From the NCBI RefSeq assembly GCF_022179725.1, contig NZ_BPRC01000019.1:1-64000 (forward strand): DNA of 64,000 nucleotides, written 5' to 3'. Positions within the stretch are counted from its first letter, which is position 1, and every line of letters starts with the position of its first letter. Below the pieces are notes generated by a model that was given only the letters and a program-made list of their open reading frames with translations, was not told where the DNA came from and did no database searches. Positions 1 to 64,000 of the stretch are shown piece after piece. Source of the stretch: Methylorubrum aminovorans (GTDB taxonomy: Bacteria > Pseudomonadota > Alphaproteobacteria > Rhizobiales > Beijerinckiaceae). The translations under genes were made by a program, and so were the position numbers.

Positions 1-174
1 CAGCACGTAGAAGATCGCGTGCAGGATCTCCCGCATCGTCCAGACCGGCGGACGCCCGCACGGTGCAGGCTTGGGCATCAGCGGCTCGACCACAGCCCAT
101 TCGGCATCCGTCAGGTCGGTTTCGTAGCGCAGGCCCGAGCGGCTATGCTGCCGCCGGGTGGTCGGGGTCCACAT
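1..174 (-). CDS. IS5-family transposase, N-terminal part, cut by the window edge
   Basis: Read on the minus strand from the ATG at 174, the frame runs without a stop to the window edge (58 codons). It opens MWTPTTRRQHSRSGLRYETD and continues LTDAEWAVVEPLMP and GRPPVWTMREILHAIFYVL. This is the typical start of IS5-family transposases (DUF4096-type N-terminal domain), which cut and paste the element. The DDE catalytic part lies outside the window, so activity cannot be judged. The element points away from the flagellin remnant at 264-1011, and its transposase-proximal end abuts that remnant. Confidence 0.85.
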   Translation of the reverse strand, partial: MWTPTTRRQHSRSGLRYETDLTDAEWAVVEPLMPKPAPCGRPPVWTMREILHAIFYVL

Positions 175-263
175 GGCACTTCCAGGTCAGGCTTCAGCAC
201 CCTTCTGGAAGCATCGCCATCCCGGCCACTCAACCCCAAACTCAACCCTTATCAGACGGGCTC
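1..263 (-). mobile_element. IS5-family insertion sequence, one end only
   Basis: The non-coding end of the element lies between the transposase start and about position 263. There the sequence GAGCCCGTCTGATAAGGG (minus strand, 263 downward) looks like a terminal inverted repeat, and flagellin codons begin straight after it. The other end is outside the window, so the inverted-repeat pair and the target duplication cannot be checked. The exact boundary is inferred from where flagellin similarity starts. Confidence 0.65.
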
Positions 264-1011
264 TTAGTGGCACCAACGAAGTCAGCTTCAACCTGTTGCT
301 GGACGGCGGCTTCACCGCTGACATCCTGATCAACAAGACGACGATGGCCTCGGCCGCCGCTAATCTGACCGAAGGTGACGACGCAGGAGTTCCTCGACGC
401 AATCAACAACCAGAGCGCCGCCGACACCGCCACCACGCCGCTCGCTGGCAAGGTGACCGCTTCGGTCGACACCGCGGGCCGCCTGACCTTCAAGACCGCC
501 ACGCCCGGCGCCGCGGCTTCGGTCACGATTCAGAACAACACGGTCTCGACTGGCAACACCCTGGTCGATGTCGGTTTCGGCACCGGCACAGCGGCCACCG
601 ATGCGCGGGTCGGCAAGGGCTCGGCGGCGGGCACCACGGCCGGAAAGGGCATCCTCGACACGGTCGAGGGCACCGGCTTCTCCATCGCCACGATCAACAT
701 CGCGAACCTTGTCGGCACCACCGGTGATGCGACGCTCAGCGCTGTTATCACCCAGGTCGAGAAGGCGATCGCCAAGGTGACGGATGCCGGCACCAAGCTC
801 GGCGCCAACAAGACTCAGATTGACGGCCAGAAGGCCTTCGTCGACACGCTGATGAAGGCCAACGACCGCACCATCGGTATCCTGGTCGATGCCGATATCG
901 AGGAGGAGTCGACCAAGCTGAAGGCGCTCCAGACCCAGCAGCAGCTCGCGGTCCAGGCGCTCTCGATCGCCAACTCCGGCAGCCAAGACCGTCCTGTCCC
1001 TGTTCCTCTAA
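264..1011 (+). pseudogene. Flagellin C-terminal remnant, IS-interrupted and frameshifted
   Basis: About 247 codons of flagellin C-terminal sequence. The first piece reads SGTNEVSFNLLLDGGFTAD. The middle piece starts VTTQEFLDAINNQSAAD and ends in the flagellin D0 helix (GILVDADIEEESTKL, LQTQQQLAVQALSIANSGSQ). Two single-base insertions break the frame. An extra G near 371 separates NLT from KVTTQEF. An extra A near 985 separates GSQ from TVLSLFL-stop, which ends at 1011. Without them the protein would end like other flagellins. The N-terminal half is missing next to the IS end. No intact flagellin is visible in the window. Confidence 0.85.
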
Positions 1012-1059
1012 GCCGAAAGGCGGGCCCGTCCCTCGCGGGCGGGCCCAACCGGACACGCA

Positions 1060-1092
1060 AAAAGGCCGCGCTCACATCGAGCGCGGCCTTTT
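1060..1092. terminator. Bidirectional terminator hairpin
   Basis: A perfect 13-bp stem, AAAAGGCCGCGCT (1060-1072) with AGCGCGGCCTTTT (1080-1092), around a 7-nt loop. It is T-rich on both sides and lies between the convergent flagellin remnant and the ftcR-like gene, so it can serve both. Confidence 0.85.
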
Positions 1093-1120
1093 CTTCATCT
1101 GAGGGCTTCGTGCGGGATCG

Positions 1121-1801
1121 TCAGCCGACGAAGGTGTAGCCCGCCATCCGCTTGGCCTCGATCGGGTCGTAGCCCAGCCGCATCCGCAGCTTCTTGCGCA
1201 GCTTGCTGATATGGCCCTCCACCACGCTCTCCTCGACGCTGGTGTCGAGGTCGCCGTAGACGGCCGTGAAGATCTGACCCTTCGTCACCTGCCGGCCGCG
1301 GTTCTTCGAGAGATATTCGAGGATGTGCCGCTCGCGTCGGGGCAGGATCAGGCAGGCGCCATCGATCTCCGGGTCGCGGCCGTCGGTGTAGACCTTGAGG
1401 CGCCCGGCCCGGTCGGGGGCGGGGGCCGGCTCGACGCCGCGGCCGGTCCGGCGCCGGATTGCGGTGGCGCGAGCGATGATCTCGCGGACATGGACGGGCT
1501 TGCGCACCACGTCGTCGATGCCGGCGGTGAACAGCGCCAGGGTCTGCTCCAGGGAGCGCGTCTCGTTGAGTGCGATGATCGGCGCCCGGCTGAGCGAGCG
1601 GATCGCCACCGTGCAGGAGGCGCGGTCGGCGCAGTCGCCGATCAGGAAGCCGTCGATCGCCTCGACATCGATCCGGGGAGCGGCGTCGAGCCAGCCCCTC
1701 ATCGAACCGATGGCCAGACCCTGCGCCTTCACGCCCTCGGCGCCGAAGCCGGCAACGTAGTGGTCGGTGACGCTCTGCCGCTCGTCGACAACGATATACA
1801 T
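1121..1801 (-). CDS. ftcR: FtcR-type flagellar transcriptional regulator, copy 1
   Basis: 226 aa, from the ATG at 1801 (MYIVVDERQSV). Residues 1-110 form an atypical receiver-like domain with the signature VRKPVHVREI. Residues 130-226 form an OmpR-type winged helix (PRRERHILEYLSKNRGR, EGHISKLRKKL, IEAKRMAGYTFVG). It matches the length and motifs of FtcR, the Brucella master regulator of flagellar genes. A clear acidic pair and phospho-acceptor Asp are not apparent, as in FtcR itself, so phosphorylation-independent control is likely. It lies next to the flagellin remnant and 200 bp downstream of a CtrA-type site. A paralogue is encoded at 40191-40892. Confidence 0.85.
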   Translation of the reverse strand: MYIVVDERQSVTDHYVAGFGAEGVKAQGLAIGSMRGWLDAAPRIDVEAIDGFLIGDCADRASCTVAIRSLSRAPIIALNETRSLEQTLALFTAGIDDVVRKPVHVREIIARATAIRRRTGRGVEPAPAPDRAGRLKVYTDGRDPEIDGACLILPRRERHILEYLSKNRGRQVTKGQIFTAVYGDLDTSVEESVVEGHISKLRKKLRMRLGYDPIEAKRMAGYTFVG

Positions 1802-1999
1802 CGTCAGTGCTCGAAGATGTGCGAGGTCATTGCGTCCCGCGCGAAAATCCTTCGCGCGCCGCCATGGCCGTTCGAGTTGTGAATAGGGTTGCCGAATGCT
1901 GTCGGATGGCGGCCTCAAGAGCGGGTCGGCTGGTGCTCGACGCGTCTCGCTTGCCGCTTCCTCCAACATTTGACGGTCTTAGCTTTTTGGTTGGAATGG

Positions 2000-2014
2000 T
2001 TAACGGCGCGTTAA
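2000..2014. promoter_or_regulatory. CtrA-type binding site upstream of ftcR copy 1
   Basis: TTAACGGCGCGTTAA matches the full CtrA consensus TTAA-N7-TTAA exactly. It lies about 200 bp before the ftcR-like start and about 200 bp before the aminotransferase start, in a divergent intergenic region. It is the only exact N7-spaced pair noticed among the scattered TTAA words of the window. Confidence 0.55.
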
Positions 2015-2070
2015 GGCTAAGCTCGGGGTGGAACACGCGTTAGGAGTTTGGTCACCTCGCATCGGGGCTC

Positions 2071-2094
2071 GTGACAGATGTGTCACAGTGTGAC
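2071..2094. promoter_or_regulatory. Overlapping inverted repeats, possible operator
   Basis: Two perfect dyads share sequence: GTGACA-GATG-TGTCAC (2071-2086) and GTCACA-G-TGTGAC (2082-2094). They sit 118 bp before the aminotransferase start in the 410-bp divergent intergenic region 1802-2211. The half-sites resemble CRP/FNR-family words, but the spacing is not the classical TGTGA-N6-TCACA. The binding protein is unknown. Apart from this and the CtrA-type site, nothing else was recognised in that region. Confidence 0.4.
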
Positions 2095-2211
2095 CCGCTG
2101 ACTTCGGTGCAGCCCACGTCTTTCCGTCCGAGCGATCTTGACCCGAGCGGCGCCGCGGGCTCGAACCCTGGCTCGGCTCTGCCCCGAGGAATCCGAGCCA
2201 AGAGGAATCCG

Positions 2212-3489
2212 ATGCCGTCGCTCTCCACCCTGTCATCCGAGGCTCTGACGGAGCTGCGCTCTCGCCTGCGCGGCGAGTACGAGGCGCTGAAAGCGCAGGG
2301 CCTGAAGCTCGACATGACCCGCGGCAAGCCTGCCTCGGATCAGCTCGATCTCGCCGCCGAGATGCTGGCGCTGCCCGGCAACCGCGATACGACCGCCGAA
2401 GATGGCACCGATGCGCGCAACTACGGCAACCTTCAGGGCTTGTCCGAGACCCGCGCCCTGTTCGCGCCCGTGCTCGGCGCCACGCCGGAGCAGATCGTCA
2501 TCGCCAACAATTCGAGCCTCGCGCTGATGCACGACGTGCTCGTCTACGCCCTGCTGAAGGGCGTGCCCGGCGGCGAAGGGCCTTGGTCGAAGCAGGAGCC
2601 GATCACGATCCTCTGCCCCGTTCCGGGTTACGACCGCCACTTCGCCCTGTGCGAGGGATTCGGCATCCGCATGATCCCGATTCCGATGACGGGGGAGGGG
2701 CCGGACATGGATGCCGTCGAGCGCGCGGCCGCCGACCCGTCGGTCAAGGGCATCTGGTGCGTGCCGCAATATTCGAATCCGAGCGGCGAGACCTATTCCG
2801 ACGAGACCGTACGGCTGCTCTCGTCCCTCAAGGCCGCCGCGCCCGATTTCCGCATCTTGTGGGACAACGCCTACGCGGTGCATCACCTCACCGAGGCCCG
2901 GCCCGCGCTCGTCAATATCCTGGAGGCCTGTGCTGCGGCGGGCCATCCCGACCGACCGATCGTGTTCGCCTCGACCTCGAAGGTGACGCTGGCCGGCGCC
3001 GGCCTCGCCATGCTGGCCTCTTCGCCGGCCAACGTGAAGTGGTACCTCGCCCAGGCCGGGCGGCGCAGCATCGGACCGGACAAGCTCAACCAGCTGCGCC
3101 ACGTCCGTTTCCTGCGCGACGCCGCCGGGATCACGGCGCATATGGAGCGTCATCGCGCCCTGATTGCCCCCAAATTCGCGGCGGTGCAGGAGGCCTTCGC
3201 GGCCCGTCTCGACGGGTGGGAGGTCGCCCGCTGGAGCCAGCCGCTCGGCGGCTACTTCATCACGCTCGACGTCGCCGACGGCACCGCCTCGCAGGTGGTC
3301 CGGCTCGCGGGCGAGGCGGGCATCGCGCTGACCCCGGCCGGCGCGACGCACCCCTACGGAAAGGATCCGCACGACCGCACGCTGCGGATCGCGCCGACCT
3401 TCCCGAAGCTCGATGCGGTGCGCAAGGCGGCGGAGGCGGTGGCGCTCTGCACTCTGCTTGCAGCGGTGGAGGCGCGAGCGGCGGGCTGA
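2212..3489 (+). CDS. AspT-type aspartate aminotransferase
   Basis: 425 aa. The ATG at 2212 follows AAGAGGAAT and begins MPSLSTLSSEALTELRSRL. The protein resembles the Corynebacterium-type aspartate aminotransferase (alternative subgroup, PF12897) over its whole length: LKLDMTRGKPASDQLD, CPVPGYDRHF, GPDMDAVE, NPSG, WDNAYAVHHL and the PLP lysine in TSKVTLAGAG (about residue 257). It should interconvert aspartate and oxaloacetate using 2-oxoglutarate in the cytoplasm. It stands alone, divergent from ftcR and convergent with the helicase gene. Substrate preference is inferred from the subfamily. Confidence 0.9.
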   Translation: MPSLSTLSSEALTELRSRLRGEYEALKAQGLKLDMTRGKPASDQLDLAAEMLALPGNRDTTAEDGTDARNYGNLQGLSETRALFAPVLGATPEQIVIANNSSLALMHDVLVYALLKGVPGGEGPWSKQEPITILCPVPGYDRHFALCEGFGIRMIPIPMTGEGPDMDAVERAAADPSVKGIWCVPQYSNPSGETYSDETVRLLSSLKAAAPDFRILWDNAYAVHHLTEARPALVNILEACAAAGHPDRPIVFASTSKVTLAGAGLAMLASSPANVKWYLAQAGRRSIGPDKLNQLRHVRFLRDAAGITAHMERHRALIAPKFAAVQEAFAARLDGWEVARWSQPLGGYFITLDVADGTASQVVRLAGEAGIALTPAGATHPYGKDPHDRTLRIAPTFPKLDAVRKAAEAVALCTLLAAVEARAAG

Positions 3490-3496
3490 GGGCGAG

Positions 3497-3525
3497 CCAT
3501 TCTCCGCGGGTCATGCGGAGAATGG
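3497..3525. terminator. Hairpin after the aminotransferase gene
   Basis: A perfect 11-bp stem, CCATTCTCCGC with GCGGAGAATGG, around a 7-nt loop, starting 8 bp after the aminotransferase stop. There is no strong T tract, so it may act as an mRNA-stabilising hairpin rather than an intrinsic terminator. Confidence 0.5.
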
Positions 3526-3586
3526 CGTTCCTGATCTTCGCACGTCGTGCGTCGGATTTTTTGAAAGATCCGAAGCGGGGCTGATC

Positions 3587-3621
3587 GCATCCCCTATCCC
3601 GCAGACGGGGGGAGGGGATGC
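3587..3621. terminator. Hairpin between convergent genes
   Basis: A long dyad, GCATCCCCT (3587-3595) with AGGGGATGC (3613-3621), encloses an inner CCCG-CAGA-CGGG stem. It sits between the aminotransferase gene (plus) and the helicase gene (minus), where a shared terminator would be expected. There is no poly-T tract. Confidence 0.45.
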
Positions 3622-3649
3622 GCGACATCGAAACGCTTGTCGGTGGGAC

Positions 3650-4768
3650 TCACACCACCACGGTGATCGCCTGCGCCGCCCGCGTCAGGCCGGTATAGAG
3701 CCACCGTGCCCGGTGCTCGCGAAAGGCATAGGATTCGTCGAACAGCACGACCTTGTCCCATTGCGACCCCTGCGCCTTGTGCACGGTGAGCGCGTAGCCG
3801 TAGGTGAACTCGTCGGTCTCGCGGCGCAGGAAGAGCGGAATCTCCTCCTCCGACCCCTCGATCACCTGCCGCAGCACCTTGATGTCCACGGCGCGGCGGC
3901 GCACGGCCGGGTCGTCCTCGGGCACGACGTCGAGGCGGATCGTGTCGGGGCGGGGCGGGGCGCGGAGCGCCTGCACCGTCCAAGTCGAGCCGTTGAGCAG
4001 GCCCTTGGTGCGGTCGTTGCGCAGGCAGACGAGCTTCTCGCCGACCGACGGCATCGGGTCGGTGTGGCCGGCGAGCTCCCGCAGGCGGTTGTTGTAGAGG
4101 CGGCGCGTGCGGTTGAGGCCGACCAGGACCTGATCGCAGTCGAGCACTTGCGCGGGGTCGATGTCGCGGCGGCGGATCACTCGGCTCGCGCCGTACTCCC
4201 CGACCTCCAGCCGCCCGCCCTCGCGGATCGTCATCGCCATGCGCACGATCGGGTCGTCGGCGGCCTGACGGTGGACGTCGGTGAGCATCACGTCGGGCTC
4301 GGCCTCGGTGAAGAAGCCACCGCCGCGCACGGGCGGCAACTGCGCGGGATCACCCAGCACCAGCACCGGCTTGTCGAAGGAGAGGAGGTCGTGGCCGAGG
4401 TCGGAGTCGACCATCGAGCACTCGTCGATGACGATGAGGTCGGCCTTGGCCGCCGGTCCCGAGCGGTTGAGGCTGAAGGTCGGGCCGCCCTCGTCGCCCT
4501 CCTTGGTGCGGTAGATCAGCGAGTGGATCGTTGCGGCGTCGTGGCAGCCCTTCTGGCGCATGACGGAGGCCGCCTTGCCGGTAAAGGCGCCGTAGACAAC
4601 CGGACCCTCGATGTCGTCGGCGATGCGGCGGGCCAGCGTGGTCTTGCCGGTGCCGGCATAGCCGAACAGGCGAAACACTTGGGCACCGCCCTCCTTGCGC
4701 CAGCGGGCGATGGCTTTGAGCGCCGCGTCCTGCTGCGGGGCGAACTGGGTGGGAACGGACTCGGCCAT
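3650..4768 (-). CDS. RecD-like ATP-dependent DNA helicase (superfamily 1B)
   Basis: 372 aa from the ATG at 4768. Visible motifs are Walker A GYAGTGKTT (residues 36-44), Walker B VIDECSMV, LGDPAQLPPV, and near the C-terminus the UvrD/RecD-type TVHKAQGSQW followed by YTGLTRAAQA. The protein is shorter than RecD or RecD2 and resembles compact Dda/RecD-like 5'-3' helicases, so a role in repair or replication-fork handling is inferred. hemF lies 48 bp upstream on the same strand, suggesting cotranscription. No nuclease domain is present. Confidence 0.85.
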   Translation of the reverse strand: MAESVPTQFAPQQDAALKAIARWRKEGGAQVFRLFGYAGTGKTTLARRIADDIEGPVVYGAFTGKAASVMRQKGCHDAATIHSLIYRTKEGDEGGPTFSLNRSGPAAKADLIVIDECSMVDSDLGHDLLSFDKPVLVLGDPAQLPPVRGGGFFTEAEPDVMLTDVHRQAADDPIVRMAMTIREGGRLEVGEYGASRVIRRRDIDPAQVLDCDQVLVGLNRTRRLYNNRLRELAGHTDPMPSVGEKLVCLRNDRTKGLLNGSTWTVQALRAPPRPDTIRLDVVPEDDPAVRRRAVDIKVLRQVIEGSEEEIPLFLRRETDEFTYGYALTVHKAQGSQWDKVVLFDESYAFREHRARWLYTGLTRAAQAITVVV

Positions 4769-4816
4769 GGCGTCACGTCATAGACGAGTCGGTTGGGTTT
4801 GGGACCGGCCGTGACG

Positions 4817-5752
4817 TCAGGGCCAGCGCACCGTCGGCGGCAGGGAGGAGAGGATCGAGGCGACGTTGCCGCCGGTCTTCAGGCCGAAGATGGTGCCGCG
4901 GTCGTAGAGCAGGTTGAACTCGACGTAGCGCCCGCGCCGCACCTGCTGCTCCTCCCGGTCGGCCTCGGTCCAGGCTTGCGCGAGGTTGCGCCGGACGATC
5001 TCCGGGTAGGCCTTGAGAAACGCCTGCCCGACCTCGCGGGTATAGGCCAGGTCGGCCTGCGGATCGCCGGTCCAGTGATAGTCGTAAAATATGCCGCCGA
5101 TGCCGCGGGGCTCGTTGCGGTGCTTGAGGTGGAAGTACTCGTCGCACCACGCCTTGTACCGCTCGTAGTTCGCGGCTGGCGCATGCCGCTCGCAGGCCTC
5201 GCGCAGGCAAGCATGGAAGAACTGCGTGTCGGGATCCTCTTGCGTCCGACGCCGGTCGAGCACGGGGGTGAGGTCGGCGCCGCCGCCGAACCACGCCTTG
5301 GTCGTCACGACGAAACGGGTGTTCATGTGCACCGTCGGAACGTTCGGGTTCCAGGGGTGGACGATCAGCGAGATGCCGGTGGCGAAGAAGCGCGGGTCTT
5401 CGGCCGCGCCCGGCATCTGCGCCCGGAATTCCGGGGCGAACTCGCCGTGTACGGTCGAGATATGGACGCCGGCCTTCTCGAAGACGCGACCCTTCAGCAT
5501 CGCCATCACGCCGCCGCCGCCCGGCACGCCGCTATGGTCCGTGCGCTGCCAGGGCGTCTTTTCGAACCGGCCCGCCGCCTTCGGCGCGTCCGGGTGGAAC
5601 GGACCGGTCGCCTCGTCCTCCAGCGTCTCCAGCGCGGCGACGATGCGGTCGCGCAGGGTGGCGAACCACGCGCCCGCCTCGCTCTTCAGCGCGGCGAGGT
5701 CGTCGGGGGATGGCAGAGGGGCAGAATTCGGGGCGGCTGTCGCATCGCTCAT
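4817..5752 (-). CDS. hemF: Aerobic coproporphyrinogen III oxidase
   Basis: 311 aa. The ATG at 5752 ([10 protein letters not shown]) is preferred over an in-frame ATG at 5779 because it matches the usual start of the family. HemF uses O2 to convert coproporphyrinogen III to protoporphyrinogen IX in haem and chlorophyll synthesis. Diagnostic stretches are [56 protein letters not shown] and [16 protein letters not shown] near the C-terminus. The length fits the family. It is the first gene of an apparent two-gene unit with the helicase gene. Confidence 0.96.
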
Positions 5753-5860
5753 GGCTCTAGGCTTTCCCATCCGGGCCACGATCCGTCAATTCGAGGCACG
5801 ATTGGGGAGGGCTCGATGTCCCCCCGCCCTCGGTCGATGCGGTGTCCCGTCCGGTCCGCT

Positions 5861-7579
5861 TCAAGCGCCGGAGAGGGTCTCCGCGGCTTTGGCGTGTCCG
5901 TCGGCGAGGGGCTTGGCCGCGCCGTTCCGAAGTCCGCCGACCAGCGCGTCGAGGCTGCCCTTGCCCTCGGAAAACCCCGCCTCGTTCAGAATCGCCCCGA
6001 GGATTGGGCTGTTGTACTGGTAGCGGAGCAGGTGGCCCGACAGGCTGTCGCCGAGGCTCGCCGAGACGCCGCCCGCGCCGTTGCCGCCGCCCAGCATCCC
6101 GCCCGCGTCGAAGATGCGGATCGAGTCGATCTTCTCCACCGCCCGCATGCTCTCGCGCAGGGCATCCGGGATGATGCCGAGGCGCTTCAGCCCGGTCTCG
6201 AAGGCACGGGCCTCGGGTGAGAGGGCGTTGCGGGCCTCGTTCATCACCCGCTCGCGCTCGGCCTCGGCCTGGCCGAGCTTGGCGATGGCCTCTGCCTTGG
6301 AGGAGGCGGCCGTCGCCTCGGCCTCGGCGAGCGTGGTGATGGCGTTGGCCCGGTCCTCGGCCGCGCGCCGCTCGGCCTCCGCCGTGACGGTGACGCCGGT
6401 CGCCTCCCGCTCCGCCTCGCGCTTGGCGGCGATGACCGCGATCTCGCGCTCGCGCTCGGCGATCTCCTTGGCCTTGGCGGTGGCGACGCGCTCCTCGGCG
6501 GCGACCGCCAGAGCCTCGGCGGCCTTGGCGGCGGCGCGCGCCTCGGATTCGCGCTGCGAGCGCTCGGCGATCTTTATGGCGTTGTCCTGCAGCACGAGCT
6601 GGCGCTCGCGCTCGGCCTCCGCGTTGCGCTGGGCGATGGCGAGATCCGCCTCGATCCGCGCGCCCTCCGAGTTCTTGCGTGCCTCGGCCTCGCGCAGGCG
6701 CACCGCCTGCTCGCGCTCGATCCGTGCGGTCTCCTCGCTCTGCTGGGCGCGCTGCTCGGCCTGGGCGGTCTCGGCGCGGGTCTCGGCGGTCTTGTTGGCG
6801 ATATCGCGCTCCTGGGCGAGTTCGGCCTCGCGGGTGGTGCGCTTGATCTCCAGTTGCTTGAGCGCGGTCTCGCGGTCCTTCTCGGCCACCGCCACCTCGG
6901 CATCGCGCTCGGTGGCGTTGCGCTCCTTGCGGCGCTGCTCGGTGATCTCCTTGAGCCGCGCCAAGCCTTCCGCGTCGAACGAGTTGTCGGGGTTGAAATG
7001 CTCGATCGAGGTCTGGTCGAGGCGGGTCAGCGAGGCGGATTCGAGTTCGAGGCCGTTGTGGCGCAGATCGCCCGAGACCGCCTCCTGCACGCCCTTGACG
7101 AAGGCGGCGCGCTTCTCCTGGAGGTCGGGCAGGGTCATGCCGGCGGCGACCGCGCGCAGGGCATCGACGAACTTCGCCTCGATCAGCTCGCGCAAGAGCA
7201 TGGCGTCATTGGTGCGGTCGCCCAGCGTCTGGGCGGCGAGCGCGATCGATTCCTCCTTGGGCTCGACCCGGACATAGAACTCGACGGTGATGTCGGCCCG
7301 CAGCCGGTCCTTGGTGATGAGCGACTCGTTGCCGGAGCGCTTCACTTCGAGCCGGAGCGTGTTGAGGTTGACCATGGCGATCGAGTGGAAGACGGGCAGC
7401 AGCACCGCGCCGCCATCGACCACGACCTTGCGCCCGCCCAGACCCGTGCGGACGAAGGCGGTATCCCGCGTCGTGCGCCGGTAGAGCCGGCTGAACACGA
7501 AGCCGATGCCGAGCAAAGCCACGACGATGATGCCGGCGATGACCAGCAGGTTGACGATGCCGGAACTGACCATGTCCAT
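5861..7579 (-). CDS. Flotillin / YqiK-like SPFH protein
   Basis: 572 aa from the ATG at 7579. One N-terminal membrane segment (residues 8-30, IVNLLVIAGIIVVALLGIGF) is followed by an SPFH/band-7 domain (about 35-190). A very long Glu/Ala/Arg-rich coiled coil (about 200-430) and a flotillin-type C-terminal region follow. Flotillins scaffold membrane microdomains and affect membrane fluidity. It is the last gene of a unit with the YqiJ-like and PspA-like genes, an association known from E. coli yqiJ/yqiK and other PspA-flotillin loci. Membrane-stress function is inferred from that. Confidence 0.9.
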   Translation of the reverse strand: MDMVSSGIVNLLVIAGIIVVALLGIGFVFSRLYRRTTRDTAFVRTGLGGRKVVVDGGAVLLPVFHSIAMVNLNTLRLEVKRSGNESLITKDRLRADITVEFYVRVEPKEESIALAAQTLGDRTNDAMLLRELIEAKFVDALRAVAAGMTLPDLQEKRAAFVKGVQEAVSGDLRHNGLELESASLTRLDQTSIEHFNPDNSFDAEGLARLKEITEQRRKERNATERDAEVAVAEKDRETALKQLEIKRTTREAELAQERDIANKTAETRAETAQAEQRAQQSEETARIEREQAVRLREAEARKNSEGARIEADLAIAQRNAEAERERQLVLQDNAIKIAERSQRESEARAAAKAAEALAVAAEERVATAKAKEIAEREREIAVIAAKREAEREATGVTVTAEAERRAAEDRANAITTLAEAEATAASSKAEAIAKLGQAEAERERVMNEARNALSPEARAFETGLKRLGIIPDALRESMRAVEKIDSIRIFDAGGMLGGGNGAGGVSASLGDSLSGHLLRYQYNSPILGAILNEAGFSEGKGSLDALVGGLRNGAAKPLADGHAKAAETLSGA

Positions 7580-7647
7580 CGCGTGCGATCCTTTCGGCCA
7601 AGGGCTCGGTTAGGGGCTCGGTTAAGGGTTCGGCTGGGGGAGGGCGT

Positions 7648-8304
7648 TCAGAGATCAGGGGTGGCGGGCACCGCGACGAAGACCGCCTCGATCCGGTCCA
7701 CGAGGAGGACGCGGGCGCCCGTGGCCATGGCCGGCGCGCCGGGGGCGGCGCGGGCGCGCAGGAAGTGGGTGTTGCCGTGGCGGTCCACCGCGCGGACCTG
7801 GCCCGGCAGGCCCTCGTCGAGGGGGCCGAGGGTAACCTCGGCGGTGGCACCGACCAGATCGTCGGCGGTGACGACGTAGGTCTCGTCCCGCGGGATCAAA
7901 CCGGCGATGGCACGAGTCGAGACGCGAAGGGCCGGGAGCGTCGCCGCGCCGGCCACCGGAACCGCCAGGAGGGCGGGCAGGGGCGCGACGAGGGCGGCGG
8001 CGAGCCCCTGCACGAGGAAGCCCGCCAGCGCGAAGACGGCCAGCGCCAGGATCAGCAGGATCAGGAAGGGCACGCGGCCAAGATTGATCCACGACATCAG
8101 CGCGGCCGGGGAGAACGCGCCGTCCGCATCCGCCGCGGTGGCGAGGTCGCCGCCGCCCCCCGCCTCGTGGCCGAGGGCATTGTCCACCAGCCCGGAGAGG
8201 GAATGGCCGACGAGGAGCGACAAAACCTCCACGACGACGAGGCCGGTCATCACCACTGCGGCCAGGGTGAAGGGGAACAGGGCGGGGCCGACCAGCGCGC
8301 TCAC
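7648..8304 (-). CDS. YqiJ-like membrane protein with OB-fold (NfeD-like) domain
   Basis: 218 aa. There are membrane segments near residues 8-32 and 75-118 (VPFLILLILALAVFALAGF). A soluble C-terminal domain of about 70 residues (VGATAEVTLGPLDEGLPGQV, DRHGNTHFLRAR, GARVLLVDRIEAVFVAV) fits the OB-fold of YqiJ/NfeD partners of flotillins. It overlaps the end of the PspA-like gene by 4 bp and lies 68 bp before the flotillin gene. NfeD-type proteins are thought to dock onto SPFH oligomers. Confidence 0.85.
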   Translation of the reverse strand: MSALVGPALFPFTLAAVVMTGLVVVEVLSLLVGHSLSGLVDNALGHEAGGGGDLATAADADGAFSPAALMSWINLGRVPFLILLILALAVFALAGFLVQGLAAALVAPLPALLAVPVAGAATLPALRVSTRAIAGLIPRDETYVVTADDLVGATAEVTLGPLDEGLPGQVRAVDRHGNTHFLRARAAPGAPAMATGARVLLVDRIEAVFVAVPATPDL

Positions 8305-9440
8305 GAAGGCCGGCCCTGCTTCAGCGCGGCGAGCCGCCGCTCGATGGCGTCGTCCCGGTGGAGCCGGTCGAGTTCCTCGACCGAGGGATCGGCAACCGCC
8401 GAGGCCGTGCCGGTCACCCGGTCGATCGCCCGCAGCGATTGTTCGAGCTGGCGGGTGCGCGTCACCTCCTCGCGGCCGTAGCCGTCGAGCGGGTCGGCCG
8501 CCTTCGTCGGAGGCTGTCGCAGCAAGGCGATCCGATGCTCGGCGTCGCGACGGGCGGCCTGGGCCGCCTGCATCGCCTTGGTGGCGGCTCCGTGCCGCTC
8601 GGCGACTTCGGCGAGGCTCGAATCGATCGCCTCGATCTGGCTCTCCAGATCGAGCTGCCGGCTGATGCCCGCCCGCGCCAGATCCTCGCGTCCGCCGGCG
8701 AGCGCCAGCGACAGCTTCTCGGGCAAGGCCGAGAGCTCCCCGTCGAGTTGGCTGCGGCGGGCGGTGAGACGGTGCTCCTCGGCCTTGATCTTGCCGAGAT
8801 CGAGCCGGGCCTCGTGGATCACGGCGTCGATCTCGCGCAGGGCCTGCTCGGCGACCGCGAGGGGATTGCGGTCCTCGACCGCGTCGATGGCGGCGTTCGA
8901 CAGGCCGCCGATGATCCGGCCGACGCGGGTCAGAATGTTCTCGGGCATGCGGGTCTCCTCTTTCGGGGCGGTGACGGAGACGCCCACCTGGATGGTGAGC
9001 GTGTCGCCCGCGACCGTGAGGCGGGCGCTGGAGAGGTCGCGCCAGGGGCCGTCATAGCCCTCGACGCGGTAGGGCATCGTGCGACGCCCGCAGAGTGTGG
9101 TGAGCGCGATCTCGGCGGCGCCCTTCACGCTGAACAGCTTGTCGTCGAGCGGCATCGACGTGACGCCCTCAGGGTCGAACCCGGCGGGGCGCTGGGCGAA
9201 ATCACGGATGCCGAGGGTTACGAGGCGGGCCGGCAGCCCGGTCTCGTCGCGCGCGCGCTGGTAGCCGTGCTCGATCAGGGCGACGACATTGGCCCGCAGG
9301 CCGTGCTCCCGGCGGATCTCTTCGAGGATGACGAGCATCCGCCGATAGGCCGCGAGCAGGGACCGGACCGCATCGAGATCGGCCGGCTCGGGCAGAAGCC
9401 GGTACGTCAGACGAGAGGGAAGGATTCCTGAGCGCGTCAC
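8301..9440 (-). CDS. PspA/IM30 protein continuous with a TnpB/OrfB-like N-terminal domain
   Basis: 379 aa if read from the GTG at 9440. Residues 165-379 are PspA/IM30: MPENILTRVGRIIGGLSNAA followed by long alpha-helical coiled coil (ALREIDAVIHEARLDLGKIK). PspA binds stressed inner membrane and remodels or protects it. Residues 1-164 look like the N-terminal (WED/helical) half of TnpB/OrfB proteins: LTYRLLPEPADLDAVRSLLA, TGLPARLVTLGIRDFAQR, PLDDKLFSVKGAAEIALTTL, LTVAGDTLTIQVGVSVTAP. No RuvC nuclease or zinc ribbon follows. The ATG at 8948 has its own Shine-Dalgarno (AAGAGGAG), so a 215-aa PspA alone may also be made. No stop separates the two parts. Confidence 0.75.
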   Translation of the reverse strand: MTRSGILPSRLTYRLLPEPADLDAVRSLLAAYRRMLVILEEIRREHGLRANVVALIEHGYQRARDETGLPARLVTLGIRDFAQRPAGFDPEGVTSMPLDDKLFSVKGAAEIALTTLCGRRTMPYRVEGYDGPWRDLSSARLTVAGDTLTIQVGVSVTAPKEETRMPENILTRVGRIIGGLSNAAIDAVEDRNPLAVAEQALREIDAVIHEARLDLGKIKAEEHRLTARRSQLDGELSALPEKLSLALAGGREDLARAGISRQLDLESQIEAIDSSLAEVAERHGAATKAMQAAQAARRDAEHRIALLRQPPTKAADPLDGYGREEVTRTRQLEQSLRAIDRVTGTASAVADPSVEELDRLHRDDAIERRLAALKQGRPS

Positions 9441-9451
9441 GGCTCGACGGT

Positions 9452-9472
9452 AAAACACCGAATTGGTGTTTT
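9452..9472. promoter_or_regulatory. AT-rich palindrome at the start of the PspA operon
   Basis: AAAACACC-GAATT-GGTGTTTT is a perfect 8-bp dyad with a 5-bp centre, 12-32 bp before the GTG at 9440. On the minus strand it sits between TTGAAA and TACCGT, 17 bp apart, which could be -35 and -10 elements, so it looks like an operator inside the promoter. The rest of the 386-bp intergenic region 9441-9826 shows no convincing gene. The binding protein is unknown; the divergent AraC-type gene is one candidate. Confidence 0.5.
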
Positions 9473-9826
9473 CAACGACAATGCACGCATCGGATGTGAC
9501 GATCCTCGGCGTTTGCGCAGGCGAGGTGTGAGGTCGCACACGCCTCCTGTCATCGGCTTGCGCATCTCGGCCGGCAAATGAACCCTAGGATTCGCGCGAT
9601 CGTTGGATGATGGTCTCCCGGCCGTCGCCATCACGTCAAGAATGGTCGATGAAGGATCGCGGTGAAACCAGTGCTTCTCTGCCAAAATCTGTCATCGATG
9701 TCTTGGGTGTCCACGGCGAACTTGTTATTGACTCGCCATGCCCGCTGGGTGGTCTTCGGGCGGCATCTCATCCTGCGTGTCCATTTATGGCACTGAAGCC
9801 ATCATCCGTATCCGCGATCTGTTCCG

Positions 9827-10840
9827 ATGCCCGATAGCAAAAGCCGACAGCCCGGGGCCCGAGACGTTCAATCGGTCTGGCGGCCACAACGGTTCTTCGC
9901 GCATCAACTGCAATCCGTGCGCGAGTTCGAGCGCCTGAACGACGACGGCGGGCTCGCCGTGAACTTCTATCCCGTCTCCCGCGCAACCCCTCAGGTCCGG
10001 GTGGAGGGCGGACAGAGCCCGACCATGAGCCTTTGGCTCACCCAGTCCGCCACGGGCTTCCTGACCGTTCCCACGCTGGAAGCCGATCTGTTCACCATCC
10101 GCTTCGTCACCGGCGGCCAGATGATCCGCCGAAACGTGCGCGGGGAGCAGGTGGTCACTCAAGGCTACGCAACGTTCAGCGCACTGGAGGATATGCGAAG
10201 CGGCGAGGCCTCGTCGGGTTTCACGGCCATCAGCAGCACCATCGCGCGCGCATCGCTTCTGTCGAGCTACCACGCTCTGGAGGGAAAAGTGGATCGCCCG
10301 CTTCCCGCGCTGGAGCCGCTCACCTCAATCGACGGTTTGGGGATGCGTGCGCTCTTGCTGTCGCTGGAGCAGATGCAGATCCGGCTGCGCGATGTGCGTA
10401 CGGTCGACGATCTGTTCTTTCCGCTGCTGGAAGAGATCGTTTCCTACCAAATGCTGAGTGTGTGGCCGCGGGCGCCGGTTGCCGAACTGCCTTCGCCCGG
10501 CAGTCTCTCGGCGTCTCACGTTCACCGCGCGGTCGAATACATCGGGGCTCATCTGGCGACGCCGTTCCGGTTGGCAGATGTCGCGGCCGAGGTGGGGGTG
10601 AGTGTCCGGATGTTGCAGATGTCGTTCAAGCGGGAGTTGGGCGTGACACCGGTCGAATTCATCATCGAGCGTCGTCTGCAGCAGGTTCACCGCGATCTCT
10701 GCAGCGAGGCGCAGCGGGATGTTTCGATCGCGGAGCTGAGCCGCCGATGGGGCTTCGCGCATATGAGCGACTTCGCGCAACGTTATCGGCGCCGCTTCGG
10801 CTGCACGCCGCGGGAAACGCGACGGGATATGCTGCGCTGA
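9827..10840 (+). CDS. AraC-family transcriptional regulator
   Basis: 337 aa from the ATG at 9827. The first 200 residues form an AraC-binding-like sensor domain (VREFERLNDDGGLAVNFYPV, LWLTQSATGFLTVPT). The last 100 form a double helix-turn-helix: AVEYIGAHLATPFRLADVAA, VGVSVRMLQMSFKRELGVTP, AELSRRWGFAHMSDFAQRYR and RRFGCTPRETRR. It is divergent from the PspA-YqiJ-flotillin operon, which it may control; that is inference from position only. The effector is unknown. Confidence 0.88.
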   Translation: MPDSKSRQPGARDVQSVWRPQRFFAHQLQSVREFERLNDDGGLAVNFYPVSRATPQVRVEGGQSPTMSLWLTQSATGFLTVPTLEADLFTIRFVTGGQMIRRNVRGEQVVTQGYATFSALEDMRSGEASSGFTAISSTIARASLLSSYHALEGKVDRPLPALEPLTSIDGLGMRALLLSLEQMQIRLRDVRTVDDLFFPLLEEIVSYQMLSVWPRAPVAELPSPGSLSASHVHRAVEYIGAHLATPFRLADVAAEVGVSVRMLQMSFKRELGVTPVEFIIERRLQQVHRDLCSEAQRDVSIAELSRRWGFAHMSDFAQRYRRRFGCTPRETRRDMLR

Positions 10841-10916
10841 GTGGACTGCCGCGATAGCGGAAATGCGAAACAGTATTATTTTCGCGAATACAGCAGTTTT
10901 ACCCGCCATTAAACGA

Positions 10917-10945
10917 TTGACAGGATTATTACCTATCGAATAGCT
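10917..10945 (+). promoter_or_regulatory. Possible sigma-70-type promoter in an AT-rich patch
   Basis: TTGACA (10917-10922), a 17-bp spacer and ATAGCT (10940-10945), within an AT-rich island (about 10860-10960) that stands out from the GC-rich surroundings. It is 100 bp upstream of the DUF6894 gene. The -35 is a perfect match and the -10 is weak. Confidence 0.4.
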
Positions 10946-11045
10946 AATTCAACTGAAGCGGTGTCCGCGTGCGCAGGTTCGGCGATCCGGCTGGCCGTCA
11001 ACGTTCCGAGTGCACACTCGGGTGACGCTCTCTCAGGAGCCAGAG

Positions 11046-11363
11046 ATGCCCAGGTTCTTCTTCAATACCAATGACGATCTGGAATTATGGGATGAAGAGG
11101 GAACGGACCTGCCGGATCTCGATGCGGCCCGTCGTGCCGCCATTCGCTATGCCGGAGAACTCTTGAGAGAGGCGGCCTCGTCCGTCGGCTTCGGTGACAC
11201 GTGGCAGCTCACGGCGAGCGATACGACCGATGCCGTCCTGTTCACGATCGACGTCAAGGTCACCCTGAACCAAGCGGCGCTGTCCGTGCCGTCTTCCGAT
11301 GTCGCGCATCGTCAGAAGCAGACGCGGGCGCAGCAGTCCGAGCGGGCCGTGCATTCGAACTGA
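11046..11363 (+). CDS. DUF6894-type small protein
   Basis: 105 aa; the ATG at 11046 follows CAGGAGCCAGAG. It starts MPRFFFNTND and continues WDEEGTDLPDLDAARRAAIR and AGELLREAA. That is the pattern of the DUF6894 family, which is abundant in Methylobacterium and relatives (pattern R-[YF]-[FY]-F-x3-D, then D-x-E-G-x-x-L-x-D). The function is unknown. The C-terminus is longer and more polar than the core domain needs. It stands alone behind an AT-rich promoter region. Confidence 0.75.
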   Translation: MPRFFFNTNDDLELWDEEGTDLPDLDAARRAAIRYAGELLREAASSVGFGDTWQLTASDTTDAVLFTIDVKVTLNQAALSVPSSDVAHRQKQTRAQQSERAVHSN

Positions 11364-11434
11364 GCCGGCGGCCGGTCACGGCACGCGAGCGCGCGCAGAC
11401 TGATCCGTCGAGGCTGGCACAGCGGCGATCGACC

Positions 11435-11884
11435 CTACCCCGTCTGCCGGATTGCCTCACCCAGGATCATCGCGGCGCAGACCGCGACGTTGAGCGAGCG
11501 CAGGCCCGGCCGGATCGGCACCACCACCCGGGCCTCGGCCGCCGCGTGCACCGCCTCCGGAACGCCGGCCGATTCACGCCCCATCAGCACGCAGTCGCCG
11601 TCGCGGAAGGCGTGCTGCGTGTACGGCACCGAGCCGGCGGTGGTCGCGAGCACGAGGCGGCAGCCGGCCGCCTCACGCCATGCCTGGAACGAGTCCCAGG
11701 ACCGGTGGCGGGTGATCGCCACGTGGTCGAGATAGTCCATCCCCGAGCGGCGCAAATTCCGGTCGGACACGTCGAAGCCGGCCGGTTCGATGATCTCGAC
11801 GGCGACGCCGAGGCAGGCCGCCATGCGGAGCATGGTGCCGGTGTTCTGCGGGATGTCCGGCTGGTAGAGGGCGAGGTGAAGCAT
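11435..11884 (-). CDS. trmL: tRNA (cytidine/uridine-34 2'-O)-methyltransferase TrmL
   Basis: 149 aa. The ATG at 11884 (MLHLALYQPDIPQNTGTMLR) is chosen because this is the invariant start of the family. A SpoU-class SPOUT methyltransferase with the knot motifs FRDGDCVLMGRESAGVPE and RSLNVAVCAAMILGEA. It 2'-O-methylates the wobble nucleotide of tRNA-Leu isoacceptors using SAM. The length fits TrmL. It is a single gene, divergent from the ABC exporter gene. Confidence 0.93.
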   Translation of the reverse strand: MLHLALYQPDIPQNTGTMLRMAACLGVAVEIIEPAGFDVSDRNLRRSGMDYLDHVAITRHRSWDSFQAWREAAGCRLVLATTAGSVPYTQHAFRDGDCVLMGRESAGVPEAVHAAAEARVVVPIRPGLRSLNVAVCAAMILGEAIRQTG

Positions 11885-12011
11885 CGGCAGAGCGGGGCGG
11901 CGGGGCAGGGTCCTGCCTGCGGCATCGGGGCAGGGTTGATGAGCGCGGGGTTGGCCCGGCGTCAAGGAGGCTTACCTGAGCCTCTCATTTCTCACTCGGT
12001 TCCTCCGCATC

Positions 12012-13868
12012 ATGTTCCTCGATTGGCTCGAGCGCCGCATCGATCCGTTCGCGCCCTTCGACGACCGGCGCATGCCGCCGAAGACCGTTCTGGGCTTCGC
12101 CGGCTTCTACCTGCGGCCGATCCGCGCCGCGCTCGTGGTGCTGTTCGTCATCGCGGTGGTGGCCGGCGGCATCGAGGCCTCGCTCTACCTCTTGCTGCGC
12201 TGGTTCATCGACCTGATGAGCGCGGCCGACCGCACGACCGTGCTCTCCGATAACGCGGTGCCGCTGACGCTCGCAGCGCTGCTGCTGCTCGTGGTGCGCC
12301 CGCTGGCGGCCTTCCTGCATGAGTTGGCCTCGAACCAGCTCATCGTGCCGCAATCGACCAACCAGATCCGCTGGCGCACCCACCTCTACACGCTCGGCCA
12401 CTCGCTCTCGTACTTCCAGGCGGATTTCGCCGGGCGGCTCGCCAACCGCACCGTGCAGGTCGGGCCGGCGGTGCGCGAACTCGCCGTCGTGTTCATCGAC
12501 ACCCTGCTCTACGTGGCGATCTACGCCGTCACCGCGATCGGGCTGTTCTCCTCGATCTCGGCGTGGCTGGCGCTTCCCGTCGTGGTCTGGGTCGCGGCCT
12601 ACGCGGCCCTGACGGCGTGGTTCGTGCCGCGCGCCCGCAAGCGCTCGCACCTGACCGCGGAGACCCGCTCGACCCTGATCGGCCGGGTGGTCGACAGCTA
12701 CACCAACATCATGACCGTGAAGCTGTTCGCCCGCGACCGAGAGGAACGCGCCGCCGTGCGCGACGCGGTCGAGACCCATACGAAGGCGTATTTGCACCAG
12801 TTCCGGCTCACCACACTGACGACGAGCCTGCTCGCGGCTCTCAACAGCCTGCTCCTGTTCGCTACCGCAGCCGTGTGCTTCGCCCTGTGGCAGCGTGGCG
12901 GGATGACGACCGGCGAGGCGTCTGCCGGCCTCGCGCTGATCCTGCGGCTGATGGCGATGTCGGGCTGGGTGATGCAGACCGTGCGCGGCGTGTTCGAGAA
13001 TGTCGGCGTGATCCAGGAGAGCATGCAGACCATTGCCCGGCCGCACGGCCTGACCGACGTGCCGGGGGCCAAGACGCTCCACGTCACCGGCGGCGACATC
13101 CGCTTCGAGAACGTGGATTTCCACTACGGGCGGGGGGACGCCAGCATCATCGAGGATCTGTCCTTCCATATCCGCCCCGGCGAAAAGGTCGGCCTCGTCG
13201 GTGTCAGCGGTGCCGGCAAGAGCACGATCACCGCGCTGCTCCTGCGCCTGCACGACGTCGAGGGCGGGCGCATCCTGATCGACGGGCAGGACATCGCCGG
13301 GGTGACGCAGGATTCCCTGCGCGAGGCCATCGCCATGGTGAGCCAGGACACCTCGCTGCTGCACCGCTCGATCCGCGACAACATCGCCTACGGTCGGCCT
13401 GACGCCACCGACGCCGAGATCGAGCAGGCGGCGCGGCTGGCGCATGCCCACGACTTCATCCTCGACCTCGTCGATCACAAGGGCCGGCGCGGCTACGACG
13501 CCCATGTCGGCGAGCGCGGGGTGAAGCTGTCGGGCGGCCAGCGCCAACGCATCGCTATCGCCCGCGTCATCCTCAAGGATGCGCCGATCCTGATCCTCGA
13601 CGAGGCGACGAGCGCGCTGGACAGCCAGGTCGAGGCAGCGATCCAAGAGGCGCTCGACACGCTGATGGGCGACAAGACCGTGCTCGCCATCGCCCACCGG
13701 CTCTCGACCATCGCCGCCCTCGACCGTCTGATCGTGATTGATCACGGGCGGATCGTGGAGGAGGGCACCCATGCCGAGTTGATCCGCCGGGGCGGCCTCT
13801 ACGCCGACCTGTGGCGGCGCCAGTCCGGCGGTTTCCTGGGGGACCGGGCGCCGGCTCCGGCCTCCTGA
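12012..13868 (+). CDS. ABC exporter, fused membrane and ATPase domains
   Basis: 618 aa. An N-terminal six-helix exporter domain (residues 30-330) is followed by a nucleotide-binding domain with Walker A GVSGAGKST, the Q-loop region AMVSQDTSLL, signature LSGGQRQR, Walker B ILILDEATSALD and switch AIAHRLST. It has the MsbA/multidrug half-transporter layout and would act as a homodimer. The substrate cannot be told from sequence. A MATE exporter gene starts 9 bp downstream, so the two are probably cotranscribed. Confidence 0.92.
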   Translation: MFLDWLERRIDPFAPFDDRRMPPKTVLGFAGFYLRPIRAALVVLFVIAVVAGGIEASLYLLLRWFIDLMSAADRTTVLSDNAVPLTLAALLLLVVRPLAAFLHELASNQLIVPQSTNQIRWRTHLYTLGHSLSYFQADFAGRLANRTVQVGPAVRELAVVFIDTLLYVAIYAVTAIGLFSSISAWLALPVVVWVAAYAALTAWFVPRARKRSHLTAETRSTLIGRVVDSYTNIMTVKLFARDREERAAVRDAVETHTKAYLHQFRLTTLTTSLLAALNSLLLFATAAVCFALWQRGGMTTGEASAGLALILRLMAMSGWVMQTVRGVFENVGVIQESMQTIARPHGLTDVPGAKTLHVTGGDIRFENVDFHYGRGDASIIEDLSFHIRPGEKVGLVGVSGAGKSTITALLLRLHDVEGGRILIDGQDIAGVTQDSLREAIAMVSQDTSLLHRSIRDNIAYGRPDATDAEIEQAARLAHAHDFILDLVDHKGRRGYDAHVGERGVKLSGGQRQRIAIARVILKDAPILILDEATSALDSQVEAAIQEALDTLMGDKTVLAIAHRLSTIAALDRLIVIDHGRIVEEGTHAELIRRGGLYADLWRRQSGGFLGDRAPAPAS

Positions 13869-13877
13869 GCAGCGTAG

Positions 13878-15305
13878 ATGAGTTCTGTGACGTCCACACC
13901 GAGCCTCGCGGCGACCGGTCTCGATCGGCCGCCGGCCTCGCCCTGGTGGGATGAGCTGCGCGCGACGCTGAAGCTCTCGGCGCCGCTCGTCCTCATCAAC
14001 CTCGCCCAGCACGGGTTGGTGGCCTCGAACGCGGTGCTGCTCGGCCGCCTCGGCGCCGAGCCCATCGCCGCGGGCGCGCTCGCCACAAGCCTTTACCTCT
14101 TGCTGTTCATCGGCGGCATCGGCCTCACCTCGTCCGTGGCCCCCCTGGTAGCGGAAGCGATCGGCCGGGAAGCGGGGGCGGCGTCCGGCGCGGTGCGGCG
14201 CACGGTTCGGGCGGGGCTGTGGGTCGGCTTCCTCGTAACCCTGGCGCTGATGCCGGTGCTCTGGTTCACCGAGGATCTTCTGGTGCTGCTGCACCAGGAG
14301 CCCGCGGTCGCGCGCGATGCCGGCTCCTACATGCGTGTGCTGCAATGGTGGATGTTTCCGGCGCTCACCTTCATGGTGCTGAAGGGGGCGCTCGCTGCGC
14401 TGCAGCGGCCGGGACCGCCGCTCGCAGTGAGCCTGATCGCTCTGCCGCTCAACCTCGCGCTCGGCGCCTTCCTCGCCTTCGGTCCGCCGGATCTCGGCAT
14501 CGTCGGTGTGGCGCTCGGCACCGTGCTCACCGAATTTCTGGCGCTCGTCGCACTGGTGTTGGTGATCCGGCTCGACCGTCGCCTCCACCGCCACCGGATG
14601 TTCGCCAGCCTCTGGCGGTTCGACACCGAGCCCCTCGCCCGCGTGGTGCGGGTCGGCCTGCCGATGGGCGTGGCGGGGATCGCCGAGGCCGGCCTGTTCG
14701 AGGCGGCCACGGTGGCAATGGGCACCTTCGGGACCGTGCCGCTCGCCGCGCACGCGATCACGCTCCAGATCGCCGCGACCTGTTTCATGGTGCCTAACGG
14801 CATCGGGCAGGCGGCCACCGTGCGGGTCGGGCGCGCCTACGGCGCCGCCGACCGGGCTGCCCTGCGCCGGGCGGGGGCGGTCGCGCTCTGGCTCGGCTTC
14901 GGCTTCATGGTGGCCTGCGCCCTGGTGCAGCTCCTCGCGCCGCGCACGCTGATCGGCCTGTTCCTCGATGCCGACGCGCCGGGCGCGGCGGGCGTGTTTC
15001 CCGTGGCCGCCGGCTTCCTGATCTTCTCGGCCCTGTTCGCGATCTCGGATGGCGTGCAGTCGGTGGCGCTCGGCGCCCTGCGGGGTCTGCAGGATACCAA
15101 GGTGCCGATGCTGATCGCGCTGTTCGGCTATTGGGGCATCGGCGTGCCGCTCGGCGCGGCGCTCGCCTGGGGCGCCGGGATGGGCGGGCGCGGCATCTGG
15201 GCGGGCTTCTGCGCCGGCCTTCTCGTCGTCTCGGTCGCCCTTGTGATCCGCTGGCGGCGGCTGAGCGCGGGCCGGGCACGCGGCCCAAGCGCGCAGGCGG
15301 GGTGA
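13878..15305 (+). CDS. MATE-family multidrug/cation antiporter
   Basis: 475 aa, about 12 membrane segments. MATE features are the N-terminal LKLSAPLVLINLAQHGLVAS, LLGRLGAEPIAAGALATS and the second-half repeat AVATMGTFGTVPLAAHAI followed by MVPNGIGQAATVRVG. It should export organic cations or drugs in exchange for Na+ or H+. It lies directly after the ABC exporter gene (9 bp), giving an efflux pair. Closest to NorM-like proteins; the substrate is unknown. Confidence 0.92.
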   Translation: MSSVTSTPSLAATGLDRPPASPWWDELRATLKLSAPLVLINLAQHGLVASNAVLLGRLGAEPIAAGALATSLYLLLFIGGIGLTSSVAPLVAEAIGREAGAASGAVRRTVRAGLWVGFLVTLALMPVLWFTEDLLVLLHQEPAVARDAGSYMRVLQWWMFPALTFMVLKGALAALQRPGPPLAVSLIALPLNLALGAFLAFGPPDLGIVGVALGTVLTEFLALVALVLVIRLDRRLHRHRMFASLWRFDTEPLARVVRVGLPMGVAGIAEAGLFEAATVAMGTFGTVPLAAHAITLQIAATCFMVPNGIGQAATVRVGRAYGAADRAALRRAGAVALWLGFGFMVACALVQLLAPRTLIGLFLDADAPGAAGVFPVAAGFLIFSALFAISDGVQSVALGALRGLQDTKVPMLIALFGYWGIGVPLGAALAWGAGMGGRGIWAGFCAGLLVVSVALVIRWRRLSAGRARGPSAQAG

Positions 15306-15309
15306 GAGC

Positions 15310-15335
15310 GGAACCGCGCCTGAAAAGCGCCCGTT
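15310..15335 (+). promoter_or_regulatory. EcfG-type general stress response promoter
   Basis: GGAAC (15310-15314) and CGTT (15332-15335) are separated by 17 bp. This exactly fits the GGAAC-N16/17-CGTT promoters used by EcfG sigma factors of the PhyR-NepR general stress response in alphaproteobacteria. It lies just after the MATE stop codon and 36 bp before the DUF3140 start. Confidence 0.65.
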
Positions 15336-15370
15336 GCCGCCCCGACGAGAGCGGGAGGACGACAGGCGCC

Positions 15371-15718
15371 ATGGCCCAGGCCGACGATCACGAGACGATC
15401 TGGAAGGACTTCAAGGATGCGGTGAACATGACCGCCTCAGCCGTGGAGAAATTCCTGGAATCCGACGAAAGCCGGTCGGTCGGGCAGAAGAAGGACGGCG
15501 GCGAGGCCACCGGCCACAAAGAGGGCCGCCGCATCGTCGAGATCCTCCACAAGAAGAAGGCCGACCTCAGCGACGACGACTATGCCCATATGAAGAAGGT
15601 GGTCGGATACGTGCACCGCCACCTCAAGCAGGGCGGACCCGAGGACAAGTCCAAGATGAAGGATTCGCCCTGGCGCCTCTCGCTGATGAACTGGGGCCAC
15701 GATCCGCTGAAGGATTGA
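15371..15718 (+). CDS. DUF3140 family protein, probable general-stress gene
   Basis: 115 aa, highly charged and soluble. The ATG at 15371 begins MAQADDHETIWKDFKDAVNM. The middle (EGRRIVEILHKKKADLSDDD, YAHMKKVVGYVHRHLKQGG) and the end (SPWRLSLMNWGHDPLKD) fit DUF3140. The molecular function is unknown; the Lys/His-rich helices and WRLSLMNWGHDP motif suggest a small nucleic-acid-associated stress protein, but that is speculation. The upstream EcfG-type promoter places it in the general stress regulon. It is convergent with mtnA, with 15 bp between. Confidence 0.8.
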   Translation: MAQADDHETIWKDFKDAVNMTASAVEKFLESDESRSVGQKKDGGEATGHKEGRRIVEILHKKKADLSDDDYAHMKKVVGYVHRHLKQGGPEDKSKMKDSPWRLSLMNWGHDPLKD

Positions 15719-15733
15719 GGCCCTGTTCGCGCG

Positions 15734-16831
15734 TCAGGCGGCCTTGCGCCGCTCCGGATAAAGCCCGGCCAGACCCTCCTCGCTCGCCTCACAGACGCCG
15801 CGCTCGGTGATGATGCCGGTGACGAGGCGGGCCGGCGTCACGTCGAAGGCCGGATTGGCCACCGGGCTGCCCGGCGAGACCACGGCAACGGTGGCGAAGG
15901 CGCCGTCATCGGTGCGGCCGCTGAGGTGGGTGACCTCGCGGGCGTCGCGCTCCTCGATCGGGATGTCGCGCACGCCGTCGTGCAGGGTCCAGTCGATCGT
16001 CGAGAAGGGCAGGGCCGCGTAGAACGGAATGCGGTTGTCGGTGGCTGCCAGCGCCTTCAGGTAGGTGCCGATCTTGTTGCAGACATCGCCCGAAGCCGTG
16101 GTGCGGTCCGAGCCGACGATGCAGAGGTCGACCTGCCCATGCTGCATCAGGTGGCCGCCGGCATTGTCGGCGATCACGGTGTGCGGCACGCCGTGGGCGT
16201 TGAGTTCGAAGGCGGTCAGCGCCGCGCCCTGGTTGCGCGGCCGGGTCTCGTCCACGAAGACGTGGACAGGCACGCCGGCATTGTGCGCGACGTAGATCGG
16301 CGCCAGCGCCGTCCCCCAATCGACCGTGGCGAGCCAGCCGGCGTTGCAATGGGTCAGCACGTTGACCGGCCCGCCCTTCTTCGCGGCGATCTCGGAGAGG
16401 ATTGCGGCCCCGTGCTCACCGATGGCGCGGCAGCTCGCGACGTCCTCATCGGCGATCCTTGCCGCTTCCGCGAAAGCGAGCGCCTCGCGCTCGGCCTCCG
16501 GCGCCCGGCGCAGCAGGGCGGCCATCCGGTCGAGCGCCCAGCGCAGGTTGATCGCGGTCGGCCGCGTGGCGGCGAGCGTCGCGGAGGCCCGCTCGATCCC
16601 CGCTTCGCTCGCGTCCACCCGCATTGCCAGCGCCAGCCCGTAGGCGGCGGTGACACCAATCAGCGGCGCGCCGCGCACCACCATGGTGCGGATCGCCACA
16701 GCCGCGTCATCAAGGCTCGTCAGCCGCTTGAGTTCGAAGGCGAAGGGCAGCCGGGTCTGATCGATGACCGTGACGGCCTGTCCGTCGGCTTCGGGGAAGA
16801 TGGTGCGATAGGGCCGTCCGTCGATCTTCAT
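15734..16831 (-). CDS. mtnA: S-methyl-5-thioribose-1-phosphate isomerase
   Basis: 365 aa, MtnA of the eIF2B-alpha-like isomerase family. It converts methylthioribose-1-phosphate to methylthioribulose-1-phosphate in methionine salvage. Family blocks are [96 protein letters not shown] and [19 protein letters not shown]-like NPAFDVTP near the end. The catalytic Cys (THCNAG) and Asp (GSDRT) are present. No other salvage genes are adjacent. Confidence 0.95.
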
Positions 16832-17013
16832 GGGGTGCTCGCGCGTGAGAGCGGCGATCCGGCCGCGATGGTCGCCGGCCGAAGCGATGTCGGCCGGTGT
16901 CTCATCCCGCGAGTGTGTCGCCAGAATGGCCTGGGGCGGTCAAGCCGTCCCATCGCCCCGCGCGGAGCGAAAGCCTGAGCCCGCGGAGGCGGGCGCCGGC
17001 GATTGAGGCGAGC

Positions 17014-17052
17014 AAAAAGGCCAGGGTGATCGCTTTCGAACGATAGCCCTGG
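17014..17052 (-). terminator. Intrinsic terminator of the serA unit
   Basis: On the minus strand CCAGGG pairs with CCCTGG (17052-17047 and 17026-17021), with inner ATCG/CGAT pairing. Five T follow after CC (AAAAA at 17014-17018 on the plus strand). It lies just after the DUF1902 gene, ending the serA-DUF1902 transcript. Confidence 0.7.
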
Positions 17053-17060
17053 GGCGTCGG

Positions 17061-17264
17061 TCAGCGGGCCACCCGCTCGACGTAGATGTCGATATAGGCG
17101 CCGTCATCGAGGCCGAGCAGGTCGCGGATCATGCCGGGCAGCTTGCACAGCAGGGCCGGCATGGTCGGTGCCTCGGTCGCGAGGCCCGGAACCGGCGAGT
17201 CGTGGACGAAGAAAACGCCGGCAGCCTCGTCCCAGGCGCAGCGAACGGTGACTTTGCAGCTCAT
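17061..17264 (-). CDS. DUF1902-like small protein
   Basis: 67 aa from the ATG at 17264 (MSCKVTVRCAWDEAAGVFFV), then HDSPVPGLATEAPTMPALL and LGLDDGAYIDIYVER. It resembles DUF1902 proteins, which share the HicB-like partial RNase H fold seen in some antitoxins. No toxin gene is adjacent. It lies 103 bp after serA on the same strand and before the terminator, so it is probably cotranscribed. The function is unknown. Confidence 0.65.
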   Translation of the reverse strand: MSCKVTVRCAWDEAAGVFFVHDSPVPGLATEAPTMPALLCKLPGMIRDLLGLDDGAYIDIYVERVAR

Positions 17265-17367
17265 CGTGCGATCCTCATTCTCAGGGGGGAGGGCGGACGG
17301 CGCCGTCGGCGCCGTGCCGTTCGGGAGCGGAGGGGCGGGGGCTGCCTCCGCCGGGGCCGGGGCGGCC

Positions 17368-18987
17368 TCAGAACCGGACGGGGCGTACACGCTTCACCTG
17401 CGGGATGGCCTCGATCGCTCTCAGCACCTCGGGGGACACCTCGGCATCCACCGAGACGAAGGCGACGGCAGCACCCCCCTTCGATTCGCGGCCCATCGCG
17501 AAGGTCCCGAGATTGACGCCGGCATCGCCGAGCACCGATCCGAACCGGCCGACGAAGCCGGGCCTGTCGTGGTTGCGCACGTAGAGCATCAGCGGCGCGA
17601 AGGGCGCGTCGATGTTGATGCCCCGGATCTCGATGACCCGCGGCTTGCCGTCGTTGAAGACGGTGCCGGCCGCATCGCGCGTCATGTCCTCCGCCTCGAC
17701 TGCGATGCGCACCACCGATTCGTAGTCGCTGGCCCCGCCCTCGCGCTTGATCTCGTCGACGACGATCCCGCGATCCCGCGCGATCACCGGGGCCGAGACC
17801 ATGTTCACCTCCTGCAGGATCGGGCGCAGTGCGCCGGTCACCGCCGCCGAGGTCAGCGCACGGGTGTTCATGGCGGCCACCGCACCCTCGTAGGTGATGC
17901 GGATGCCCTTGATCGGCGCCTCGGTGAGCTGGCCCAGGAACGAGCCGAGCTTTTCGCACAGAGCGACGAAGGGCTTGAGGCGGGGCGCCTCCTCAGCCGA
18001 GATCGAGGGGAAATTGACGGCGTTGGTGATGGCGCCGGTGAGCAGGTAATCGGCCATCTGCTCGGCGACCTGCAGCGCCACGTTCTCCTGCGCCTCGGAG
18101 GTCGAGGCGCCGAGATGGGGCGTACAGATCACGTTCGGGTGGCCGAAGAGCGGGTTCTCGATCGCCGGCTCGGTCACGAACACATCGAGGGCTGCGCCCG
18201 CCACGTGTCCGGAATCGAGCGCGGCGCGTAGGGCCGCCTCGTCCACGAGGCCGCCGCGGGCGCAGTTGATGATGCGTACGCCCCGCTTGGTCCGGGCGAG
18301 GTTTCCCGCCGAGAGGATGTTGCGGGTCTTGTCGGTGAGCGGCACGTGGAGCGTGATGATGTCGGCCCGCGCCAGCAACTCGTCGAGTTCGACCTTGTCC
18401 ACGCCGATCTCGACGGCGCGCTCCGGCGTCAGGAAGGGATCGTAGGCGATCACCTTCAGCTTGAGCCCGATCGCCCGGTCGGCGACCACGGCGCCGACAT
18501 TGCCGCAGCCGATGACGCCGAGCGTCTTCCCCGTCAGCTCGACGCCCATGAAGCGGTTCTTCTCCCACTTGCCGGCCTGTGTCGAAGCGTCGGCGGCGGG
18601 GATCTGACGGGCGAGCGCGAACATCAGGGCGATGGCGTGCTCGGCGGTCGTAATCGAGTTGCCGAACGGCGTGTTCATCACGATCACGCCCTTGGCGGTC
18701 GCCGCCGGGACATCGACGTTGTCGACGCCGATGCCGGCGCGGCCGATCGCCTTGAGCCGCGTGGCCTGGCCCAGCAGCTTGCCCGTCACCTTGGTGGCGG
18801 AGCGGATGGCAAGGCCGTCATACCGGCCGATGACGGCCGCCAGCGCCTCCTTGTCCTTGCCGAGGCCGGGCTGGAAATCGACCTCGATACTGCGATCGCG
18901 GAAGATCTGAACGGCAGCCTCCGACAAGGCGTCGGAGACGAGGACCCTGGGTTTGGCGGGGATGGGTGCAGATATGAGTTTAGACAC
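17368..18987 (-). CDS. serA: D-3-phosphoglycerate dehydrogenase
   Basis: 539 aa from a GTG at 18987 (VSKLISAPIPAKPRVLVSD), preceded by a GAGGTG Shine-Dalgarno. First enzyme of serine synthesis, oxidising 3-phosphoglycerate with NAD+. Features are GRAGIGVDNVDVPAAT, the NAD-binding GKTLGVIGCGNVGAVVADRA, INCARGGLVDEAAL and the catalytic HLGAST. An intervening domain (about 325-450) and a C-terminal ACT domain (LMLYVRNHDRPGFVGRFGSV) follow, as in long-form SerA. serC lies upstream in the same orientation. In serine-cycle methylotrophs this path supplies biosynthetic serine. Confidence 0.96.
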   Translation of the reverse strand: MSKLISAPIPAKPRVLVSDALSEAAVQIFRDRSIEVDFQPGLGKDKEALAAVIGRYDGLAIRSATKVTGKLLGQATRLKAIGRAGIGVDNVDVPAATAKGVIVMNTPFGNSITTAEHAIALMFALARQIPAADASTQAGKWEKNRFMGVELTGKTLGVIGCGNVGAVVADRAIGLKLKVIAYDPFLTPERAVEIGVDKVELDELLARADIITLHVPLTDKTRNILSAGNLARTKRGVRIINCARGGLVDEAALRAALDSGHVAGAALDVFVTEPAIENPLFGHPNVICTPHLGASTSEAQENVALQVAEQMADYLLTGAITNAVNFPSISAEEAPRLKPFVALCEKLGSFLGQLTEAPIKGIRITYEGAVAAMNTRALTSAAVTGALRPILQEVNMVSAPVIARDRGIVVDEIKREGGASDYESVVRIAVEAEDMTRDAAGTVFNDGKPRVIEIRGINIDAPFAPLMLYVRNHDRPGFVGRFGSVLGDAGVNLGTFAMGRESKGGAAVAFVSVDAEVSPEVLRAIEAIPQVKRVRPVRF

Positions 18988-19105
18988 GGGAGCACCTCGC
19001 GTCGTGCGGGCGCGCAGGATCGCGTCCTCTCGGGAGAGGCATGGCCGGTCGCCGCGTCGCGCGGGAATCAAGACCGGCGGATCGCTGGAGCGCGTCGATA
19101 AGCAA

Positions 19106-19129
19106 ATGGCCGGTCTCATGACCGGCCAT
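19106..19129 (-). terminator. Hairpin after serC
   Basis: A perfect 10-bp stem, ATGGCCGGTC (19106-19115) with GACCGGCCAT (19120-19129), and a 4-nt loop. On the minus strand it is followed by TTTGCTT. It lies 17 bp after the serC stop and before the serA start, so it may end or attenuate the serC transcript. Confidence 0.6.
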
Positions 19130-19146
19130 CGTGACGTCTCAGACCT

Positions 19147-20322
19147 TCAGGCCGCCGCGGCGGCGAGCGCCGCCTTCTCCTGGGCGAAGGCCCAGTCGAG
19201 CCAAGGCGTCAACGCCTCGATGTCGGAGGCCTCGACGGTCGCCCCGCACCAGATCCGCAGCCCGGCCGGCGCATCGCGGTAGGCGCCGAAGTCGAAGGCG
19301 ACGCCCTCACGCTCCAGGCGGCTGACGATCCCCGCGGCGACGGTCTTGACCACGGCGTCGCCCTTGGCGAGCACGTCCGGGTCGGTGATCACGAGGCAGA
19401 CGCCCGTGTTCGAGTAGGTTGCCGGATCCACCGCGAGGTGGCCGATCCAGGGCGTACGCGCCACCCATTCGTGGACCGCACGGGCATTGGCGTCGGCCCG
19501 CGCGTGCAAGGCGTCGAGCCCGCCGATACTCTCGGCCCATTTCAGGGTGTCGAGGTAGTCCTCGACCGCGAGCATCGAGGGCGTGTTGATGGTGTCGCCC
19601 TTGAAGATGCCCTCAATGAGCTTGCCGCCCTTGGTCAGGCGGAACACCTTCGGGATCGGCCAAGCCGGCGTGTGGCTCTCCAGGCGCGCCACGGCGCGCG
19701 GCGAGAGGATCAGCATGCCGTGCGCGGCCTCGCCGCCCATCACCTTCTGCCAGGAATAGGTGACGACATCGAGCTTGTCCCACGGCAGCGGCATCGCGAA
19801 GGCGGCCGAGGTCGCGTCGCAGATGGTGACGCCCTCGCGGTCGTCTGAGATCCAGTCGCTGTGGGGGACCTTCACGCCGGCCGTGGTGCCGTTCCAGGTG
19901 AAGACGATGTCATTCTTCTTCGTGTCGATGGCGTCGAGCTTGGGCAGGATGCCGTGCTCGCCGACATGCACGATCGGATCGATCTTGAGCTCTTTCAGAG
20001 CGTCGGTGACCCACTCGGCGCCGAAGGAATCCCAGGCCATGACCTCGACGGTCTTCGGGCCGAGCATCGACCACATCGCCATCTCGACGGCGCCGGTATC
20101 GGAGCCGGGGACGATGCCGATGCGATAGTCGGCGGGGACGCGCAGGACCTTGCGGGTGAGTTCGATGGCCTCGGCGAGCTTGGCCTTGCCGGCGGCCGAG
20201 CGGTGCGAGCGGCCGAGCGCCGCGCCGGAAAGGGCATCGAGGGTCCAGCCAGGACGCTTGGTCGTGGGGCCGGACGAGAAATAGGGCACGCGCGGGCGCG
20301 CGGCGGGCATTTGAACCGTCAT
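19147..20322 (-). CDS. serC: Phosphoserine aminotransferase
   Basis: 391 aa. The ATG at 20322 ([20 protein letters not shown]) is preferred to one 9 bp upstream because the Shine-Dalgarno (GGAAGG) is then better spaced. It transfers the amino group of glutamate to 3-phosphohydroxypyruvate. It belongs to the alphaproteobacterial SerC type: [46 protein letters not shown] and the PLP lysine in [16 protein letters not shown]. It lies 159 bp before serA on the same strand, with a hairpin between them. Confidence 0.95.
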
Positions 20323-20330
20323 GTCATCCA

Positions 20331-20460
20331 TCCTTCCAGATGGTTGCCTCCCGTTGGGGGGAGGTGTCCCACCGCGGTGAATGGCGGATCGCGCACCGCA
20401 AGGCAAGCGGCTTTTTCAAGGATTCGGGTCCGCGTGTGCTGCAAGCAACGGACCCATCGT
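20331..20460 (-). promoter_or_regulatory. Structured serC leader, possible serC RNA motif
   Basis: Between trmD and serC the minus strand can form GGGTCCG/CGGACCC (20455-20449 with 20432-20426; 7 bp, 16-nt loop) and, next to the serC ribosome-binding site, CCTCCC/GGGAGG (about 20362-20345). A conserved two-hairpin serC RNA motif has been described upstream of serC in alphaproteobacteria. Position and two-hairpin shape fit, but the consensus could not be checked here. Confidence 0.4.
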
Positions 20461-20496
20461 TCAGTTCTCGAAAGAATAGGGGGCAAGAAAATTCAT

Positions 20497-21219
20497 CTAA
20501 GGTTCGTCCCTCTGCAGCAGGTCGGGCCTGCGCGCTTGCGTCAGTGCGCGGCTTCGCTCGGACCGCCAGCGGGCGATCGCTGCATGGTTGCCGCCCATCA
20601 GCACGTCGGGGATCGTCCGCCCCTCCCATTCCCGCGGGCGGGTGTAGTGGGGGTATTCGAGCAGGCCGCCTTCAAAACTCTCTTCGACGCCCGAGGCGTG
20701 TTTTCCCATCACGCCCGGCAGCAGGCGCACGCAGGCATCGATCAGCACCAGCGCCGCGATCTCGCCGCCCGAGAGCACGTAATCGCCGATCGAGACCTCT
20801 TCGAGCTGGCGCGCCTCGATCACCCGCTCGTCCACGCCCTCGAACCGGCCGCAGACGAGGATCGCGCCCGGTCCCTCGGCCAGCGCCCGCACCCGCGCCT
20901 GCGTCAGCGGTTTTCCGCGCGGCGACATGAGGAGGCGGGGGCGCGCATCATCCGGGCCCGCCGCGGCGTCGATCGCCGCTCCGAGTACGTCGCAGCGCAA
21001 GACCATTCCGGCGCCGCCGCCGGCCGGCGTGTCGTCCACGCTGCGGTGGCGACCGAGCCCGTGCTCGCGGATCTGACGCGGCTCGAGGCTCCAGGTGCCG
21101 CGCGTCAGCGCATCGCCCGACAGGGAATGGCCGAGGGGACCGGGGAACATCTCCGGGTAGAGAGTCAGGACGGTGGCCCGCCAGGGGGCCGACATCCCGG
21201 GATCGACGGGCGCGCTCAT
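20497..21219 (-). CDS. trmD: tRNA (guanine-37 N1)-methyltransferase
   Basis: 240 aa. TrmD makes m1G37 in tRNAs reading CNN codons and prevents frameshifting. The knot-fold motifs are [71 protein letters not shown] and [14 protein letters not shown]. An alternative start 24 bp downstream ([10 protein letters not shown]) is possible. trmD usually follows rimM and precedes rplS; here it lies 2.2 kb from rimM and is followed by serC. Confidence 0.95.
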
Positions 21220-21274
21220 GCCGCTTGATGGCGGTGCGCGCCGGGCCGGTCAATGAGGCCGCTGCGCGGGCCCG

Positions 21275-21559
21275 TCAGCGCCGGGCCAGGGGCGGACGCC
21301 GCTTCGGTTCGGCACGATGATCGCCCTTGAGGAGGCGCCGGGGCTGAGAGCGCAGGCGTTGATCCCTTTGTGCCACTCCACGGTCGGCCGAGGGATCGGC
21401 GAAAGGTTCGGCCATCGGCTGCGCCGGCGGGCGCGTCGCGGTGCCGAACGGGTCGGGCTTTCCCAGCGGAATGCCGACCGTGGCGCCGGGGAAACCCTGC
21501 GCCAGCGCCGGAACGGCGGGGAGCGCGAGGAAAGCGACCAGGAGAATCGGACGGCGCAT
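21275..21559 (-). CDS. Small exported protein of unknown function
   Basis: 94 aa from the ATG at 21559. A clear signal peptide (MRRPILLVAFLALPAVPALA, cleavage before QG) is followed by about 74 Pro/Arg-rich residues without recognisable motifs. It lies 55 bp upstream of trmD on the same strand, between the canonical neighbours rimM and trmD. I do not recognise it. The proline- and arginine-rich composition could be partly a GC effect, but the signal peptide is convincing. Confidence 0.5.
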   Translation of the reverse strand: MRRPILLVAFLALPAVPALAQGFPGATVGIPLGKPDPFGTATRPPAQPMAEPFADPSADRGVAQRDQRLRSQPRRLLKGDHRAEPKRRPPLARR

Positions 21560-21684
21560 GGCATCTCGCTTTCGGATGTCGCTTCGATCCTTTCCCCTGC
21601 CAACGGAGGAGACGGCCGATCGTTCGATGCGCGGCCGAGGCGCGCGGGCGGGCACGTTCGTCCGCGCCGGGACTTATCCGGGGC

Positions 21685-22416
21685 ATGACCCGCTTTGTCG
21701 CCATCCTCCTCCTCCTGACGCTGCCGGCCTCCGCCGCCGAACAGCTCGCGCCGCCCGGTGCGCCGGCCGAGCGCTTCCCGAAGCCCGACCGGCCGGTCGC
21801 CGAGATCGTCGCGCCACAATGGGCTTATGAGAAGGAGAGGGACCGGGCCGACGAGGTCGGGCAGGTGGCGCGCCTGATGCGGATCGCCCCCGGCGAGACG
21901 GTGGCCGATATCGGCGCCGGAAACGGCTACTACGTGTTCCGCCTGAGCCCGCGCGTCGGGCCGCAGGGTCGCATCCTCGCGCAGGACATCACGCCGGATT
22001 ACCTCGCCGATCTGGAACGGAGGGTATCCGAGGCCGGGCTTGCCAACGTCACCGTCGTGCGCGGCGAGGCGCACGACCCGCGCCTACCGCCCGGCTCGGT
22101 CGATGCGGCGGTGCTGGTCCACATGTATCACGAGATCACCCAGCCCTTCGGCCTGCTGTGGAATCTGGCCGCCGCGATGAGGCCGGGCGGCCGGGTCGGG
22201 ATCGTCGATGCCGACGCGATCCCCTCCCGCCACGGCACGCCGCCGAAGCTCCTGCGCTGCGAATTGGCGGCGGTCGGCTATCGCGAGGTCTCGATGACCC
22301 GGCTGAAGGGCGATGTGGGCTATCTCGCGGTGTTCGAGGCGCCCGCACCCGACCGCCGCCCCGAGCCCGAGACGATCCGACCGTGCCGGGACGAGGCCAC
22401 GCGCGCGCGGCGCTGA
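21685..22416 (+). CDS. Exported SAM-dependent methyltransferase-like protein
   Basis: 243 aa from the ATG at 21685. A signal peptide (MTRFVAILLLLTLPASAAEQ) precedes a class I methyltransferase fold: motif I VADIGAGNGYYVFRLS, then ILAQDITPDYLADLE, a VDAAVLVHMYHEITQP motif and RPGGRVGIVDAD. A secreted methyltransferase is unusual because SAM is cytoplasmic; similar periplasmic-type proteins are common in proteobacteria and their substrates are unknown. It sits on the strand opposite to the ribosomal RNA-modification genes. Confidence 0.8.
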   Translation: MTRFVAILLLLTLPASAAEQLAPPGAPAERFPKPDRPVAEIVAPQWAYEKERDRADEVGQVARLMRIAPGETVADIGAGNGYYVFRLSPRVGPQGRILAQDITPDYLADLERRVSEAGLANVTVVRGEAHDPRLPPGSVDAAVLVHMYHEITQPFGLLWNLAAAMRPGGRVGIVDADAIPSRHGTPPKLLRCELAAVGYREVSMTRLKGDVGYLAVFEAPAPDRRPEPETIRPCRDEATRARR

Positions 22417-22461
22417 CATGGCTTCGCCTCGCGATGACGGCGCGGGGCGAAGGGATCACCG
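22417..22461. repeat. Half REP-like unit
   Basis: ATGGCTTCGCCTCGCGATGACGG followed by GCGAAGGGATCACC resembles one arm of the inverted repeat at 60939-61027 (CTGGATCGCTTCG...CTCGCGATGAC). It is probably a degenerate dispersed palindromic repeat. Confidence 0.4.
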
Positions 22462-22541
22462 GACGCCGCACGCCAGGCCTTTACCGAATCGGAGGGGTTG
22501 ATCGGCCAGGCTGGCGGCCCCGTCCTTGCGATCGATCCGGT

Positions 22542-23336
22542 ATGATGCTCGGCCTCTGGCTCGACCAACCCGTCTGGCTGATGTTCACGCTCCTGGCGGG
22601 CGTCTTCCTCGCGATCTGCGCGGGGTTGAGCCTGCTCACCAACCTGCCCTGGACCAAGGAGGGCGTGCGCCGGCTCGCGGCCGGAATCGTGCCGCCCTAT
22701 ATCGCTGTGGTCGCGGTACTGCTCGCCCTGCTGACCGGCTTCGTCGCCAACGACGCCTGGGAGCGCCAACGGCAGGCCAGCCGTGTGGTGCAGGCCGAGC
22801 GCTCGCACGCGCTTGCCGTCTACGATCTCAGCATCGCCTCGGCGCCGGACATGAGCGGCCTGCGCACCGCGCTGTTCGCCTATCTTGAGGCGGTAGTGAT
22901 GGAAGAATGGCCGTCCATGGCCGCGACCGGCGCCTCGGCGCCGAATGCGGGTCAGGCGCTCGGCCGCCTTCTCCAGGTGGCGGCCGACCCGCGCAATGCC
23001 AAGGAGGCGGGGGAGGCGACGCATGCGGCCCTCCTCGACGCGGTGATGCAGCTCCGCTCGGCCCGCAGCGAGCGCCTCGCGCTCAGTTCCGCCCGCAGCG
23101 ACGAGAGCAAGTGGCTGACGCTCCTCGTGCTCGCCGCCCTGACGCTGACGGCAATCGCCCTCGTTCATTGCGAGCGCCCATTGGCGCAAGGTGCGACGCT
23201 GTTTCTGTTCTCCGCCGCGATGGTGACGACGCTGGGCGTGGTCGCTCTGCATGAGCGCCCGTTCGACGGCCCGTTGGCGCTATCGCCTGAGCCGATCCGC
23301 CTCGCCCGCGCCGCGATGGAGGCGGGCACGCGCTAG
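22542..23336 (+). CDS. DUF4239-like (bestrophin-like) membrane protein
   Basis: 264 aa from tandem ATGs at 22542. There are two N-terminal membrane segments (about 10-35 and 50-75), a central soluble region with VQAERSHALAVYDLS and two C-terminal segments (about 190-235, WLTLLVLAALTLTAIALVHC and TLFLFSAAMVTTLGVVAL). The layout and the central ALxxLY-type region resemble DUF4239, called bestrophin-like. The function is unknown. It follows the exported methyltransferase gene by 125 bp and is convergent with rimM. Confidence 0.65.
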   Translation: MMLGLWLDQPVWLMFTLLAGVFLAICAGLSLLTNLPWTKEGVRRLAAGIVPPYIAVVAVLLALLTGFVANDAWERQRQASRVVQAERSHALAVYDLSIASAPDMSGLRTALFAYLEAVVMEEWPSMAATGASAPNAGQALGRLLQVAADPRNAKEAGEATHAALLDAVMQLRSARSERLALSSARSDESKWLTLLVLAALTLTAIALVHCERPLAQGATLFLFSAAMVTTLGVVALHERPFDGPLALSPEPIRLARAAMEAGTR

Positions 23337-23395
23337 AGCCTCATCCCGAATGGTGGCTGCCGGCTTTCGAAATAAGACGATGCTGTCGCCGCCGA

Positions 23396-24070
23396 TCAGC
23401 CCGGATCGTCGGCGGGCTTCGGCCCCGGCGGGGCGAACAGATCCTCGGGTGGATCGGCAACGACCTTTCCGCCCGCGAGATCGAGGCTCGGCACGAAGGC
23501 CTTGGTGAAGGGCAGAAGCGCGGTCGGGCCGCCGGCCGCCGGGCGGATTTCGAGCAGATCGCCGCCGCCGTAATTCGGCACGGCCACGATGGTGCCGATC
23601 ACGGTCCCGGTTCCGTCCTCGACGGTGAGGCCGATCAGGTCGGTGAGGAAGAACTCGTCCTCGTCCTCGACGTCTCCCAAGCGCTCGCGGGCGATGGCGA
23701 GGGTGACGCGGTTGAGGGCTTCGGCGCCGCTGCGGTCGTCCACGCCCTTCACCCGCACGATCAGCAGATCGGAGGAGCCGCCGGGGGCGGGGCGGACGTC
23801 ATCGAGTTCGAGGGTGCGGCCGTCGGAGGCACGCAAGGGGCCGTAGCCCGCGATCGCTAGGGGCTCGCCGGTATAGGATTTCAGCCGCACCTCGCCGTGC
23901 AGGCCGTGCGGCCGGCCGAACTCGCCGAGCAGCACGAGGCCCGGATCGGGCGAGGCGGGGGGGGCAGGCTTGGCGCCCTGCGGTTTGCGGGCCGAGGTGA
24001 CAGCCTCCGGTGCGAGGCGGTCGGCGGGCCGCGCAGGTCCGCGCGATGAGGATCCGGGGCGGCGGGCCAT
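23396..24070 (-). CDS. rimM: Ribosome maturation factor RimM
   Basis: 224 aa. RimM helps assemble the 30S head by binding S19. An N-terminal basic extension of about 40 residues precedes the conserved domain ([20 protein letters not shown]) and a PRC-barrel ([39 protein letters not shown]). The C-terminus is proline-rich. It lies 146 bp after rpsP on the same strand; trmD, the usual next gene, is 2.2 kb away. Confidence 0.93.
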
Positions 24071-24182
24071 GCAGGGTGCCTCGATGACGGCGCGTTTGTC
24101 CCTTCCCCGGAGAGGAAAGGCGTGGGGGCGGGGGCGGTGCTGGCAGAGGCGCAGCGGTGCCTCGCGCGACCCCCACCCCGGG

Positions 24183-24205
24183 CCCTCCCCCGAAAAGGGG
24201 GAGGG
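24183..24205. terminator. C/G-rich hairpin between rpsP and rimM
   Basis: CCCTCCCCC-GAAAA-GGGGGAGGG, a perfect 9-bp stem with a stable loop, just after the rpsP stop on the minus strand. With no T tract it may be a processing or stabilising hairpin, or a dispersed palindrome. Confidence 0.5.
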
Positions 24206-24216
24206 GAGTGGTCGGC

Positions 24217-24579
24217 TTACGCCGCGGCGTCTTCGGCCGGGGCAGCAGCCTTCTCGGCGCGCTTGGCGGCGCGCTCCTTGGACTTCTCGCCGGGCTCAGC
24301 CTTCTGCGGGTTGTTGCGGGCCGGGCGCTTGGCGAGGCCGGCGGCGTCGAGGAAGCGCAGAACGCGATCGGTCGGCTGGGCGCCCTTGGCGAGCCAGGAC
24401 TGGATCTTCTCGTTGTCGAGCACGATGCGGGCCGGATCGTCCTTGGCCTTCATCGGGTCGTAGGCGCCGACCTTGTCGATGAAGCGGCCGTCGCGGGGGG
24501 CGCGGGCGTCGGCGACGACGATGCGGTAGTACGGGCGCTTCTTCGCGCCGCCGCGGGTGAGACGGATCTTGAGGGACAT
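24217..24579 (-). CDS. rpsP: 30S ribosomal protein S16
   Basis: 120 aa. The S16 core fills residues 1-80 ([60 protein letters not shown]). An Ala/Lys-rich C-terminal tail of about 35 residues follows, as in other alphaproteobacteria. The start overlaps the stop of the chorismate mutase gene. It is part of the ffh-chorismate mutase-rpsP-rimM unit. Confidence 0.97.
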
Positions 24580-24926
24580 CAGTCGTTCCTTTCGGTGTCG
24601 GGTTTCTGTGTGGTGTTGTGATCGACGCTTTCGGCGATCGTCCGGTGGTGCCGAATGACTTCCTTGACCACGAAGGCGAGGAACTTCTCGGCGAAATCGG
24701 GGTCGAGCTTGGCTTCGACCGCGAGATTCCTCAGGCGCTTGACCTGACGCGCCTCCCGATCCGGATCGGAGGGAGGCAGGCCCTTGCGGGCCTTCAACTC
24801 GCCGACCCGCTGCGTGCAGCGGAAGCGCTCGGCGAGGAGATGGATGAGCGCGGCATCGAAGTTGTCGATGCTCTCGCGCAGTCTGGCCAGCTCGGGATCG
24901 ACCCCTTGGGCGGACAGAAGCGTCAT
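24579..24926 (-). CDS. Chorismate mutase (AroQ type)
   Basis: 115 aa, all-helical AroQ-class chorismate mutase that makes prephenate for Phe/Tyr synthesis. Active-site blocks are [56 protein letters not shown] and [16 protein letters not shown]. It overlaps ffh by 4 bp and rpsP by 1 bp, so the three are translationally coupled; this placement between ffh and rpsP is common in alphaproteobacteria. Confidence 0.9.
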
Positions 24927-26485
24927 TTCTTCTTACCCGGCAGGAAGCCGCCCAGGCCCGGCAGCTTCGGGCCGCCGAGCCCTGGCAGGTTCGGCATCTT
25001 GCCGCCGCCGAGCCCCCCCGGCATCGGCGGCAGCTTGCCGCCGAACTGCCGCTCGATCTCCGCGATCTGCTCCGGCGTCGGCTCGGGCATCCCCGGAGGC
25101 ATCTTCATGCCCCCCGGCAGCCCGCCCGGCATGCCGCCGCCGAGCCCGAACATGTTGCCCAACGCCTGGCCGATGCCGCCGCGCTTGCCCGATCCCATCG
25201 ACTTCATCATGTCGGCCATGGTCCGGTGCATCTTGAGGAGCTTGTTGATCTCCTCGACCTTCACGCCGGCACCCGCCGCGATGCGCTTCTTGCGGCTGTT
25301 CTTGAGAATGTCGGGGTTCTTGCGTTCGCCCGGCGTCATCGAGGAGATGATTGCGCGCTGGCGCTTGAACATCTTCTCGTCGAGGTTGGCGCCTTCGACC
25401 TGCTTCTTGATCTGCCCCATGCCGGGCAGCATCCCCATCAGGCCGCCGATGCCGCCCATCTTCTCCATCTGGGCAAGCTGCATCGACAGGTCTTCGAGGT
25501 CGAACTTGCCCTTCCGCATCTTCTCGGCGGTACGCAGGGCCTGCTCGTGGTCGATGGTCTCGGCCGCCTTCTCGACGAGCGAGACGATGTCGCCCATTCC
25601 GAGGATGCGGTTGGCCACCCGCTGCGGGTGGAATTCCTCCAGCGCATCGACCTTCTCGCCGACGCCGACGAGCTTGATCGGCTTACCCGTCACGGCGCGC
25701 ATGGAAAGCGCCGCGCCGCCGCGGGAATCGCCGTCCATGCGGGTCAGGACGATGCCGGTGACGCCGAGACGCTGGTCGAAGGCGCGGGCGGTGTTGACCG
25801 CGTCCTGACCGGTGAGCGCGTCGGCCACCAGCAGGACTTCGTGGGGTTTCGTCGCCGCCTTGACCTCGGCGGCCTCGTTCATCAGGCCCTCGTCGACCGT
25901 GGTGCGGCCGGCGGTGTCGAGCATTACCACGTCGAAGCCGCCGAGGCGGGCGGCCTCCATGGCGCGCCGCGCGATCTGCACCGCCGATTGGCCGGCGACG
26001 ATCGGCAGGCTCTCGACCTCGACCTGCTTGGCGAGAACCGCGAGCTGCTCCATCGCCGCCGGGCGGCGGGTGTCGAGGGAGGCGAGCAGGACGCGCCGCT
26101 TCTCGCGGCTCGACAGGCGGCGGGCGATCTTGGCGGTGGTGGTCGTCTTGCCCGAGCCCTGCAGACCCACCATCAGGATGGCGACGGGGGCAGGCGCGTT
26201 GAGATCGACGACGCTGGCATCGGTGCCGAGCATCGCGATGAGCTCGTCGTTGACGATCTTCACGACCATCTGGCCGGGCGTCACCGACTTGAGCACGACG
26301 GCGCCCACCGCCTTCTCGCGCACCTTGTCGGTGAACGAGCGCACCACTTCCAGCGCCACGTCGGCTTCGAGGAGCGCGCGGCGCACCTCGCGCATGGCGG
26401 CGGTGACGTCGGCCTCCGTCAGCGCGCCGCGGCGCGTCAGACCGGAGAGAATACCGGAAAGGCGGTCGGAAAGGCCTTCGAACAT
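24923..26485 (-). CDS. ffh: Signal recognition particle protein Ffh
   Basis: 520 aa. The N domain ([20 protein letters not shown]) is followed by the GTPase G domain ([64 protein letters not shown]). A Met-rich M domain follows with a long Gly/Met/Pro-rich tail ([20 protein letters not shown]). With 4.5S RNA it binds signal sequences of nascent membrane proteins. It is first in the ffh-chorismate mutase-rpsP-rimM unit. Confidence 0.97.
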
Positions 26486-26500
26486 GCGGTTCAGAGGTCC

Positions 26501-26722
26501 TTACTGGTGAAGGCCGGCATTGGCCACGCGGCGTGCGCGCAACGCGTCCTCGAAGGCCGCCACCGCGCGAGCGAACTTGTCCCGGCACTCCGCGTCGCAG
26601 AAGCCGACGGTCGCGCCGTTATAGAGGGTCAGCGCCTCCGGCACGATCGGCTTGCCCGACCATGGGCATAAGTCGTTGACCGCATCCTCGATGCGAAGGG
26701 GCGTGTCGTTCGCGGGCGCCAT
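26501..26722 (-). CDS. Small TRASH/YHS-like zinc-finger protein
   Basis: 73 aa from the ATG at 26722. The core NDLCPWSGKPIVPEALTLYN then GATVGFCDAECRDKFARAV has the Cys-x-x-(S/T)-G spacing and the FCxxxCxxxF signature of TRASH/YHS-like metal-binding modules. A metal-sensing or metal-carrying role is inferred. It lies just upstream of ffh on the same strand, with 15 bp between. Confidence 0.65.
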   Translation of the reverse strand: MAPANDTPLRIEDAVNDLCPWSGKPIVPEALTLYNGATVGFCDAECRDKFARAVAAFEDALRARRVANAGLHQ

Positions 26723-26838
26723 GGCAGGGCTCGTTTGACGCTTCGACGCAGTCCCGGCAACGACAAGGGCGCCCGAGGGCGCGCACGCGCTGTCGGGCGT
26801 TGACCTCCGGCCTCTCGGGCCGGTCGGCGGCTCATCGT

Positions 26839-26852
26839 GACGTTCGAACGTC
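26839..26852. repeat. Perfect 14-bp palindrome in an intergenic region
   Basis: GACGTTCGAACGTC lies 117 bp before the start of the TRASH-like gene (minus), in the 342-bp divergent gap 26723-27064. It may be an operator. No other clear element was seen in that gap; two TTAA words near 26986 and 27003 are 13 bp apart, not the CtrA spacing. Confidence 0.3.
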
Positions 26853-27064
26853 GAAATGGAGCCGGGCGGATAGGCCCTGGGCTGCCTCAAGTCAATCCCG
26901 CGACCGCTCTCGCCGGTCGATGCTGAAGCAGAACCTGCCTTCGGATCGATGCACGATTGTGCCCGAAACGCACGTAAGCGGACGGTTAAGTTTTACCCTT
27001 CGTTAAGCATGTTGGGCTCTGATGCTCGGCAACGCACCGCTGGAGGTGCCCGAGGACTACCCCG

Positions 27065-27529
27065 ATGTCGGAACCCGCGCGACAGGCCCCATCCCCCGAG
27101 ACCGCTCTCCGGTCTTCGGCCAGCACCGCGCCGCTGCGCGACTGGCTCGCCATCATGCGTGCGACGGTGTCCGAGACGAAGCCTGTTGAGACGCAAGAAG
27201 TCGAACCCGCTCCGGTCGAGACGGACATCGAAGCGCGTAGCGCCGCCTGGTCGCCCCGACTCGTTTCCGCCGCCGCGAAGTCGGCCGAGGCCGCCGACGA
27301 GGACGTGGCCGAGATCATGGCCGAGAACATGATGCTGAAGGCGCGGCTCCGGATCGAGGCCGAGCGCCGCGACGAGCTTCAGATCATCCTGGCTCAGGAA
27401 ATCCGTGAGCTGCGCGCCCACATCGCCGAGGAAGTCGGCAAGATGGAGGATCTCCGGAGCGAGCGCGACCTCTGGCGCGCCCGCTGCGAGGCCCTGGCCG
27501 CGCCGCTGTTCCAAGTGCAGCCGCGCTGA
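27065..27529 (+). CDS. Coiled-coil protein of unknown function
   Basis: 154 aa, acidic, no signal peptide. The N-terminal half is low-complexity. Residues 80-145 form a heptad-rich helix (VAEIMAENMMLKARLRIEAE, RRDELQIILAQEIRELRAHI, AEEVGKMEDLRSERDLWRAR). I do not recognise a family. It is monocistronic, with an inverted repeat and a palindromic terminator downstream. Confidence 0.6.
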   Translation: MSEPARQAPSPETALRSSASTAPLRDWLAIMRATVSETKPVETQEVEPAPVETDIEARSAAWSPRLVSAAAKSAEAADEDVAEIMAENMMLKARLRIEAERRDELQIILAQEIRELRAHIAEEVGKMEDLRSERDLWRARCEALAAPLFQVQPR

Positions 27530-27540
27530 GCCGCTTTCAG

Positions 27541-27619
27541 AGTGCCTCATAAAACTCCCGGTCACCCACCGTTCTCGCTCTGGCGAGGACAGTGCGGCGG
27601 GAGTTTTGTGAGAGACACT
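27541..27619. repeat. 79-bp imperfect inverted-repeat element
   Basis: The ends AGTGCCTCATAAAACTCCCG (27541-27560) and, on the other strand from 27619, AGTGTCTCTCACAAAACTCC continuing CG are near-identical. The centre (GTTCTCGC-TCTG-GCGAGGAC) is also a dyad, so the whole unit can fold into one long hairpin. It resembles a MITE or the joined ends of a small transposon. It could also act as a terminator for the coiled-coil gene. Confidence 0.5.
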
Positions 27620-27636
27620 CAGACGCCGAACATGCG

Positions 27637-27662
27637 AAGGGCCGCCCCATGGGGCGGCCCTT
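27637..27662. terminator. Long perfect palindrome, bidirectional terminator
   Basis: AAGGGCCGCCCC and GGGGCGGCCCTT meet at AT with no spacer, giving a 26-bp perfect dyad flanked by TTCC on the plus strand. It can end transcripts from the coiled-coil gene (plus) and from the tiny gene at 27715-27783 (minus). Confidence 0.7.
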
Positions 27663-27714
27663 CCATTGTCGAACCGGTCAGTCCGACGAAACCTGTCGTG
27701 ATCCTGCGAATGCG

Positions 27715-27783
27715 TTAGACGCACGCGCCGGAGGTAACGGTCCAGGCCTTGGTCGTCGGCGACGGCTGATGACAATGAGACAC
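27715..27783 (-). CDS. 22-codon peptide gene with near-perfect Shine-Dalgarno
   Basis: A GTG start at 27783 follows AAAGGAGGTGATCCA, a 14-base exact complement of the 16S 3' tail with ideal spacing. The peptide is (M)SHCHQPSPTTKAWTVTSG followed by ACV and a stop. It contains two Cys, two His and one Trp. The gene stands alone on the minus strand, divergent from the Rieske gene and closed by the palindrome at 27637-27662. I do not recognise the peptide. A small protein, a modified peptide precursor or a leader peptide are all possible. Confidence 0.55.
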   Translation of the reverse strand: MSHCHQPSPTTKAWTVTSGACV

Positions 27784-27977
27784 TGGATCACCTCCTTTCG
27801 TTCGTTGCGGGTGAGCCCAAGGTAGGTGCGATTTCCGCGGGGCGAAAGACCCTCGCCGGCCGATCCGGTGCGTTGTCTCGCCGCAATGCACAATGCGGCC
27901 ACAGGCGTGCCGCTGGCCGCCGGGCGGCTGGCAGCCTAAAGAGGGCACCCGTCCGTTTCGCTCAGCCCGTACAAACG

Positions 27978-29060
27978 ATGTCCTCCGCCGCACCGCGCGT
28001 CTCCGCCGACGATGCCCTCGACCCGCGCGCCATGCGCGAGCCGCTGCCGAACGCGTGGTACTGCGCTGGCCAAGCCGCGGCGGTCGCGGGGGGCAAGATG
28101 CGGTCGGTCGCGCTCAACGGCGAGCAGGTCGTGCTCGGCCGTGGCAAGGACGGGGCCCTGTTCGCGCTGCGCGACCGCTGTCCCCATCGCGGCATGGCGC
28201 TCTCCAAGGGCAAGTTCGACGGCGACACGCTGATGTGCCCGTTCCACGGCTGGCGCTTCGGCACCGACGGGCGCTGCCGCGACGTGCCGACGCTGTCCGA
28301 GCACGACGCCTCGGATTTCTCGCGCATCGCCGTCCAGCGCTTCCCCATCGTCGAGAGCGCGGGCTTCCTCTGGGTCAACCCACATCTCGGGCCCGCCGAC
28401 TTAGGTGCCGTGCCGGCCGTGCCCGCCCTCGATTTCGAGCCGGCCGGCTGCCTCGTGCTCGAACTCGAAGTTGAGGCCTCGTTCGATCTCACGACGCTGA
28501 GTCTCGTCGATCCCGGCCACGTCGCCTTCGTTCACGACACATGGTGGTTCCGCCCCTCCAAGGAATTGCGGGAGAAGGTGAAGACCTTCCAGCCGGTGCC
28601 GCACGGCTTCGTCATGACGAGCCACGCGACGACCACGAGTTCCCCGATCTATCGCCTGCTCGGCGGTGCGCCGGAGGTCGAGATCGAGTTCCGCCTGCCC
28701 GGCGTACGGCTGGAGCGGATCAAGGCGGGCACGAAGCGGGTGGCGAACTACACCTTCGCCACGCCGATGGGGCCCAACCGCACCATGCTGACGAACGCGC
28801 TCTACTGGAGCCTGCCGGCGCTGAACCTGCTGAAGCCGATCGCGCGGCCGCTGATGCGCCAGTTCCTGACCCAGGATCAGCAGGTGCTCCAGCACGCGCA
28901 GGCCGGCCTCGACCGGAAACCCACCATGGTGCTGCTGGGCCAGGGCGATCTGCCCTCGCAATGGTATTTCCGCCTCAAGCGCGAGGCCCTGGAGGCGGCG
29001 CGCGACGGCCGCCCTTTCACCAATCCGCTCGCGCCCCAGGAATTGCGCTGGCGCTCGTGA
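27978..29060 (+). CDS. Rieske-type ring-hydroxylating oxygenase, alpha subunit
   Basis: 360 aa from the ATG at 27978. The N-terminal Rieske [2Fe-2S] domain has CPHRGMALSKGKFDGDTLMC followed by PFHGWRF (Cys-x-His ... Cys-x2-His). The catalytic domain carries a mononuclear-iron motif in LVDPGHVAFVHDTWWF. It resembles single-component-type oxygenases (vanillate demethylase-like). No reductase or ferredoxin gene is adjacent, so electrons must come from elsewhere. The substrate is unknown. It is divergent from the 22-codon gene, with 194 bp between. Confidence 0.85.
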   Translation: MSSAAPRVSADDALDPRAMREPLPNAWYCAGQAAAVAGGKMRSVALNGEQVVLGRGKDGALFALRDRCPHRGMALSKGKFDGDTLMCPFHGWRFGTDGRCRDVPTLSEHDASDFSRIAVQRFPIVESAGFLWVNPHLGPADLGAVPAVPALDFEPAGCLVLELEVEASFDLTTLSLVDPGHVAFVHDTWWFRPSKELREKVKTFQPVPHGFVMTSHATTTSSPIYRLLGGAPEVEIEFRLPGVRLERIKAGTKRVANYTFATPMGPNRTMLTNALYWSLPALNLLKPIARPLMRQFLTQDQQVLQHAQAGLDRKPTMVLLGQGDLPSQWYFRLKREALEAARDGRPFTNPLAPQELRWRS

Positions 29061-29142
29061 GGTTGTGAAGCCGCAACCTGAAACTTTTAGCTCCCCGCAT
29101 CGTCGAGGTGCGTATCGCTTGAGTTGCGCGAGGGAGTATCGG

Positions 29143-29352
29143 GTGCCGAGGCCGCACTACGTCATCCGCCGGAGCCGGTCCGGCCGGTTCAACTTCACCC
29201 TGTTATCCGAACACGGCCGCATCAACGGCACCGTGATCGTTGCCGGGCAAGACCTGCCCCGTGACGAGATCGAGCGGCAGGCTCGGGAGAAGATCCGCAA
29301 CCTCGCCGACGCCCTCGTCTCGGTCGTGGGGCCGGGCGCGAGCCCGTCCTGA
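29143..29352 (+). CDS. Small conserved-looking protein, unknown function
   Basis: 69 aa from a GTG at 29143, chosen because GAGGGAG precedes it; a longer frame from 29065 lacks such a signal. Sequence: VPRPHYVIRRSRSGRFNFTL then LSEHGRINGTVIVAGQDLPR, basic first half, with a C-terminal helix (EIERQAREKIRNLADALV). I do not recognise a family. It lies 82 bp after the Rieske gene. Confidence 0.5.
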   Translation: MPRPHYVIRRSRSGRFNFTLLSEHGRINGTVIVAGQDLPRDEIERQAREKIRNLADALVSVVGPGASPS

Positions 29353-29401
29353 GGCCCTGCGCCGCGCTTGAACCGCGGGCCGGGCAGGCCATCTTGGCCG
29401 T

Positions 29402-30463
29402 ATGAAGAAGCGTGGCCTGCTCACGGTCGCCAGCGCGGCCACGGTGATGACCCTCGGCGGCGTCGGCTATGCCGCGCATCGCCGGGGCAAGAACCCCTAT
29501 TACCGTGGGCCCAAGAGCGACCATTTCGACGGCCTGCGCTTCCACACCGCAAATCAGCCGCCCGACAAGTCGCTCGCCGACCTCGCCCGCTGGCGCCGGA
29601 CCGGCAAGCCCGAAGCGTGGCCGGCGAACTTCCCGAGCCTGTTTCCGGCGGACAAGCCACCCGAACGGGTCGAGGGCTTTCGCGTCGTGCTGATCGGCCA
29701 TGCGAGCTACCTGTTCCAGGTGGCCGGCCGCAACATCCTGGTCGATCCGGTCTTTGCCCGGCGTGCGAGTCCGTTCCGCTTCGCCGGGCCGAAGCGGGTC
29801 AACCCGCCGGGCATCGCCTATGCCGACCTTCCGCCGATCGATGCGGTCCTGATCACCCACAACCACTACGACCATCTCGACGGCCCGACGCTCGCCCGGC
29901 TCTGGCAGGACCACCAGCCGCTGATCGTCGCGCCGCTGGGCAACGACGTGATCCTGCGCGGCTACGACGAGACCATGCATGTCGAGACCCGCGACTGGGG
30001 CGAGTCGGTCGATCTCGGTGCCGGCATCACCGCGCATCTCACGCCCGCCAACCACTGGTCGGCCCGCGGCCTCAACGACCGGCGCATGGCGCTGTGGTGC
30101 GCCTTCCTGCTGACCACACCGCGCGGGGTTCACTACCATGTTGGCGACACGGGCCTCGGGGACGGCGCGATCTTCCGCGAGATCCGCGTCCGGTTCGGCC
30201 CACCGCGGCTCGCCACCCTGCCGATCGGTGCCTACGAGCCGCGGTGGTTCATGCAGCCGCAGCACATGAACCCGGCCGACGCGGTGGAGGCCCTGACCCT
30301 TCTCGGCGCCGATCAGGCGCTCGGCCACCATTGGGGCACGTTCAAGCTCACCGACGAGGGCATCGAACGGCCCGTCGAGGCGCTGGCCGAGGCGCTGACG
30401 GCGACCGCCTTGCCGCCGGAGCGGTTCCTGGCGCTGCGGCCGGGGCAGGTCTGGGAGGGGTAG
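29402..30463 (+). CDS. Metallo-beta-lactamase-fold hydrolase, NAPE-PLD/UlaG-like
   Basis: 353 aa with an N-terminal membrane or signal segment (LLTVASAATVMTLGGVGYAA). The zinc motif VLITHNHYDHLDG and later His/Asp ligands (PANHWSARG, YHVGDTGLGD, LGHHWGTFKLTDE) define the group of NAPE-PLD-like MBL hydrolases (RomA-like outer-membrane-associated proteins). The likely substrate class is a phosphodiester or lipid, but this is only a family inference. It is convergent with the EamA gene. Confidence 0.85.
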   Translation: MKKRGLLTVASAATVMTLGGVGYAAHRRGKNPYYRGPKSDHFDGLRFHTANQPPDKSLADLARWRRTGKPEAWPANFPSLFPADKPPERVEGFRVVLIGHASYLFQVAGRNILVDPVFARRASPFRFAGPKRVNPPGIAYADLPPIDAVLITHNHYDHLDGPTLARLWQDHQPLIVAPLGNDVILRGYDETMHVETRDWGESVDLGAGITAHLTPANHWSARGLNDRRMALWCAFLLTTPRGVHYHVGDTGLGDGAIFREIRVRFGPPRLATLPIGAYEPRWFMQPQHMNPADAVEALTLLGADQALGHHWGTFKLTDEGIERPVEALAEALTATALPPERFLALRPGQVWEG

Positions 30464-30497
30464 GGGCGGCCGATCGTTCGACCGGGACCGCGCCCGT

Positions 30498-31412
30498 TCA
30501 CCCAACGTCGTTCGATTCCCGTCTGCCGCTGCCGGACTTCCGGTTTGCCAACGTGATCCCCGCCGAAGCCGCCACGATGCAGGCGATGGCCCCGCCCTGC
30601 ACGGGACTCAGCCGCTCGCCGAGCAGGGCGAGGGCGGCCACCGACGCGACGGCCGGTTCCAGGCTCATCAGCACACCGAAGGCCGGGCGGGGCAGGCGCG
30701 TGAGGGCGAACATTTCGAGTGAGTAGGGAAGGGCGCTCGACAGGACGGCGATGACGAGCCCCGTTGTCAGCGTAGCCGGGGTGAACAGGTCGGTGCCGGC
30801 TTCCACGAGGCCCACCGGTGCGACGACGAGGGCAGCAATCAGCATGCCGAGCGACACCGCCCGCCCGCCGCCGGCTCGTCCGGCGCGCTGACCGAACACG
30901 ATGTAGGCTGCCCAGCACAGGCCCGCGCCCAGAGCCAGCGCCGCACCGGTCGGGTCAAGGGTGCTCGTCTCACCCAGCGGCAGCAGCAGGCCAAGCCCCA
31001 GCACCGCGAGACCGATCCAGGCGAAGTCCCGCGCCCGGCGCGAACCCGCCAGAGCCACGGCCAGAGGCCCGGTGAACTCGATGGCCACCGCAATGCCGAG
31101 GGGGATCGTGCGGAGCGAGAGGTAGAACAGCAGGTTCATGAGACCGAGCGCCGCGCCGTAGAGCGCGATGGCGCCGATCTCGCCCCGCTCCCCGCTGCGA
31201 CGCCACGGCCGCCAGACCGCGAGCAGGATCAGCGCTGAGAAACCGACGCGGAGCGTCGTGACGCCCGCCGCGCCGACGACCGGAAACAGCCCTTTGGCGA
31301 GAGCCGCGCCACTCTGGATCGAGACCATTCCCGCCAGCAGGGCGAGGATCGGCAGGGCGAAGTCGGGCGCGGCGTTGCGACCCGTCATGGGCGGGGCGGC
31401 ATCGAACCGCAT
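30498..31412 (-). CDS. EamA-family metabolite exporter (RhtA-like)
   Basis: 304 aa, ten predicted membrane segments in two EamA repeats (LPILALLAGMVSIQSGAALA, IPLGIAVAIEFTGPLAVALA, LCWAAYIVFGQRAGRAGGG, LEPAVASVAALALLGERLSP). It resembles RhtA, an exporter of threonine/homoserine and other amino acids. It lies 12 bp after the gene at 31425-32126 on the same strand and may be the end of an hslVU-containing transcript. The substrate is uncertain. Confidence 0.85.
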   Translation of the reverse strand: MRFDAAPPMTGRNAAPDFALPILALLAGMVSIQSGAALAKGLFPVVGAAGVTTLRVGFSALILLAVWRPWRRSGERGEIGAIALYGAALGLMNLLFYLSLRTIPLGIAVAIEFTGPLAVALAGSRRARDFAWIGLAVLGLGLLLPLGETSTLDPTGAALALGAGLCWAAYIVFGQRAGRAGGGRAVSLGMLIAALVVAPVGLVEAGTDLFTPATLTTGLVIAVLSSALPYSLEMFALTRLPRPAFGVLMSLEPAVASVAALALLGERLSPVQGGAIACIVAASAGITLANRKSGSGRRESNDVG

Positions 31413-31424
31413 CGATCCGTGGCC

Positions 31425-32126
31425 TCAGTGCGCATCCGGGGCACCCGGACGGGACGCTGCATCGCGTGCCTCATCGGAACGCACGTAGGTGACGCCGAGT
31501 GAACCATCCGTTGTCTTGCGTATCGGCAGGCAATTCAGTCCCGGCGCGGCCGAGATGATCCACGCCCGCAACCGGTCCCGCGGAATCCATCCCGTTCGGC
31601 CGTCGGGCCGCAGCATCCGCGCATGACCGTTCACCACCCGGACTGGGTCGGCCACAATGACGGGTTCCTGTGCCAGGCCGAGGCGTCGACTCCCCGCTCT
31701 CGGCTGCGATCGGATGGGCACGGGATCGTCGCCCCCGGCTAACGCCATGCAACGGTAGCCCGGCAATGCCGCCGCCACCCTGTCGTGCCGTGGGCCACCG
31801 TGATTGACCGGCGCCAAGCGGGCGCATCGTCGAATGGCGGGCACGACGCGAGCCTCGTCCCGTGCGATCGGGCTGCCCTCCGCCCGGCCCGCGACGGTCA
31901 GGAGAACGGAGCAAGCCGTTTCGAGCCAAGCCACCGCGTTCGACTCGGCCGACACGATGAGCGGGCTCTGCTTCAGCAGCGTCGCCTCGCTCTCCGCATC
32001 GGTCGCGCCCGCTCGGACCGCGCCGAGCAGCCCAGCGGTCAGGATGCCCAGGGCCAGACCGCCACGGGCCAGGAGGCGATGGCTTGCTCCGCCTCTTTTT
32101 CCCCTTCTGGCCCTTGGGCTGCTCAT
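31425..32126 (-). CDS. Exported or membrane-anchored protein with SH3-like end
   Basis: 233 aa. A basic N-terminus and a hydrophobic segment (LLARGGLALGILTAGLLGAV, about 18-38) suggest export. The C-terminal third, PVRVVNGHARMLRPDGRTGW followed by IPRDRLRAW, looks like an SH3-type fold. I do not recognise a named family. It starts 6 bp after hslU on the same strand. Confidence 0.55.
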   Translation of the reverse strand: MSSPRARRGKRGGASHRLLARGGLALGILTAGLLGAVRAGATDAESEATLLKQSPLIVSAESNAVAWLETACSVLLTVAGRAEGSPIARDEARVVPAIRRCARLAPVNHGGPRHDRVAAALPGYRCMALAGGDDPVPIRSQPRAGSRRLGLAQEPVIVADPVRVVNGHARMLRPDGRTGWIPRDRLRAWIISAAPGLNCLPIRKTTDGSLGVTYVRSDEARDAASRPGAPDAH

Positions 32127-32132
32127 CCCGGA

Positions 32133-33446
32133 TCAGAGGATGAAGCGGCTGAGATCCGTATTGGCTGCGAGATCCGCCACCCGCTCGCGAACGTAAGCAG
32201 CATCGATCGGCACGGTCTCGCCGGAGCGGTCGGTGGCGGTGAACGAGATCTCGTCGATCACCCGCTCCAGCACGGTCTGGAGGCGGCGGGCGCCGATATT
32301 CTCCACCGAGCCGTTCACCTCCACGGCGACGCGGGCAAGCGCGTCGATGGCGTCCTCGCTGAAATCGAGGGTGACGCCCTCGGTCTCCATCAGCGCCACC
32401 GTCTGCTTGATCAGGCTTGCTTCGGTGCTGGTCAGAATCTGCTTGAAGTCCTCGACGGTCAGCGGCTGCAGCTCGACGCGGATCGGCAGGCGGCCCTGCA
32501 ATTCGGGCAGCAGATCGGACGGTTTCGAGACGTGGAAGGCACCGGATGCGATGAACAGGATGTGGTCGGTCTTCACCGGTCCGTGCTTGGTCGCCACCGT
32601 GGTGCCCTCGATCAAGGGCAGCAGATCGCGCTGCACGCCCTCGCGGGAGACATCGGCGCCGGAGCGGCCCTCGCGGGCGCAGATCTTGTCGATTTCGTCG
32701 AGGAAGACGATGCCGTTATCCTCGACCTCGCGGATTGCATCGCGGGTGAGGGCGTCGTCGTCCACGAGCTTGTCGCTCTCCTCGGCGATCAGCGGCGCGT
32801 AGGCGTCGGCGACCGTCATGCGGCGCGGCTTGCCGCGTTGGCCGCCGAGCGCCTTGCCGAGCATGTCCGAGATGTTGATCGCGCCCATGGACGCGCCGGG
32901 CATTCCGGGGATCTCGAACATCGGCATGCCCTGTGAGCCGCTGGGTGCGAGTTCGATCTCCACTTCCTTGTCGTCGAGTTCGCTGTTGCGGAGCTTCTTG
33001 CGGAAGCTCTCGCGGGTGGCCTGGCTCGCGGTCGGGCCCACCAGCGCGTCGAGGATGCGGGACTCGGCGGCGGCTTCCGCTTTCGCCTTGACCGCCTTGC
33101 GCTTCTCCTCCCGCGTCAGGCCGATGCCGACCTCCACGAGATCGCGCACGATCTGCTCGACGTCGCGGCCGACATAGCCGACTTCCGTGAACTTGGTCGC
33201 CTCGATCTTGAGGAAGGGCGCGCCGGCCAGCCGCGCGAGGCGGCGGGCGATCTCGGTCTTGCCGCAGCCGGTCGGGCCGATCATCAGGATGTTCTTGGGC
33301 GCCACCTCATCTCGCAGCGGACCTTTCAGCTGCTGGCGGCGCCAGCGGTTGCGCAGCGCAATGGCGACGGCGCGCTTGGCGTCCTTCTGGCCGACGATGA
33401 AGCGATCGAGCTCGGAGACGATCTCGCGGGGAGAGAAGGTGGTCAT
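32133..33446 (-). CDS. hslU: HslU, ATPase subunit of the HslUV protease
   Basis: 437 aa, AAA+ unfoldase: [20 protein letters not shown], Walker [21 protein letters not shown], the pore motif GYVGRD, Walker [12 protein letters not shown], sensor [20 protein letters not shown] and the C-terminal [19 protein letters not shown] then DLSRFIL, which docks into HslV. It unfolds substrates for HslV. It follows hslV by 111 bp. The length matches the family. Confidence 0.97.
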
Positions 33447-33557
33447 CGGGCTCCTGCGGCCATTTTTTGGGACGTGTGGGGCGGCGCGTCGGGCGCGGGG
33501 CCTTCCCCGAGAGACGATCTAAGCGGGCGAAGCCCGGCTTTCCAGGGAGCGCGGCCG

Positions 33558-34118
33558 TCAGCCCGCGTCGAGGGCTTCGATCACGAGATTGCCGTTGGTG
33601 TAGACGCAGATCTCGGCGGCGATCTTCATCGCCTTGCGCACGATCGCCTCGGCGTCGAGATCGCCGTCCTCCAGCGCTCGGGCGGCCGAGAGGGCGAAGT
33701 TGCCGCCCGACCCGATCGCCATGACGCCGGTCTCCGGCTCCAGCACGTCGCCGGATCCGGAGAGCAGAAGGCTCACATCACGATCGGCCACCAGCATCAT
33801 CGCCTCCAGGCGGCGGAGGTAGCGGTCCGTGCGCCAGTCCTTGGTGAGCTCGACGCAGGCGCGGGTGAGCTGGCCGGGATACTGCTCCAGTTTGGCCTCC
33901 AGCCGCTCGAACAGGGTGAAGGCGTCGGCCGTCGCACCCGCGAAGCCGCCGATCACGCTGCCCTTGGCCAGCCGCCGGACCTTGCGGGCATTGCCCTTCA
34001 CGATGGTCTGCCCGAGGCTGACCTGTCCGTCGCCGCCGATCACCACCCGGCCCCCTTTGCGGACCATCAGGATCGTCGTGGCGTGCATCTGCGGCAGGCG
34101 GTCGTCGGTCTGGGCCAA
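33558..34118 (-). CDS. hslV: HslV, peptidase subunit of the HslUV protease
   Basis: 186 aa, proteasome-beta-like Thr peptidase. The propeptide [13 protein letters not shown] would be removed to expose the catalytic Thr in [20 protein letters not shown]. Other blocks are [40 protein letters not shown] and [20 protein letters not shown]. It forms the proteolytic chamber for HslU. A possible heat-shock promoter lies just upstream. Confidence 0.96.
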
Positions 34119-34155
34119 GGAGGCGCTCCGGTTCGTTCGAACGTGGTGTGCCTTC

Positions 34156-34184
34156 AGTTATGCGCTCGCGCCCCCGGCTCCAAG
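34156..34184 (-). promoter_or_regulatory. Possible RpoH promoter of hslVU
   Basis: On the minus strand CTTGGAG (34184 downward) and CATAACT (34162-34156) are spaced as in alphaproteobacterial RpoH promoters (CTTG-N17/18-CYTAT-type), 38 bp before the hslV start. hslVU is a typical RpoH target. The match is partial. Confidence 0.4.
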
Positions 34185-34299
34185 CCGGGCTGCCGCATCG
34201 TTGCAAAAAGCTCCGCGCAAGCCACTCCTCCTATTGGCTCGAACAAAGGGGTGCCGCGCGTCGGCGCCTGTCCCCGCAAAGGTGTCTCCGGAGCCTCCC

Positions 34300-35175
34300 A
34301 TGGGAATCCTCGTCGGCCTCGTCATCGCGATCGGCTGCATGCTCGGCGGCTTCGTCGCCATGGGCGGGCATCTGATCGTGATCTGGCAGCCCTGGGAGTT
34401 CGTCATCATCTTCGGCATGGCAGCCGGCACCTTCGTCATCGCCAATCCGATGAAGACGGTGATGGATTCCGGCAAGGCGACGATGGAGGCCTTCACCAAC
34501 AAGGGGCCGAAGCGCCAGGATTTCCTCTCGCTGCTGGGCCTCCTGCACGCCTTGATGCGTGAGTTGAAGACCAAGCCGCGCAACGAGGTCGAGACGCATT
34601 TCGACGATCCGGCCAATTCCGAGATCTTCAAGAACTATCCCGAGGTGACCAAGGACCAGGATCTGGTCCTGTTCATCTGCGATTATTGCCGCCTGATCCT
34701 CATCGGCAACGCCCGCTCGCACGAGATCGAGGCGCTGATGGAGGAGGAGATCGGCACCCACAAGAAGTACAAGCTCAAGCCCTATGCCGCGATCAACACC
34801 GTGGCGGAGGCGCTGCCGGCGCTCGGCATCGTCGCGGCGGTGCTCGGCATCGTGAAGGCGATGGGCGCGCTCGACCAGTCGCCGCAGATCCTCGGCGGCC
34901 TGATCGGCGCCGCGCTGGTCGGCACCTTCATCGGCGTGTTCGCGTCCTACGGGATGCTCGCCCCGCTCGCCGTGAAGATCAAGGGCGTGCGCGAGAAGCA
35001 GTGCAGCGTCTACACCATCGTGAAGCAGAGCCTCATCGCCTACATGAACGGCGCGCTGCCCCAGGTCGCGATCGAGCACGGCCGCAAGGGCATCGCCGGC
35101 TCCGACCGCCCGACCATCGACGAGGTCGAGAGCGCCACCGTGCCGGGTGCCCGCGCCGAGCCGGCCGCGGCATAA
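34300..35175 (+). CDS. motA: Flagellar stator protein MotA
   Basis: 291 aa, four membrane segments: residues 3-22 (LVGLVIAIGCMLGGFVAM), 32-50, and the pair near 170-190 (LPALGIVAAVLGIVKAMGAL) and 200-225 (GGLIGAALVGTFIGVFASYG). The large cytoplasmic loop between the second and third segments carries the charged residues that contact FliG (ALMRELKTKPRNEVETHFDD). With MotB it forms the proton channel that drives rotation. It opens the forward flagellar run, divergent from hslV, and is 13 bp before fliM. Confidence 0.96.
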   Translation: MGILVGLVIAIGCMLGGFVAMGGHLIVIWQPWEFVIIFGMAAGTFVIANPMKTVMDSGKATMEAFTNKGPKRQDFLSLLGLLHALMRELKTKPRNEVETHFDDPANSEIFKNYPEVTKDQDLVLFICDYCRLILIGNARSHEIEALMEEEIGTHKKYKLKPYAAINTVAEALPALGIVAAVLGIVKAMGALDQSPQILGGLIGAALVGTFIGVFASYGMLAPLAVKIKGVREKQCSVYTIVKQSLIAYMNGALPQVAIEHGRKGIAGSDRPTIDEVESATVPGARAEPAAA

Positions 35176-35188
35176 GGGTTTTTTCGAG

Positions 35189-36175
35189 ATGGACGAGACC
35201 CAGACCTCCGAGCCGGCGCCTGAGACCAAGCCCGAGCTCCCGCCCTTCGTGACGGTGGCCAAACCCGCCTCCGACATCCGCACCCGCATCCAGGAGGCCG
35301 GCGGCCTGTCGCTCGACCGGCTGCCGATGCTCAGCGTGGTGTTCGACCGCCTCGCCACCGCCTGCAGCGACGCGACCAAGCATCTCGCCGCCTCCTCGAC
35401 CTTCTACTCCCTGAGCGGGGTCGAGAGCGGGCGCTTCGGCGAGTTCCTCGATACCTACGACGCCCACGCCGTGGTCGGCATCTTCCACGCGCCGGGCTGG
35501 GACGGGCACGTCCTAGTCGGTCTCGACCGCGACTTCATCTACACCATGACCGAGGTGCTGTTCGGCTCCGACGGGTCCGAGCCGCCGGTGGAGGACGAGC
35601 GCACCTTCTCCGCGATCGAGCTGCGCATTGCGCAGATGGTGTTCGAGCAGGTTGGCAAGGCGCTGGAATCCTCGTTCGGTCTCGTCTCGCAGACGAGCTT
35701 CCGCCTGGAGCGCACCGAGACCCGGATGGAGTTCGCGGTGATCGGCCGGCGCTCGAACAAGGCGGTGCAAGCCAAGTTCCTGCTCCAGGCGCTCAACCGC
35801 GGCGGCGAGATGTTTCTCATCATCCCGCAGACGGTGCTGAACCCGCTGCGCCCTGCGCTCGGCAAGGTGCTCACCGGCGAGTCGTCGGCGCGTGATCCGC
35901 GCTGGGCCGAGCAAATCGCGGCGGAGGTGCAGAAGACCACCGTGCGCCTGCGCGCCGTTCTCGAGGAGCGTCACCTGACGCTGGGCGAGATCGCCGGGCT
36001 CAAGGTCGGGCAGGTGCTCACGCTGGATGCGACCCCCGCGACACGGGTCAAGCTCGAAGGCAACGACCGGCCGCTGTTCTGGTGCCGGGCGGGGCAGTCG
36101 CAGGGCGCCTACGTCCTGCGGGTTGAGGACGCGATCAGTCCGGAGAAGGAGGGCGCCCATGGGCTCCTTGGTTGA
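35189..36175 (+). CDS. fliM: Flagellar C-ring switch protein FliM
   Basis: 328 aa from the ATG at 35189. The middle CheC-like domain (SLSGVESGRFGEFLDTYDAH, VVGIFHAPGWDGHVLVGLD) and the C-terminal SpoA domain (RLRAVLEERHLTLGEIAGLK, VGQVLTLDATPATRVKLEGN) are clear. The N-terminal CheY-binding helix is weak, as in rhizobial FliM. It couples CheY-P binding to switching of rotation. It overlaps the next gene by 17 bp. Confidence 0.92.
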   Translation: MDETQTSEPAPETKPELPPFVTVAKPASDIRTRIQEAGGLSLDRLPMLSVVFDRLATACSDATKHLAASSTFYSLSGVESGRFGEFLDTYDAHAVVGIFHAPGWDGHVLVGLDRDFIYTMTEVLFGSDGSEPPVEDERTFSAIELRIAQMVFEQVGKALESSFGLVSQTSFRLERTETRMEFAVIGRRSNKAVQAKFLLQALNRGGEMFLIIPQTVLNPLRPALGKVLTGESSARDPRWAEQIAAEVQKTTVRLRAVLEERHLTLGEIAGLKVGQVLTLDATPATRVKLEGNDRPLFWCRAGQSQGAYVLRVEDAISPEKEGAHGLLG

Positions 36176-36455
36176 CGGCATACTCCTCATCGCACTCGTG
36201 GCCACGAGCGCCTGCGTGGTGCCGATGTACCTCAAGCTGAAGCGCCTCGATCGAACCCAGGCCGAGTATGGCGCGGCGGTGGCCGCCTCCGGCGTTGCCC
36301 TGACCCAGGCCGGCGAGGCGGTGCGCGCCTTCAAGGAGGAAGGCCGAGAGGTGCTGGACGCCTTGAGCCTCAAGATCGACGAGGCGCGGGCTGCGCTCGC
36401 CGAACTGGAAGCGTCCCGCGCGGCGCTCGTTGCGGCGCGCTCCGAGAAGGCGTGA
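36159..36455 (+). CDS. DUF6468-like membrane protein of the flagellar operon
   Basis: 98 aa from the ATG at 36159, inside the end of fliM, with AAGGAGGGC as Shine-Dalgarno. One N-terminal membrane segment (LVDGILLIALVATSACVVPM) and a long helix (YLKLKRLDRTQAEYGAAVAA, EAVRAFKEEGREVLDALSLK) of coiled-coil character. It fits a small family (DUF6468) found beside fliM in alphaproteobacteria. The 17-bp overlap with fliM implies translational coupling and a motor-associated role, so far undefined. Confidence 0.7.
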   Translation: MGSLVDGILLIALVATSACVVPMYLKLKRLDRTQAEYGAAVAASGVALTQAGEAVRAFKEEGREVLDALSLKIDEARAALAELEASRAALVAARSEKA

Positions 36456-36468
36456 GGCGGCCTGCGCC

Positions 36469-36741
36469 TCAATCGTCGCTCGCCTTGCCGGCCTTTTCGA
36501 CGATGGCGCCGGTCTGCGGATCGAGCCGAACCTTAACGGCCCGGCCGTCGCGGCTGGCCTTGGCCTTCCACACGCCGTCATCGGCCTCGATGCTGCGCAC
36601 CGAGCCGTAGCCGGCCTCGGTCAGCTTGGTCAGGACCTGATCGATCGGCATCCGATCCTTTCCGGGCGTGTCGGCCAGGGCCGGCGCGGCGGCGAGGCCG
36701 GCGATCAGTGTGGCAGCGAGGGCGGTCTTGCGGGTGTTCAC
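36469..36741 (-). CDS. PepSY-domain exported protein
   Basis: 90 aa from a GTG at 36741, with GGAGCAG upstream. A signal peptide (VNTRKTALAATLIAGLAAAP, cleaved after ALA) precedes one PepSY domain (MPIDQVLTKLTEAGYGSVRS, IEADDGVWKAKASRDGRAVK, VRLDPQTGAIVEK). PepSY proteins often inhibit peptidases or bind metals in the periplasm. It is on the minus strand inside the forward flagellar run between the DUF6468-like gene and fliN, so it is an unrelated insertion. Confidence 0.8.
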   Translation of the reverse strand: MNTRKTALAATLIAGLAAAPALADTPGKDRMPIDQVLTKLTEAGYGSVRSIEADDGVWKAKASRDGRAVKVRLDPQTGAIVEKAGKASDD

Positions 36742-36941
36742 GGGGGTCTGCTCCGGTCTCGGTGTTGTGATACCTCCTGATGCCACCGCGTTGCCCCGCG
36801 ATCCTGACGGGCGCCGTCAGCGGAGTGTCAGCCGGCGCCGCAGGACGGAAGGGATCTGCGCGCATCGCCGGCGACAGCCTCGCGTCAGCCAAGCCGGCTA
36901 GACCGTCCCCACGCACGAAGCGGACCCGACGAGCCCGAGCG

Positions 36942-37268
36942 ATGAGCAGCACCCCCTTTCCCGACACCGATCTGGCCGGCACCGAGCCCCGTGTCGGCGA
37001 TGGGCGCAATCTCGATTCGATCCTGCGCATCCCGGTGCTGATGCAGGTCGTGCTTGGCTCCGCGACCATGCCGGTGGCCGACCTGATGAAGCTCGGGCGC
37101 GGCGCCGTCGTTCCCCTCGACCACCGGGTCGGCGAGCCGGTGGACGTGATGGTCAACGGCCGCGTCATCGCGCGGGGCGAGATCGTGATCGTCGAGGAGG
37201 ACAATTCCCGCTTCGGCGTGTCGCTGACCGAGGTGGTCGGCCCGGCCGCCGCCGATCAGAACAGCTGA
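36942..37268 (+). CDS. fliN: Flagellar C-ring protein FliN
   Basis: 108 aa from the ATG at 36942. It is essentially one SpoA domain (SILRIPVLMQVVLGSATMPV, ADLMKLGRGAVVPLDHRVGE, PVDVMVNGRVIARGEIVIVE, FGVSLTEVV). It forms the base of the C-ring with FliM and docks the export ATPase complex. It is followed by fliG after 22 bp. It is separated from fliM by the DUF6468-like gene and the reversed PepSY gene. Confidence 0.94.
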   Translation: MSSTPFPDTDLAGTEPRVGDGRNLDSILRIPVLMQVVLGSATMPVADLMKLGRGAVVPLDHRVGEPVDVMVNGRVIARGEIVIVEEDNSRFGVSLTEVVGPAAADQNS

Positions 37269-37290
37269 GCCTCGGCGAGAGCGGGCCGCC

Positions 37291-38367
37291 ATGTCGTCGA
37301 GTCCCCTGGCATCGAGCCCCCTTCCTCCGGACGCCCTGCCCGTGGCTCCAGTCGCCACCCGCGGGGTGGGCCGGCGGCTCGACCCCGTCGATCAGGTGGC
37401 GGCGCTGCTGCTCGCCATGGGCAAGCCCGCCGCCGGGCGGCTCATCAAGTATTTCGAGCCGGACGAGCTCAAGCGCATCACCCGCTCGGCGTCGAATCTC
37501 GGCGCGGTCAGCCCCGAGCAGCTCGACACGGTGGTCGAGCACTTTTCCGCAGAATTCTCCGCCGGCAACAGCCTGATCGGCACCGCCAACGAGGTCGAGA
37601 AGCTGCTCAGCGGCCTGCTGCCGGCCGACCAGATCGCCGACATCCTCGCGGACGTGCGCGGCAACGCCACCCGCTCGGTCTGGGAGCGGCTCGGCACCGT
37701 GCAGGAGAGCGTGCTGGCGAGCTACCTCGTCAAGGAGCATCCCCAGACCGCGGCGCTGATCCTGTCCAAGGTCAAGCCCGCCACCGCCGCCAAGGTGATG
37801 GGCCACCTGCCCGCGCCGTTGCGCAACACGGTGATGCGGCGGATGCTGAGCTTCAAGCCGATCGGCGACGATGTGCTGAACGCGATCGAGAAGACGCTGC
37901 ACGAGGACTTCATGATCAACGGCGCGCGCAATTCCGGCGCCGACACGCACGCCAAGATGGCCGACATCATCAACAAGATGGAGCGCCAGCAGATGGACGA
38001 CGTGCTCACCAGCCTCGGCGAGTCGCGTCCGAAATCGGTCGAGATCCTGAAAGGCCTGCTCTTCACCTTCGACGATATCGTCAAGCTGGCGCCCCGCGCC
38101 CGCACCACTCTCTTCGATGCCGTGCCCAACGACCGGCTGGTTCTGGCGCTCAAGGGCACCGACGCGGAGTTCCGCACCACGGTGCTCAGCGCCCTCTCGG
38201 CGCGCGTGCGCCGCATGGTCGAGCACGAGTTGAACGGCGGCGAGCCGGCGGCGCAGCGCGACGTCATGGAGGCGCGCCGCTCCATCACGGACATGGCCAT
38301 GGACATGGCCGGGCGCGGGGAGATCGAGATCAATCCGGGAGGCGAGGATGACGCGCTCATCCGTTGA
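37291..38367 (+). CDS. fliG: Flagellar switch/rotor protein FliG
   Basis: 358 aa. The N-terminal domain binds FliF (LDPVDQVAALLLAMGKPAAG, RLIKYFEPDELKRITRSASN). The middle armadillo domain contains the EHPQTAALILSKVKPATAAK motif. The C-terminal domain carries the charged torque helix (RTTLFDAVPNDRLVLALKGT, EFRTTVLSALSARVRRMVEH). It transmits torque from MotA. It lies between fliN and flhB in the forward run. Confidence 0.95.
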   Translation: MSSSPLASSPLPPDALPVAPVATRGVGRRLDPVDQVAALLLAMGKPAAGRLIKYFEPDELKRITRSASNLGAVSPEQLDTVVEHFSAEFSAGNSLIGTANEVEKLLSGLLPADQIADILADVRGNATRSVWERLGTVQESVLASYLVKEHPQTAALILSKVKPATAAKVMGHLPAPLRNTVMRRMLSFKPIGDDVLNAIEKTLHEDFMINGARNSGADTHAKMADIINKMERQQMDDVLTSLGESRPKSVEILKGLLFTFDDIVKLAPRARTTLFDAVPNDRLVLALKGTDAEFRTTVLSALSARVRRMVEHELNGGEPAAQRDVMEARRSITDMAMDMAGRGEIEINPGGEDDALIR

Positions 38368-38407
38368 CGCCTGTCGCACCTGCCGCGCCCGCGGGCAGGG
38401 CTGATCC

Positions 38408-39472
38408 GTGGCAGGGGACGAGGACAAGGAGAGCAAGACCGAAGCCGCCACCGAGCGGCGGGTCCGCGAAGCGATCGAGAAGGGCGACATCCCGTTCTCG
38501 CGCGAGGCGCCGGTTTTCGCCTCGACGCTGGGCCTACTGATCGCGCTCGCGCTATTCGCGCGGGGGCAGGCGGCGCAGCTCGCGGGCGACTTCGCGCCGA
38601 TCCTCGACGATCCGCGCGGCTTCTCCCTGGAGACCGGGGGCGACGCGATGCTGCTCTTGAGCCGCGTGGCATTGGCGGCGGGCCGCTTCCTCCTGCCGAT
38701 CCTGCTGATCCTGGCGGTGTGCAGCCTCGCGGCCTCGCTGCTGCAAAACCTGCCGCGCCTCGTCGTCGATCGGATCACGCCGAAATGGTCGCGGGTCTCG
38801 CCGATGGCGGGGTTCTCGCGGATCTTCGGAACTTCGGGTCAAGTCGAGTTCCTGAAATCCGTCGTTAAATTCCTTGCGGTCAGTGTCGTCGCCCTTCTGC
38901 TCCTTCGCTCGGAGCGGACAAGAGCCGTGAACGCCATGTTCGTCGATCCGAGCCAATTGCCCGAACTGATCCTGACGGTCTCGATCCGGCTCGTCTCGGC
39001 AGTGGCCATCGCCACCATCGTGATTGTGGCAGGCGACCTCGTCTGGGCCCGCCTGCGCTGGCAGCGCTCGCTCAGGATGTCGCGCCAGGACATCAAGGAC
39101 GAGCACAAGCAGACCGAGGGCGACCCTTCCGTCAAGGCGCGGCTGCGCTCGCTCGCACAGGACCGTGCCCGCAACCGGATGCTCGCCAACGTCGATCGTG
39201 CGACCGTGATCATCGCCAACCCGACCCACTTCGCCGTGGCGCTGCGCTACGAGCCTTCCGAGAACCCGGCCCCCCTCGTCATCGCCAAGGGGCAGGATCT
39301 CATCGCCCTGCGGATCCGCGCGATCGCCGAGGAAAAAGGCATCGCCGTGATCGAGGACAAGCCTCTCGCAAGGTCGCTGTACGATGCTGTGCAGGTCGAT
39401 CAGACGATTCCGGCAGAATTTTACCGCGCCGTGGCACAGATCCTTTTCTTCCTTTTCGCGAGAGCCCGATGA
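38408..39472 (+). CDS. flhB: Flagellar export switch protein FlhB
   Basis: 354 aa from a GTG at 38408 (VAGDEDKESKTEAATERRVR). It has four membrane segments and a cytoplasmic C-terminal domain with the self-cleavage motif NPTH (ATVIIANPTHFAVALRY). Cleavage there switches export from rod/hook to filament substrates. The usual KTE-x-AT start is present. The stop overlaps the next gene by 4 bp. Confidence 0.95.
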   Translation: MAGDEDKESKTEAATERRVREAIEKGDIPFSREAPVFASTLGLLIALALFARGQAAQLAGDFAPILDDPRGFSLETGGDAMLLLSRVALAAGRFLLPILLILAVCSLAASLLQNLPRLVVDRITPKWSRVSPMAGFSRIFGTSGQVEFLKSVVKFLAVSVVALLLLRSERTRAVNAMFVDPSQLPELILTVSIRLVSAVAIATIVIVAGDLVWARLRWQRSLRMSRQDIKDEHKQTEGDPSVKARLRSLAQDRARNRMLANVDRATVIIANPTHFAVALRYEPSENPAPLVIAKGQDLIALRIRAIAEEKGIAVIEDKPLARSLYDAVQVDQTIPAEFYRAVAQILFFLFARAR

Positions 39473-39915
39473 CCCCTCAGGTCCAACGTTTCGCGCCAGG
39501 GCCATCGGCCGTCCCGCACGCCTATGCGGCTGCCGAGCAGATCTTCGCCGAGGCACTGCGCGACTTCATCGGTGAGCTGTGCCTGCTCGACGGCGGCGTG
39601 CTCATCGGCTGGATCCGCGGCGAGCGGCACGGCAACATCGCCGACATCGTCTCCTCTTCCGCCGAGCTGTTCTTCAAGGAATCGGTGCTGACCTACGCCG
39701 ATGCCGCGGACGTGTGCCTCGATTGGGGCCGCTCGATGCAGGTGGTCCTCGATCTCGAATTCGCCGCCGAGCCGATGACCGTGTTCTTCAAGCTGGTTCT
39801 CGACGAGGTGTTCGCAGGCGTCGCGATCCAGCGCATCGTCGCCGAGGATACGGGAGCCTTGTCCCTCGAAGACTTCGCCCACGCGGTGAGACAAGCCCGG
39901 GTGGGACACGCCTGA
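39469..39915 (+). CDS. Uncharacterised protein coupled to flhB
   Basis: 148 aa, soluble, no signal peptide. It starts with ATG overlapping the flhB stop (ATGA), so it is translationally coupled. Sequence landmarks are AYAAAEQIFAEALRDFIGEL, WIRGERHGNIADIVSSSAEL, FFKESVLTYADAADVCLDWG and MTVFFKLVLDEVFAGVAIQR. I do not recognise a family. Position suggests a role in flagellar export or assembly, for example a chaperone; that is inference only. Confidence 0.65.
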   Translation: MTPQVQRFAPGPSAVPHAYAAAEQIFAEALRDFIGELCLLDGGVLIGWIRGERHGNIADIVSSSAELFFKESVLTYADAADVCLDWGRSMQVVLDLEFAAEPMTVFFKLVLDEVFAGVAIQRIVAEDTGALSLEDFAHAVRQARVGHA

Positions 39916-40015
39916 GGGCCGCGAATCGCGCGCTTCCCCGCGGCGGCCGAGCCGCCGACGAGACGTCCACGACGGGTCAGGACGGGCGCTCAGCAGACAA
40001 CTCTTGTCCATGTAT

Positions 40016-40078
40016 GGAATTGTACATTCCGCCGGATTGACCCCCTCGCCCCCGCGCTACATGACAGTATCGGTACTG
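40016..40078. promoter_or_regulatory. Two small dyads upstream of ftcR copy 2
   Basis: GGAAT-TGTAC-ATTCC (40016-40030) and CAGTA-TCGG-TACTG (40065-40078) lie 113-175 bp before the ftcR-like start at 40191, in a 275-bp gap with no gene. They are possible operator sites; the regulator is unknown. Confidence 0.35.
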
Positions 40079-40190
40079 CGTCTCGAAGCCTCGCGGGGGA
40101 CACGGCATGGCCTCCAAGAGGTGCCCAAAACCTGCCCAGATCGCAGAGCAAGGCCGGGACGATCCGGTGGGGTCAGGGGGATGGTCGGCG

Positions 40191-40892
40191 ATGTATTTTC
40201 TGGTCGATCCGCGCGACACCGTGAACGCGGGTTACAAGGCCAGCTTCGAGCGCGAGGGGGTCTCCTCTTTCGCGCTCATGCCCGAGGAGTTCCTGGGCTG
40301 GCTCCAGGCGGCCTCCCGCAGCGACCTCGAAGCGATCCAGGGCTTCCTTCTCGGTGATTTCGAGGAGCGGGCAAAATGCGCGAGCGTGATTCGCAAGCAG
40401 TCCCAAGCTCCGATCATCGCACTGGCCGACTTGCGCTCCCTGGAGCAGACCGTCGAGCTCCTGGAAGCCGGCATCGACGACGTGCTGCCCAAGCCCGTCC
40501 ATGTCCGCGAGATCCTGGCCCGGTCGGAGGCGATCTGGCGCCGGGTCAACGGCGCCGTTGCGCAGGGCGATGCGGAGGGTGAGAGCGCGAGCGAGGCCAA
40601 GGTGTCCGACCGGCTCAAGGTCTTCCACGACGGGCGCGACCCCGAAATCGACGGCGTGCCGCTCTCCCTACCGCGGCGGGAGCGCCATATCCTGGAATAC
40701 CTCGTGCGCAACCGTGGGCGCCGGCTCACCAAAACCCAGGTCTTCAACGTGGTGTACGGCGTCTACAGCAACGGCGTCGAGGAGAGCGTGATCGAGGGCC
40801 ATGTGAGCAAGCTGCGTAGGAAGCTCACCGAGCGGCTCGGCCGCGATCCGATCGAGGCCAAGCGCTACATGGGCTACACCTATATCGGCTGA
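40191..40892 (+). CDS. ftcR: FtcR-type flagellar transcriptional regulator, copy 2
   Basis: 233 aa from the ATG at 40191 (MYFLVDPRDTVNAGYKASFE), preceded by GGGGGATGG. It has the same architecture as the copy at 1121-1801: receiver-like domain with ALADLRSLEQTVELLEAGID then LPKPVHVREILARSEAIW, and a winged helix (LPRRERHILEYLVRNRGRRL, IEGHVSKLRRKLTERLGRDP, IEAKRYMGYTYIG). Identical short blocks (KPVHVREI, PRRERHILEYL) show paralogy. It faces the fliK/lytic transglycosylase genes inside the flagellar block, the position ftcR has in Brucella, so this is likely the true orthologue. Confidence 0.88.
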   Translation: MYFLVDPRDTVNAGYKASFEREGVSSFALMPEEFLGWLQAASRSDLEAIQGFLLGDFEERAKCASVIRKQSQAPIIALADLRSLEQTVELLEAGIDDVLPKPVHVREILARSEAIWRRVNGAVAQGDAEGESASEAKVSDRLKVFHDGRDPEIDGVPLSLPRRERHILEYLVRNRGRRLTKTQVFNVVYGVYSNGVEESVIEGHVSKLRRKLTERLGRDPIEAKRYMGYTYIG

Positions 40893-40898
40893 GCTTGC

Positions 40899-41567
40899 CT
40901 ACTGGCAGAATGCCTTGGCGCCCGGCGTCCAGTTGCCGAAGCCGGAGGCGACCATGTTGGTGATGACCCGGCAGACATAGGCCTTCTGCGCCGGGTTGTT
41001 GTTCGGCCCGGCATGATAGCGGGCGACCGCCAGCGTCCAGCTTCCCTCACGCTCCTTCAGTTCCTTCAGGAAGCGCGTCGCGTACTCGACGTTCTGGGCG
41101 GGGTCGATCATCGCCTCCAGCGAGGCGAACTTCGCCCGATGATAGTGATGGTTGATCTGCATGCAGCCGAGATCGACCAGGCGCACGCCCTCCTGCTGCG
41201 CCTGGGTCAGGCGCTGCACCACGTCCGCCGCGGTGGCGCCGAAATACGCCTTGCCCCCGATGTTCATGGCGTAGGGTTGGAGCGAGCCGCGATTGCCGCT
41301 CTCCGTCAGCCCGACCGCGTACAGCATGCCGAGTGGAACGCCGTGTTTCGCGGCCGCCTGCGCCATCTGGCGTTCGCAGACACGGGAGGCGCCGGCCATC
41401 GGGGGACGTTTGGAGCGGCCCCTCGCGTCGCCGCTCATCGCGCCCGTCTGCGCGGAGGCGGCCTCCGCAGCGCCCTCGGCGGCGGTGGCATGCGCGGCCG
41501 CCGCATTCGGACCGGCAGCGCTAGAGATACAGGCTGCCGTGATCGCGCCCGCGAGAATCCGTCTCAT
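40899..41567 (-). CDS. Lytic transglycosylase overlapping fliK
   Basis: 222 aa from the ATG at 41567, with GAGGAG upstream, beginning inside the last 47 bp of fliK. A signal peptide (MRRILAGAITAACISSAAGP) is followed by an SLT (lysozyme-like) domain. The catalytic Glu is in AVGLTESGNRGSLQPYAMNI, with LGCMQINHHYH and LAVARYHAGPNN. It cleaves peptidoglycan. Alphaproteobacterial FlgJ lacks a hydrolase domain, and separate flagellar transglycosylases (SltF in Rhodobacter) do its job. The position makes this gene a candidate for that role. Confidence 0.85.
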   Translation of the reverse strand: MRRILAGAITAACISSAAGPNAAAAHATAAEGAAEAASAQTGAMSGDARGRSKRPPMAGASRVCERQMAQAAAKHGVPLGMLYAVGLTESGNRGSLQPYAMNIGGKAYFGATAADVVQRLTQAQQEGVRLVDLGCMQINHHYHRAKFASLEAMIDPAQNVEYATRFLKELKEREGSWTLAVARYHAGPNNNPAQKAYVCRVITNMVASGFGNWTPGAKAFCQ

Positions 41568-43365
41568 GGTTCTGCTCCTCGGTGGGCATGGCGGCCTCGT
41601 CCGCGCGCGGGGACGGGCGCCGGCCCGATTGATCGGGCGTCGCCGCGCCCGGCTGTCTGTCAGGCTGCCCGCCCTGCGATCCGGCGAACGTGGCGAAGCC
41701 CTGGCCGCGCGATCCGGATTCACCGGGCCCGGCGTCGCCTGCCTGGATCGTCACGGTATCGGCCTCGTAGCCGGCCTCCCGCAGCAGACCGGAGAGCAGG
41801 TCACCCTCCTTGCGCAGGCGCTCGGCGGTCTCCTCGCGGCTCGTGCGCAGGCTCATCTCCAGCCGCCCGTCCTGCAGGCGCATCCGCACCAGCACCGTGC
41901 CCAGATCGGCCGGATGGAGTTGGAGCGTCAGGATCTTCAGCGGACCGGTCTCGGTCGGGGCCGTCGACGGGCGGCTTTGGGCAGCGGAGGCCGCCGCGGG
42001 CAATTGGGCGGTGACCGCATCGACGATCTGGCGCAGCGGCGAGGCCGGCACCGGAGCCGGCGCGCCCGCTTGCAGGACCGGCTCGGCCGGCATCTCCGGA
42101 TGCGGCGCCTCGATCGAAGAAGCGCCACCCGCGGCGTCCGTGCCGGCCTCCGCCTCCGTCTTTGCGCGCGTCACCGACGCGGCGGCACGTTCCGCGGGCG
42201 TTTCAGGACGAGCGAGGCCGTCCGGCTGCTGCCGCACCGGCTCCGGATCGCGGTGGACTTGTAGCGTCGGATCGGCCTGGGCCACGGCGGCCGATTCGGG
42301 GAGGTCGCCACGGCTGAGGCCCTCGGCGGGCGCCGCCGACGCCGCGGCACCGGCTGGTTCTGGCCGGTCGCCGCGGGACACGGTGCGTCCGCGGCCCGCA
42401 GGGTTCCCGAGGGCATCGGGTGCGGCGGCGGGCGGACGCGCCGTGCCGGCGGATCGGTGCGCAGACGCCGCCGACACCGCAGCCGCGCCCGCGGCCCGGT
42501 CCTGGCCCCCATCGAGTGACGTCGGCTGCTGTGTCGCTGCAGCGGCGGCCGTCGCCGGTACTTCGGGCGGTGCTGTGATGGCGGGCGCTGACCGCGTCGC
42601 GGCCGGGATGACGGTCGAGGCGGACGGCTGCTCGACGGCCGCTTGCCTGGACGGTGCGGGGCTGCCCTGAGCAGGGACCGCGTCATCGCTTCCGGCGGCG
42701 AGATCATGGACAGCGCCGCGCGGCGCCGCGAGCGATGATCGATCCGGTCCGGCGACCGGCGGCGCGGACACCGTCGCCGCCGGGGCCGAAGCGATCGAAG
42801 GGGACGAAAGCCGGGGCGCGTCGTCCCGCACGATCGAGGGCGAAACGTCGGCGTCGACACCGCCGGTCTCCGGGAGGACCGGCGACGCGATGGTTCCGTT
42901 CGCAACCGGCCCGGACCCCGTGGCCGGCGCGACCAGACCGGGCCGAACGGGCGCGAAATGCGTCTCTAATCCGACCTGGGAGATCGACAGGGCCGGCGCC
43001 GTGGGGAGTGGGCTCGGCCCGGAGCCGGCCCGCGCCGCGGCACGCTGCACCATCACTTCAAGGCCGGCCTCCGGGTTGGCGGCCGGAACCGGCCCGGCGA
43101 CGGGACCGGTGAGCGCCATCAAGGCTTGCAGGGCCGAACCGGGCGCGGTCGCAACGGGCGGGTCGGCGGGCAGCGCGGGCGGGCCGTCCGTCCGGTCCTC
43201 GGTGGCTTCCGCGGGAGCCTCTCCGGACGGCGCGGTCCCGCTCTCGAACGCCCCGAGCATCGCCTCGAAATCGGGGGTGCCGCCCGCGCGCGGATCCTCG
43301 CCCGTAGGCGCGCGGCCGGCCTCGGCCTTCGGCCGCATCGGGGAAAGGGTGTCGAGGGACCGCAT
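41521..43365 (-). CDS. fliK: Flagellar hook-length control protein FliK
   Basis: 614 aa from the ATG at 43365 (a GTG precedes it). The N-terminal 480 residues are Ala/Pro/Ser-rich and disordered. The C-terminal domain (LKILTLQLHPADLGTVLVRM, RLQDGRLEMSLRTSREETAE, LRKEGDLLSGLLREAGYEAD) is the FliK substrate-switch domain. It measures the hook and triggers the FlhB switch. Rhizobial homologues were once called MotD. It lies 39 bp after motC in the same orientation. Confidence 0.9.
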   Translation of the reverse strand: MRSLDTLSPMRPKAEAGRAPTGEDPRAGGTPDFEAMLGAFESGTAPSGEAPAEATEDRTDGPPALPADPPVATAPGSALQALMALTGPVAGPVPAANPEAGLEVMVQRAAARAGSGPSPLPTAPALSISQVGLETHFAPVRPGLVAPATGSGPVANGTIASPVLPETGGVDADVSPSIVRDDAPRLSSPSIASAPAATVSAPPVAGPDRSSLAAPRGAVHDLAAGSDDAVPAQGSPAPSRQAAVEQPSASTVIPAATRSAPAITAPPEVPATAAAAATQQPTSLDGGQDRAAGAAAVSAASAHRSAGTARPPAAAPDALGNPAGRGRTVSRGDRPEPAGAAASAAPAEGLSRGDLPESAAVAQADPTLQVHRDPEPVRQQPDGLARPETPAERAAASVTRAKTEAEAGTDAAGGASSIEAPHPEMPAEPVLQAGAPAPVPASPLRQIVDAVTAQLPAAASAAQSRPSTAPTETGPLKILTLQLHPADLGTVLVRMRLQDGRLEMSLRTSREETAERLRKEGDLLSGLLREAGYEADTVTIQAGDAGPGESGSRGQGFATFAGSQGGQPDRQPGAATPDQSGRRPSPRADEAAMPTEEQNHETDSRGRDHGSLYL

Positions 43366-43404
43366 CACGGGTCGATCGTCCGGTGGTTGGAGGGCGGGAG
43401 GGTC

Positions 43405-44757
43405 TCAGGGCGTGCCGGTGGCACCGTCCATGGCGCGCTCGGCCCGGGCCAGGGCCTCCTGCGCCCGCAGGAGCGAGGCGGATTCGGGCATCGGCCGGCT
43501 CGCCGAAGGCGTCGGGGCCGGTGCGGCCTCGGCGGACGGGGCGGGCGTACGGATCTGCCGGGCGGCCGAGAGAGCGGAATCGAGCAGTTCGGCGTCGGAG
43601 GCCGCGAGATCGGCGCGATCGAGGCTGCGCAGGGCCTCGTAGCCCTCCTCGAAGCGCCCGTCCGCCACGATCAGCGCCGCGCCGCGGTAGAGCCGTGCCT
43701 GCGCCGCCGGCCGCGAATCCGGCGCGGCGAGACCCATCGCCCGCTCGGAGGCGAACAGGGCGGTCTCTCGGCGGCCCTGCTCCAGCCCAGCCCGCGCCAC
43801 GAGCAGGTAGAGGTCGCGCCGGCTCTCCGGCTCGATCTCGTCGAGCATCCGCTCCAGGCTGGCGATGCGGGTGCGGTCGCTGTCGAAGTCGAGCCGGGTG
43901 AGCGCTCCGGCGAAGCGCTGGCGGAAGTTGCCGGCATAGACCGAGCGGCGGAACCGGCGCAGGTACTGGATCGCCAGCGCCTCGAAGCGCCGCGCATCGC
44001 CGCCCTGCGCGACCACGAAGATCTGGCGGCGCAGGGCGCCCTCTTCCACCAGCGTGCCGGGGGCCAGCAGCCGCGCGAGGTCGAGAAGTTCGAGCGACTT
44101 GGCCGGCGCCTCACGCACCATCAGCGCCGATTGCGTCAGCGCGAGCTGGCCCGCGAGGCCGGCCGGCATCGTGCGCGGATCGATGCCCGCGAGCTTGGCC
44201 CGCGCTTCCTTTTCCCGGCCTTCCAGATAGGCGAGCGCCCCGAGCGCCAGGGACTGCTCCGCCTCCGGCGCCTTGCCGGTTCTGAGCAGCGCCCGCAGGG
44301 CGGTCGGCCCGCCGCCCGCCAGCGCGAAGGTGACGGCCGCGCGCACGTTCTCCGCGTCCGTCCACGTCTCGGGATCGAGGGCGATCAGCCGCTGCTCGAT
44401 ATGGCCGAGGAGCTGGCGCTGGGCGAGATGCGCCTGGGTCGAGCCGCGGGCGATGCGGTCCTGCAGGAGTTGGAGCGTGCGCGTCAGCTCGACCGGCAGG
44501 CCGTGCGCCTTCACCGAGAGCGGTTCGATCGGTTTCGCCGGGGCACCATGCCCGCCGTGATCGCCGGCGGCATGGTTTTCCGCCGGCGCGTGGCCGTCGC
44601 CGTGATCGGCGGCGTTGGCCGGGGCGATGGCGAGGCAGAGGATGAGTGCGGAAGCCGCGAGGACGCGGGGCCGGGGTGCCTTCTCCGGCCCCGCCGCAGG
44701 CGCGAGAAGGGCGGCGCGGCTGAACCGGGCCGGAGACTCCCAGGAAAACGAGATCAT
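43405..44757 (-). CDS. motC: MotC, periplasmic motility protein
   Basis: 450 aa. A signal peptide (about 32-50, VLAASALILCLAIAPANAAD) and a His-rich stretch (HGDGHAPAENHAAGDHGGHG) precede an all-helical repeat body (LVEEGALRRQIFVVAQGGDA, RRFRRSVYAGNFRQRFAGAL). It fits rhizobial MotC, a periplasmic partner of MotB. It overlaps motB by 4 bp, as in rhizobia where motB-motC-motD(fliK) are consecutive. The His-rich stretch after the signal peptide could bind metal. Confidence 0.88.
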   Translation of the reverse strand: MISFSWESPARFSRAALLAPAAGPEKAPRPRVLAASALILCLAIAPANAADHGDGHAPAENHAAGDHGGHGAPAKPIEPLSVKAHGLPVELTRTLQLLQDRIARGSTQAHLAQRQLLGHIEQRLIALDPETWTDAENVRAAVTFALAGGGPTALRALLRTGKAPEAEQSLALGALAYLEGREKEARAKLAGIDPRTMPAGLAGQLALTQSALMVREAPAKSLELLDLARLLAPGTLVEEGALRRQIFVVAQGGDARRFEALAIQYLRRFRRSVYAGNFRQRFAGALTRLDFDSDRTRIASLERMLDEIEPESRRDLYLLVARAGLEQGRRETALFASERAMGLAAPDSRPAAQARLYRGAALIVADGRFEEGYEALRSLDRADLAASDAELLDSALSAARQIRTPAPSAEAAPAPTPSASRPMPESASLLRAQEALARAERAMDGATGTP

Positions 44758-46172
44758 TCCGGCAGGCCCCGCAGCAGGATCTCGATGCGGCGGTTCTCGG
44801 CGGCTTTGGAGTCGGCGGCGATGCGCGGCTGGCGGTCGGCATGGCCCTCGATGCGCTCGATGCGCGCCTCGTCGAGGCCGCCGCGCACGAGCATGTAGGA
44901 GGCCATCTGCGCCCGCGCCGAGGACAAGCGCCAGTTGTCGTAGGTCTCGGAGCGGAACGGGCGGCCGTCGGTATGGCCGCGCACGACGATGCGGCCGGGA
45001 CGGCTGTTGAGGATCTTGGCGATGCGCTCCAGCGCCTTGACCACCTTCGGCGTCGGCTCGGCCGAGCCGATCCCGAACATGCTGAAATTGATCTCGTCGG
45101 TGATGCTGATGAGCACGCCCTCGCCGGTGCGACGGACTTCCACATGCGGGGCGGGTGCGCTGTTGGGCAGAGACGGCACGGCCCGCGCGATCTCGGCCTT
45201 CAGAGCGGAGAGGGCGGCGGTCTCCGCCGCCTTCGCGGCCTGATCGGCGCCCGGCGGCGGCTCTTTTACAGCGGGGGCCTCGGCCTTGGCGACACGCTGC
45301 GGCTCTGGCTGGGTCGGCTTTGCGTCCGGCGCCTTGACCTCAGGCACCTTGGCCTCGGGCGCGGGCGCCTCCGGCCCTGCCTCCGCTGCAGGCTTGGCGG
45401 GCTCGATCGGTTTGGCGGCGTCCAGCGGCACCGGCTCGGCGGAGGCGAGCTTGACGCCGGCTTTCCGCATGGCCTCCTGCAAGCTCTGCCGGGCGATGTC
45501 CTTGGTGCTGTCCTTCGGCGGCTCCTTCGCCTTGACCGGCGCAAAGCTCTGCGCTCGCGCATCGAGGCGTGCCTCGACCGGCGCAGCGGCGGCAGAATCG
45601 AGGGCGCCGGGGTTGTCCGTGCGTTGGCGCGGCAGGTTTGCCACCTGCCAGTAGAGCGGGTCGAACGGGTCGCGTCCGGTCTCGCCGCCGGCCACGCCCG
45701 GCTGTCCGGCTTCGAGGGCCGAGGCATCCGCGCTCGCGGCTTCCGGCCCGGCGTCGGCCTCGCCGGCGAGCTTGGCGAGGACGGCGTAGGGGTCTTGGAA
45801 CAGGGCGGATTCGCGGGCGCGGCTGCCCGGCGCACCGGCCGCGTCGCCCTTCCCCTCGACACCCTTCCCATCGGCGCTGCCCCCGTCGCCCTTGCCTTTG
45901 CCGGACGGGGCGGGATCGTTGGGAGCGTCCTGCGGGTCGTTCACGCCCTTGCGGTCGTGGGTGACCTCGGCGAGCTTCACCGGGTTGAAGTACTCGGCGA
46001 TGGTCTGCTTCTGCTCTTTGCTGGTGGAGTTGATCAGCCACATCACCAGGAACAGCGCCATCATCGCCGTCATGAAGTCGGCGAGCGCGATCTTCCAGGC
46101 ACCGCCGTGATGGCCTTCCTCGTGGTCGCCGTGGCGCTTGATGATGATGATTTCTTGGGCGTGCTCGGACAT
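44754..46172 (-). CDS. motB: Flagellar stator protein MotB
   Basis: 472 aa. A single membrane segment contains the proton-carrying Asp (WKIALADFMTAMMALFLVMW). The C-terminal OmpA-like peptidoglycan-binding domain has VVRGHTDGRPFRSETYDNWR and RIERIEGHADRQP. Between them lies an unusually long Ala/Pro/Lys-rich linker (about residues 70-320). It anchors the stator to the cell wall. It lies between the fliH-like gene (1 bp) and motC (overlap). Confidence 0.95.
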   Translation of the reverse strand: MSEHAQEIIIIKRHGDHEEGHHGGAWKIALADFMTAMMALFLVMWLINSTSKEQKQTIAEYFNPVKLAEVTHDRKGVNDPQDAPNDPAPSGKGKGDGGSADGKGVEGKGDAAGAPGSRARESALFQDPYAVLAKLAGEADAGPEAASADASALEAGQPGVAGGETGRDPFDPLYWQVANLPRQRTDNPGALDSAAAAPVEARLDARAQSFAPVKAKEPPKDSTKDIARQSLQEAMRKAGVKLASAEPVPLDAAKPIEPAKPAAEAGPEAPAPEAKVPEVKAPDAKPTQPEPQRVAKAEAPAVKEPPPGADQAAKAAETAALSALKAEIARAVPSLPNSAPAPHVEVRRTGEGVLISITDEINFSMFGIGSAEPTPKVVKALERIAKILNSRPGRIVVRGHTDGRPFRSETYDNWRLSSARAQMASYMLVRGGLDEARIERIEGHADRQPRIAADSKAAENRRIEILLRGLPE

Positions 46173-46173
46173 C

Positions 46174-46953
46174 TCACGCCTCGGCGACGGCGGCAGCGAT
46201 CAGGCGGCTCCAGGCCGCCAGTTCGGTCTCGATCACGGTCTCACCTGCGCTCACGCTCACCTCCGGCCCCGCATCCGCCTCGAAGGCGATGCCGGCGGCG
46301 TGGCTGCCAAGCCGTGCGGACAGAACCGCGATCAGGTCTTCGGGTCCGCGCACCCGCACGGCCGGCCGCTGCGGCTCGGCGAGGATGCGCCGGAGGGCGA
46401 CTGCGAGTTCCTCGAGCGTCTGCCGTTGCAGGGCCTGACCCAGGACCGGCGCGATCAGCCGTGCAACGCGCTCCGACAGGGCCGCGTCGAGCGCCTGCAT
46501 CGCCGTGGCGAAGGCGGCGGCCAGGGCCTCGCCCTGTGCCTCGCTCCAGTCGCGGCGGGCCTGCGCCAACCCTTCCTCGAACAAGGCCTGCTGCGCCGCG
46601 CGCTCGAGCGCGGCCTGGGCCGACGCCTGTTCCAGCGCCTCGGCGCGACCCTGCTCGCGTCCGCGCGCCTCGGCGCTCGCGATCAGCGCCTCGCGGTCCC
46701 CCACCGGTCGCGCCGCGGCGGCGGCGCGGGGCAGGATCGGTTCGATCTCGGGCTCAACGTCGGACCCGGTGACGGGCTCGACCTTGGAGACCGGCTCCGG
46801 CTTGGCCGGGGGCGGCGCGGCTGGCGCCGGGATCGGTTCCGGAGCGGGGGCGCGGAACCACAGGCCGGAAAAATCCGGCTCGTCGGCGGCCGTCGCGGGG
46901 GGCGGCGGGGGCGCGGAAAAATCCGGCAGGTAGCGTGCGATCACCGCGTCCAT
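46174..46953 (-). CDS. fliH: FliH-like flagellar export ATPase regulator
   Basis: 259 aa from the ATG at 46953, overlapping the fliF stop by one base (TGATG). The proline-rich N-terminal half is followed by a Glu/Ala/Arg helical region (LIASAEARGREQGRAEALEQ, FEEGLAQARRDWSEAQGEAL) and a C-terminal domain (LVALRRILAEP-like stretch VALRRILAEPQRPAVRVRGP, ETVIETELAAWSRLIAAA). Length, layout and the slot between fliF and motB fit FliH, which regulates the FliI ATPase. Identity is low in this family. fliI is not in the window. Confidence 0.75.
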   Translation of the reverse strand: MDAVIARYLPDFSAPPPPPATAADEPDFSGLWFRAPAPEPIPAPAAPPPAKPEPVSKVEPVTGSDVEPEIEPILPRAAAAARPVGDREALIASAEARGREQGRAEALEQASAQAALERAAQQALFEEGLAQARRDWSEAQGEALAAAFATAMQALDAALSERVARLIAPVLGQALQRQTLEELAVALRRILAEPQRPAVRVRGPEDLIAVLSARLGSHAAGIAFEADAGPEVSVSAGETVIETELAAWSRLIAAAVAEA

Positions 46954-48653
46954 CACGCCGGCTCCTCACGCATGAGCCAGCGCTTGAGCACGGCCGCGAC
47001 CTGCTCCTCGTCGATGTCGATGAGCTGCTCCAGCCGCTTCTGCGGCGAGCGGGCCATCTTGTCCTCCAGTTCCTCCAGCAGGCCGGCGACGCCGGGTGCG
47101 GGGAGCTTGGCCGCCTCGGCCGGGCCGCCTGTGCCGGGCAGCGCGGCACCCGGCGCAGCGAGCGCCATCGTGCCATCGGCGGCGATGCCTCCGGCGAGCG
47201 CCGGTGCGCCCTCGGGGCCGGCGAGCGCCGACGCCTCGATCGCGGCCGTCTCCGGCGTCGCCAGGATGGCGCGGAGCGCCGGGCGCAGGCCGAACCAGAT
47301 CAGAAGGCCGGCCACGACGAGGATGGTCGCCGCGTTGATGAGCGTGCCGGACTGCTTCATCATCACGTCGGTGAGCGAGAGCGGCGGCACCGGCTCCAGC
47401 GGCTGGCCGTCGTTGACGAAGCCCACTGCCGCGACCTTGATCGTGTCGCCGCGCTCCTTGCTGAAGCCGGCGGCCGAGCCGACCAGCTCCTCGATCTCAG
47501 CGATCTGCTTTTCGAGCGCGGCCTTGTCGTCGGGGCCGGCAAGCGCCGTCAGGCGCGAGCGGTTGACCAGCACCGCCACCGAGAGACGGCGGATGGCGTA
47601 GCCGTCGCTCACCGTCTGCACGGTCTTCTGGGAGATCTCGTAATTGGTGAGATCTTCCTTCTTCGAGCTCTCGTTGCTCGACTGATCGTTGCCGTCCGAG
47701 CGGGTGCGCTGGTCGGGCAGGTTCTCCTGGGCGCTGGTCGGGCGCTGGCTGTTGCGGTTCTGCGCGTTCTCGCTCTCGCGCACCGAGCGCACCGAGCGCT
47801 CGACGCGCTGGTCGGGGTTGAAGATCGTCTCGTTGGTCGACGTCTTGTCGGTGTTGAGCTGCGTCGCGACGCTGACCTCGAAATTCCCGACGCCGAGATA
47901 GGGCGCGAGCGTGCGGCGGATGTTGTCCTGCATCTCGCGGCTCACCGACTTTTCCAACGTCGCCATCTTGCCGGTGGGGGCCGTGCCGGCATCATCGCCG
48001 GCGAGCAGCACCGTGCCCTCGGAGCCGATCACGGTGACGCGGTCCGGCTTCATGCCGGGGATCGCCGAGGCGACGAGCTGGCGGATCGCCTGCGCGCCGG
48101 AGACGTCGTCGGCGGGCTCGGTGCGCACCACCACGGACGCCGAGGCCGGCTGCTGGTCGCGGCGGAACGAGCCGCGGTCGGGCAGCACAAGGTGGACGCG
48201 GGCGGCGCGCACGCCCTTCATGCCCTGGATCGTGCGAGCGATCTCGCCCTCCAGCGCCCGCACGCGGGTCACCTCCTGCATGAAGGAGGTCATGCCGAGC
48301 GAACCGAGATCGTTGAACAGCTCGTAACCGGACTTGGAGCTTTGCGGCAGGCCCTTCTCGGCCAGCAGCATCCGCGCCTGCGCCGTGTGGCCGAAGGAGA
48401 CCAGCACCGCGCTGCCGTCGGACGAGACATCGAACGGGATGCCGTTGTCCTTGAGCACGCCGCCGATGCGCGAGACGTCCTCGCGCGAGAGCCCCGTATA
48501 GAGCGTCTCCTGCGCCGGACGGCTGAGATAATAGGCGCCGATGCCGACGCCGAGAAACACCAGAAGGCCGACCAGCCCGAGGGCGATCAACCGCCTCGCG
48601 CCGAGATCGACGATGTTGTTCCACAATCTCTCGGCTTGCTCGCGACCGAACAT
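46953..48653 (-). CDS. fliF: Flagellar MS-ring protein FliF
   Basis: 566 aa. Membrane segments lie near residues 20-42 (LIALGLVGLLVFLGVGIGAY) and 430-455. Between them are the ring-building domains (ETLYTGLSREDVSRIGGVLK, LPQSSKSGYELFNDLGSLGM, VRAARVHLVLPDRGSFRRDQ, TLAPYLGVGNFEVSVATQLN). The C-terminal FliG-binding tail (KRLEQLIDIDEEQVAAVLKR) is present. It is the assembly platform of the basal body and first gene of the fliF-fliH-motB-motC-fliK-transglycosylase unit. Confidence 0.96.
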   Translation of the reverse strand: MFGREQAERLWNNIVDLGARRLIALGLVGLLVFLGVGIGAYYLSRPAQETLYTGLSREDVSRIGGVLKDNGIPFDVSSDGSAVLVSFGHTAQARMLLAEKGLPQSSKSGYELFNDLGSLGMTSFMQEVTRVRALEGEIARTIQGMKGVRAARVHLVLPDRGSFRRDQQPASASVVVRTEPADDVSGAQAIRQLVASAIPGMKPDRVTVIGSEGTVLLAGDDAGTAPTGKMATLEKSVSREMQDNIRRTLAPYLGVGNFEVSVATQLNTDKTSTNETIFNPDQRVERSVRSVRESENAQNRNSQRPTSAQENLPDQRTRSDGNDQSSNESSKKEDLTNYEISQKTVQTVSDGYAIRRLSVAVLVNRSRLTALAGPDDKAALEKQIAEIEELVGSAAGFSKERGDTIKVAAVGFVNDGQPLEPVPPLSLTDVMMKQSGTLINAATILVVAGLLIWFGLRPALRAILATPETAAIEASALAGPEGAPALAGGIAADGTMALAAPGAALPGTGGPAEAAKLPAPGVAGLLEELEDKMARSPQKRLEQLIDIDEEQVAAVLKRWLMREEPA

Positions 48654-48768
48654 CCCCGGACCGATCCCGTTGGCGACCTGACATGCGTCGCCAGCCTGAA
48701 TGAGGGCTCAGCCTTGCGCGGAGGTTGCGACTCGACGCGGACTCGACCGGTCTTCAAAATGCGGTGCC

Positions 48769-49422
48769 ATGTTCTTCGAGCTTCCGGACGAAAGCTGGAT
48801 GGCCCGGGCCCGGCCGCTCGGTCCGTTCTTGTGCGATGCCGCCTTCCGCATCGCCGACAGCCTCTATGTCGGCCCCGACCACGGCATCGGCCCGGACGAT
48901 TGGGAGCGGCTGCGCGTGCCCCTCGATCCGACAGACCTGCCGTGCCGCGTCGCCAATCTCGTTGCGGCGATCGATCTGCCGGGCCGCGAGGCGGCCCTGG
49001 CTGCCCATTACGAGAGGCTGATCGCCGAAGCCCGGCAGCACGATAAGCCCGCCGCCCTGGCGCATCCGTTCCCGTACTTCTCGGTGACGCCCTTGCTGCT
49101 GGAGGCCGACCGGCCGGTCGTGACCTTCCCATGGACCGATGACGTGCCGCTGACGAGTGCCGTTCTGACGGCCCTCGCCGGCACAGGCGCCAACGGCGCG
49201 GTCTGGGACGAGATCGACCAGGGCTGGTTCATGCGCATCGTTGCCCGGGACGGAATGCTGTTCATCGCCGAGGGCGATCCGGACGAGGGGCCGGACGTCG
49301 TGCTCCGCGTCGAGGCGAGGGCGGCCGCCGCTCAGGCCGGAGCGGCCCTTGCGCGTCTGAGGACGCTGCACGCCGATCTGATCCGGGTGTTCGGACGCGA
49401 TCTCTGGTCCTATGCGAGCTGA
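48769..49422 (+). CDS. Uncharacterised protein between fliF and fliP
   Basis: 217 aa, soluble, no signal peptide, from the ATG at 48769. Landmarks: MFFELPDESWMARARPLGPF, LCDAAFRIADSLYVGPDHGI, FSVTPLLLEADRPVVTFPWT, GAVWDEIDQGWFMRIVARDG. I do not recognise a family. It is on the plus strand, divergent from fliF (115 bp) and convergent with fliP (29 bp). The position suggests, but does not prove, a link to flagella. Confidence 0.65.
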   Translation: MFFELPDESWMARARPLGPFLCDAAFRIADSLYVGPDHGIGPDDWERLRVPLDPTDLPCRVANLVAAIDLPGREAALAAHYERLIAEARQHDKPAALAHPFPYFSVTPLLLEADRPVVTFPWTDDVPLTSAVLTALAGTGANGAVWDEIDQGWFMRIVARDGMLFIAEGDPDEGPDVVLRVEARAAAAQAGAALARLRTLHADLIRVFGRDLWSYAS

Positions 49423-49451
49423 CCGGCCGGGAGGCGCATCCGGGACATGAT

Positions 49452-50231
49452 TCAGAAGAACGACCGCACCAGACCACTCACCAGCAGGTTCCAGCCGTCG
49501 ATCAGGATGAAGAACAGCACCTTGAACGGCAGCGAGATTACGGTCGGCGGCAGCATCATCATGCCCATCGACATCACGATGGTGGAGACGATGATGTCGA
49601 TGACGAGGAAGGGCAGCACGATCAGAAATCCGATCTCGAAGCCCCGGCGCAGCTCCGAGATCATGAAGGCCGGGATCAGGATGCGCAGGTCGATTTTCTC
49701 GCCGGCTTCGGCCTTCGGGAAGTTTCGGCTCGCCAGGTCCGTGAACGTCTGAAGATCCTTCGGGCGCACGTGCTGGGTCATGAACTCGCGGAAGGGCTCG
49801 ACGATCTTGGTGAAGGCCTCCTCCTCGCCGATGCGGTTTTCTTGCAGCGGCTTCACGCCTTCGTTCCAGGCGCGGTCGAAGGTCGGCGCCATAACGTAGA
49901 AGGTCATGAACAGGGCGAGCGAGACGAGGAACAAGTTGGCCGGCGTGCTCTGCAGTCCGAGCCCAGAGCGCAGGAACGAGAAGGCGACGGCAAACCGCGT
50001 GAAGCTCGTCACCATCACCAGCAGGCCCGGCGCCAGCGACAAGACGGTGAGGAGCGCGACAAGCTGGATGATGCGCCCGGATGCGGCGCCGTTGCCCGGC
50101 GGCAGCAGGGCATCGAGGCCGGGCACACCGGTGACGCCGCCGGGCGCAGCGCCCTGCGCCAGGGCGGCGGTGGCGGACAGGCCCAGGACGGCCGCAGCCA
50201 GCGTCAGGCGCCGAACCACCCGCCCACTCAT
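49452..50231 (-). CDS. fliP: Flagellar export gate protein FliP
   Basis: 259 aa with a cleavable signal peptide (RLTLAAAVLGLSATAALAQG). Membrane helices and conserved blocks follow: LVALLTVLSLAPGLLVMVTS, FTRFAVAFSFLRSGLGLQST, FLIVLPFLVIDIIVSTIVMS and MGMMMLPPTVISLPFKVLFF. It forms the export gate core with FliQ and FliR, which are not encoded in the window. It is last in the flgB-to-fliP unit and overlaps fliL by 4 bp. Confidence 0.96.
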   Translation of the reverse strand: MSGRVVRRLTLAAAVLGLSATAALAQGAAPGGVTGVPGLDALLPPGNGAASGRIIQLVALLTVLSLAPGLLVMVTSFTRFAVAFSFLRSGLGLQSTPANLFLVSLALFMTFYVMAPTFDRAWNEGVKPLQENRIGEEEAFTKIVEPFREFMTQHVRPKDLQTFTDLASRNFPKAEAGEKIDLRILIPAFMISELRRGFEIGFLIVLPFLVIDIIVSTIVMSMGMMMLPPTVISLPFKVLFFILIDGWNLLVSGLVRSFF

Positions 50232-50707
50232 TGCACCACCAGCGATTCGACGATGAGTTCGCGCACCACCCCCTTGGTGCGGATCGCGACGCGCTCGTTG
50301 AGATCCTCGCGCAGGTGCTGGAGGCCGTTGGCGCCCTCGATCTGCGCCATCGACATCGTGCGCAGATAGGCCAGCGCGTCGGCGCGGATCTCGGCCAGCG
50401 TCACGTCGGGGTTCGGGAGCGTCCCGGTCTTGAAGACGACCGAGGATTCGATCCGCACCCAGGAATCGGTCGGCTCGGCGAGGTTGGCGACCACCGAGCC
50501 GACGCTGCGCAGGGAGAGGTCGCCGGTATAGTTCAGCACCTTCACCGCCTTGTCAGCCTCCTCGCGCTTCTTGAGGTCGACCGACTTCTCGACGCTGCCG
50601 AGGAGGTAGACCCCGAGACCGCCCCCGGTGCCGACGGCGACGAGGGTGACGAGCGCGAGCGCCCCGATCCAGCCCTTGCCGGTCTTCTTGGTGTCCTTGT
50701 CGGCCAT
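50228..50707 (-). CDS. fliL: Flagellar basal body protein FliL
   Basis: 159 aa. One membrane segment (WIGALALVTLVAVGTGGGLG) precedes a periplasmic FliL domain (LSLRSVGSVVANLAEPTDSW, VRIESSVVFKTGTLPNPDVT, GLQHLREDLNERVAIRTKGV). It surrounds and stabilises stator units. It overlaps fliP and follows flgH by 11 bp. Confidence 0.92.
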   Translation of the reverse strand: MADKDTKKTGKGWIGALALVTLVAVGTGGGLGVYLLGSVEKSVDLKKREEADKAVKVLNYTGDLSLRSVGSVVANLAEPTDSWVRIESSVVFKTGTLPNPDVTLAEIRADALAYLRTMSMAQIEGANGLQHLREDLNERVAIRTKGVVRELIVESLVVQ

Positions 50708-50718
50708 GCTCGCCCCCG

Positions 50719-51429
50719 TCAGAACGGCGCCACGGTCTCGAAGACCTGCTGGCCCAGCGTCGGGTTCTGCACGTCGGTGAGTCGTCCGCGCCCGCCGTAG
50801 GAGATGCGGGCCTCGGCGATCTTGTCATAGTCGATGGTGTTCTTGCGCGAGATGTCCCGCGGGCGGACGATGCCGGCGACGTTGAGCACGCGCACCTCGT
50901 TGTTGACCCGCACTTCCTGCGACCCCGAGATCACCACGTTGCCGTTGGGCAGTACTTCCGTGACGACCGCCGCCACCGAGAGGCTGAGCGACTCTTTGCG
51001 GTCGATCGAGCCCTGGCCCTTGGTCTCGGTGCCGGAGCGGATGCCGGTATCGGCGGTGGCCGAATCCTTCAGCGCCGAGACGCCGTAGCCGAAATCGAAG
51101 CCGAGGAAGCTCTTCTGGCTGCGCTCACGCTCGGTCGCGTTGTCGAACTGCGCCTTGTCGTTGATGGCGATGCTGACCGTGATGACGTCACCGACGTCGC
51201 GGGCGCGGGGATCCTGGTAGAGCGCGGCGCTCGCCGGGCTCCAGGTCGAATGGTAGCTGTGGCGTGCGCCCAGCGCACCGAAGCTGGTCGGCAGCGGCTC
51301 ACGCGGCGCGTTGAGGCCGGTGCCGATCGGCGTCAGCACGGGCGGCCGGCCGATGCGGTCGAGATCGCTCTGGCAGGCGCCGAGCGAGAGGGCGAGCAGG
51401 GCCGCCGCAGCGGTGGCGGGAAAGCGCAT
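50719..51429 (-). CDS. flgH: Flagellar L-ring lipoprotein FlgH
   Basis: 236 aa from the ATG at 51429. A lipoprotein signal ends in the lipobox LSLGAC (Cys about residue 19). Core blocks: ALYQDPRARDVGDVITVSIA, VTEVLPNGNVVISGSQEVRV, NNEVRVLNVAGIVRPRDISR and ARISYGGRGRLTDVQNPTLG. It builds the outer-membrane bushing. Its start overlaps the motE stop by one base. Confidence 0.95.
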   Translation of the reverse strand: MRFPATAAAALLALSLGACQSDLDRIGRPPVLTPIGTGLNAPREPLPTSFGALGARHSYHSTWSPASAALYQDPRARDVGDVITVSIAINDKAQFDNATERERSQKSFLGFDFGYGVSALKDSATADTGIRSGTETKGQGSIDRKESLSLSVAAVVTEVLPNGNVVISGSQEVRVNNEVRVLNVAGIVRPRDISRKNTIDYDKIAEARISYGGRGRLTDVQNPTLGQQVFETVAPF

Positions 51430-52013
51430 CACGACCTCTGGTTCTTCTTCGGGGCCGGCGCGGTCGCGTCCTTGCGGCCGGATTCCGACATGGCACGGGC
51501 GAGGTTGGCGGCGCGCGCGGCTTCCATCTCGGAGAGGATGGCGCTGGCCGTGCGGGCATTGAGCTTGGTCAGCAGGGCGGCCGCCGCCTCGTCGGGCATA
51601 TTGGCGAGCTGGAGTGCAGCCGCGTCGGGGCGCATCTTGGCGTAGACCGCCACCACGCTCTCGTCGGCCTTGGCGAGGAACTCGTTGCGGCGCTTGAGCC
51701 AAGCCTCGTACTCGGCCCGCTTCTCTTCGAGTAGCTTGATGCGCTCCTCGACCTGCCGCTCCATCGCCGCGAGCTGCTCCTTCTGCCACGCGAAGCGGGC
51801 ATCCGCCGCGGCGTCGGCGATGTTGGCGCAGTAGCCGGACTTGGCCGGTTCCTTGGCGACGAAGTCCTGGGCCGAGACCTCTTTCGGCGCGTCGCGGGCG
51901 GCGAGCGCCCGCAACGCCGCTTCTTTTGCCGGGTCGGTCTGCTCGCCGCCGGCGGCGAGCGCCGTACCGGAGAGGGCGAGCCAGCACAGGCCGGTGCGCA
52001 GCATCGTCTTCAT
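51429..52013 (-). CDS. motE: MotE family chaperone of MotC
   Basis: 194 aa from the ATG at 52013. It has a signal peptide (LRTGLCWLALSGTALAAGG), a long coiled coil (WQKEQLAAMERQVEERIKLL, EEKRAEYEAWLKRRNEFLAK) and a MgtE-N/MotE-like end (VAVYAKMRPDAAALQLANMP, DEAAAALLTKLNARTASAIL). In Sinorhizobium MotE is a periplasmic chaperone for MotC. Its place between flgI and flgH matches the rhizobial operon. Confidence 0.88.
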   Translation of the reverse strand: MKTMLRTGLCWLALSGTALAAGGEQTDPAKEAALRALAARDAPKEVSAQDFVAKEPAKSGYCANIADAAADARFAWQKEQLAAMERQVEERIKLLEEKRAEYEAWLKRRNEFLAKADESVVAVYAKMRPDAAALQLANMPDEAAAALLTKLNARTASAILSEMEAARAANLARAMSESGRKDATAPAPKKNQRS

Positions 52014-53146
52014 CACTGCACCACGAGCTCCGCCTGGAGGGCGCCGGCGGTCTTCACCGCTTGCAGGATCGCGATGATGTCGGTGGGCTTCAGCCCGACC
52101 TGATTGAGGCCGCGCACCAGCGTCTGCAGATCGGAGCCGCCGAGGATCGCGAGCTTGCCGCGCTCCTCCCGCGCCGTCACCTCGGTGCGCGGCACGACGA
52201 CGGTCTGGCCGTTGGAGAAGGGCTCGGGCTGCGACACTTCCGGCGCTTCGGTGACGCGCACGGTGAGGTTGCCGTGCGTCACGGCGACCGTGGAGATCGT
52301 CACATTGCGCCCGATCACCACCGTGCCGGTGCGCTGGTCGACGACGACGCGGGCCGGGGTGTCGGGCTGGATCGTCAGGTCGCCGATCTGCGCCACGAGC
52401 CGGGTCTGGGCCATCTGGCGGGAGCGCAACACCACGACGGCGCGCTGGTCGCGGGCACTAGCGATGCGCCGGCCGAAGGCGCTCATCGACCACGCGTTGA
52501 TCGCGTCCGAGATCTGGGTCGCGGTCTTGAAGTCGGGGTTCTTCAGCTCGAACACGAGTTCGGGCAGATCGCGGAAGGTGCCGGGCACCTCGCGCTCGAT
52601 CAACGCGCCGTTGGGGATGCGGCCGGCCGTCGGCACGCCCTGCGTCAGCTGTTCGGCCTGCCCCTGCACCGAGAAGCCGGAAACCGCAAGCGGCCCTTGC
52701 GCCGCGGCGTAGACGAGGCCGTCGCCGCCGGTGAGCGGCGTCATCAGCAGCGTGCCGCCGCGCAGCGAGGTGGCATCGCCCATGGAGGTCACGGTGACGT
52801 CGATGCGCGAGCCGGTGCCGGTATAGGGCGGCAGGTCGGCGGTCACCATCACGGCGGCGATGTTGCGGGTGCGCAGGCGCGCGTCGCGCACGTTGATGCC
52901 GAGCCGGTCCAGCAGCGATTGCAGCGACTGCTCGGTGAACTGCGCGTTGCGCAAGGTGTCGCCGGTGCCCTGCAGGCCGGTGACGAGGCCGTAGCCGAAG
53001 ATCTGGTTGTCGCGCACGCCCTTGAGCGTGGCGATGTCCTTGATGCGGGTGCCGGCGGCGAAGACCGGGCCGGTCATGACGGCGAAGCCCAGGCCGGTGA
53101 GCAGGCCGAGCAGAACCGCGAGAAACAGACGGCGGAGGGGGGTCAT
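52013..53146 (-). CDS. flgI: Flagellar P-ring protein FlgI
   Basis: 377 aa with a signal peptide (LRRLFLAVLLGLLTGLGFAV). Core blocks are IKDIATLKGVRDNQIFGYGL, VTGLQGTGDTLRNAQFTEQS, GINVRDARLRTRNIAAVMVT, ILQAVKTAGALQAELVVQ and DLQTLVRGLNQVGLKPTDII. It forms the ring in the peptidoglycan layer. It overlaps flgA by 4 bp and motE by one base. Confidence 0.96.
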   Translation of the reverse strand: MTPLRRLFLAVLLGLLTGLGFAVMTGPVFAAGTRIKDIATLKGVRDNQIFGYGLVTGLQGTGDTLRNAQFTEQSLQSLLDRLGINVRDARLRTRNIAAVMVTADLPPYTGTGSRIDVTVTSMGDATSLRGGTLLMTPLTGGDGLVYAAAQGPLAVSGFSVQGQAEQLTQGVPTAGRIPNGALIEREVPGTFRDLPELVFELKNPDFKTATQISDAINAWSMSAFGRRIASARDQRAVVVLRSRQMAQTRLVAQIGDLTIQPDTPARVVVDQRTGTVVIGRNVTISTVAVTHGNLTVRVTEAPEVSQPEPFSNGQTVVVPRTEVTAREERGKLAILGGSDLQTLVRGLNQVGLKPTDIIAILQAVKTAGALQAELVVQ

Positions 53147-53634
53147 TGCGCGCCGATCCGGATGCGGCCGTCGGCCATCACCGTGCCGAGGATGATGCGG
53201 TTGGTGTCGGTGTTTCGCACGCGGATCGTCTCGCCGAGCCCGCCGTTCTGAAGCGGCGCGCCGATGGCGGTGATGACGAGGCCGTTCTCCTCGAAGATCA
53301 TCTGCGTCGGGGCACCCCGGCTGACGAGGCGAGGGTCGTCCACGGCGTTGACCGGCACCGGTTCGCCCGGCAGCAGCATCCGCCGGGCGGTGCGGCCGGC
53401 GATCGCGGCGGAGGCGTCGATGACGGCCGTGCGCGCCCGATAGGTCGCGGGATAGGCCTGCATCCGCAGCATCGATTCCTTGATCGTGTCGCCGGGATAG
53501 ATCGTGACCGTGGGCACCGGCAGCATGAGCTCGGCACTTGCCATGCCCTCGGCGGCGCGCGCCGGTGCGGCGAGGACCGGGCCGGCAGCGAGGGCGGCGA
53601 GCACGAGGCCGCGGACGAAGGTCTTGCGGGGCAT
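53143..53634 (-). CDS. flgA: P-ring assembly chaperone FlgA
   Basis: 163 aa with a signal peptide (GLVLAALAAGPVLAAPARAA) and a SAF/FlgA domain (VTIYPGDTIKESMLRMQAYP, AIAGRTARRMLLPGEPVPVN, LGETIRVRNTDTNRIILGTV). It helps FlgI assemble in the periplasm. It lies 57 bp after flgG and overlaps flgI. Confidence 0.92.
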   Translation of the reverse strand: MPRKTFVRGLVLAALAAGPVLAAPARAAEGMASAELMLPVPTVTIYPGDTIKESMLRMQAYPATYRARTAVIDASAAIAGRTARRMLLPGEPVPVNAVDDPRLVSRGAPTQMIFEENGLVITAIGAPLQNGGLGETIRVRNTDTNRIILGTVMADGRIRIGAQ

Positions 53635-53691
53635 GGGAGATCGCGCCGGAGGAGGGGAAGGGGAGGGACGCCGCGGAGGATGCGGCGGGCG

Positions 53692-54480
53692 CTAGCGGAT
53701 GCCCTTGGAGACGGTGCCGGCCATCTCGTCGGCGGCCTGGATCACCTTCGAGTTCATCTCGAACGCGCGCTGGGCCGTGATCAGGCTGGTGATCTCCTTG
53801 ACCGGATCGACGTTCGAGCCTTCGAGGTAGCCCTGCTGCAGCCGGCCGTAGCTGACGTCGCCGGGATTGCCGACGACCGGCGCGCCGGAGGCCGGGGTCT
53901 CGCGATAGAGGCCGTTGCCGAGCGGCTCGAGGCCGGATTCGTTGGCGAAGTTGACGAGGGTGAGCTGGCCGATATTCTGCGGCGCCACCTGCCCGTCGAT
54001 CTTGGCGAAGACCTGACCCGATTCGTTGACCGTCACCTGAGTAGTGTTGGCCGGAATCAGGATCGCCGGATCGACGGCGTAGCCTTCCATGGTCACGAGC
54101 TGGCCGGCATTGTTCTTGTTGAACGAGCCGGCGCGGGTATAGTTGATCTCGCCGGCCGGGCTGGTGATCTGGAAGTAGCCGCGCCCGTTCACCGCCAGAT
54201 CGAGCTGGTTGCCGGTATTGGCGAGCGACCCCTGCCGGTGCAGGTTGCGGATCGCGGCGGCGCGCACGCCGAGGCCGAGCATCGCGCCCTCCGGCACCGC
54301 TTCCTGACCCGCCTGGTTCGGCACGCCCTGCTGCCGCTCGGCCTGATAGAGCAGGTCGGTGAACTCGGCCCGCGCGCCCTTGAACCCGGTGGTGTTCAGG
54401 TTGGCGATGTTGTTGGCGATGACTTCGAGGTTGAGCTGCTGGGCGGACATGCCCGTGGCGGCGATGGCGAGCGCGCGCAT
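53692..54480 (-). CDS. flgG: Flagellar distal rod protein FlgG
   Basis: 262 aa. The N-terminal rod motif [20 protein letters not shown] continues [20 protein letters not shown]. The middle has [20 protein letters not shown]. The C-terminal helix is [20 protein letters not shown], then [13 protein letters not shown]. It makes the distal rod. It stands between fliE (25 bp) and flgA. flgF is not in the window. Confidence 0.96.
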
Positions 54481-54505
54481 GGCGAGGATTCCTTGAGGTG
54501 ACCGA

Positions 54506-54859
54506 TCAGATCGGCATGCGGCTGAGTTCGAGGTAGGCGGCGACGACCTTGTCGCGGATCGCCACCACGGTCTGGAGGCTCTGCTCGGCGGACATCACCG
54601 CCTCGACCACCTGCTGCGCGGTCGCCTTGCCCTGGATGCCGGAGATCGCCGTCGCCTCGCCGGTGCGGATGGCGTCGCGGGCGCTGGCCGCCACCTGGGC
54701 CATCACGTCGCCGAAATCGGTGGGCGCCGTGGCGGCGGGCCCGGCGATGCCTGAAACGGCGGCGGGGCTGAACGCGGCCTTCTGGGTCGGCGCCGTCTCG
54801 GCGAACGAGGTGCCGGCGATCTTGTCGAAGGCCGAGAGGGAGGAAAGAGCTTCGATCAT
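54506..54859 (-). CDS. fliE: Flagellar hook-basal body protein FliE
   Basis: 117 aa, helical: [40 protein letters not shown] and [20 protein letters not shown] then YLELSRMPI, the standard FliE end. It joins the MS ring to the rod. It lies 11 bp after flgC. Confidence 0.94.
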
Positions 54860-54870
54860 CGCGGGCGGTC

Positions 54871-55287
54871 TCAGGACTTCAGGAGATCGATGACGCTGGC
54901 GACCATGGCCCGGGCCTGCTTGATGACCTGGAGGTTCGCCTCGTAGGAGCGGTTGGCCTCGCGCATGTCCGCCATCTCGACGAGCATGTTCACGTTGGGC
55001 AGCTTGACTTTGCCGCTCTCGTCCGCCGCCGGGTTGGCCGGGTCGTGCTCGGTGCGGAACGGGGCGGTGTCGGTGCCGATCTCGCGCAGGCGCACCGAGG
55101 CGAGCCCCGCCGCCCGGTCGAGTTCGGCCCGGAAGGTCACCGTCTTGCGGGCGTAGGGGTCGGCGCCCGGCGTCGAACCGGTCGATTGCGCGTTGGCGAG
55201 GTTCTCCGAGACGACCCGCATGCGCAGCGATTGCGCTTCGAGGCCGGCGCTGGCGAGCCGCGAGGCGGAGAGCAGGGGATCGATCAT
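54871..55287 (-). CDS. flgC: Flagellar proximal rod protein FlgC
   Basis: 138 aa from the ATG at 55287. The rod start [20 protein letters not shown] continues [20 protein letters not shown] with the typical DPYARK. The end is [20 protein letters not shown] then VIKQARAMV. It overlaps flgB by 4 bp. Confidence 0.95.
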
Positions 55288-55673
55288 GATCCGCTCCGCA
55301 CCGCGGCCATCAGCATGCGGTGGAACGACTTCACCACCGCCGTGTCGAGGTTGTGCTCGCGGGAGACCGTGCCGGCCTTGAGCATTTCCTGCTCCAGGCT
55401 GACCGCGCTCGACGATTCGAGCACTTCCCAGTTCCCCGTGGACGCGCCCTCGCGCACGGGGATGCGGTTGCCCTGCGCCTCGAGATGGGCGCCGCTCGTG
55501 GCGGACATTTCGAGGCCGGTCCGCGCCAGAACCTGGGCGAAGGGGACCACGTCCCGCGCCTTGTAGCCGGGAGTGTTCGCGTTCGCGACGTTGCCGGCGA
55601 TGGTGGCCTGCCGCGTCGCGAGGTAGCGCGCATGCTGCGAGGCGAGGTCGAACAGGTGGACGCCGGTTGTCAT
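55284..55673 (-). CDS. flgB: Flagellar proximal rod protein FlgB
   Basis: 129 aa from the ATG at 55673 ([20 protein letters not shown]). Rod-family motif [20 protein letters not shown] with DVVPFAQVL, and C-terminal [20 protein letters not shown]. It is first in the ten-gene flgB-to-fliP unit, so the main promoter should lie in the 158 bp upstream. Confidence 0.94.
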
Positions 55674-55774
55674 GGCAACGCCCCCATCCCAAGGGCTTCC
55701 GGAGAAACACGGGACGCGGGGCGTGCCCGGATGGTGGACCCTGCGTCGGATGGGAGGTTTAGGTAGGCAATCTT

Positions 55775-55793
55775 GCACGAGGCTGGCTCGTGC
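55775..55793. promoter_or_regulatory. Inverted repeat in the flgB/heparinase divergent region
   Basis: GCACGAG-GCTGG-CTCGTGC is a perfect 7-bp dyad, 102 bp before flgB (minus) and 39 bp before the heparinase-like gene (plus). It could be an operator for either. It does not have the -24/-12 spacing of a sigma-54 promoter. Confidence 0.45.
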
Positions 55794-55831
55794 CTTGACA
55801 GGGACGCCCCTCGCGGTAGCGCCTGCGGGTG

Positions 55832-58492
55832 ATGGACCAGATCGATGAGCGGGCCGGTGCGGCGGCCTCCGAAGCGGATGACGGCGCCGAGGGCGCGACC
55901 CTGCTTCTGTCGGCCCCCGCCCGCTATGCCGGGGGCGCCGGGCCGGGGGGAGGCGACGGGCTCCACCGGATCGCCCCCAACAACCGCTTCTCGCGGGTGG
56001 GATTGAGTTTTTCCGATCTCTCCCCCGGCACCTGGGCCTGCCTGCAATTCGGTCTCGCCTTCGAGAACGGCGAGGCGGCGGCTTTTGCCGTCGATGCCGT
56101 CGCCGCCGGCTTCGATTTCCTGGCAGCGGACGGTTCCAGCCTCGACCTCGACCACGTTCCGGGTCTCGCCCGCAGCCTGCTCGACCCGCAGGTCGCCTGG
56201 ATCCCGGGACCGGCGCTCGTCGAGGCCAGACCGTTCCGCATCGCCTTCCGCGTGCCCGATCAGGCGAGCGGCGTCAGCGTCACCCTGCGTTCCTGGAAGA
56301 ACAGCCGCGACGTCGTCCTCGCCGAACCGGTGCTGCGTCCCGGTCCGCCCGATCAGGGGCCGGGACCGCGTCAGCGCCCGCTGGCCGGCGACGGGATGAA
56401 GCTGTCCTACGCCCTGGCCGAGGAGATCGCCCTGGTGCTGCGCGGGCAGATCTACGCCGCACGCGCCGACGAGCATGCCGCCCGCGTGCGGCTCCTCTAC
56501 CGGGACCGGGCGGGCACGGAGATCACGCCGCCCTATGCCGACGCGATCTCCGTGCCGGGGCTCGGTGCGGTCATCAATCTCTCGGCCCAGCCGCAGGCCC
56601 GCCGCTTCACCCTGGCCCTGCGCCCGCCGCCCGGTGCCGTCGCGGTCGAGCTGGATTTCGGCGTCTGGGAAGACGCACCGGACGCGGCCGATGTCGAGTT
56701 GATCGGCCTGCTCGAACTGGCGCTCGAGGACGCGTTTCGCCTCGAGAGCCTGTGCGACGACGACCTTCTCGACGCGCCGGCCTTCCTCGCCCGCCTCGCC
56801 GACCGGCTCGGCCTGCCCGAGGGGGTGCCCGCCGCGTGGCTGGCGGGGTCCGGGGCCGAGGCTGCGCCGATCCTCGCCCGAGCCCGCGCGCTGCGCGACG
56901 GACCGGACCGGAGCGTACGCCTTGAGGGCGACGGGGTGATCCTGAGCCTTGCCGGCCTGCCCGACTGGACTTTGCCCGCGGCCCCGGATTGGAGCGAGGA
57001 CCCGTTCCGCTCGGTGGCGTGGCGCCTCGCTTACCAATCTCTAGCTTGGCTGCTGCCGCTCGCCGCGCTTGCCGGAGGCGGGCTGCGCGCCCGCAGTCTC
57101 GCCGCCGCTTGGTCGCGCGCCAATCCCTGGGGTCAGCCGGCGGACGGGTTGAGCCTGCACCCGGCAGCGCTCGCGCCCCGCGGCGGCGTGCTCGCGCGCC
57201 TGATCGCGAAGGGGGACGAGCCCGCCCGCGCCGAGATTGCGGCGGAGGCCGCGCGGCATGGCTTCGCGCTGGCCGAGATCGTTGGGCAGAACACCCTGGC
57301 CCGTGCCCTGCACGGTCTTCAGGCGGCGGCTGCCCTTCTCGCGCTCGGCCGGGCGCTCCCCGGTTTCGCCTTCGCCGCGCATTGGGACACGCTCGCCCGC
57401 GACAGCCTCACCCACGGCTTCGATGCGCTCCTTCCCGAGGACGGGTCCTTCGCCGAAGCCTCACCGGTGCGGCGCCTCGACCTTCTGAGCCACGGGCAGG
57501 CGATCGCCGCGGCGCTGGGCGAGACCGAGCCCGGCCCGACGATCCGCCGCCGCGTCGAGGCGGCGCTCCCTGGGTTGGCCGGGCTGCTCGATCCGGGCAG
57601 GCGGCTGCCGCCCTTCGGCGACGCACCCGCCGGCCTCGACCATGCCGCCTGGATCGCCCGGCTGACAGCGCAGGACCGCGATCTCGTGGCGGAGCGCGAC
57701 GCGGCCCCGGTTCCGCAGGGCCGCACCGCCGGTATGCTCGCCTTGCGCCACGACGGGCCGGAGCGCGGCTGGGGCCATTTCGCCCTCACTTACGCGGCGC
57801 AATCGCCGCACGGGCACCGCGACTGCACCTCCTTCACCTTCGCCACCGGGGCGCGGCGCTGGATCGTGGAGGGCGGGGGCGCCGAGGGCGTCGAGGTCGG
57901 CCCGGCGCGCCACCACCTGCTCTCGGCCCGCGCCCACAACGTCGCCGTTCCGGATGGGTGCGAGACGGTGGCCGGTTCAGGCGTTCTGACGGAGCCTCTG
58001 GCGCTCGACGGGGCAGAAGCCCTGCGGCTCGCCACCACGGTGCACGGGCCCGATTACGCCCATGCCCGTCTCTTCGTCGTGCTCGACGACCTGAGCGGGA
58101 TGGCGGTGATCGACCGCTTCGCGCGGCCCGGCCGGCCCCTCTCGTTCGAGGGCCGGTTGCATCTTGCCCCCGACACGCTCGTCGCCCTCGCGGGCCCTCG
58201 CCGAGCGCTGGCACAAGGGGAGGAGCGGCGCCTCGACATTTTCGCCGTGCCGCTGAAGGGCCAGCCGGCGGGGATGGAGGCCGCCATCGGCCGGAACGAC
58301 CGGCCTGGCGCGATGCAGGGCTTTTGCGCGACGGGAACGGGCGGGCTGAGGCCGGCGCCGGTGCTGCGCTACGCTTTCACCGGCCGCGACACCGTCTGCG
58401 GCGGTGTCGTCCTCGCCGCGGATGCGGTGGCGGAGCAGCGGCTCGTGCGGCTGCTCGCCGAGGATGCGGTCAGACGACTGGTGGAAATATGA
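55832..58492 (+). CDS. Heparinase II/III-like protein
   Basis: 886 aa from the ATG at 55832 (a GTG lies one codon before), no signal peptide. Residues 1-300 form beta-rich domains of unknown type. Residues 340-620 look like an alpha-toroid (SLAWLLPLAALAGGGLRARS, LARALHGLQAAAALLALGRA). Residues 640-880 are a heparinase II/III-like beta-sandwich with SPHGHRDCTSFTFATGARRW then IVEGGG. The family degrades uronic-acid polysaccharides, and related proteins sit in exopolysaccharide loci. The tripartite size is unusual. A cytoplasmic or non-classical location is implied. Divergent from flgB. Confidence 0.7.
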   Translation: MDQIDERAGAAASEADDGAEGATLLLSAPARYAGGAGPGGGDGLHRIAPNNRFSRVGLSFSDLSPGTWACLQFGLAFENGEAAAFAVDAVAAGFDFLAADGSSLDLDHVPGLARSLLDPQVAWIPGPALVEARPFRIAFRVPDQASGVSVTLRSWKNSRDVVLAEPVLRPGPPDQGPGPRQRPLAGDGMKLSYALAEEIALVLRGQIYAARADEHAARVRLLYRDRAGTEITPPYADAISVPGLGAVINLSAQPQARRFTLALRPPPGAVAVELDFGVWEDAPDAADVELIGLLELALEDAFRLESLCDDDLLDAPAFLARLADRLGLPEGVPAAWLAGSGAEAAPILARARALRDGPDRSVRLEGDGVILSLAGLPDWTLPAAPDWSEDPFRSVAWRLAYQSLAWLLPLAALAGGGLRARSLAAAWSRANPWGQPADGLSLHPAALAPRGGVLARLIAKGDEPARAEIAAEAARHGFALAEIVGQNTLARALHGLQAAAALLALGRALPGFAFAAHWDTLARDSLTHGFDALLPEDGSFAEASPVRRLDLLSHGQAIAAALGETEPGPTIRRRVEAALPGLAGLLDPGRRLPPFGDAPAGLDHAAWIARLTAQDRDLVAERDAAPVPQGRTAGMLALRHDGPERGWGHFALTYAAQSPHGHRDCTSFTFATGARRWIVEGGGAEGVEVGPARHHLLSARAHNVAVPDGCETVAGSGVLTEPLALDGAEALRLATTVHGPDYAHARLFVVLDDLSGMAVIDRFARPGRPLSFEGRLHLAPDTLVALAGPRRALAQGEERRLDIFAVPLKGQPAGMEAAIGRNDRPGAMQGFCATGTGGLRPAPVLRYAFTGRDTVCGGVVLAADAVAEQRLVRLLAEDAVRRLVEI

Positions 58493-58514
58493 GTGCCGGC
58501 TGATGAGCCGGCAC
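58493..58514 (+). terminator. Hairpin after the heparinase-like gene
   Basis: GTGCCGGCT-GATG-AGCCGGCAC, a perfect 9-bp stem directly after the stop codon and before the convergent small membrane-protein gene. No T tract follows. Confidence 0.55.
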
Positions 58515-58523
58515 GAAGGAGGT

Positions 58524-58898
58524 TCAGAACCCCACGCTGATGACGGCGACCGCGCGGTCAATCGACAGGTAGAACACGCCGAAGGCCACCATCGCCGCGG
58601 CGGCGAATTCAAGCGTCTGGTTCGGCAAGGTCTGGAAGCGGCGCATGGTCTCGCGGCCGAAATAGGCCGAGGCCCAGGCCAGCGTCAGCACGGCCGGCAT
58701 CACGAACAGGTAGGAGAGCGTGCTCTCGATCCGCACCGGGTCGGTCGGGTCGATCAGCGCGCGGATGTTGCGAACCCACGGCGCCGAGGCGGCCGCGTAG
58801 AACGTCGTCAGCCACGCGAGGCTGACCGCCACGCCGAGGTGGAAGGTGAACAGGCGATGCAGGCGCGAGAATTCGTCGCGCGCGTCGTCGAGCGTCAT
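58524..58898 (-). CDS. Small membrane protein of unknown function
   Basis: 124 aa from the ATG at 58898 (MTLDDARDEFSRLHRLFTFH). Three hydrophobic helices: LGVAVSLAWLTTFYAAASAP, YLFVMPAVLTLAWASAYFGR and TLEFAAAAMVAFGVFYLSID. I do not recognise a family. It follows carA by 130 bp on the same strand, with a hairpin between. Confidence 0.6.
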   Translation of the reverse strand: MTLDDARDEFSRLHRLFTFHLGVAVSLAWLTTFYAAASAPWVRNIRALIDPTDPVRIESTLSYLFVMPAVLTLAWASAYFGRETMRRFQTLPNQTLEFAAAAMVAFGVFYLSIDRAVAVISVGF

Positions 58899-58997
58899 CC
58901 GGCAAGCCCCCAATCGTACCGGCCGCTGATTCTTGTCCGATCCGGCCATGAATCGGGAGATGCGGGGCAAGATGGGGTTTTTTGTGACGAGGCCGGG

Positions 58998-59020
58998 AAC
59001 GGCGGCGCTGGGCCGCCGTT
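58998..59020 (-). terminator. Hairpin after carA
   Basis: AACGGCGGC-GCTGG-GCCGCCGTT, a perfect 9-bp stem, 9 bp after the carA stop on the minus strand. No T tract follows. Confidence 0.5.
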
Positions 59021-59028
59021 ATAGCCAG

Positions 59029-60279
59029 TTACGCCGCGGTCTGGGGCCGGTTCTCGCGCATCAGCTTCACGAAGCGCTCGAACAGGTAATGGCTGTCGCG
59101 CGGACCCGGAGAGGCCTCCGGGTGGTGCTGCACCGAGAAGGCCGGGCGGTCGGTGAGCGAAAGCCCGCAATTCGAGCCGTCGAACAGCGAGACGTGAGTC
59201 TCGACCGCCGTCTCGGGCAGGCTTTTCGGATCCACCGCGAAGCCGTGGTTCATCGAGACGATCTCGACCTTGCCGGTGGTGTGATCCTTCACCGGGTGGT
59301 TCGCGCCGTGATGGCCCTGGCCCATCTTCACCGTGCGCCCGCCAAGCGCGAGGCCCATGAGCTGGTGGCCGAGGCAGATGCCGAAGGTCGGCACCCGCTC
59401 GTCGAGCAGCTTGCGGATCACCGGCACGGCGTATTCGCCGGTGGCGGCCGGGTCGCCGGGGCCGTTGGAGAGGAACACGCCATCGGGCTTCAGGGCCAGG
59501 ATGTCCTCGGCCTTGGTGGTGGCCGGCACCACGGTGACGTCGCAGCCGGCTTCCGCCAGCAGGCGCAGGATGTTGCGCTTCACCCCGTAATCGATGGCCA
59601 CGACCTTGAGGCCCTGGCCCGGCGCCCGCGAGCCGTAGCCGCCCTTCACCGCCCAGACCGTCTCGGTCCAGGCCGTGGTCTCGCGGGAGGTCACCGGCGG
59701 CACGAGGTCGAGGCCTTCCATCGGCGCGAGCGCGGCCGCGCGACGTTGAAGCGCCTCGCGGTCGAACTGTCCGTCGGGATCGTTGGCAATGACGGCGTTG
59801 GGCATGCCGCGGTCGCGGATCAGCGCGGTCAGCGCGCGGGTGTCGATGCCGGTGATGCCGACGATGCCGCGGGCCTTGAGCCAGCCGTCGAGATGCGAGG
59901 AGGAGCGCCAGTTCGAAGGCTTGGTCACCGCCGAGGCGATCACCGCGCCGCGCACGCCGGAGGCCGGCGCCGCTTCGAGACTCTCGAGATCCTCGTCGTT
60001 GGTGCCGACATTGCCGATATGCGGGAAGGTGAAGGTGACGATCTGCCCGGCATAAGAGGGGTCGGTCAGGATCTCCTGATAGCCCGTCATCGCCGTGTTG
60101 AAGCAGACCTCGCCGTCGGCGACCCCGGTCTGGCCGATGCCGAAGCCTTCGAGCACGGTGCCGTCGGCCAGCACGAGCAGGGCCGTCACCAGCGGCTCGC
60201 TCCAGGGCTCGGGGGCCTTGGGCGCCGGGTTCGTGCGCGCGGGATCGGCGCGCAGGGTCGCGGGTTCGTCTTGCAGCAT
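59029..60279 (-). CDS. carA: Carbamoyl-phosphate synthase small subunit
   Basis: 416 aa. The ATG at 60279 (MLQDEPATLRADPARTNPAP) is chosen over one 81 bp upstream. The N-terminal CPSase domain (LVLADGTVLEGFGIGQTGVA, CFNTAMTGYQEILTDPSYAG) is followed by a class I glutaminase. The catalytic Cys is in PTFGICLGHQLMGLALGGRT, with His and Glu in SVQHHPEASPGPRDS. It supplies ammonia for carbamoyl phosphate in arginine and pyrimidine synthesis. carB is not in the window. It is divergent from the YqeY-like gene, with 188 bp between. Confidence 0.96.
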   Translation of the reverse strand: MLQDEPATLRADPARTNPAPKAPEPWSEPLVTALLVLADGTVLEGFGIGQTGVADGEVCFNTAMTGYQEILTDPSYAGQIVTFTFPHIGNVGTNDEDLESLEAAPASGVRGAVIASAVTKPSNWRSSSHLDGWLKARGIVGITGIDTRALTALIRDRGMPNAVIANDPDGQFDREALQRRAAALAPMEGLDLVPPVTSRETTAWTETVWAVKGGYGSRAPGQGLKVVAIDYGVKRNILRLLAEAGCDVTVVPATTKAEDILALKPDGVFLSNGPGDPAATGEYAVPVIRKLLDERVPTFGICLGHQLMGLALGGRTVKMGQGHHGANHPVKDHTTGKVEIVSMNHGFAVDPKSLPETAVETHVSLFDGSNCGLSLTDRPAFSVQHHPEASPGPRDSHYLFERFVKLMRENRPQTAA

Positions 60280-60467
60280 GGGTCCGATCCGGCTTATGTC
60301 CGCCGCCTCGCGCGGCCGCATACTGGGCCGCGGGGCAAGGCGATATCTCGCGGGGCTCATAGCGAGCCGGCCGCGCCCGGGTCAATCTGGGCGCGGAGGC
60401 AGCCCTGCGCAAGGCCCTGGACAAGCAGGGCAGCCGCGCCGAATCATCTGACTGGAGCTCGATCACC

Positions 60468-60926
60468 ATGCTGCGCGCGCGCATCACCGCCGAGATGAAG
60501 GAAGCCATGAAGGCCGGCGAGAAGCAGAAGCTCTCGACCGTGCGCATGATCCAGGCGGCGCTCAAGGACCGCGACATCGCCGCGCGCGGCGAGGGCAGGG
60601 GCGAGACGAGCGAGGAGGAGATCCTCGCGCTGCTGCAGAAGATGATCAAGCAGCGCCAGGAGGCTGCGGGCGTCTACGAGCAGGGCGGCCGCCCCGAACT
60701 CGCCGAGAGCGAGCGCGCCGAGGCCGAGATCATCCAGACATTCCTGCCGCAGCAGCTCGACGAGGCCGAAATGCGCACGGCCATCGCCGACGCCATCGCC
60801 AAGACCGGTGCCGAGAGCCCGAAGGACATGGGCAAGGTGATCGGCGCGCTGAAGGGCAAGTATACCGGCCGCATGGATTTCGGCCGCGCGAGCGCGCTGG
60901 TGAAGGACGCGTTGGCAGCAAAATAG
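60468..60926 (+). CDS. GatB/YqeY domain protein
   Basis: 152 aa, YqeY-like: MLRARITAEMKEAMKAGEKQ, STVRMIQAALKDRDIAARGE, LLQKMIKQRQEAAGVYEQGG, IIQTFLPQQLDEAEMRTAIA and DMGKVIGALKGKYTGRMDFG. The domain is shared with the tail of GatB and is thought to bind tRNA. The role of free YqeY is not settled. It is often near carA in alphaproteobacteria. Confidence 0.9.
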   Translation: MLRARITAEMKEAMKAGEKQKLSTVRMIQAALKDRDIAARGEGRGETSEEEILALLQKMIKQRQEAAGVYEQGGRPELAESERAEAEIIQTFLPQQLDEAEMRTAIADAIAKTGAESPKDMGKVIGALKGKYTGRMDFGRASALVKDALAAK

Positions 60927-60938
60927 GCGATCGCTCCG

Positions 60939-61027
60939 TCATCACGAGGCGGAGCCGAAGTGATCCAGGGCGCGCCTCTTCAGGATAGGTCGCGCTGCTG
61001 GATCGCTTCGCTGACACTCGCGATGAC
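60939..61027. repeat. REP/BIME-like inverted repeat
   Basis: The left arm (60939-60968, GTCATCACGAGGCGGAGCCG onward) and the reverse complement of the right arm (60998-61027, GTCATCGCGAGTGTCAGCGA onward) match over about 30 bp, with a 29-bp spacer. Such CTCGCGATGAC/GAAGCGATCCAG palindromes are dispersed in alphaproteobacterial genomes. It lies between convergent genes and may act as a terminator. Confidence 0.65.
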
Positions 61028-61045
61028 GGTGGAGCTGAACCTCTC

Positions 61046-62212
61046 TCACGCCGGCCCCGCGTCGATCCGCATGCGGAAGATCGCGAAGGGCGGCTCCTGC
61101 CGGTCGATGCCGCCATTGTGCTCCGGACGGCGGTTGGCCTGGGCGGACGACAGGTAGAGCCAGCCGTCGCCGGTGATCCAGAAGGTATCGGGCCAGATCA
61201 GCCGCGGATCCGTGGCGAGGACCTCGATCCGGCCATCCGGGTCGCGGCGGCCGATCCCGTTGAATTCCTGCAGGCTGAGATAGATCCGGTCGCGGGAATC
61301 GGCGATGAGCCCGCCGGTCAGGCCCTTCTCACCGAGATCCACCACCGTTGCCGCCACCGCGGCGTCGTCCTTGTCGGCGTCGAGCAGGGCGGCCGTCTCG
61401 ACCGCGTAGAGGCGCCGGCTCATCAGCGGCGTGTAGTACAGCCGCGCACCGTCGGGGCTCAGCGCGATGCCGTTGGCGCCGCCCTTGATCGGGCTCGCCG
61501 TGCCGTCGGCCTCGCGCTTCAGCAGCACCCGGCCCTCGACGATCTTCAGGATGCCGTCGACGGACCGCGTGCTGGCATGCCCCGCGAGCCGCCGCACGGC
61601 GCGACCGCTCGCGAGATCGACGGCAATCAGCGCGCCCTCGCCGGTCTGGCCCTGGTCGGTGATGTAGGCTGCCTCGCGCCCCGGCCGCACATCGACCCGC
61701 AGATCGTTGAGCGAGGAGGTTTTCGTCACGACCGATTGCAGCGGGATCGTGCGCACGATCACGTTCGTCGCCGGATCGATGCAGACGAGCTTGGCCGCGC
61801 CCGGCACCGGTTCGCCGGAGGAGGCCATCAGCCCGGCATCGAGCAGCCAGAGGCGGTTTGTCCGGTCGAACACGCCGTTGGGGACGTGGAACAGTGTCTC
61901 GGCGGGCCGCGCCGGATCGGGTCGGTTCGCCGCTTCGCTCGGATAGGGCTCGACCCGCCCATCCGGAAACACCTCGCTGGCGGTGAACACCGTCTTCTCG
62001 TCGAAGCGCGGCATGAACAGGAACATCCGGCCCTCAGGGGAGAGCGTCAGCCCGGTCGGCGTCGTCGGCGCCCGCGCGGCGACGACGAGGTCCAGGGCGC
62101 CGAATGAACCGGTCGCCGGTTGCGCCAGACCCGAGCGCACCGCCATGGCCGGCGCGAAGGTGGCAGCGGCGGTGCCGGTCAGCAGCGTTCGGCGCGCGAG
62201 TCGAATCGTCAA
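61046..62212 (-). CDS. Tat-exported MRJP/yellow-family beta-propeller protein
   Basis: 388 aa from a TTG at 62212, with GGAGA seven bases upstream. The signal RLARRTLLTGTAAATFAPAM has twin arginines, suggesting Tat export. The body fits the major-royal-jelly/yellow family: LFHVPNGVFDRTNRLWLLDA, NDLRVDVRPGREAAYITDQG, GGANGIALSPDGARLYYTPL and PDTFWITGDGWLYLSS. Family members bind small molecules or act as dopachrome-type isomerases; bacterial roles are mostly unknown. It starts 11 bp after the SMP-30-like gene, so the two form an operon. Confidence 0.82.
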   Translation of the reverse strand: MTIRLARRTLLTGTAAATFAPAMAVRSGLAQPATGSFGALDLVVAARAPTTPTGLTLSPEGRMFLFMPRFDEKTVFTASEVFPDGRVEPYPSEAANRPDPARPAETLFHVPNGVFDRTNRLWLLDAGLMASSGEPVPGAAKLVCIDPATNVIVRTIPLQSVVTKTSSLNDLRVDVRPGREAAYITDQGQTGEGALIAVDLASGRAVRRLAGHASTRSVDGILKIVEGRVLLKREADGTASPIKGGANGIALSPDGARLYYTPLMSRRLYAVETAALLDADKDDAAVAATVVDLGEKGLTGGLIADSRDRIYLSLQEFNGIGRRDPDGRIEVLATDPRLIWPDTFWITGDGWLYLSSAQANRRPEHNGGIDRQEPPFAIFRMRIDAGPA

Positions 62213-62223
62213 GGCCGTCTCCT

Positions 62224-63201
62224 TCAGGTGCGGACCGCTGCGCCGCGAACCTTGGTCTCGACCGCGAGCAACCGCCTGCCGGCGCAGAGGAACAGCCGAC
62301 GCCCGTCCGGCCCTCCGAAGGCGATGTTGGCGCAAGGGCCCTCGGTCGGGATGTGTCCGAGCGGGCGGCCAGCGGCCGACCAGATCCGCACGCCGTCGCC
62401 GGTGCCGGCATAGACCCGTCCGTCGGTATCGACCTTCACCCCGTCCGGGACGCCCTTCGCCACGCGGGCGAAGACGCGCTCATTGGAGAGCCGACCGTCG
62501 GCGACATCGAAGGCGCGGATCTCGCTCGGCGCCTTCTCTCCGCCCGCCGCGCCCGATTCACAGACGTAGAGGACCCGCTCGTCGGGCGATAAGGCGAGGC
62601 CGTTGGGCTGCACGAAGTTCGAGGTTGCGACCGAGAGGGTTCCATCGGGGGCGAGGCGGAAGACGTTGCGCCCCTTCTGCTCGGAGGCGCGCGGCGTGCC
62701 CTCTTCGGCCTGCGTGATCCCGAATGTCGGATCGGTGAACCAGATCGTGCCGTCGCGCGCCACGACCGCGTCGTTGGGAGAGTTGAGCCGGCCTCCGTCG
62801 AAGCGCTCGGCCAGGACGGTGATGGCGCCGTCGCGCTCGCGCCGCACCACCCGCGAGGTGCGGTGCTCGCAGGTGATCAGCCGCCCCTGCCCATCGACGG
62901 CGTTGCCGTTGGCGTTGTTGGAAGGATCGCGAAACACCTCCACGCCGCCTCCCTCGCGGATCAGCATCATCCGGTTGCGCCGCACGTCGCTGAAGACGAG
63001 GCCGCCGAGTGCGGGCGCCCAGACCGGCCCCTCGCACCATTCGCCGTCGTCGTAGAGGGTTTCGACCCTTGCCGCGGGATCGAGCACCGCGGACATCTCA
63101 TCGGCGGCCCGGGCCTTCGGAAGGCATGCCCCGAGCAGGGCGAGACCGAGGAGGGGACGGCGGGCGATGCCGCGGCGGGGGGCAGGCGAGGCGTTCGTCA
63201 T
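62224..63201 (-). CDS. Exported SMP-30/gluconolactonase-like protein
   Basis: 325 aa from the ATG at 63201. The N-terminal signal (RRPLLGLALLGACLPKARAA) may be a lipoprotein signal (LLGAC). The six-bladed propeller has DDGEWCEGPVWAPALGGLVF, SDVRRNRMMLIREGGGVEVF, NSPNDAVVARDGTIWFTDPT, QPNGLALSPDERVLYVCESG and VPDGVKVDTDGRVYAGTGDG. The metal ligands (Glu of EGPVW, Asn of SPND, Asp of PDG) are present. Likely a periplasmic lactonase. Same operon as the MRJP-like gene. Confidence 0.88.
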   Translation of the reverse strand: MTNASPAPRRGIARRPLLGLALLGACLPKARAADEMSAVLDPAARVETLYDDGEWCEGPVWAPALGGLVFSDVRRNRMMLIREGGGVEVFRDPSNNANGNAVDGQGRLITCEHRTSRVVRRERDGAITVLAERFDGGRLNSPNDAVVARDGTIWFTDPTFGITQAEEGTPRASEQKGRNVFRLAPDGTLSVATSNFVQPNGLALSPDERVLYVCESGAAGGEKAPSEIRAFDVADGRLSNERVFARVAKGVPDGVKVDTDGRVYAGTGDGVRIWSAAGRPLGHIPTEGPCANIAFGGPDGRRLFLCAGRRLLAVETKVRGAAVRT

Positions 63202-63347
63202 CGCGCCGCCAACGCATTGCTCCGGTGAAAGCTCCGCGCGGGACGCCTTAAGACTCCGGCAGGGCGGCCGCGCTACACTCTGCGGCCGAGGCCGGTCCTC
63301 GTCGTTCAAGTGATCCGTCACCCGATCCGCTTCCGGCAGAGCCCCCG

Positions 63348-64000
63348 TGCGCTACCCGCCCCATATCCTCGAAGAGATCCGCGCCCGGGTGCCCGCCTCC
63401 GAGGTGGTCGGCCGCCGCGTGCGTCTGAAGAAGGCCGGCCGCGAGTGGCGCGGCCTGTCGCCTTTCAACTCCGAGAAGACGCCCTCGTTCTACGTGAACG
63501 ACCAGAAGCAGTTCTACCACTGCTTCTCGTCGGGCAAGCACGGCGACATCTTCAAGTTCGTCATGGAAACGGAGGGTCTGAGCTTCCCCGAGGCCGTCGA
63601 GCGGCTGGCGGGCGAGGCCGGCGTCACCCTGCCGAAGATGACGGTGGAGAGCGAGCAGGCCGAGGAGCGGCGCAAGGGCGCCCTCGAAGTGATGGAGCTG
63701 GCCGCCGCCTATTTCGAGGAGCAGTTGCGCGGGCCCGCCGGGGCCGAGGCCAGGGCCTATCTCGACCGTCGGGCCTTGAGCGAAGCCACGCGCCAGAAAT
63801 TCCGGCTCGGCTATTCCCTGTCGGGGCGCTACGCCCTGCGCGACTTCCTCGCGGGCAAGGGCGTCGACCGCGACCTGATGCTGGAACTAGGCCTGCTCGC
63901 CGCGCCCGAGGGGGTGAGCGTCCCCTACGACAAGTTCCGCGACCGGATCATGTTTCCGATCCTCGACATCCGCGGCCGCGTCGTCGCCTTCGGCGGCCGG
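63348..64000 (+). CDS. dnaG: DNA primase, N-terminal part, cut by the window edge
   Basis: 217 codons from a GTG at 63348 (VRYPPHILEEIRARVPASEV), open at the window end. The N-terminal domain (GLSPFNSEKTPSFYVNDQKQ, FYHCFSSGKHGDIFKFVMET, EGLSFPEAVERLAGEAGVTL) and the start of the TOPRIM-containing core (DKFRDRIMFPILDIRGRVVA, FGGR) are clear. In the zinc-binding module only Cys59 of the four usual ligands remains; the others are Ser38, Asn41 and Ser62. It makes RNA primers at the fork. It is divergent from the SMP-30-like gene. Confidence 0.95.

Follow-up and report, generated by a model that had tools for sequence, protein, structure and literature searches.

The locus described here lies in a 64,000-nucleotide stretch of the Methylorubrum aminovorans genome (the window), where a single reading frame on the minus strand, open from about 9584 down to a stop at 8303-8301, joins a TnpB-like half to PspA and is followed by genes for YqiJ and a band-7/flotillin protein. 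The initial annotation had proposed such a joined frame without giving a strand, and the segments it had singled out, LPARLVTLGIRDFAQ, LFSVKGAAEIALTTL-GRR-x-MPY and LTIQVGVSV, are all present. The features of the locus are the following.

5861..7579, minus strand: flotillin/band-7 protein, the last gene of the operon (PF15975, 94.5 bits; PF01145, 58.3 bits)
7648..8304, minus strand: YqiJ/OB-fold membrane protein (PF21001, 79.5 bits; PF07290, 42 bits)
8301..9440, minus strand: fusion gene, TnpB-type WED/REC domain plus PspA, 379 aa, from GTG 9440-9438 to the stop 8303-8301 (start placed with the help of relatives)
8301..8948, minus strand: PspA/IM30 domain with its own internal ATG at 8948 (Pfam PF04012, 43.9 bits; cut-off 33.9)
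8955..8960, minus strand: internal Shine-Dalgarno sequence GAGGAG ahead of the PspA ATG (sequence and relatives)
8979..9416, minus strand: predicted TnpB-derived WED-REC domain, residues 9-154 (AlphaFold2 model, folds, profiles and alignment)
9447..9452, minus strand: putative -10-like box TACCGT, weak, 17 bp from TTGAAA, read from the sequence and missed by a consensus scan
9452..9472, no strand assigned: palindromic operator candidate AAAACACC-N5-GGTGTTTT with arms of 8 bp (sequence and conservation)
9470..9475, minus strand: putative -35-like box TTGAAA overlapping the left arm of the palindrome, likewise read from the sequence and missed by the consensus scan

The start of the YqiJ gene and the stop of the fusion overlap by 4 bp, and the gene order PspA, YqiJ, band-7/flotillin is present both in the window and in five plasmid records. 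The window's PspA falls below the cut-off of the phage-shock PspA equivalog TIGR02977 (38.9 bits versus 242.95). Ahead of it the fusion protein has a front part of 164 residues, about 155 of which make up the TnpB-type half, with a WED-REC topology of one strand, three helices and six strands. An AlphaFold2 model of the full-length fusion (pLDDT 79.2, pTM 0.43) consists of two confident parts without a fixed mutual relation. The GTG at 9440, which opens 'VTRSGILPSRL', is the likely true start, because nine of the 18 congeneric fused frames (L003, L005-L011, L018) have an in-frame stop a few codons upstream of this point and because the conservation upstream of it is that of a DNA palindrome and not of protein.

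Fold and profile comparisons make it near certain that the front domain is homologous to the N-terminal (WED + REC) half of TnpB, a transposon enzyme ancestral to CRISPR-Cas12. The initial annotation had noted this resemblance and suggested comparison with TnpB structures, which came out in its favour: the AlphaFold2 model of the front domain, built on 38 sequences, has a confident fold (pLDDT 89.6, pTM 0.84) that matched TnpB, Fanzor, TranC and Cas12 proteins ahead of all others. Ranks 1-10 of a Foldseek search of the PDB all belonged to these groups, at modest E-values (best 2.6e-3, none below 0.001) and with query TM scores of 0.22-0.55 in the ten best rows, and VIA-align against solved structures returned them in rows 1-49 (Z 12.0-6.7), including ISDra2 TnpB 8ex9 (Z 11.6, 141 residues at 3.5 A), before an unrelated structure at row 50 (Z 4.0). 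From a viral structure library, 10 among the first 22 rows were named transposase or TnpB-like, and most of the others had no telling name. Aligned by hhalign with ten TnpBs of one subfamily, the domain gave a probability of 98.0% (E 2e-13) over 143 columns, the helical half alone 91.4% and the beta half alone 95.8%, against 1.0% for the best of 30 column-shuffled controls and 0.2% for the reversed control. The identity of the ten TnpBs is backed by their records and by a PDB profile search (Cas12f first; ISDra2 TnpB E 1e-16). That subfamily had been picked by a typed motif, which lends weight to an independent check: a search of 388 genomes of the phylum with an HMM of the domain itself gave matches in 10, comprising nine fusions and one TnpB (E 1.5e-7), and this unprompted match is a Pfam-confirmed TnpB (OrfB_IS605, 47.2 bits; Cas12f1-like_TNB, 81.1 bits) that adjoins a Y1 TnpA (137.3 bits).

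In alignment with TnpB, the domain stops at the last WED strand, directly ahead of the RuvC-I motif (GxDxG); the RuvC domain with its D-E-D catalytic residues is absent and PspA follows from ATG 8948, so that both the missing nuclease and the PspA start given in the initial annotation are borne out by alignment and Pfam. The zinc-finger TNB domain had no match in the 412-aa frame with E-values as high as 10 allowed. Scanned as a single sequence, the N-terminal part had no match in Pfam or NCBIfam, and sequence searches of the PDB returned no relative. The same scans of 42 members gave only weak matches, four members matching HTH_OrfB_IS605 (E 0.18 at best) and one the TIGR01765 transposase N-terminal domain (E 0.047), among unrelated weak matches of which some were stronger or commoner (Transketolase_C, E 0.0096, in 2; TIGR01486, E 0.009, in 9). 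Methylobacterium's own TnpBs (11 of 30 loci) did not match the domain (probability 4.0%) and belong to another clade. OrfB_IS605 had no match in the window's genome, TIGR01765 none in 249 genomes of the phylum, and the front domain none at E 0.01 in 50,697 phage records.

The fused architecture, whose occurrence in relatives the initial annotation had proposed to survey, is conserved. Within the genus, a search with the front part matched 19 of 111 genomes, comprising 18 fused frames, one of which (G039, L009) is frameshifted late in the PspA part, and a single broken fragment (G043); the named relatives with the fusion are Methylobacterium and Methylorubrum species. All 18 YqiJ-positive genomes of the genus carry the fused frame, and the domain is absent, or reduced to the G043 fragment, only in genomes that also lack YqiJ, which is not the pattern of an upstream part missing from or interrupted in close relatives that the initial annotation had said would count against its proposal. 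Across the order 28 of 397 genomes matched, 24 of them over the domain and the PspA start and 4 over the PspA start only, and all 24 fusion genomes fall among the 36 that are YqiJ-positive. The 12 YqiJ-positive genomes without a fusion comprise G310, G482 and ten that were inspected: six with an unfused PspA (G134, G203, G304, G378, G432, G456), one with a decayed domain (G479, L138) and three with no PspA in the stretch examined (G194, G243, G436). The fusion is also present in 11 of 72,556 plasmid records (Agrobacterium, Shinella, Rhizobium, Bosea), YqiJ and flotillin adjoining it in all five of those inspected. A further alphaproteobacterial genome, G505, has it as well, and the family labels of the order and phylum searches place the same architecture in at least eight families. 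This recurrence far exceeds what chance would give.

The 24 fused matches of the order are all free of internal stops, and the stops counted in the genus search precede the start codon everywhere but in the G043 fragment; decayed copies are those of G043 and, in the order, G479, together with an additional copy in G004. Measured against the window's gene in 13 comparisons, dN/dS was 0.05-0.43 for the domain versus 0.07-0.68 for PspA; the domain is under purifying selection, as is PspA. A PspA tree of 26 rows (20 fused, chosen by us, and 6 unfused), for which the tool warns of long branches, separates fused from unfused PspA by a 100/100 branch, and since the fused PspAs all lie on one side of it, a single origin of the fusion is the simplest reading. 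The counts that follow refer to a set of 42 distinct fused loci, which omits repeats of the same N-domain (L022-L027, L032-L035) and the fragments L019-L021 and L056-L057, which escaped the script's pattern and count as fusions, by match extent, in the order count only; one locus, L161, was a later addition outside this set.

About 32 bp ahead of the fusion start lies the palindrome AAARCACY-N5-RGTGYTTT. It ranks as the best palindrome in 39 of the 42 loci, where it lies at -31 to -36, and at least 6 of its 8 arm pairs are formed there in 36 of 42. With up to two mismatches allowed, the motif AARCACYNNNNNRGTGYTT was found in the 60 bp ahead of the start in 41 of the 42 fused loci (21 exact; the miss is L044) and in 0 of 13 loci with operons lacking the fusion (9 genomes, four of them represented twice). 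Among 22 representatives chosen by us from the 42, the information content in bits per column is 1.65 and 1.55 for the arms, 0.72 for the spacer and 0.16 and 0.45 for the flanks; the arms covary, with a G-C pair at arm position 4 in 11 representatives, an A-T pair in 9 and a mispair in 2. Of the 111 genus genomes, 13 carry the exact motif at one site each, 12 at the fusion start and one elsewhere (G081), and none has a second exact site; the copy is thus exact in 12 of the 18 genus fusion genomes and imperfect in 6. Outside the genus it is exact in 7 of 22 fusion genomes, 6 of them at the fusion. We take the stray palindromes in G259 and G081, away from any fusion, as chance occurrences because the reversed motif, used as a control, gives 3 sites in the 111 genus genomes. 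At the stringency used, the window's genome holds no second site even with one mismatch.

In the window the start codon comes 6 nt after the putative -10-like box, and a consensus scan of 8800-9700 found no sigma-70 promoter and no terminator; in L031 the arrangement is TTGAAA-17-TATATT, with the palindrome filling the gap between the boxes and the start codon six bases on. Similarity of the upstream DNA among seven congeneric loci ends at 9423-9500, just beyond the palindrome, and downstream it ends at flotillin or runs into the next coding frame, with no conserved non-coding block seen beyond the operon. No Rfam family was found in 5000-10900. Neither approach showed a candidate for a TldR-type guide RNA around the operon or for an omega-RNA at the 3' end of the gene, though an RNA overlapping coding DNA might escape them.

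The two starts of the fused frame differ in their ribosome sites. Ahead of the PspA ATG, 35 of the 42 fused loci have a Shine-Dalgarno match of at least 5 nt, versus a background of 8.0% (by script the 5-nt internal site is missing in 7 of 42), whereas only one of the 42 has a 5-nt match ahead of its first start; 4-nt matches ahead of the first start in 30 of 42 are mostly the palindrome's own GGTG, against a background of 31%. Because Shine-Dalgarno sequences are thus rare at the first start and common at the PspA start, the fusion mRNA is probably leaderless and both the fusion and free PspA are likely made, the latter in keeping with the initial annotation, whose Shine-Dalgarno before ATG 8948 corresponds to the GAGGAG at 8955-8960.

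Operons without the fusion offer a comparison at the same position. In six unfused loci (L058, L059, L060, L061, L126, L129) a small gene of 158-171 residues stands directly before a separate PspA and begins like a ribbon-helix-helix protein (SLSVRL..ED..TPSDKIR); the label RHH-like is our reading of the sequence, and neither Pfam, for the 4 genes scanned, nor a PDB search with one of the proteins supplied a name. The start regions of these genes carry, again by our reading, other inverted repeats, such as CAAATGCATACATTTG beside a TTGACA box in L058. The small gene holds first place in the unfused operons, and the TnpB-derived domain thus occupies the position that a likely regulator has in another lineage.

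The half of TnpB that has been retained bears on its possible function. Residues Y52, S56, K76, F77, Q80, T123 and N124 of ISDra2 TnpB read the TAM duplex in the WED/REC cleft, the WED and REC domains touch both the guide-target heteroduplex and the TAM, and the omega-RNA scaffold rests on WED and RuvC (PMC10097598). The part kept by the fusion is the duplex-reading half of TnpB. To map these positions we aligned 7 Methylobacterium TnpBs and 12 fusions with an ISDra2 TnpB sequence that we take to be correct; on those letters, three MAFFT modes placed F77 at R72, Q80 at T75 and Y52 at V53 of the fusion. R72, T75 and V53 are invariant in 42 sequences and the other four TAM positions variable, and invariance at 3 of 7 TAM positions versus 31 of 164 residues overall has, by our own arithmetic, a chance probability of about 0.13. 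In the remote fusion L161, R72 is replaced by Q and T75 by V, and the upstream repeat reads AAAGGA..TCCTTT; this joint change of TAM-position residues and repeat is suggestive but a single weak case, because 7 of the 31 positions that are otherwise invariant are changed in L161. The pI of the domain ranges from 5.0 to 9.8 over 42 members and is acidic in several lineages, compared with 7.8-10.3 for ten TnpB N-halves, and this near-neutral or acidic character in some lineages is the main argument against operator binding.

Our preferred reading, which we consider somewhat more likely than not, is that the fusion is a domesticated, nuclease-free TnpB module on PspA that acts as an autoregulator of its own PspA-YqiJ-flotillin operon, the TnpB piece having probably become a switch that controls the stress operon. 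We infer palindrome binding and repression by the domain, relief of this repression through membrane binding, a leaderless mRNA and a mode of action without guide RNA; a guide-free operator-binding autoregulator is proposed because the fusion has kept the duplex-reading half of TnpB. As a dimer or higher oligomer, the fusion would bind the palindrome overlapping the -35 box and spacer and hold transcription of the operon down; upon envelope damage PspA would be drawn to the membrane or polymerise there, the attached domain would leave the operator and the operon would be turned on. Translation from the first codon of a leaderless mRNA would supply the fusion as sensor-repressor, and the internal ribosome site would supply free PspA as effector. 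How the module arose is a more tentative matter: the TAM/PAM-reading half may have been turned into a guide-free, protein-only dimeric repressor, its operator half-site coming from a TAM-like motif, and been built onto the PspA sensor, an origin that we regard as quite possible without leaning towards it. Of the RNA- or DNA-binding autoregulator suggested in the initial annotation, autoregulation is retained, and the conserved promoter palindrome and the RHH-like gene at the same place in unfused operons shift the predicted binding towards DNA.

Other explanations account for part of these observations. The palindrome could be the operator of an unlinked regulator, with the domain serving in oligomerisation, in holding a partner (YqiJ or flotillin) or in membrane binding, and the near-neutral or acidic charge of the domain in several lineages and the oligomeric nature of PspA proteins suit such a role. 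We nevertheless consider it unlikely: given that, at the stringency used, there is no second site in the window's genome with one mismatch allowed and no second exact site in the 111 genus genomes, such a regulator would control this operon alone and not its own gene, and moreover the motif is absent from the 13 unfused-operon loci and the domain sits where unfused operons have the RHH-like gene. Alternatively, the covarying arms could form an RNA hairpin, which the domain might bind in its own mRNA, or it might bind some other structured RNA, in the manner of the ancestral WED, which in TnpB helps to bind omega-RNA (PMC10097598). Such RNA-binding autoregulation seems improbable to us because the palindrome, where the boxes are clear (L031), lies between the -35-like and -10-like boxes and so would not be transcribed; the 5-nt Shine-Dalgarno in 1 of 42 loci at the first start fits a leaderless message, and 5000-10900 holds no Rfam family.

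Less probable again, and by a good deal, is a TldR-like regulator whose guide RNA is made elsewhere and carried by the WED/REC half. Contacts of TnpB WED and REC with the guide-target heteroduplex and TAM (PMC10097598) and the existence of TldRs, which show that TnpB can turn repressor (PMC13418256), lend it some plausibility, but RuvC, also a holder of the omega-RNA scaffold, is missing, the seven congeneric loci show no conserved non-coding block beyond the operon, and the conserved, non-programmable palindrome resembles an operator read by protein. We give almost no credence to a transposon scar, as the initial annotation had also entertained, or an annotation accident without function; the patchiness of the operon in the genus (18 of 111) and the decayed copies in G043, G004 (second copy) and G479 would be expected of it, but it is opposed by the same architecture in at least eight families, the purifying selection, the likely single origin, the conserved promoter palindrome and the lack of internal stops in all 24 order-wide fused matches. 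Conservation leads us to reject both the transposon-scar and the frameshift-artefact readings.

To our knowledge, every line of domesticated TnpB on record (Cas12, Fanzor, TldR) keeps the RuvC fold, intact or mutated, and shortened members are said to exist among TldRs. TldRs, which are RNA-guided repressors derived from TnpB, have a RuvC inactivated by mutation and retain the guide RNA (PMC13418256). The comparison with them drawn in the initial annotation holds in that the fusion is TnpB-derived, has lost the nuclease and is tied to non-transposon genes, transcription control being proposed here only, and fails in that RuvC is absent rather than mutated, the palindrome is conserved and no guide is evident. 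With the IS200/IS605 TnpB subfamily that has a 'YDxRxLSFKGxxxVSIxTxxGRxxVP'-type WED (e.g. L092-L101, L162), the fusion has in common the WED-REC topology and Y, L, D, K/R, K, T and GR residues, but its helix-to-beta link is shorter, it is without RuvC, zinc finger (TNB) and transposon, and it is joined to PspA. The activator that PspA inhibits in E. coli, PspF, is a separate protein; as in PspF-type control, PspA would here couple the state of the membrane to transcription of its own operon, but the candidate DNA-reading domain is part of PspA itself. A 2024 survey of PSP systems describes PspA with band-7/flotillin and YqiJ partners, as in the operon studied here, and its passages on PspA architecture name tandem PspA and a few fusions, NlpC/P60 and PspAA being among those included, but no TnpB-type domain, in which our operon differs; the word transposase is absent from its main text (PMC11237479). 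Searches of largely open-access full-text literature yielded no description of a TnpB-PspA fusion. New here are the palindrome of the fused loci, the two-start pattern and the RHH-like gene in first place in unfused operons.

The fusion would provide a candidate regulator for the PspA-YqiJ-flotillin operons of Methylobacterium, Bosea, Agrobacterium, Rhizobium and their relatives, for which the consulted sections of the 2024 survey describe none (PMC11237479). If a stable family has kept only WED and REC, that half of TnpB can live alone, which raises the question of whether a TAM reader might serve as a DNA-binding domain that needs no guide; should protein-only operator binding be proved, the fusion would represent a new kind of domesticated TnpB.

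The genes that flank the PspA-YqiJ-flotillin operon differ in the five plasmid records examined; in the window, one of them adjoins the operon divergently:

9827-10840, + strand, AraC-type gene

This same AraC-type gene lies beside a broken remnant of the fusion of the TnpB-type domain with PspA in a congeneric genome, G043 (L104:4908-5249), and YqiJ is absent from that genome, such that the G043 locus is a case of operon loss. A further remnant of the TnpB-type domain, with its frame broken, stands ahead of YqiJ in G479, a genome of the same order (L138:1110-1447), where PspA is mostly gone. G004, of the same genus, carries a decayed second copy of the domain ~5 kb from its operon (L105:11262-11603), which retains 63% identity, lacks the central segment and is in frame with an unrelated stretch whose sequence reads like a helix-turn-helix. 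At L009 (genome G039), a frameshift close to the PspA C-terminus, either a mutation or a sequencing error, lets the frame continue into YqiJ, to 630 aa in all.

The fusions at L050 and L052-L055 have an additional direct GTGCTTT half-site after the palindromic candidate operator, immediately ahead of the start codon (GGTGCTTTAGTGCTTT).

The unfused PspA-YqiJ operons at L058, L059, L060, L061, L126 and L129 open with a small gene that is ribbon-helix-helix-like as read from its sequence, and some of them have inverted repeats at a TTGACA-type box. The four small genes scanned received no Pfam name, and these first genes likely constitute an unnamed regulator family.
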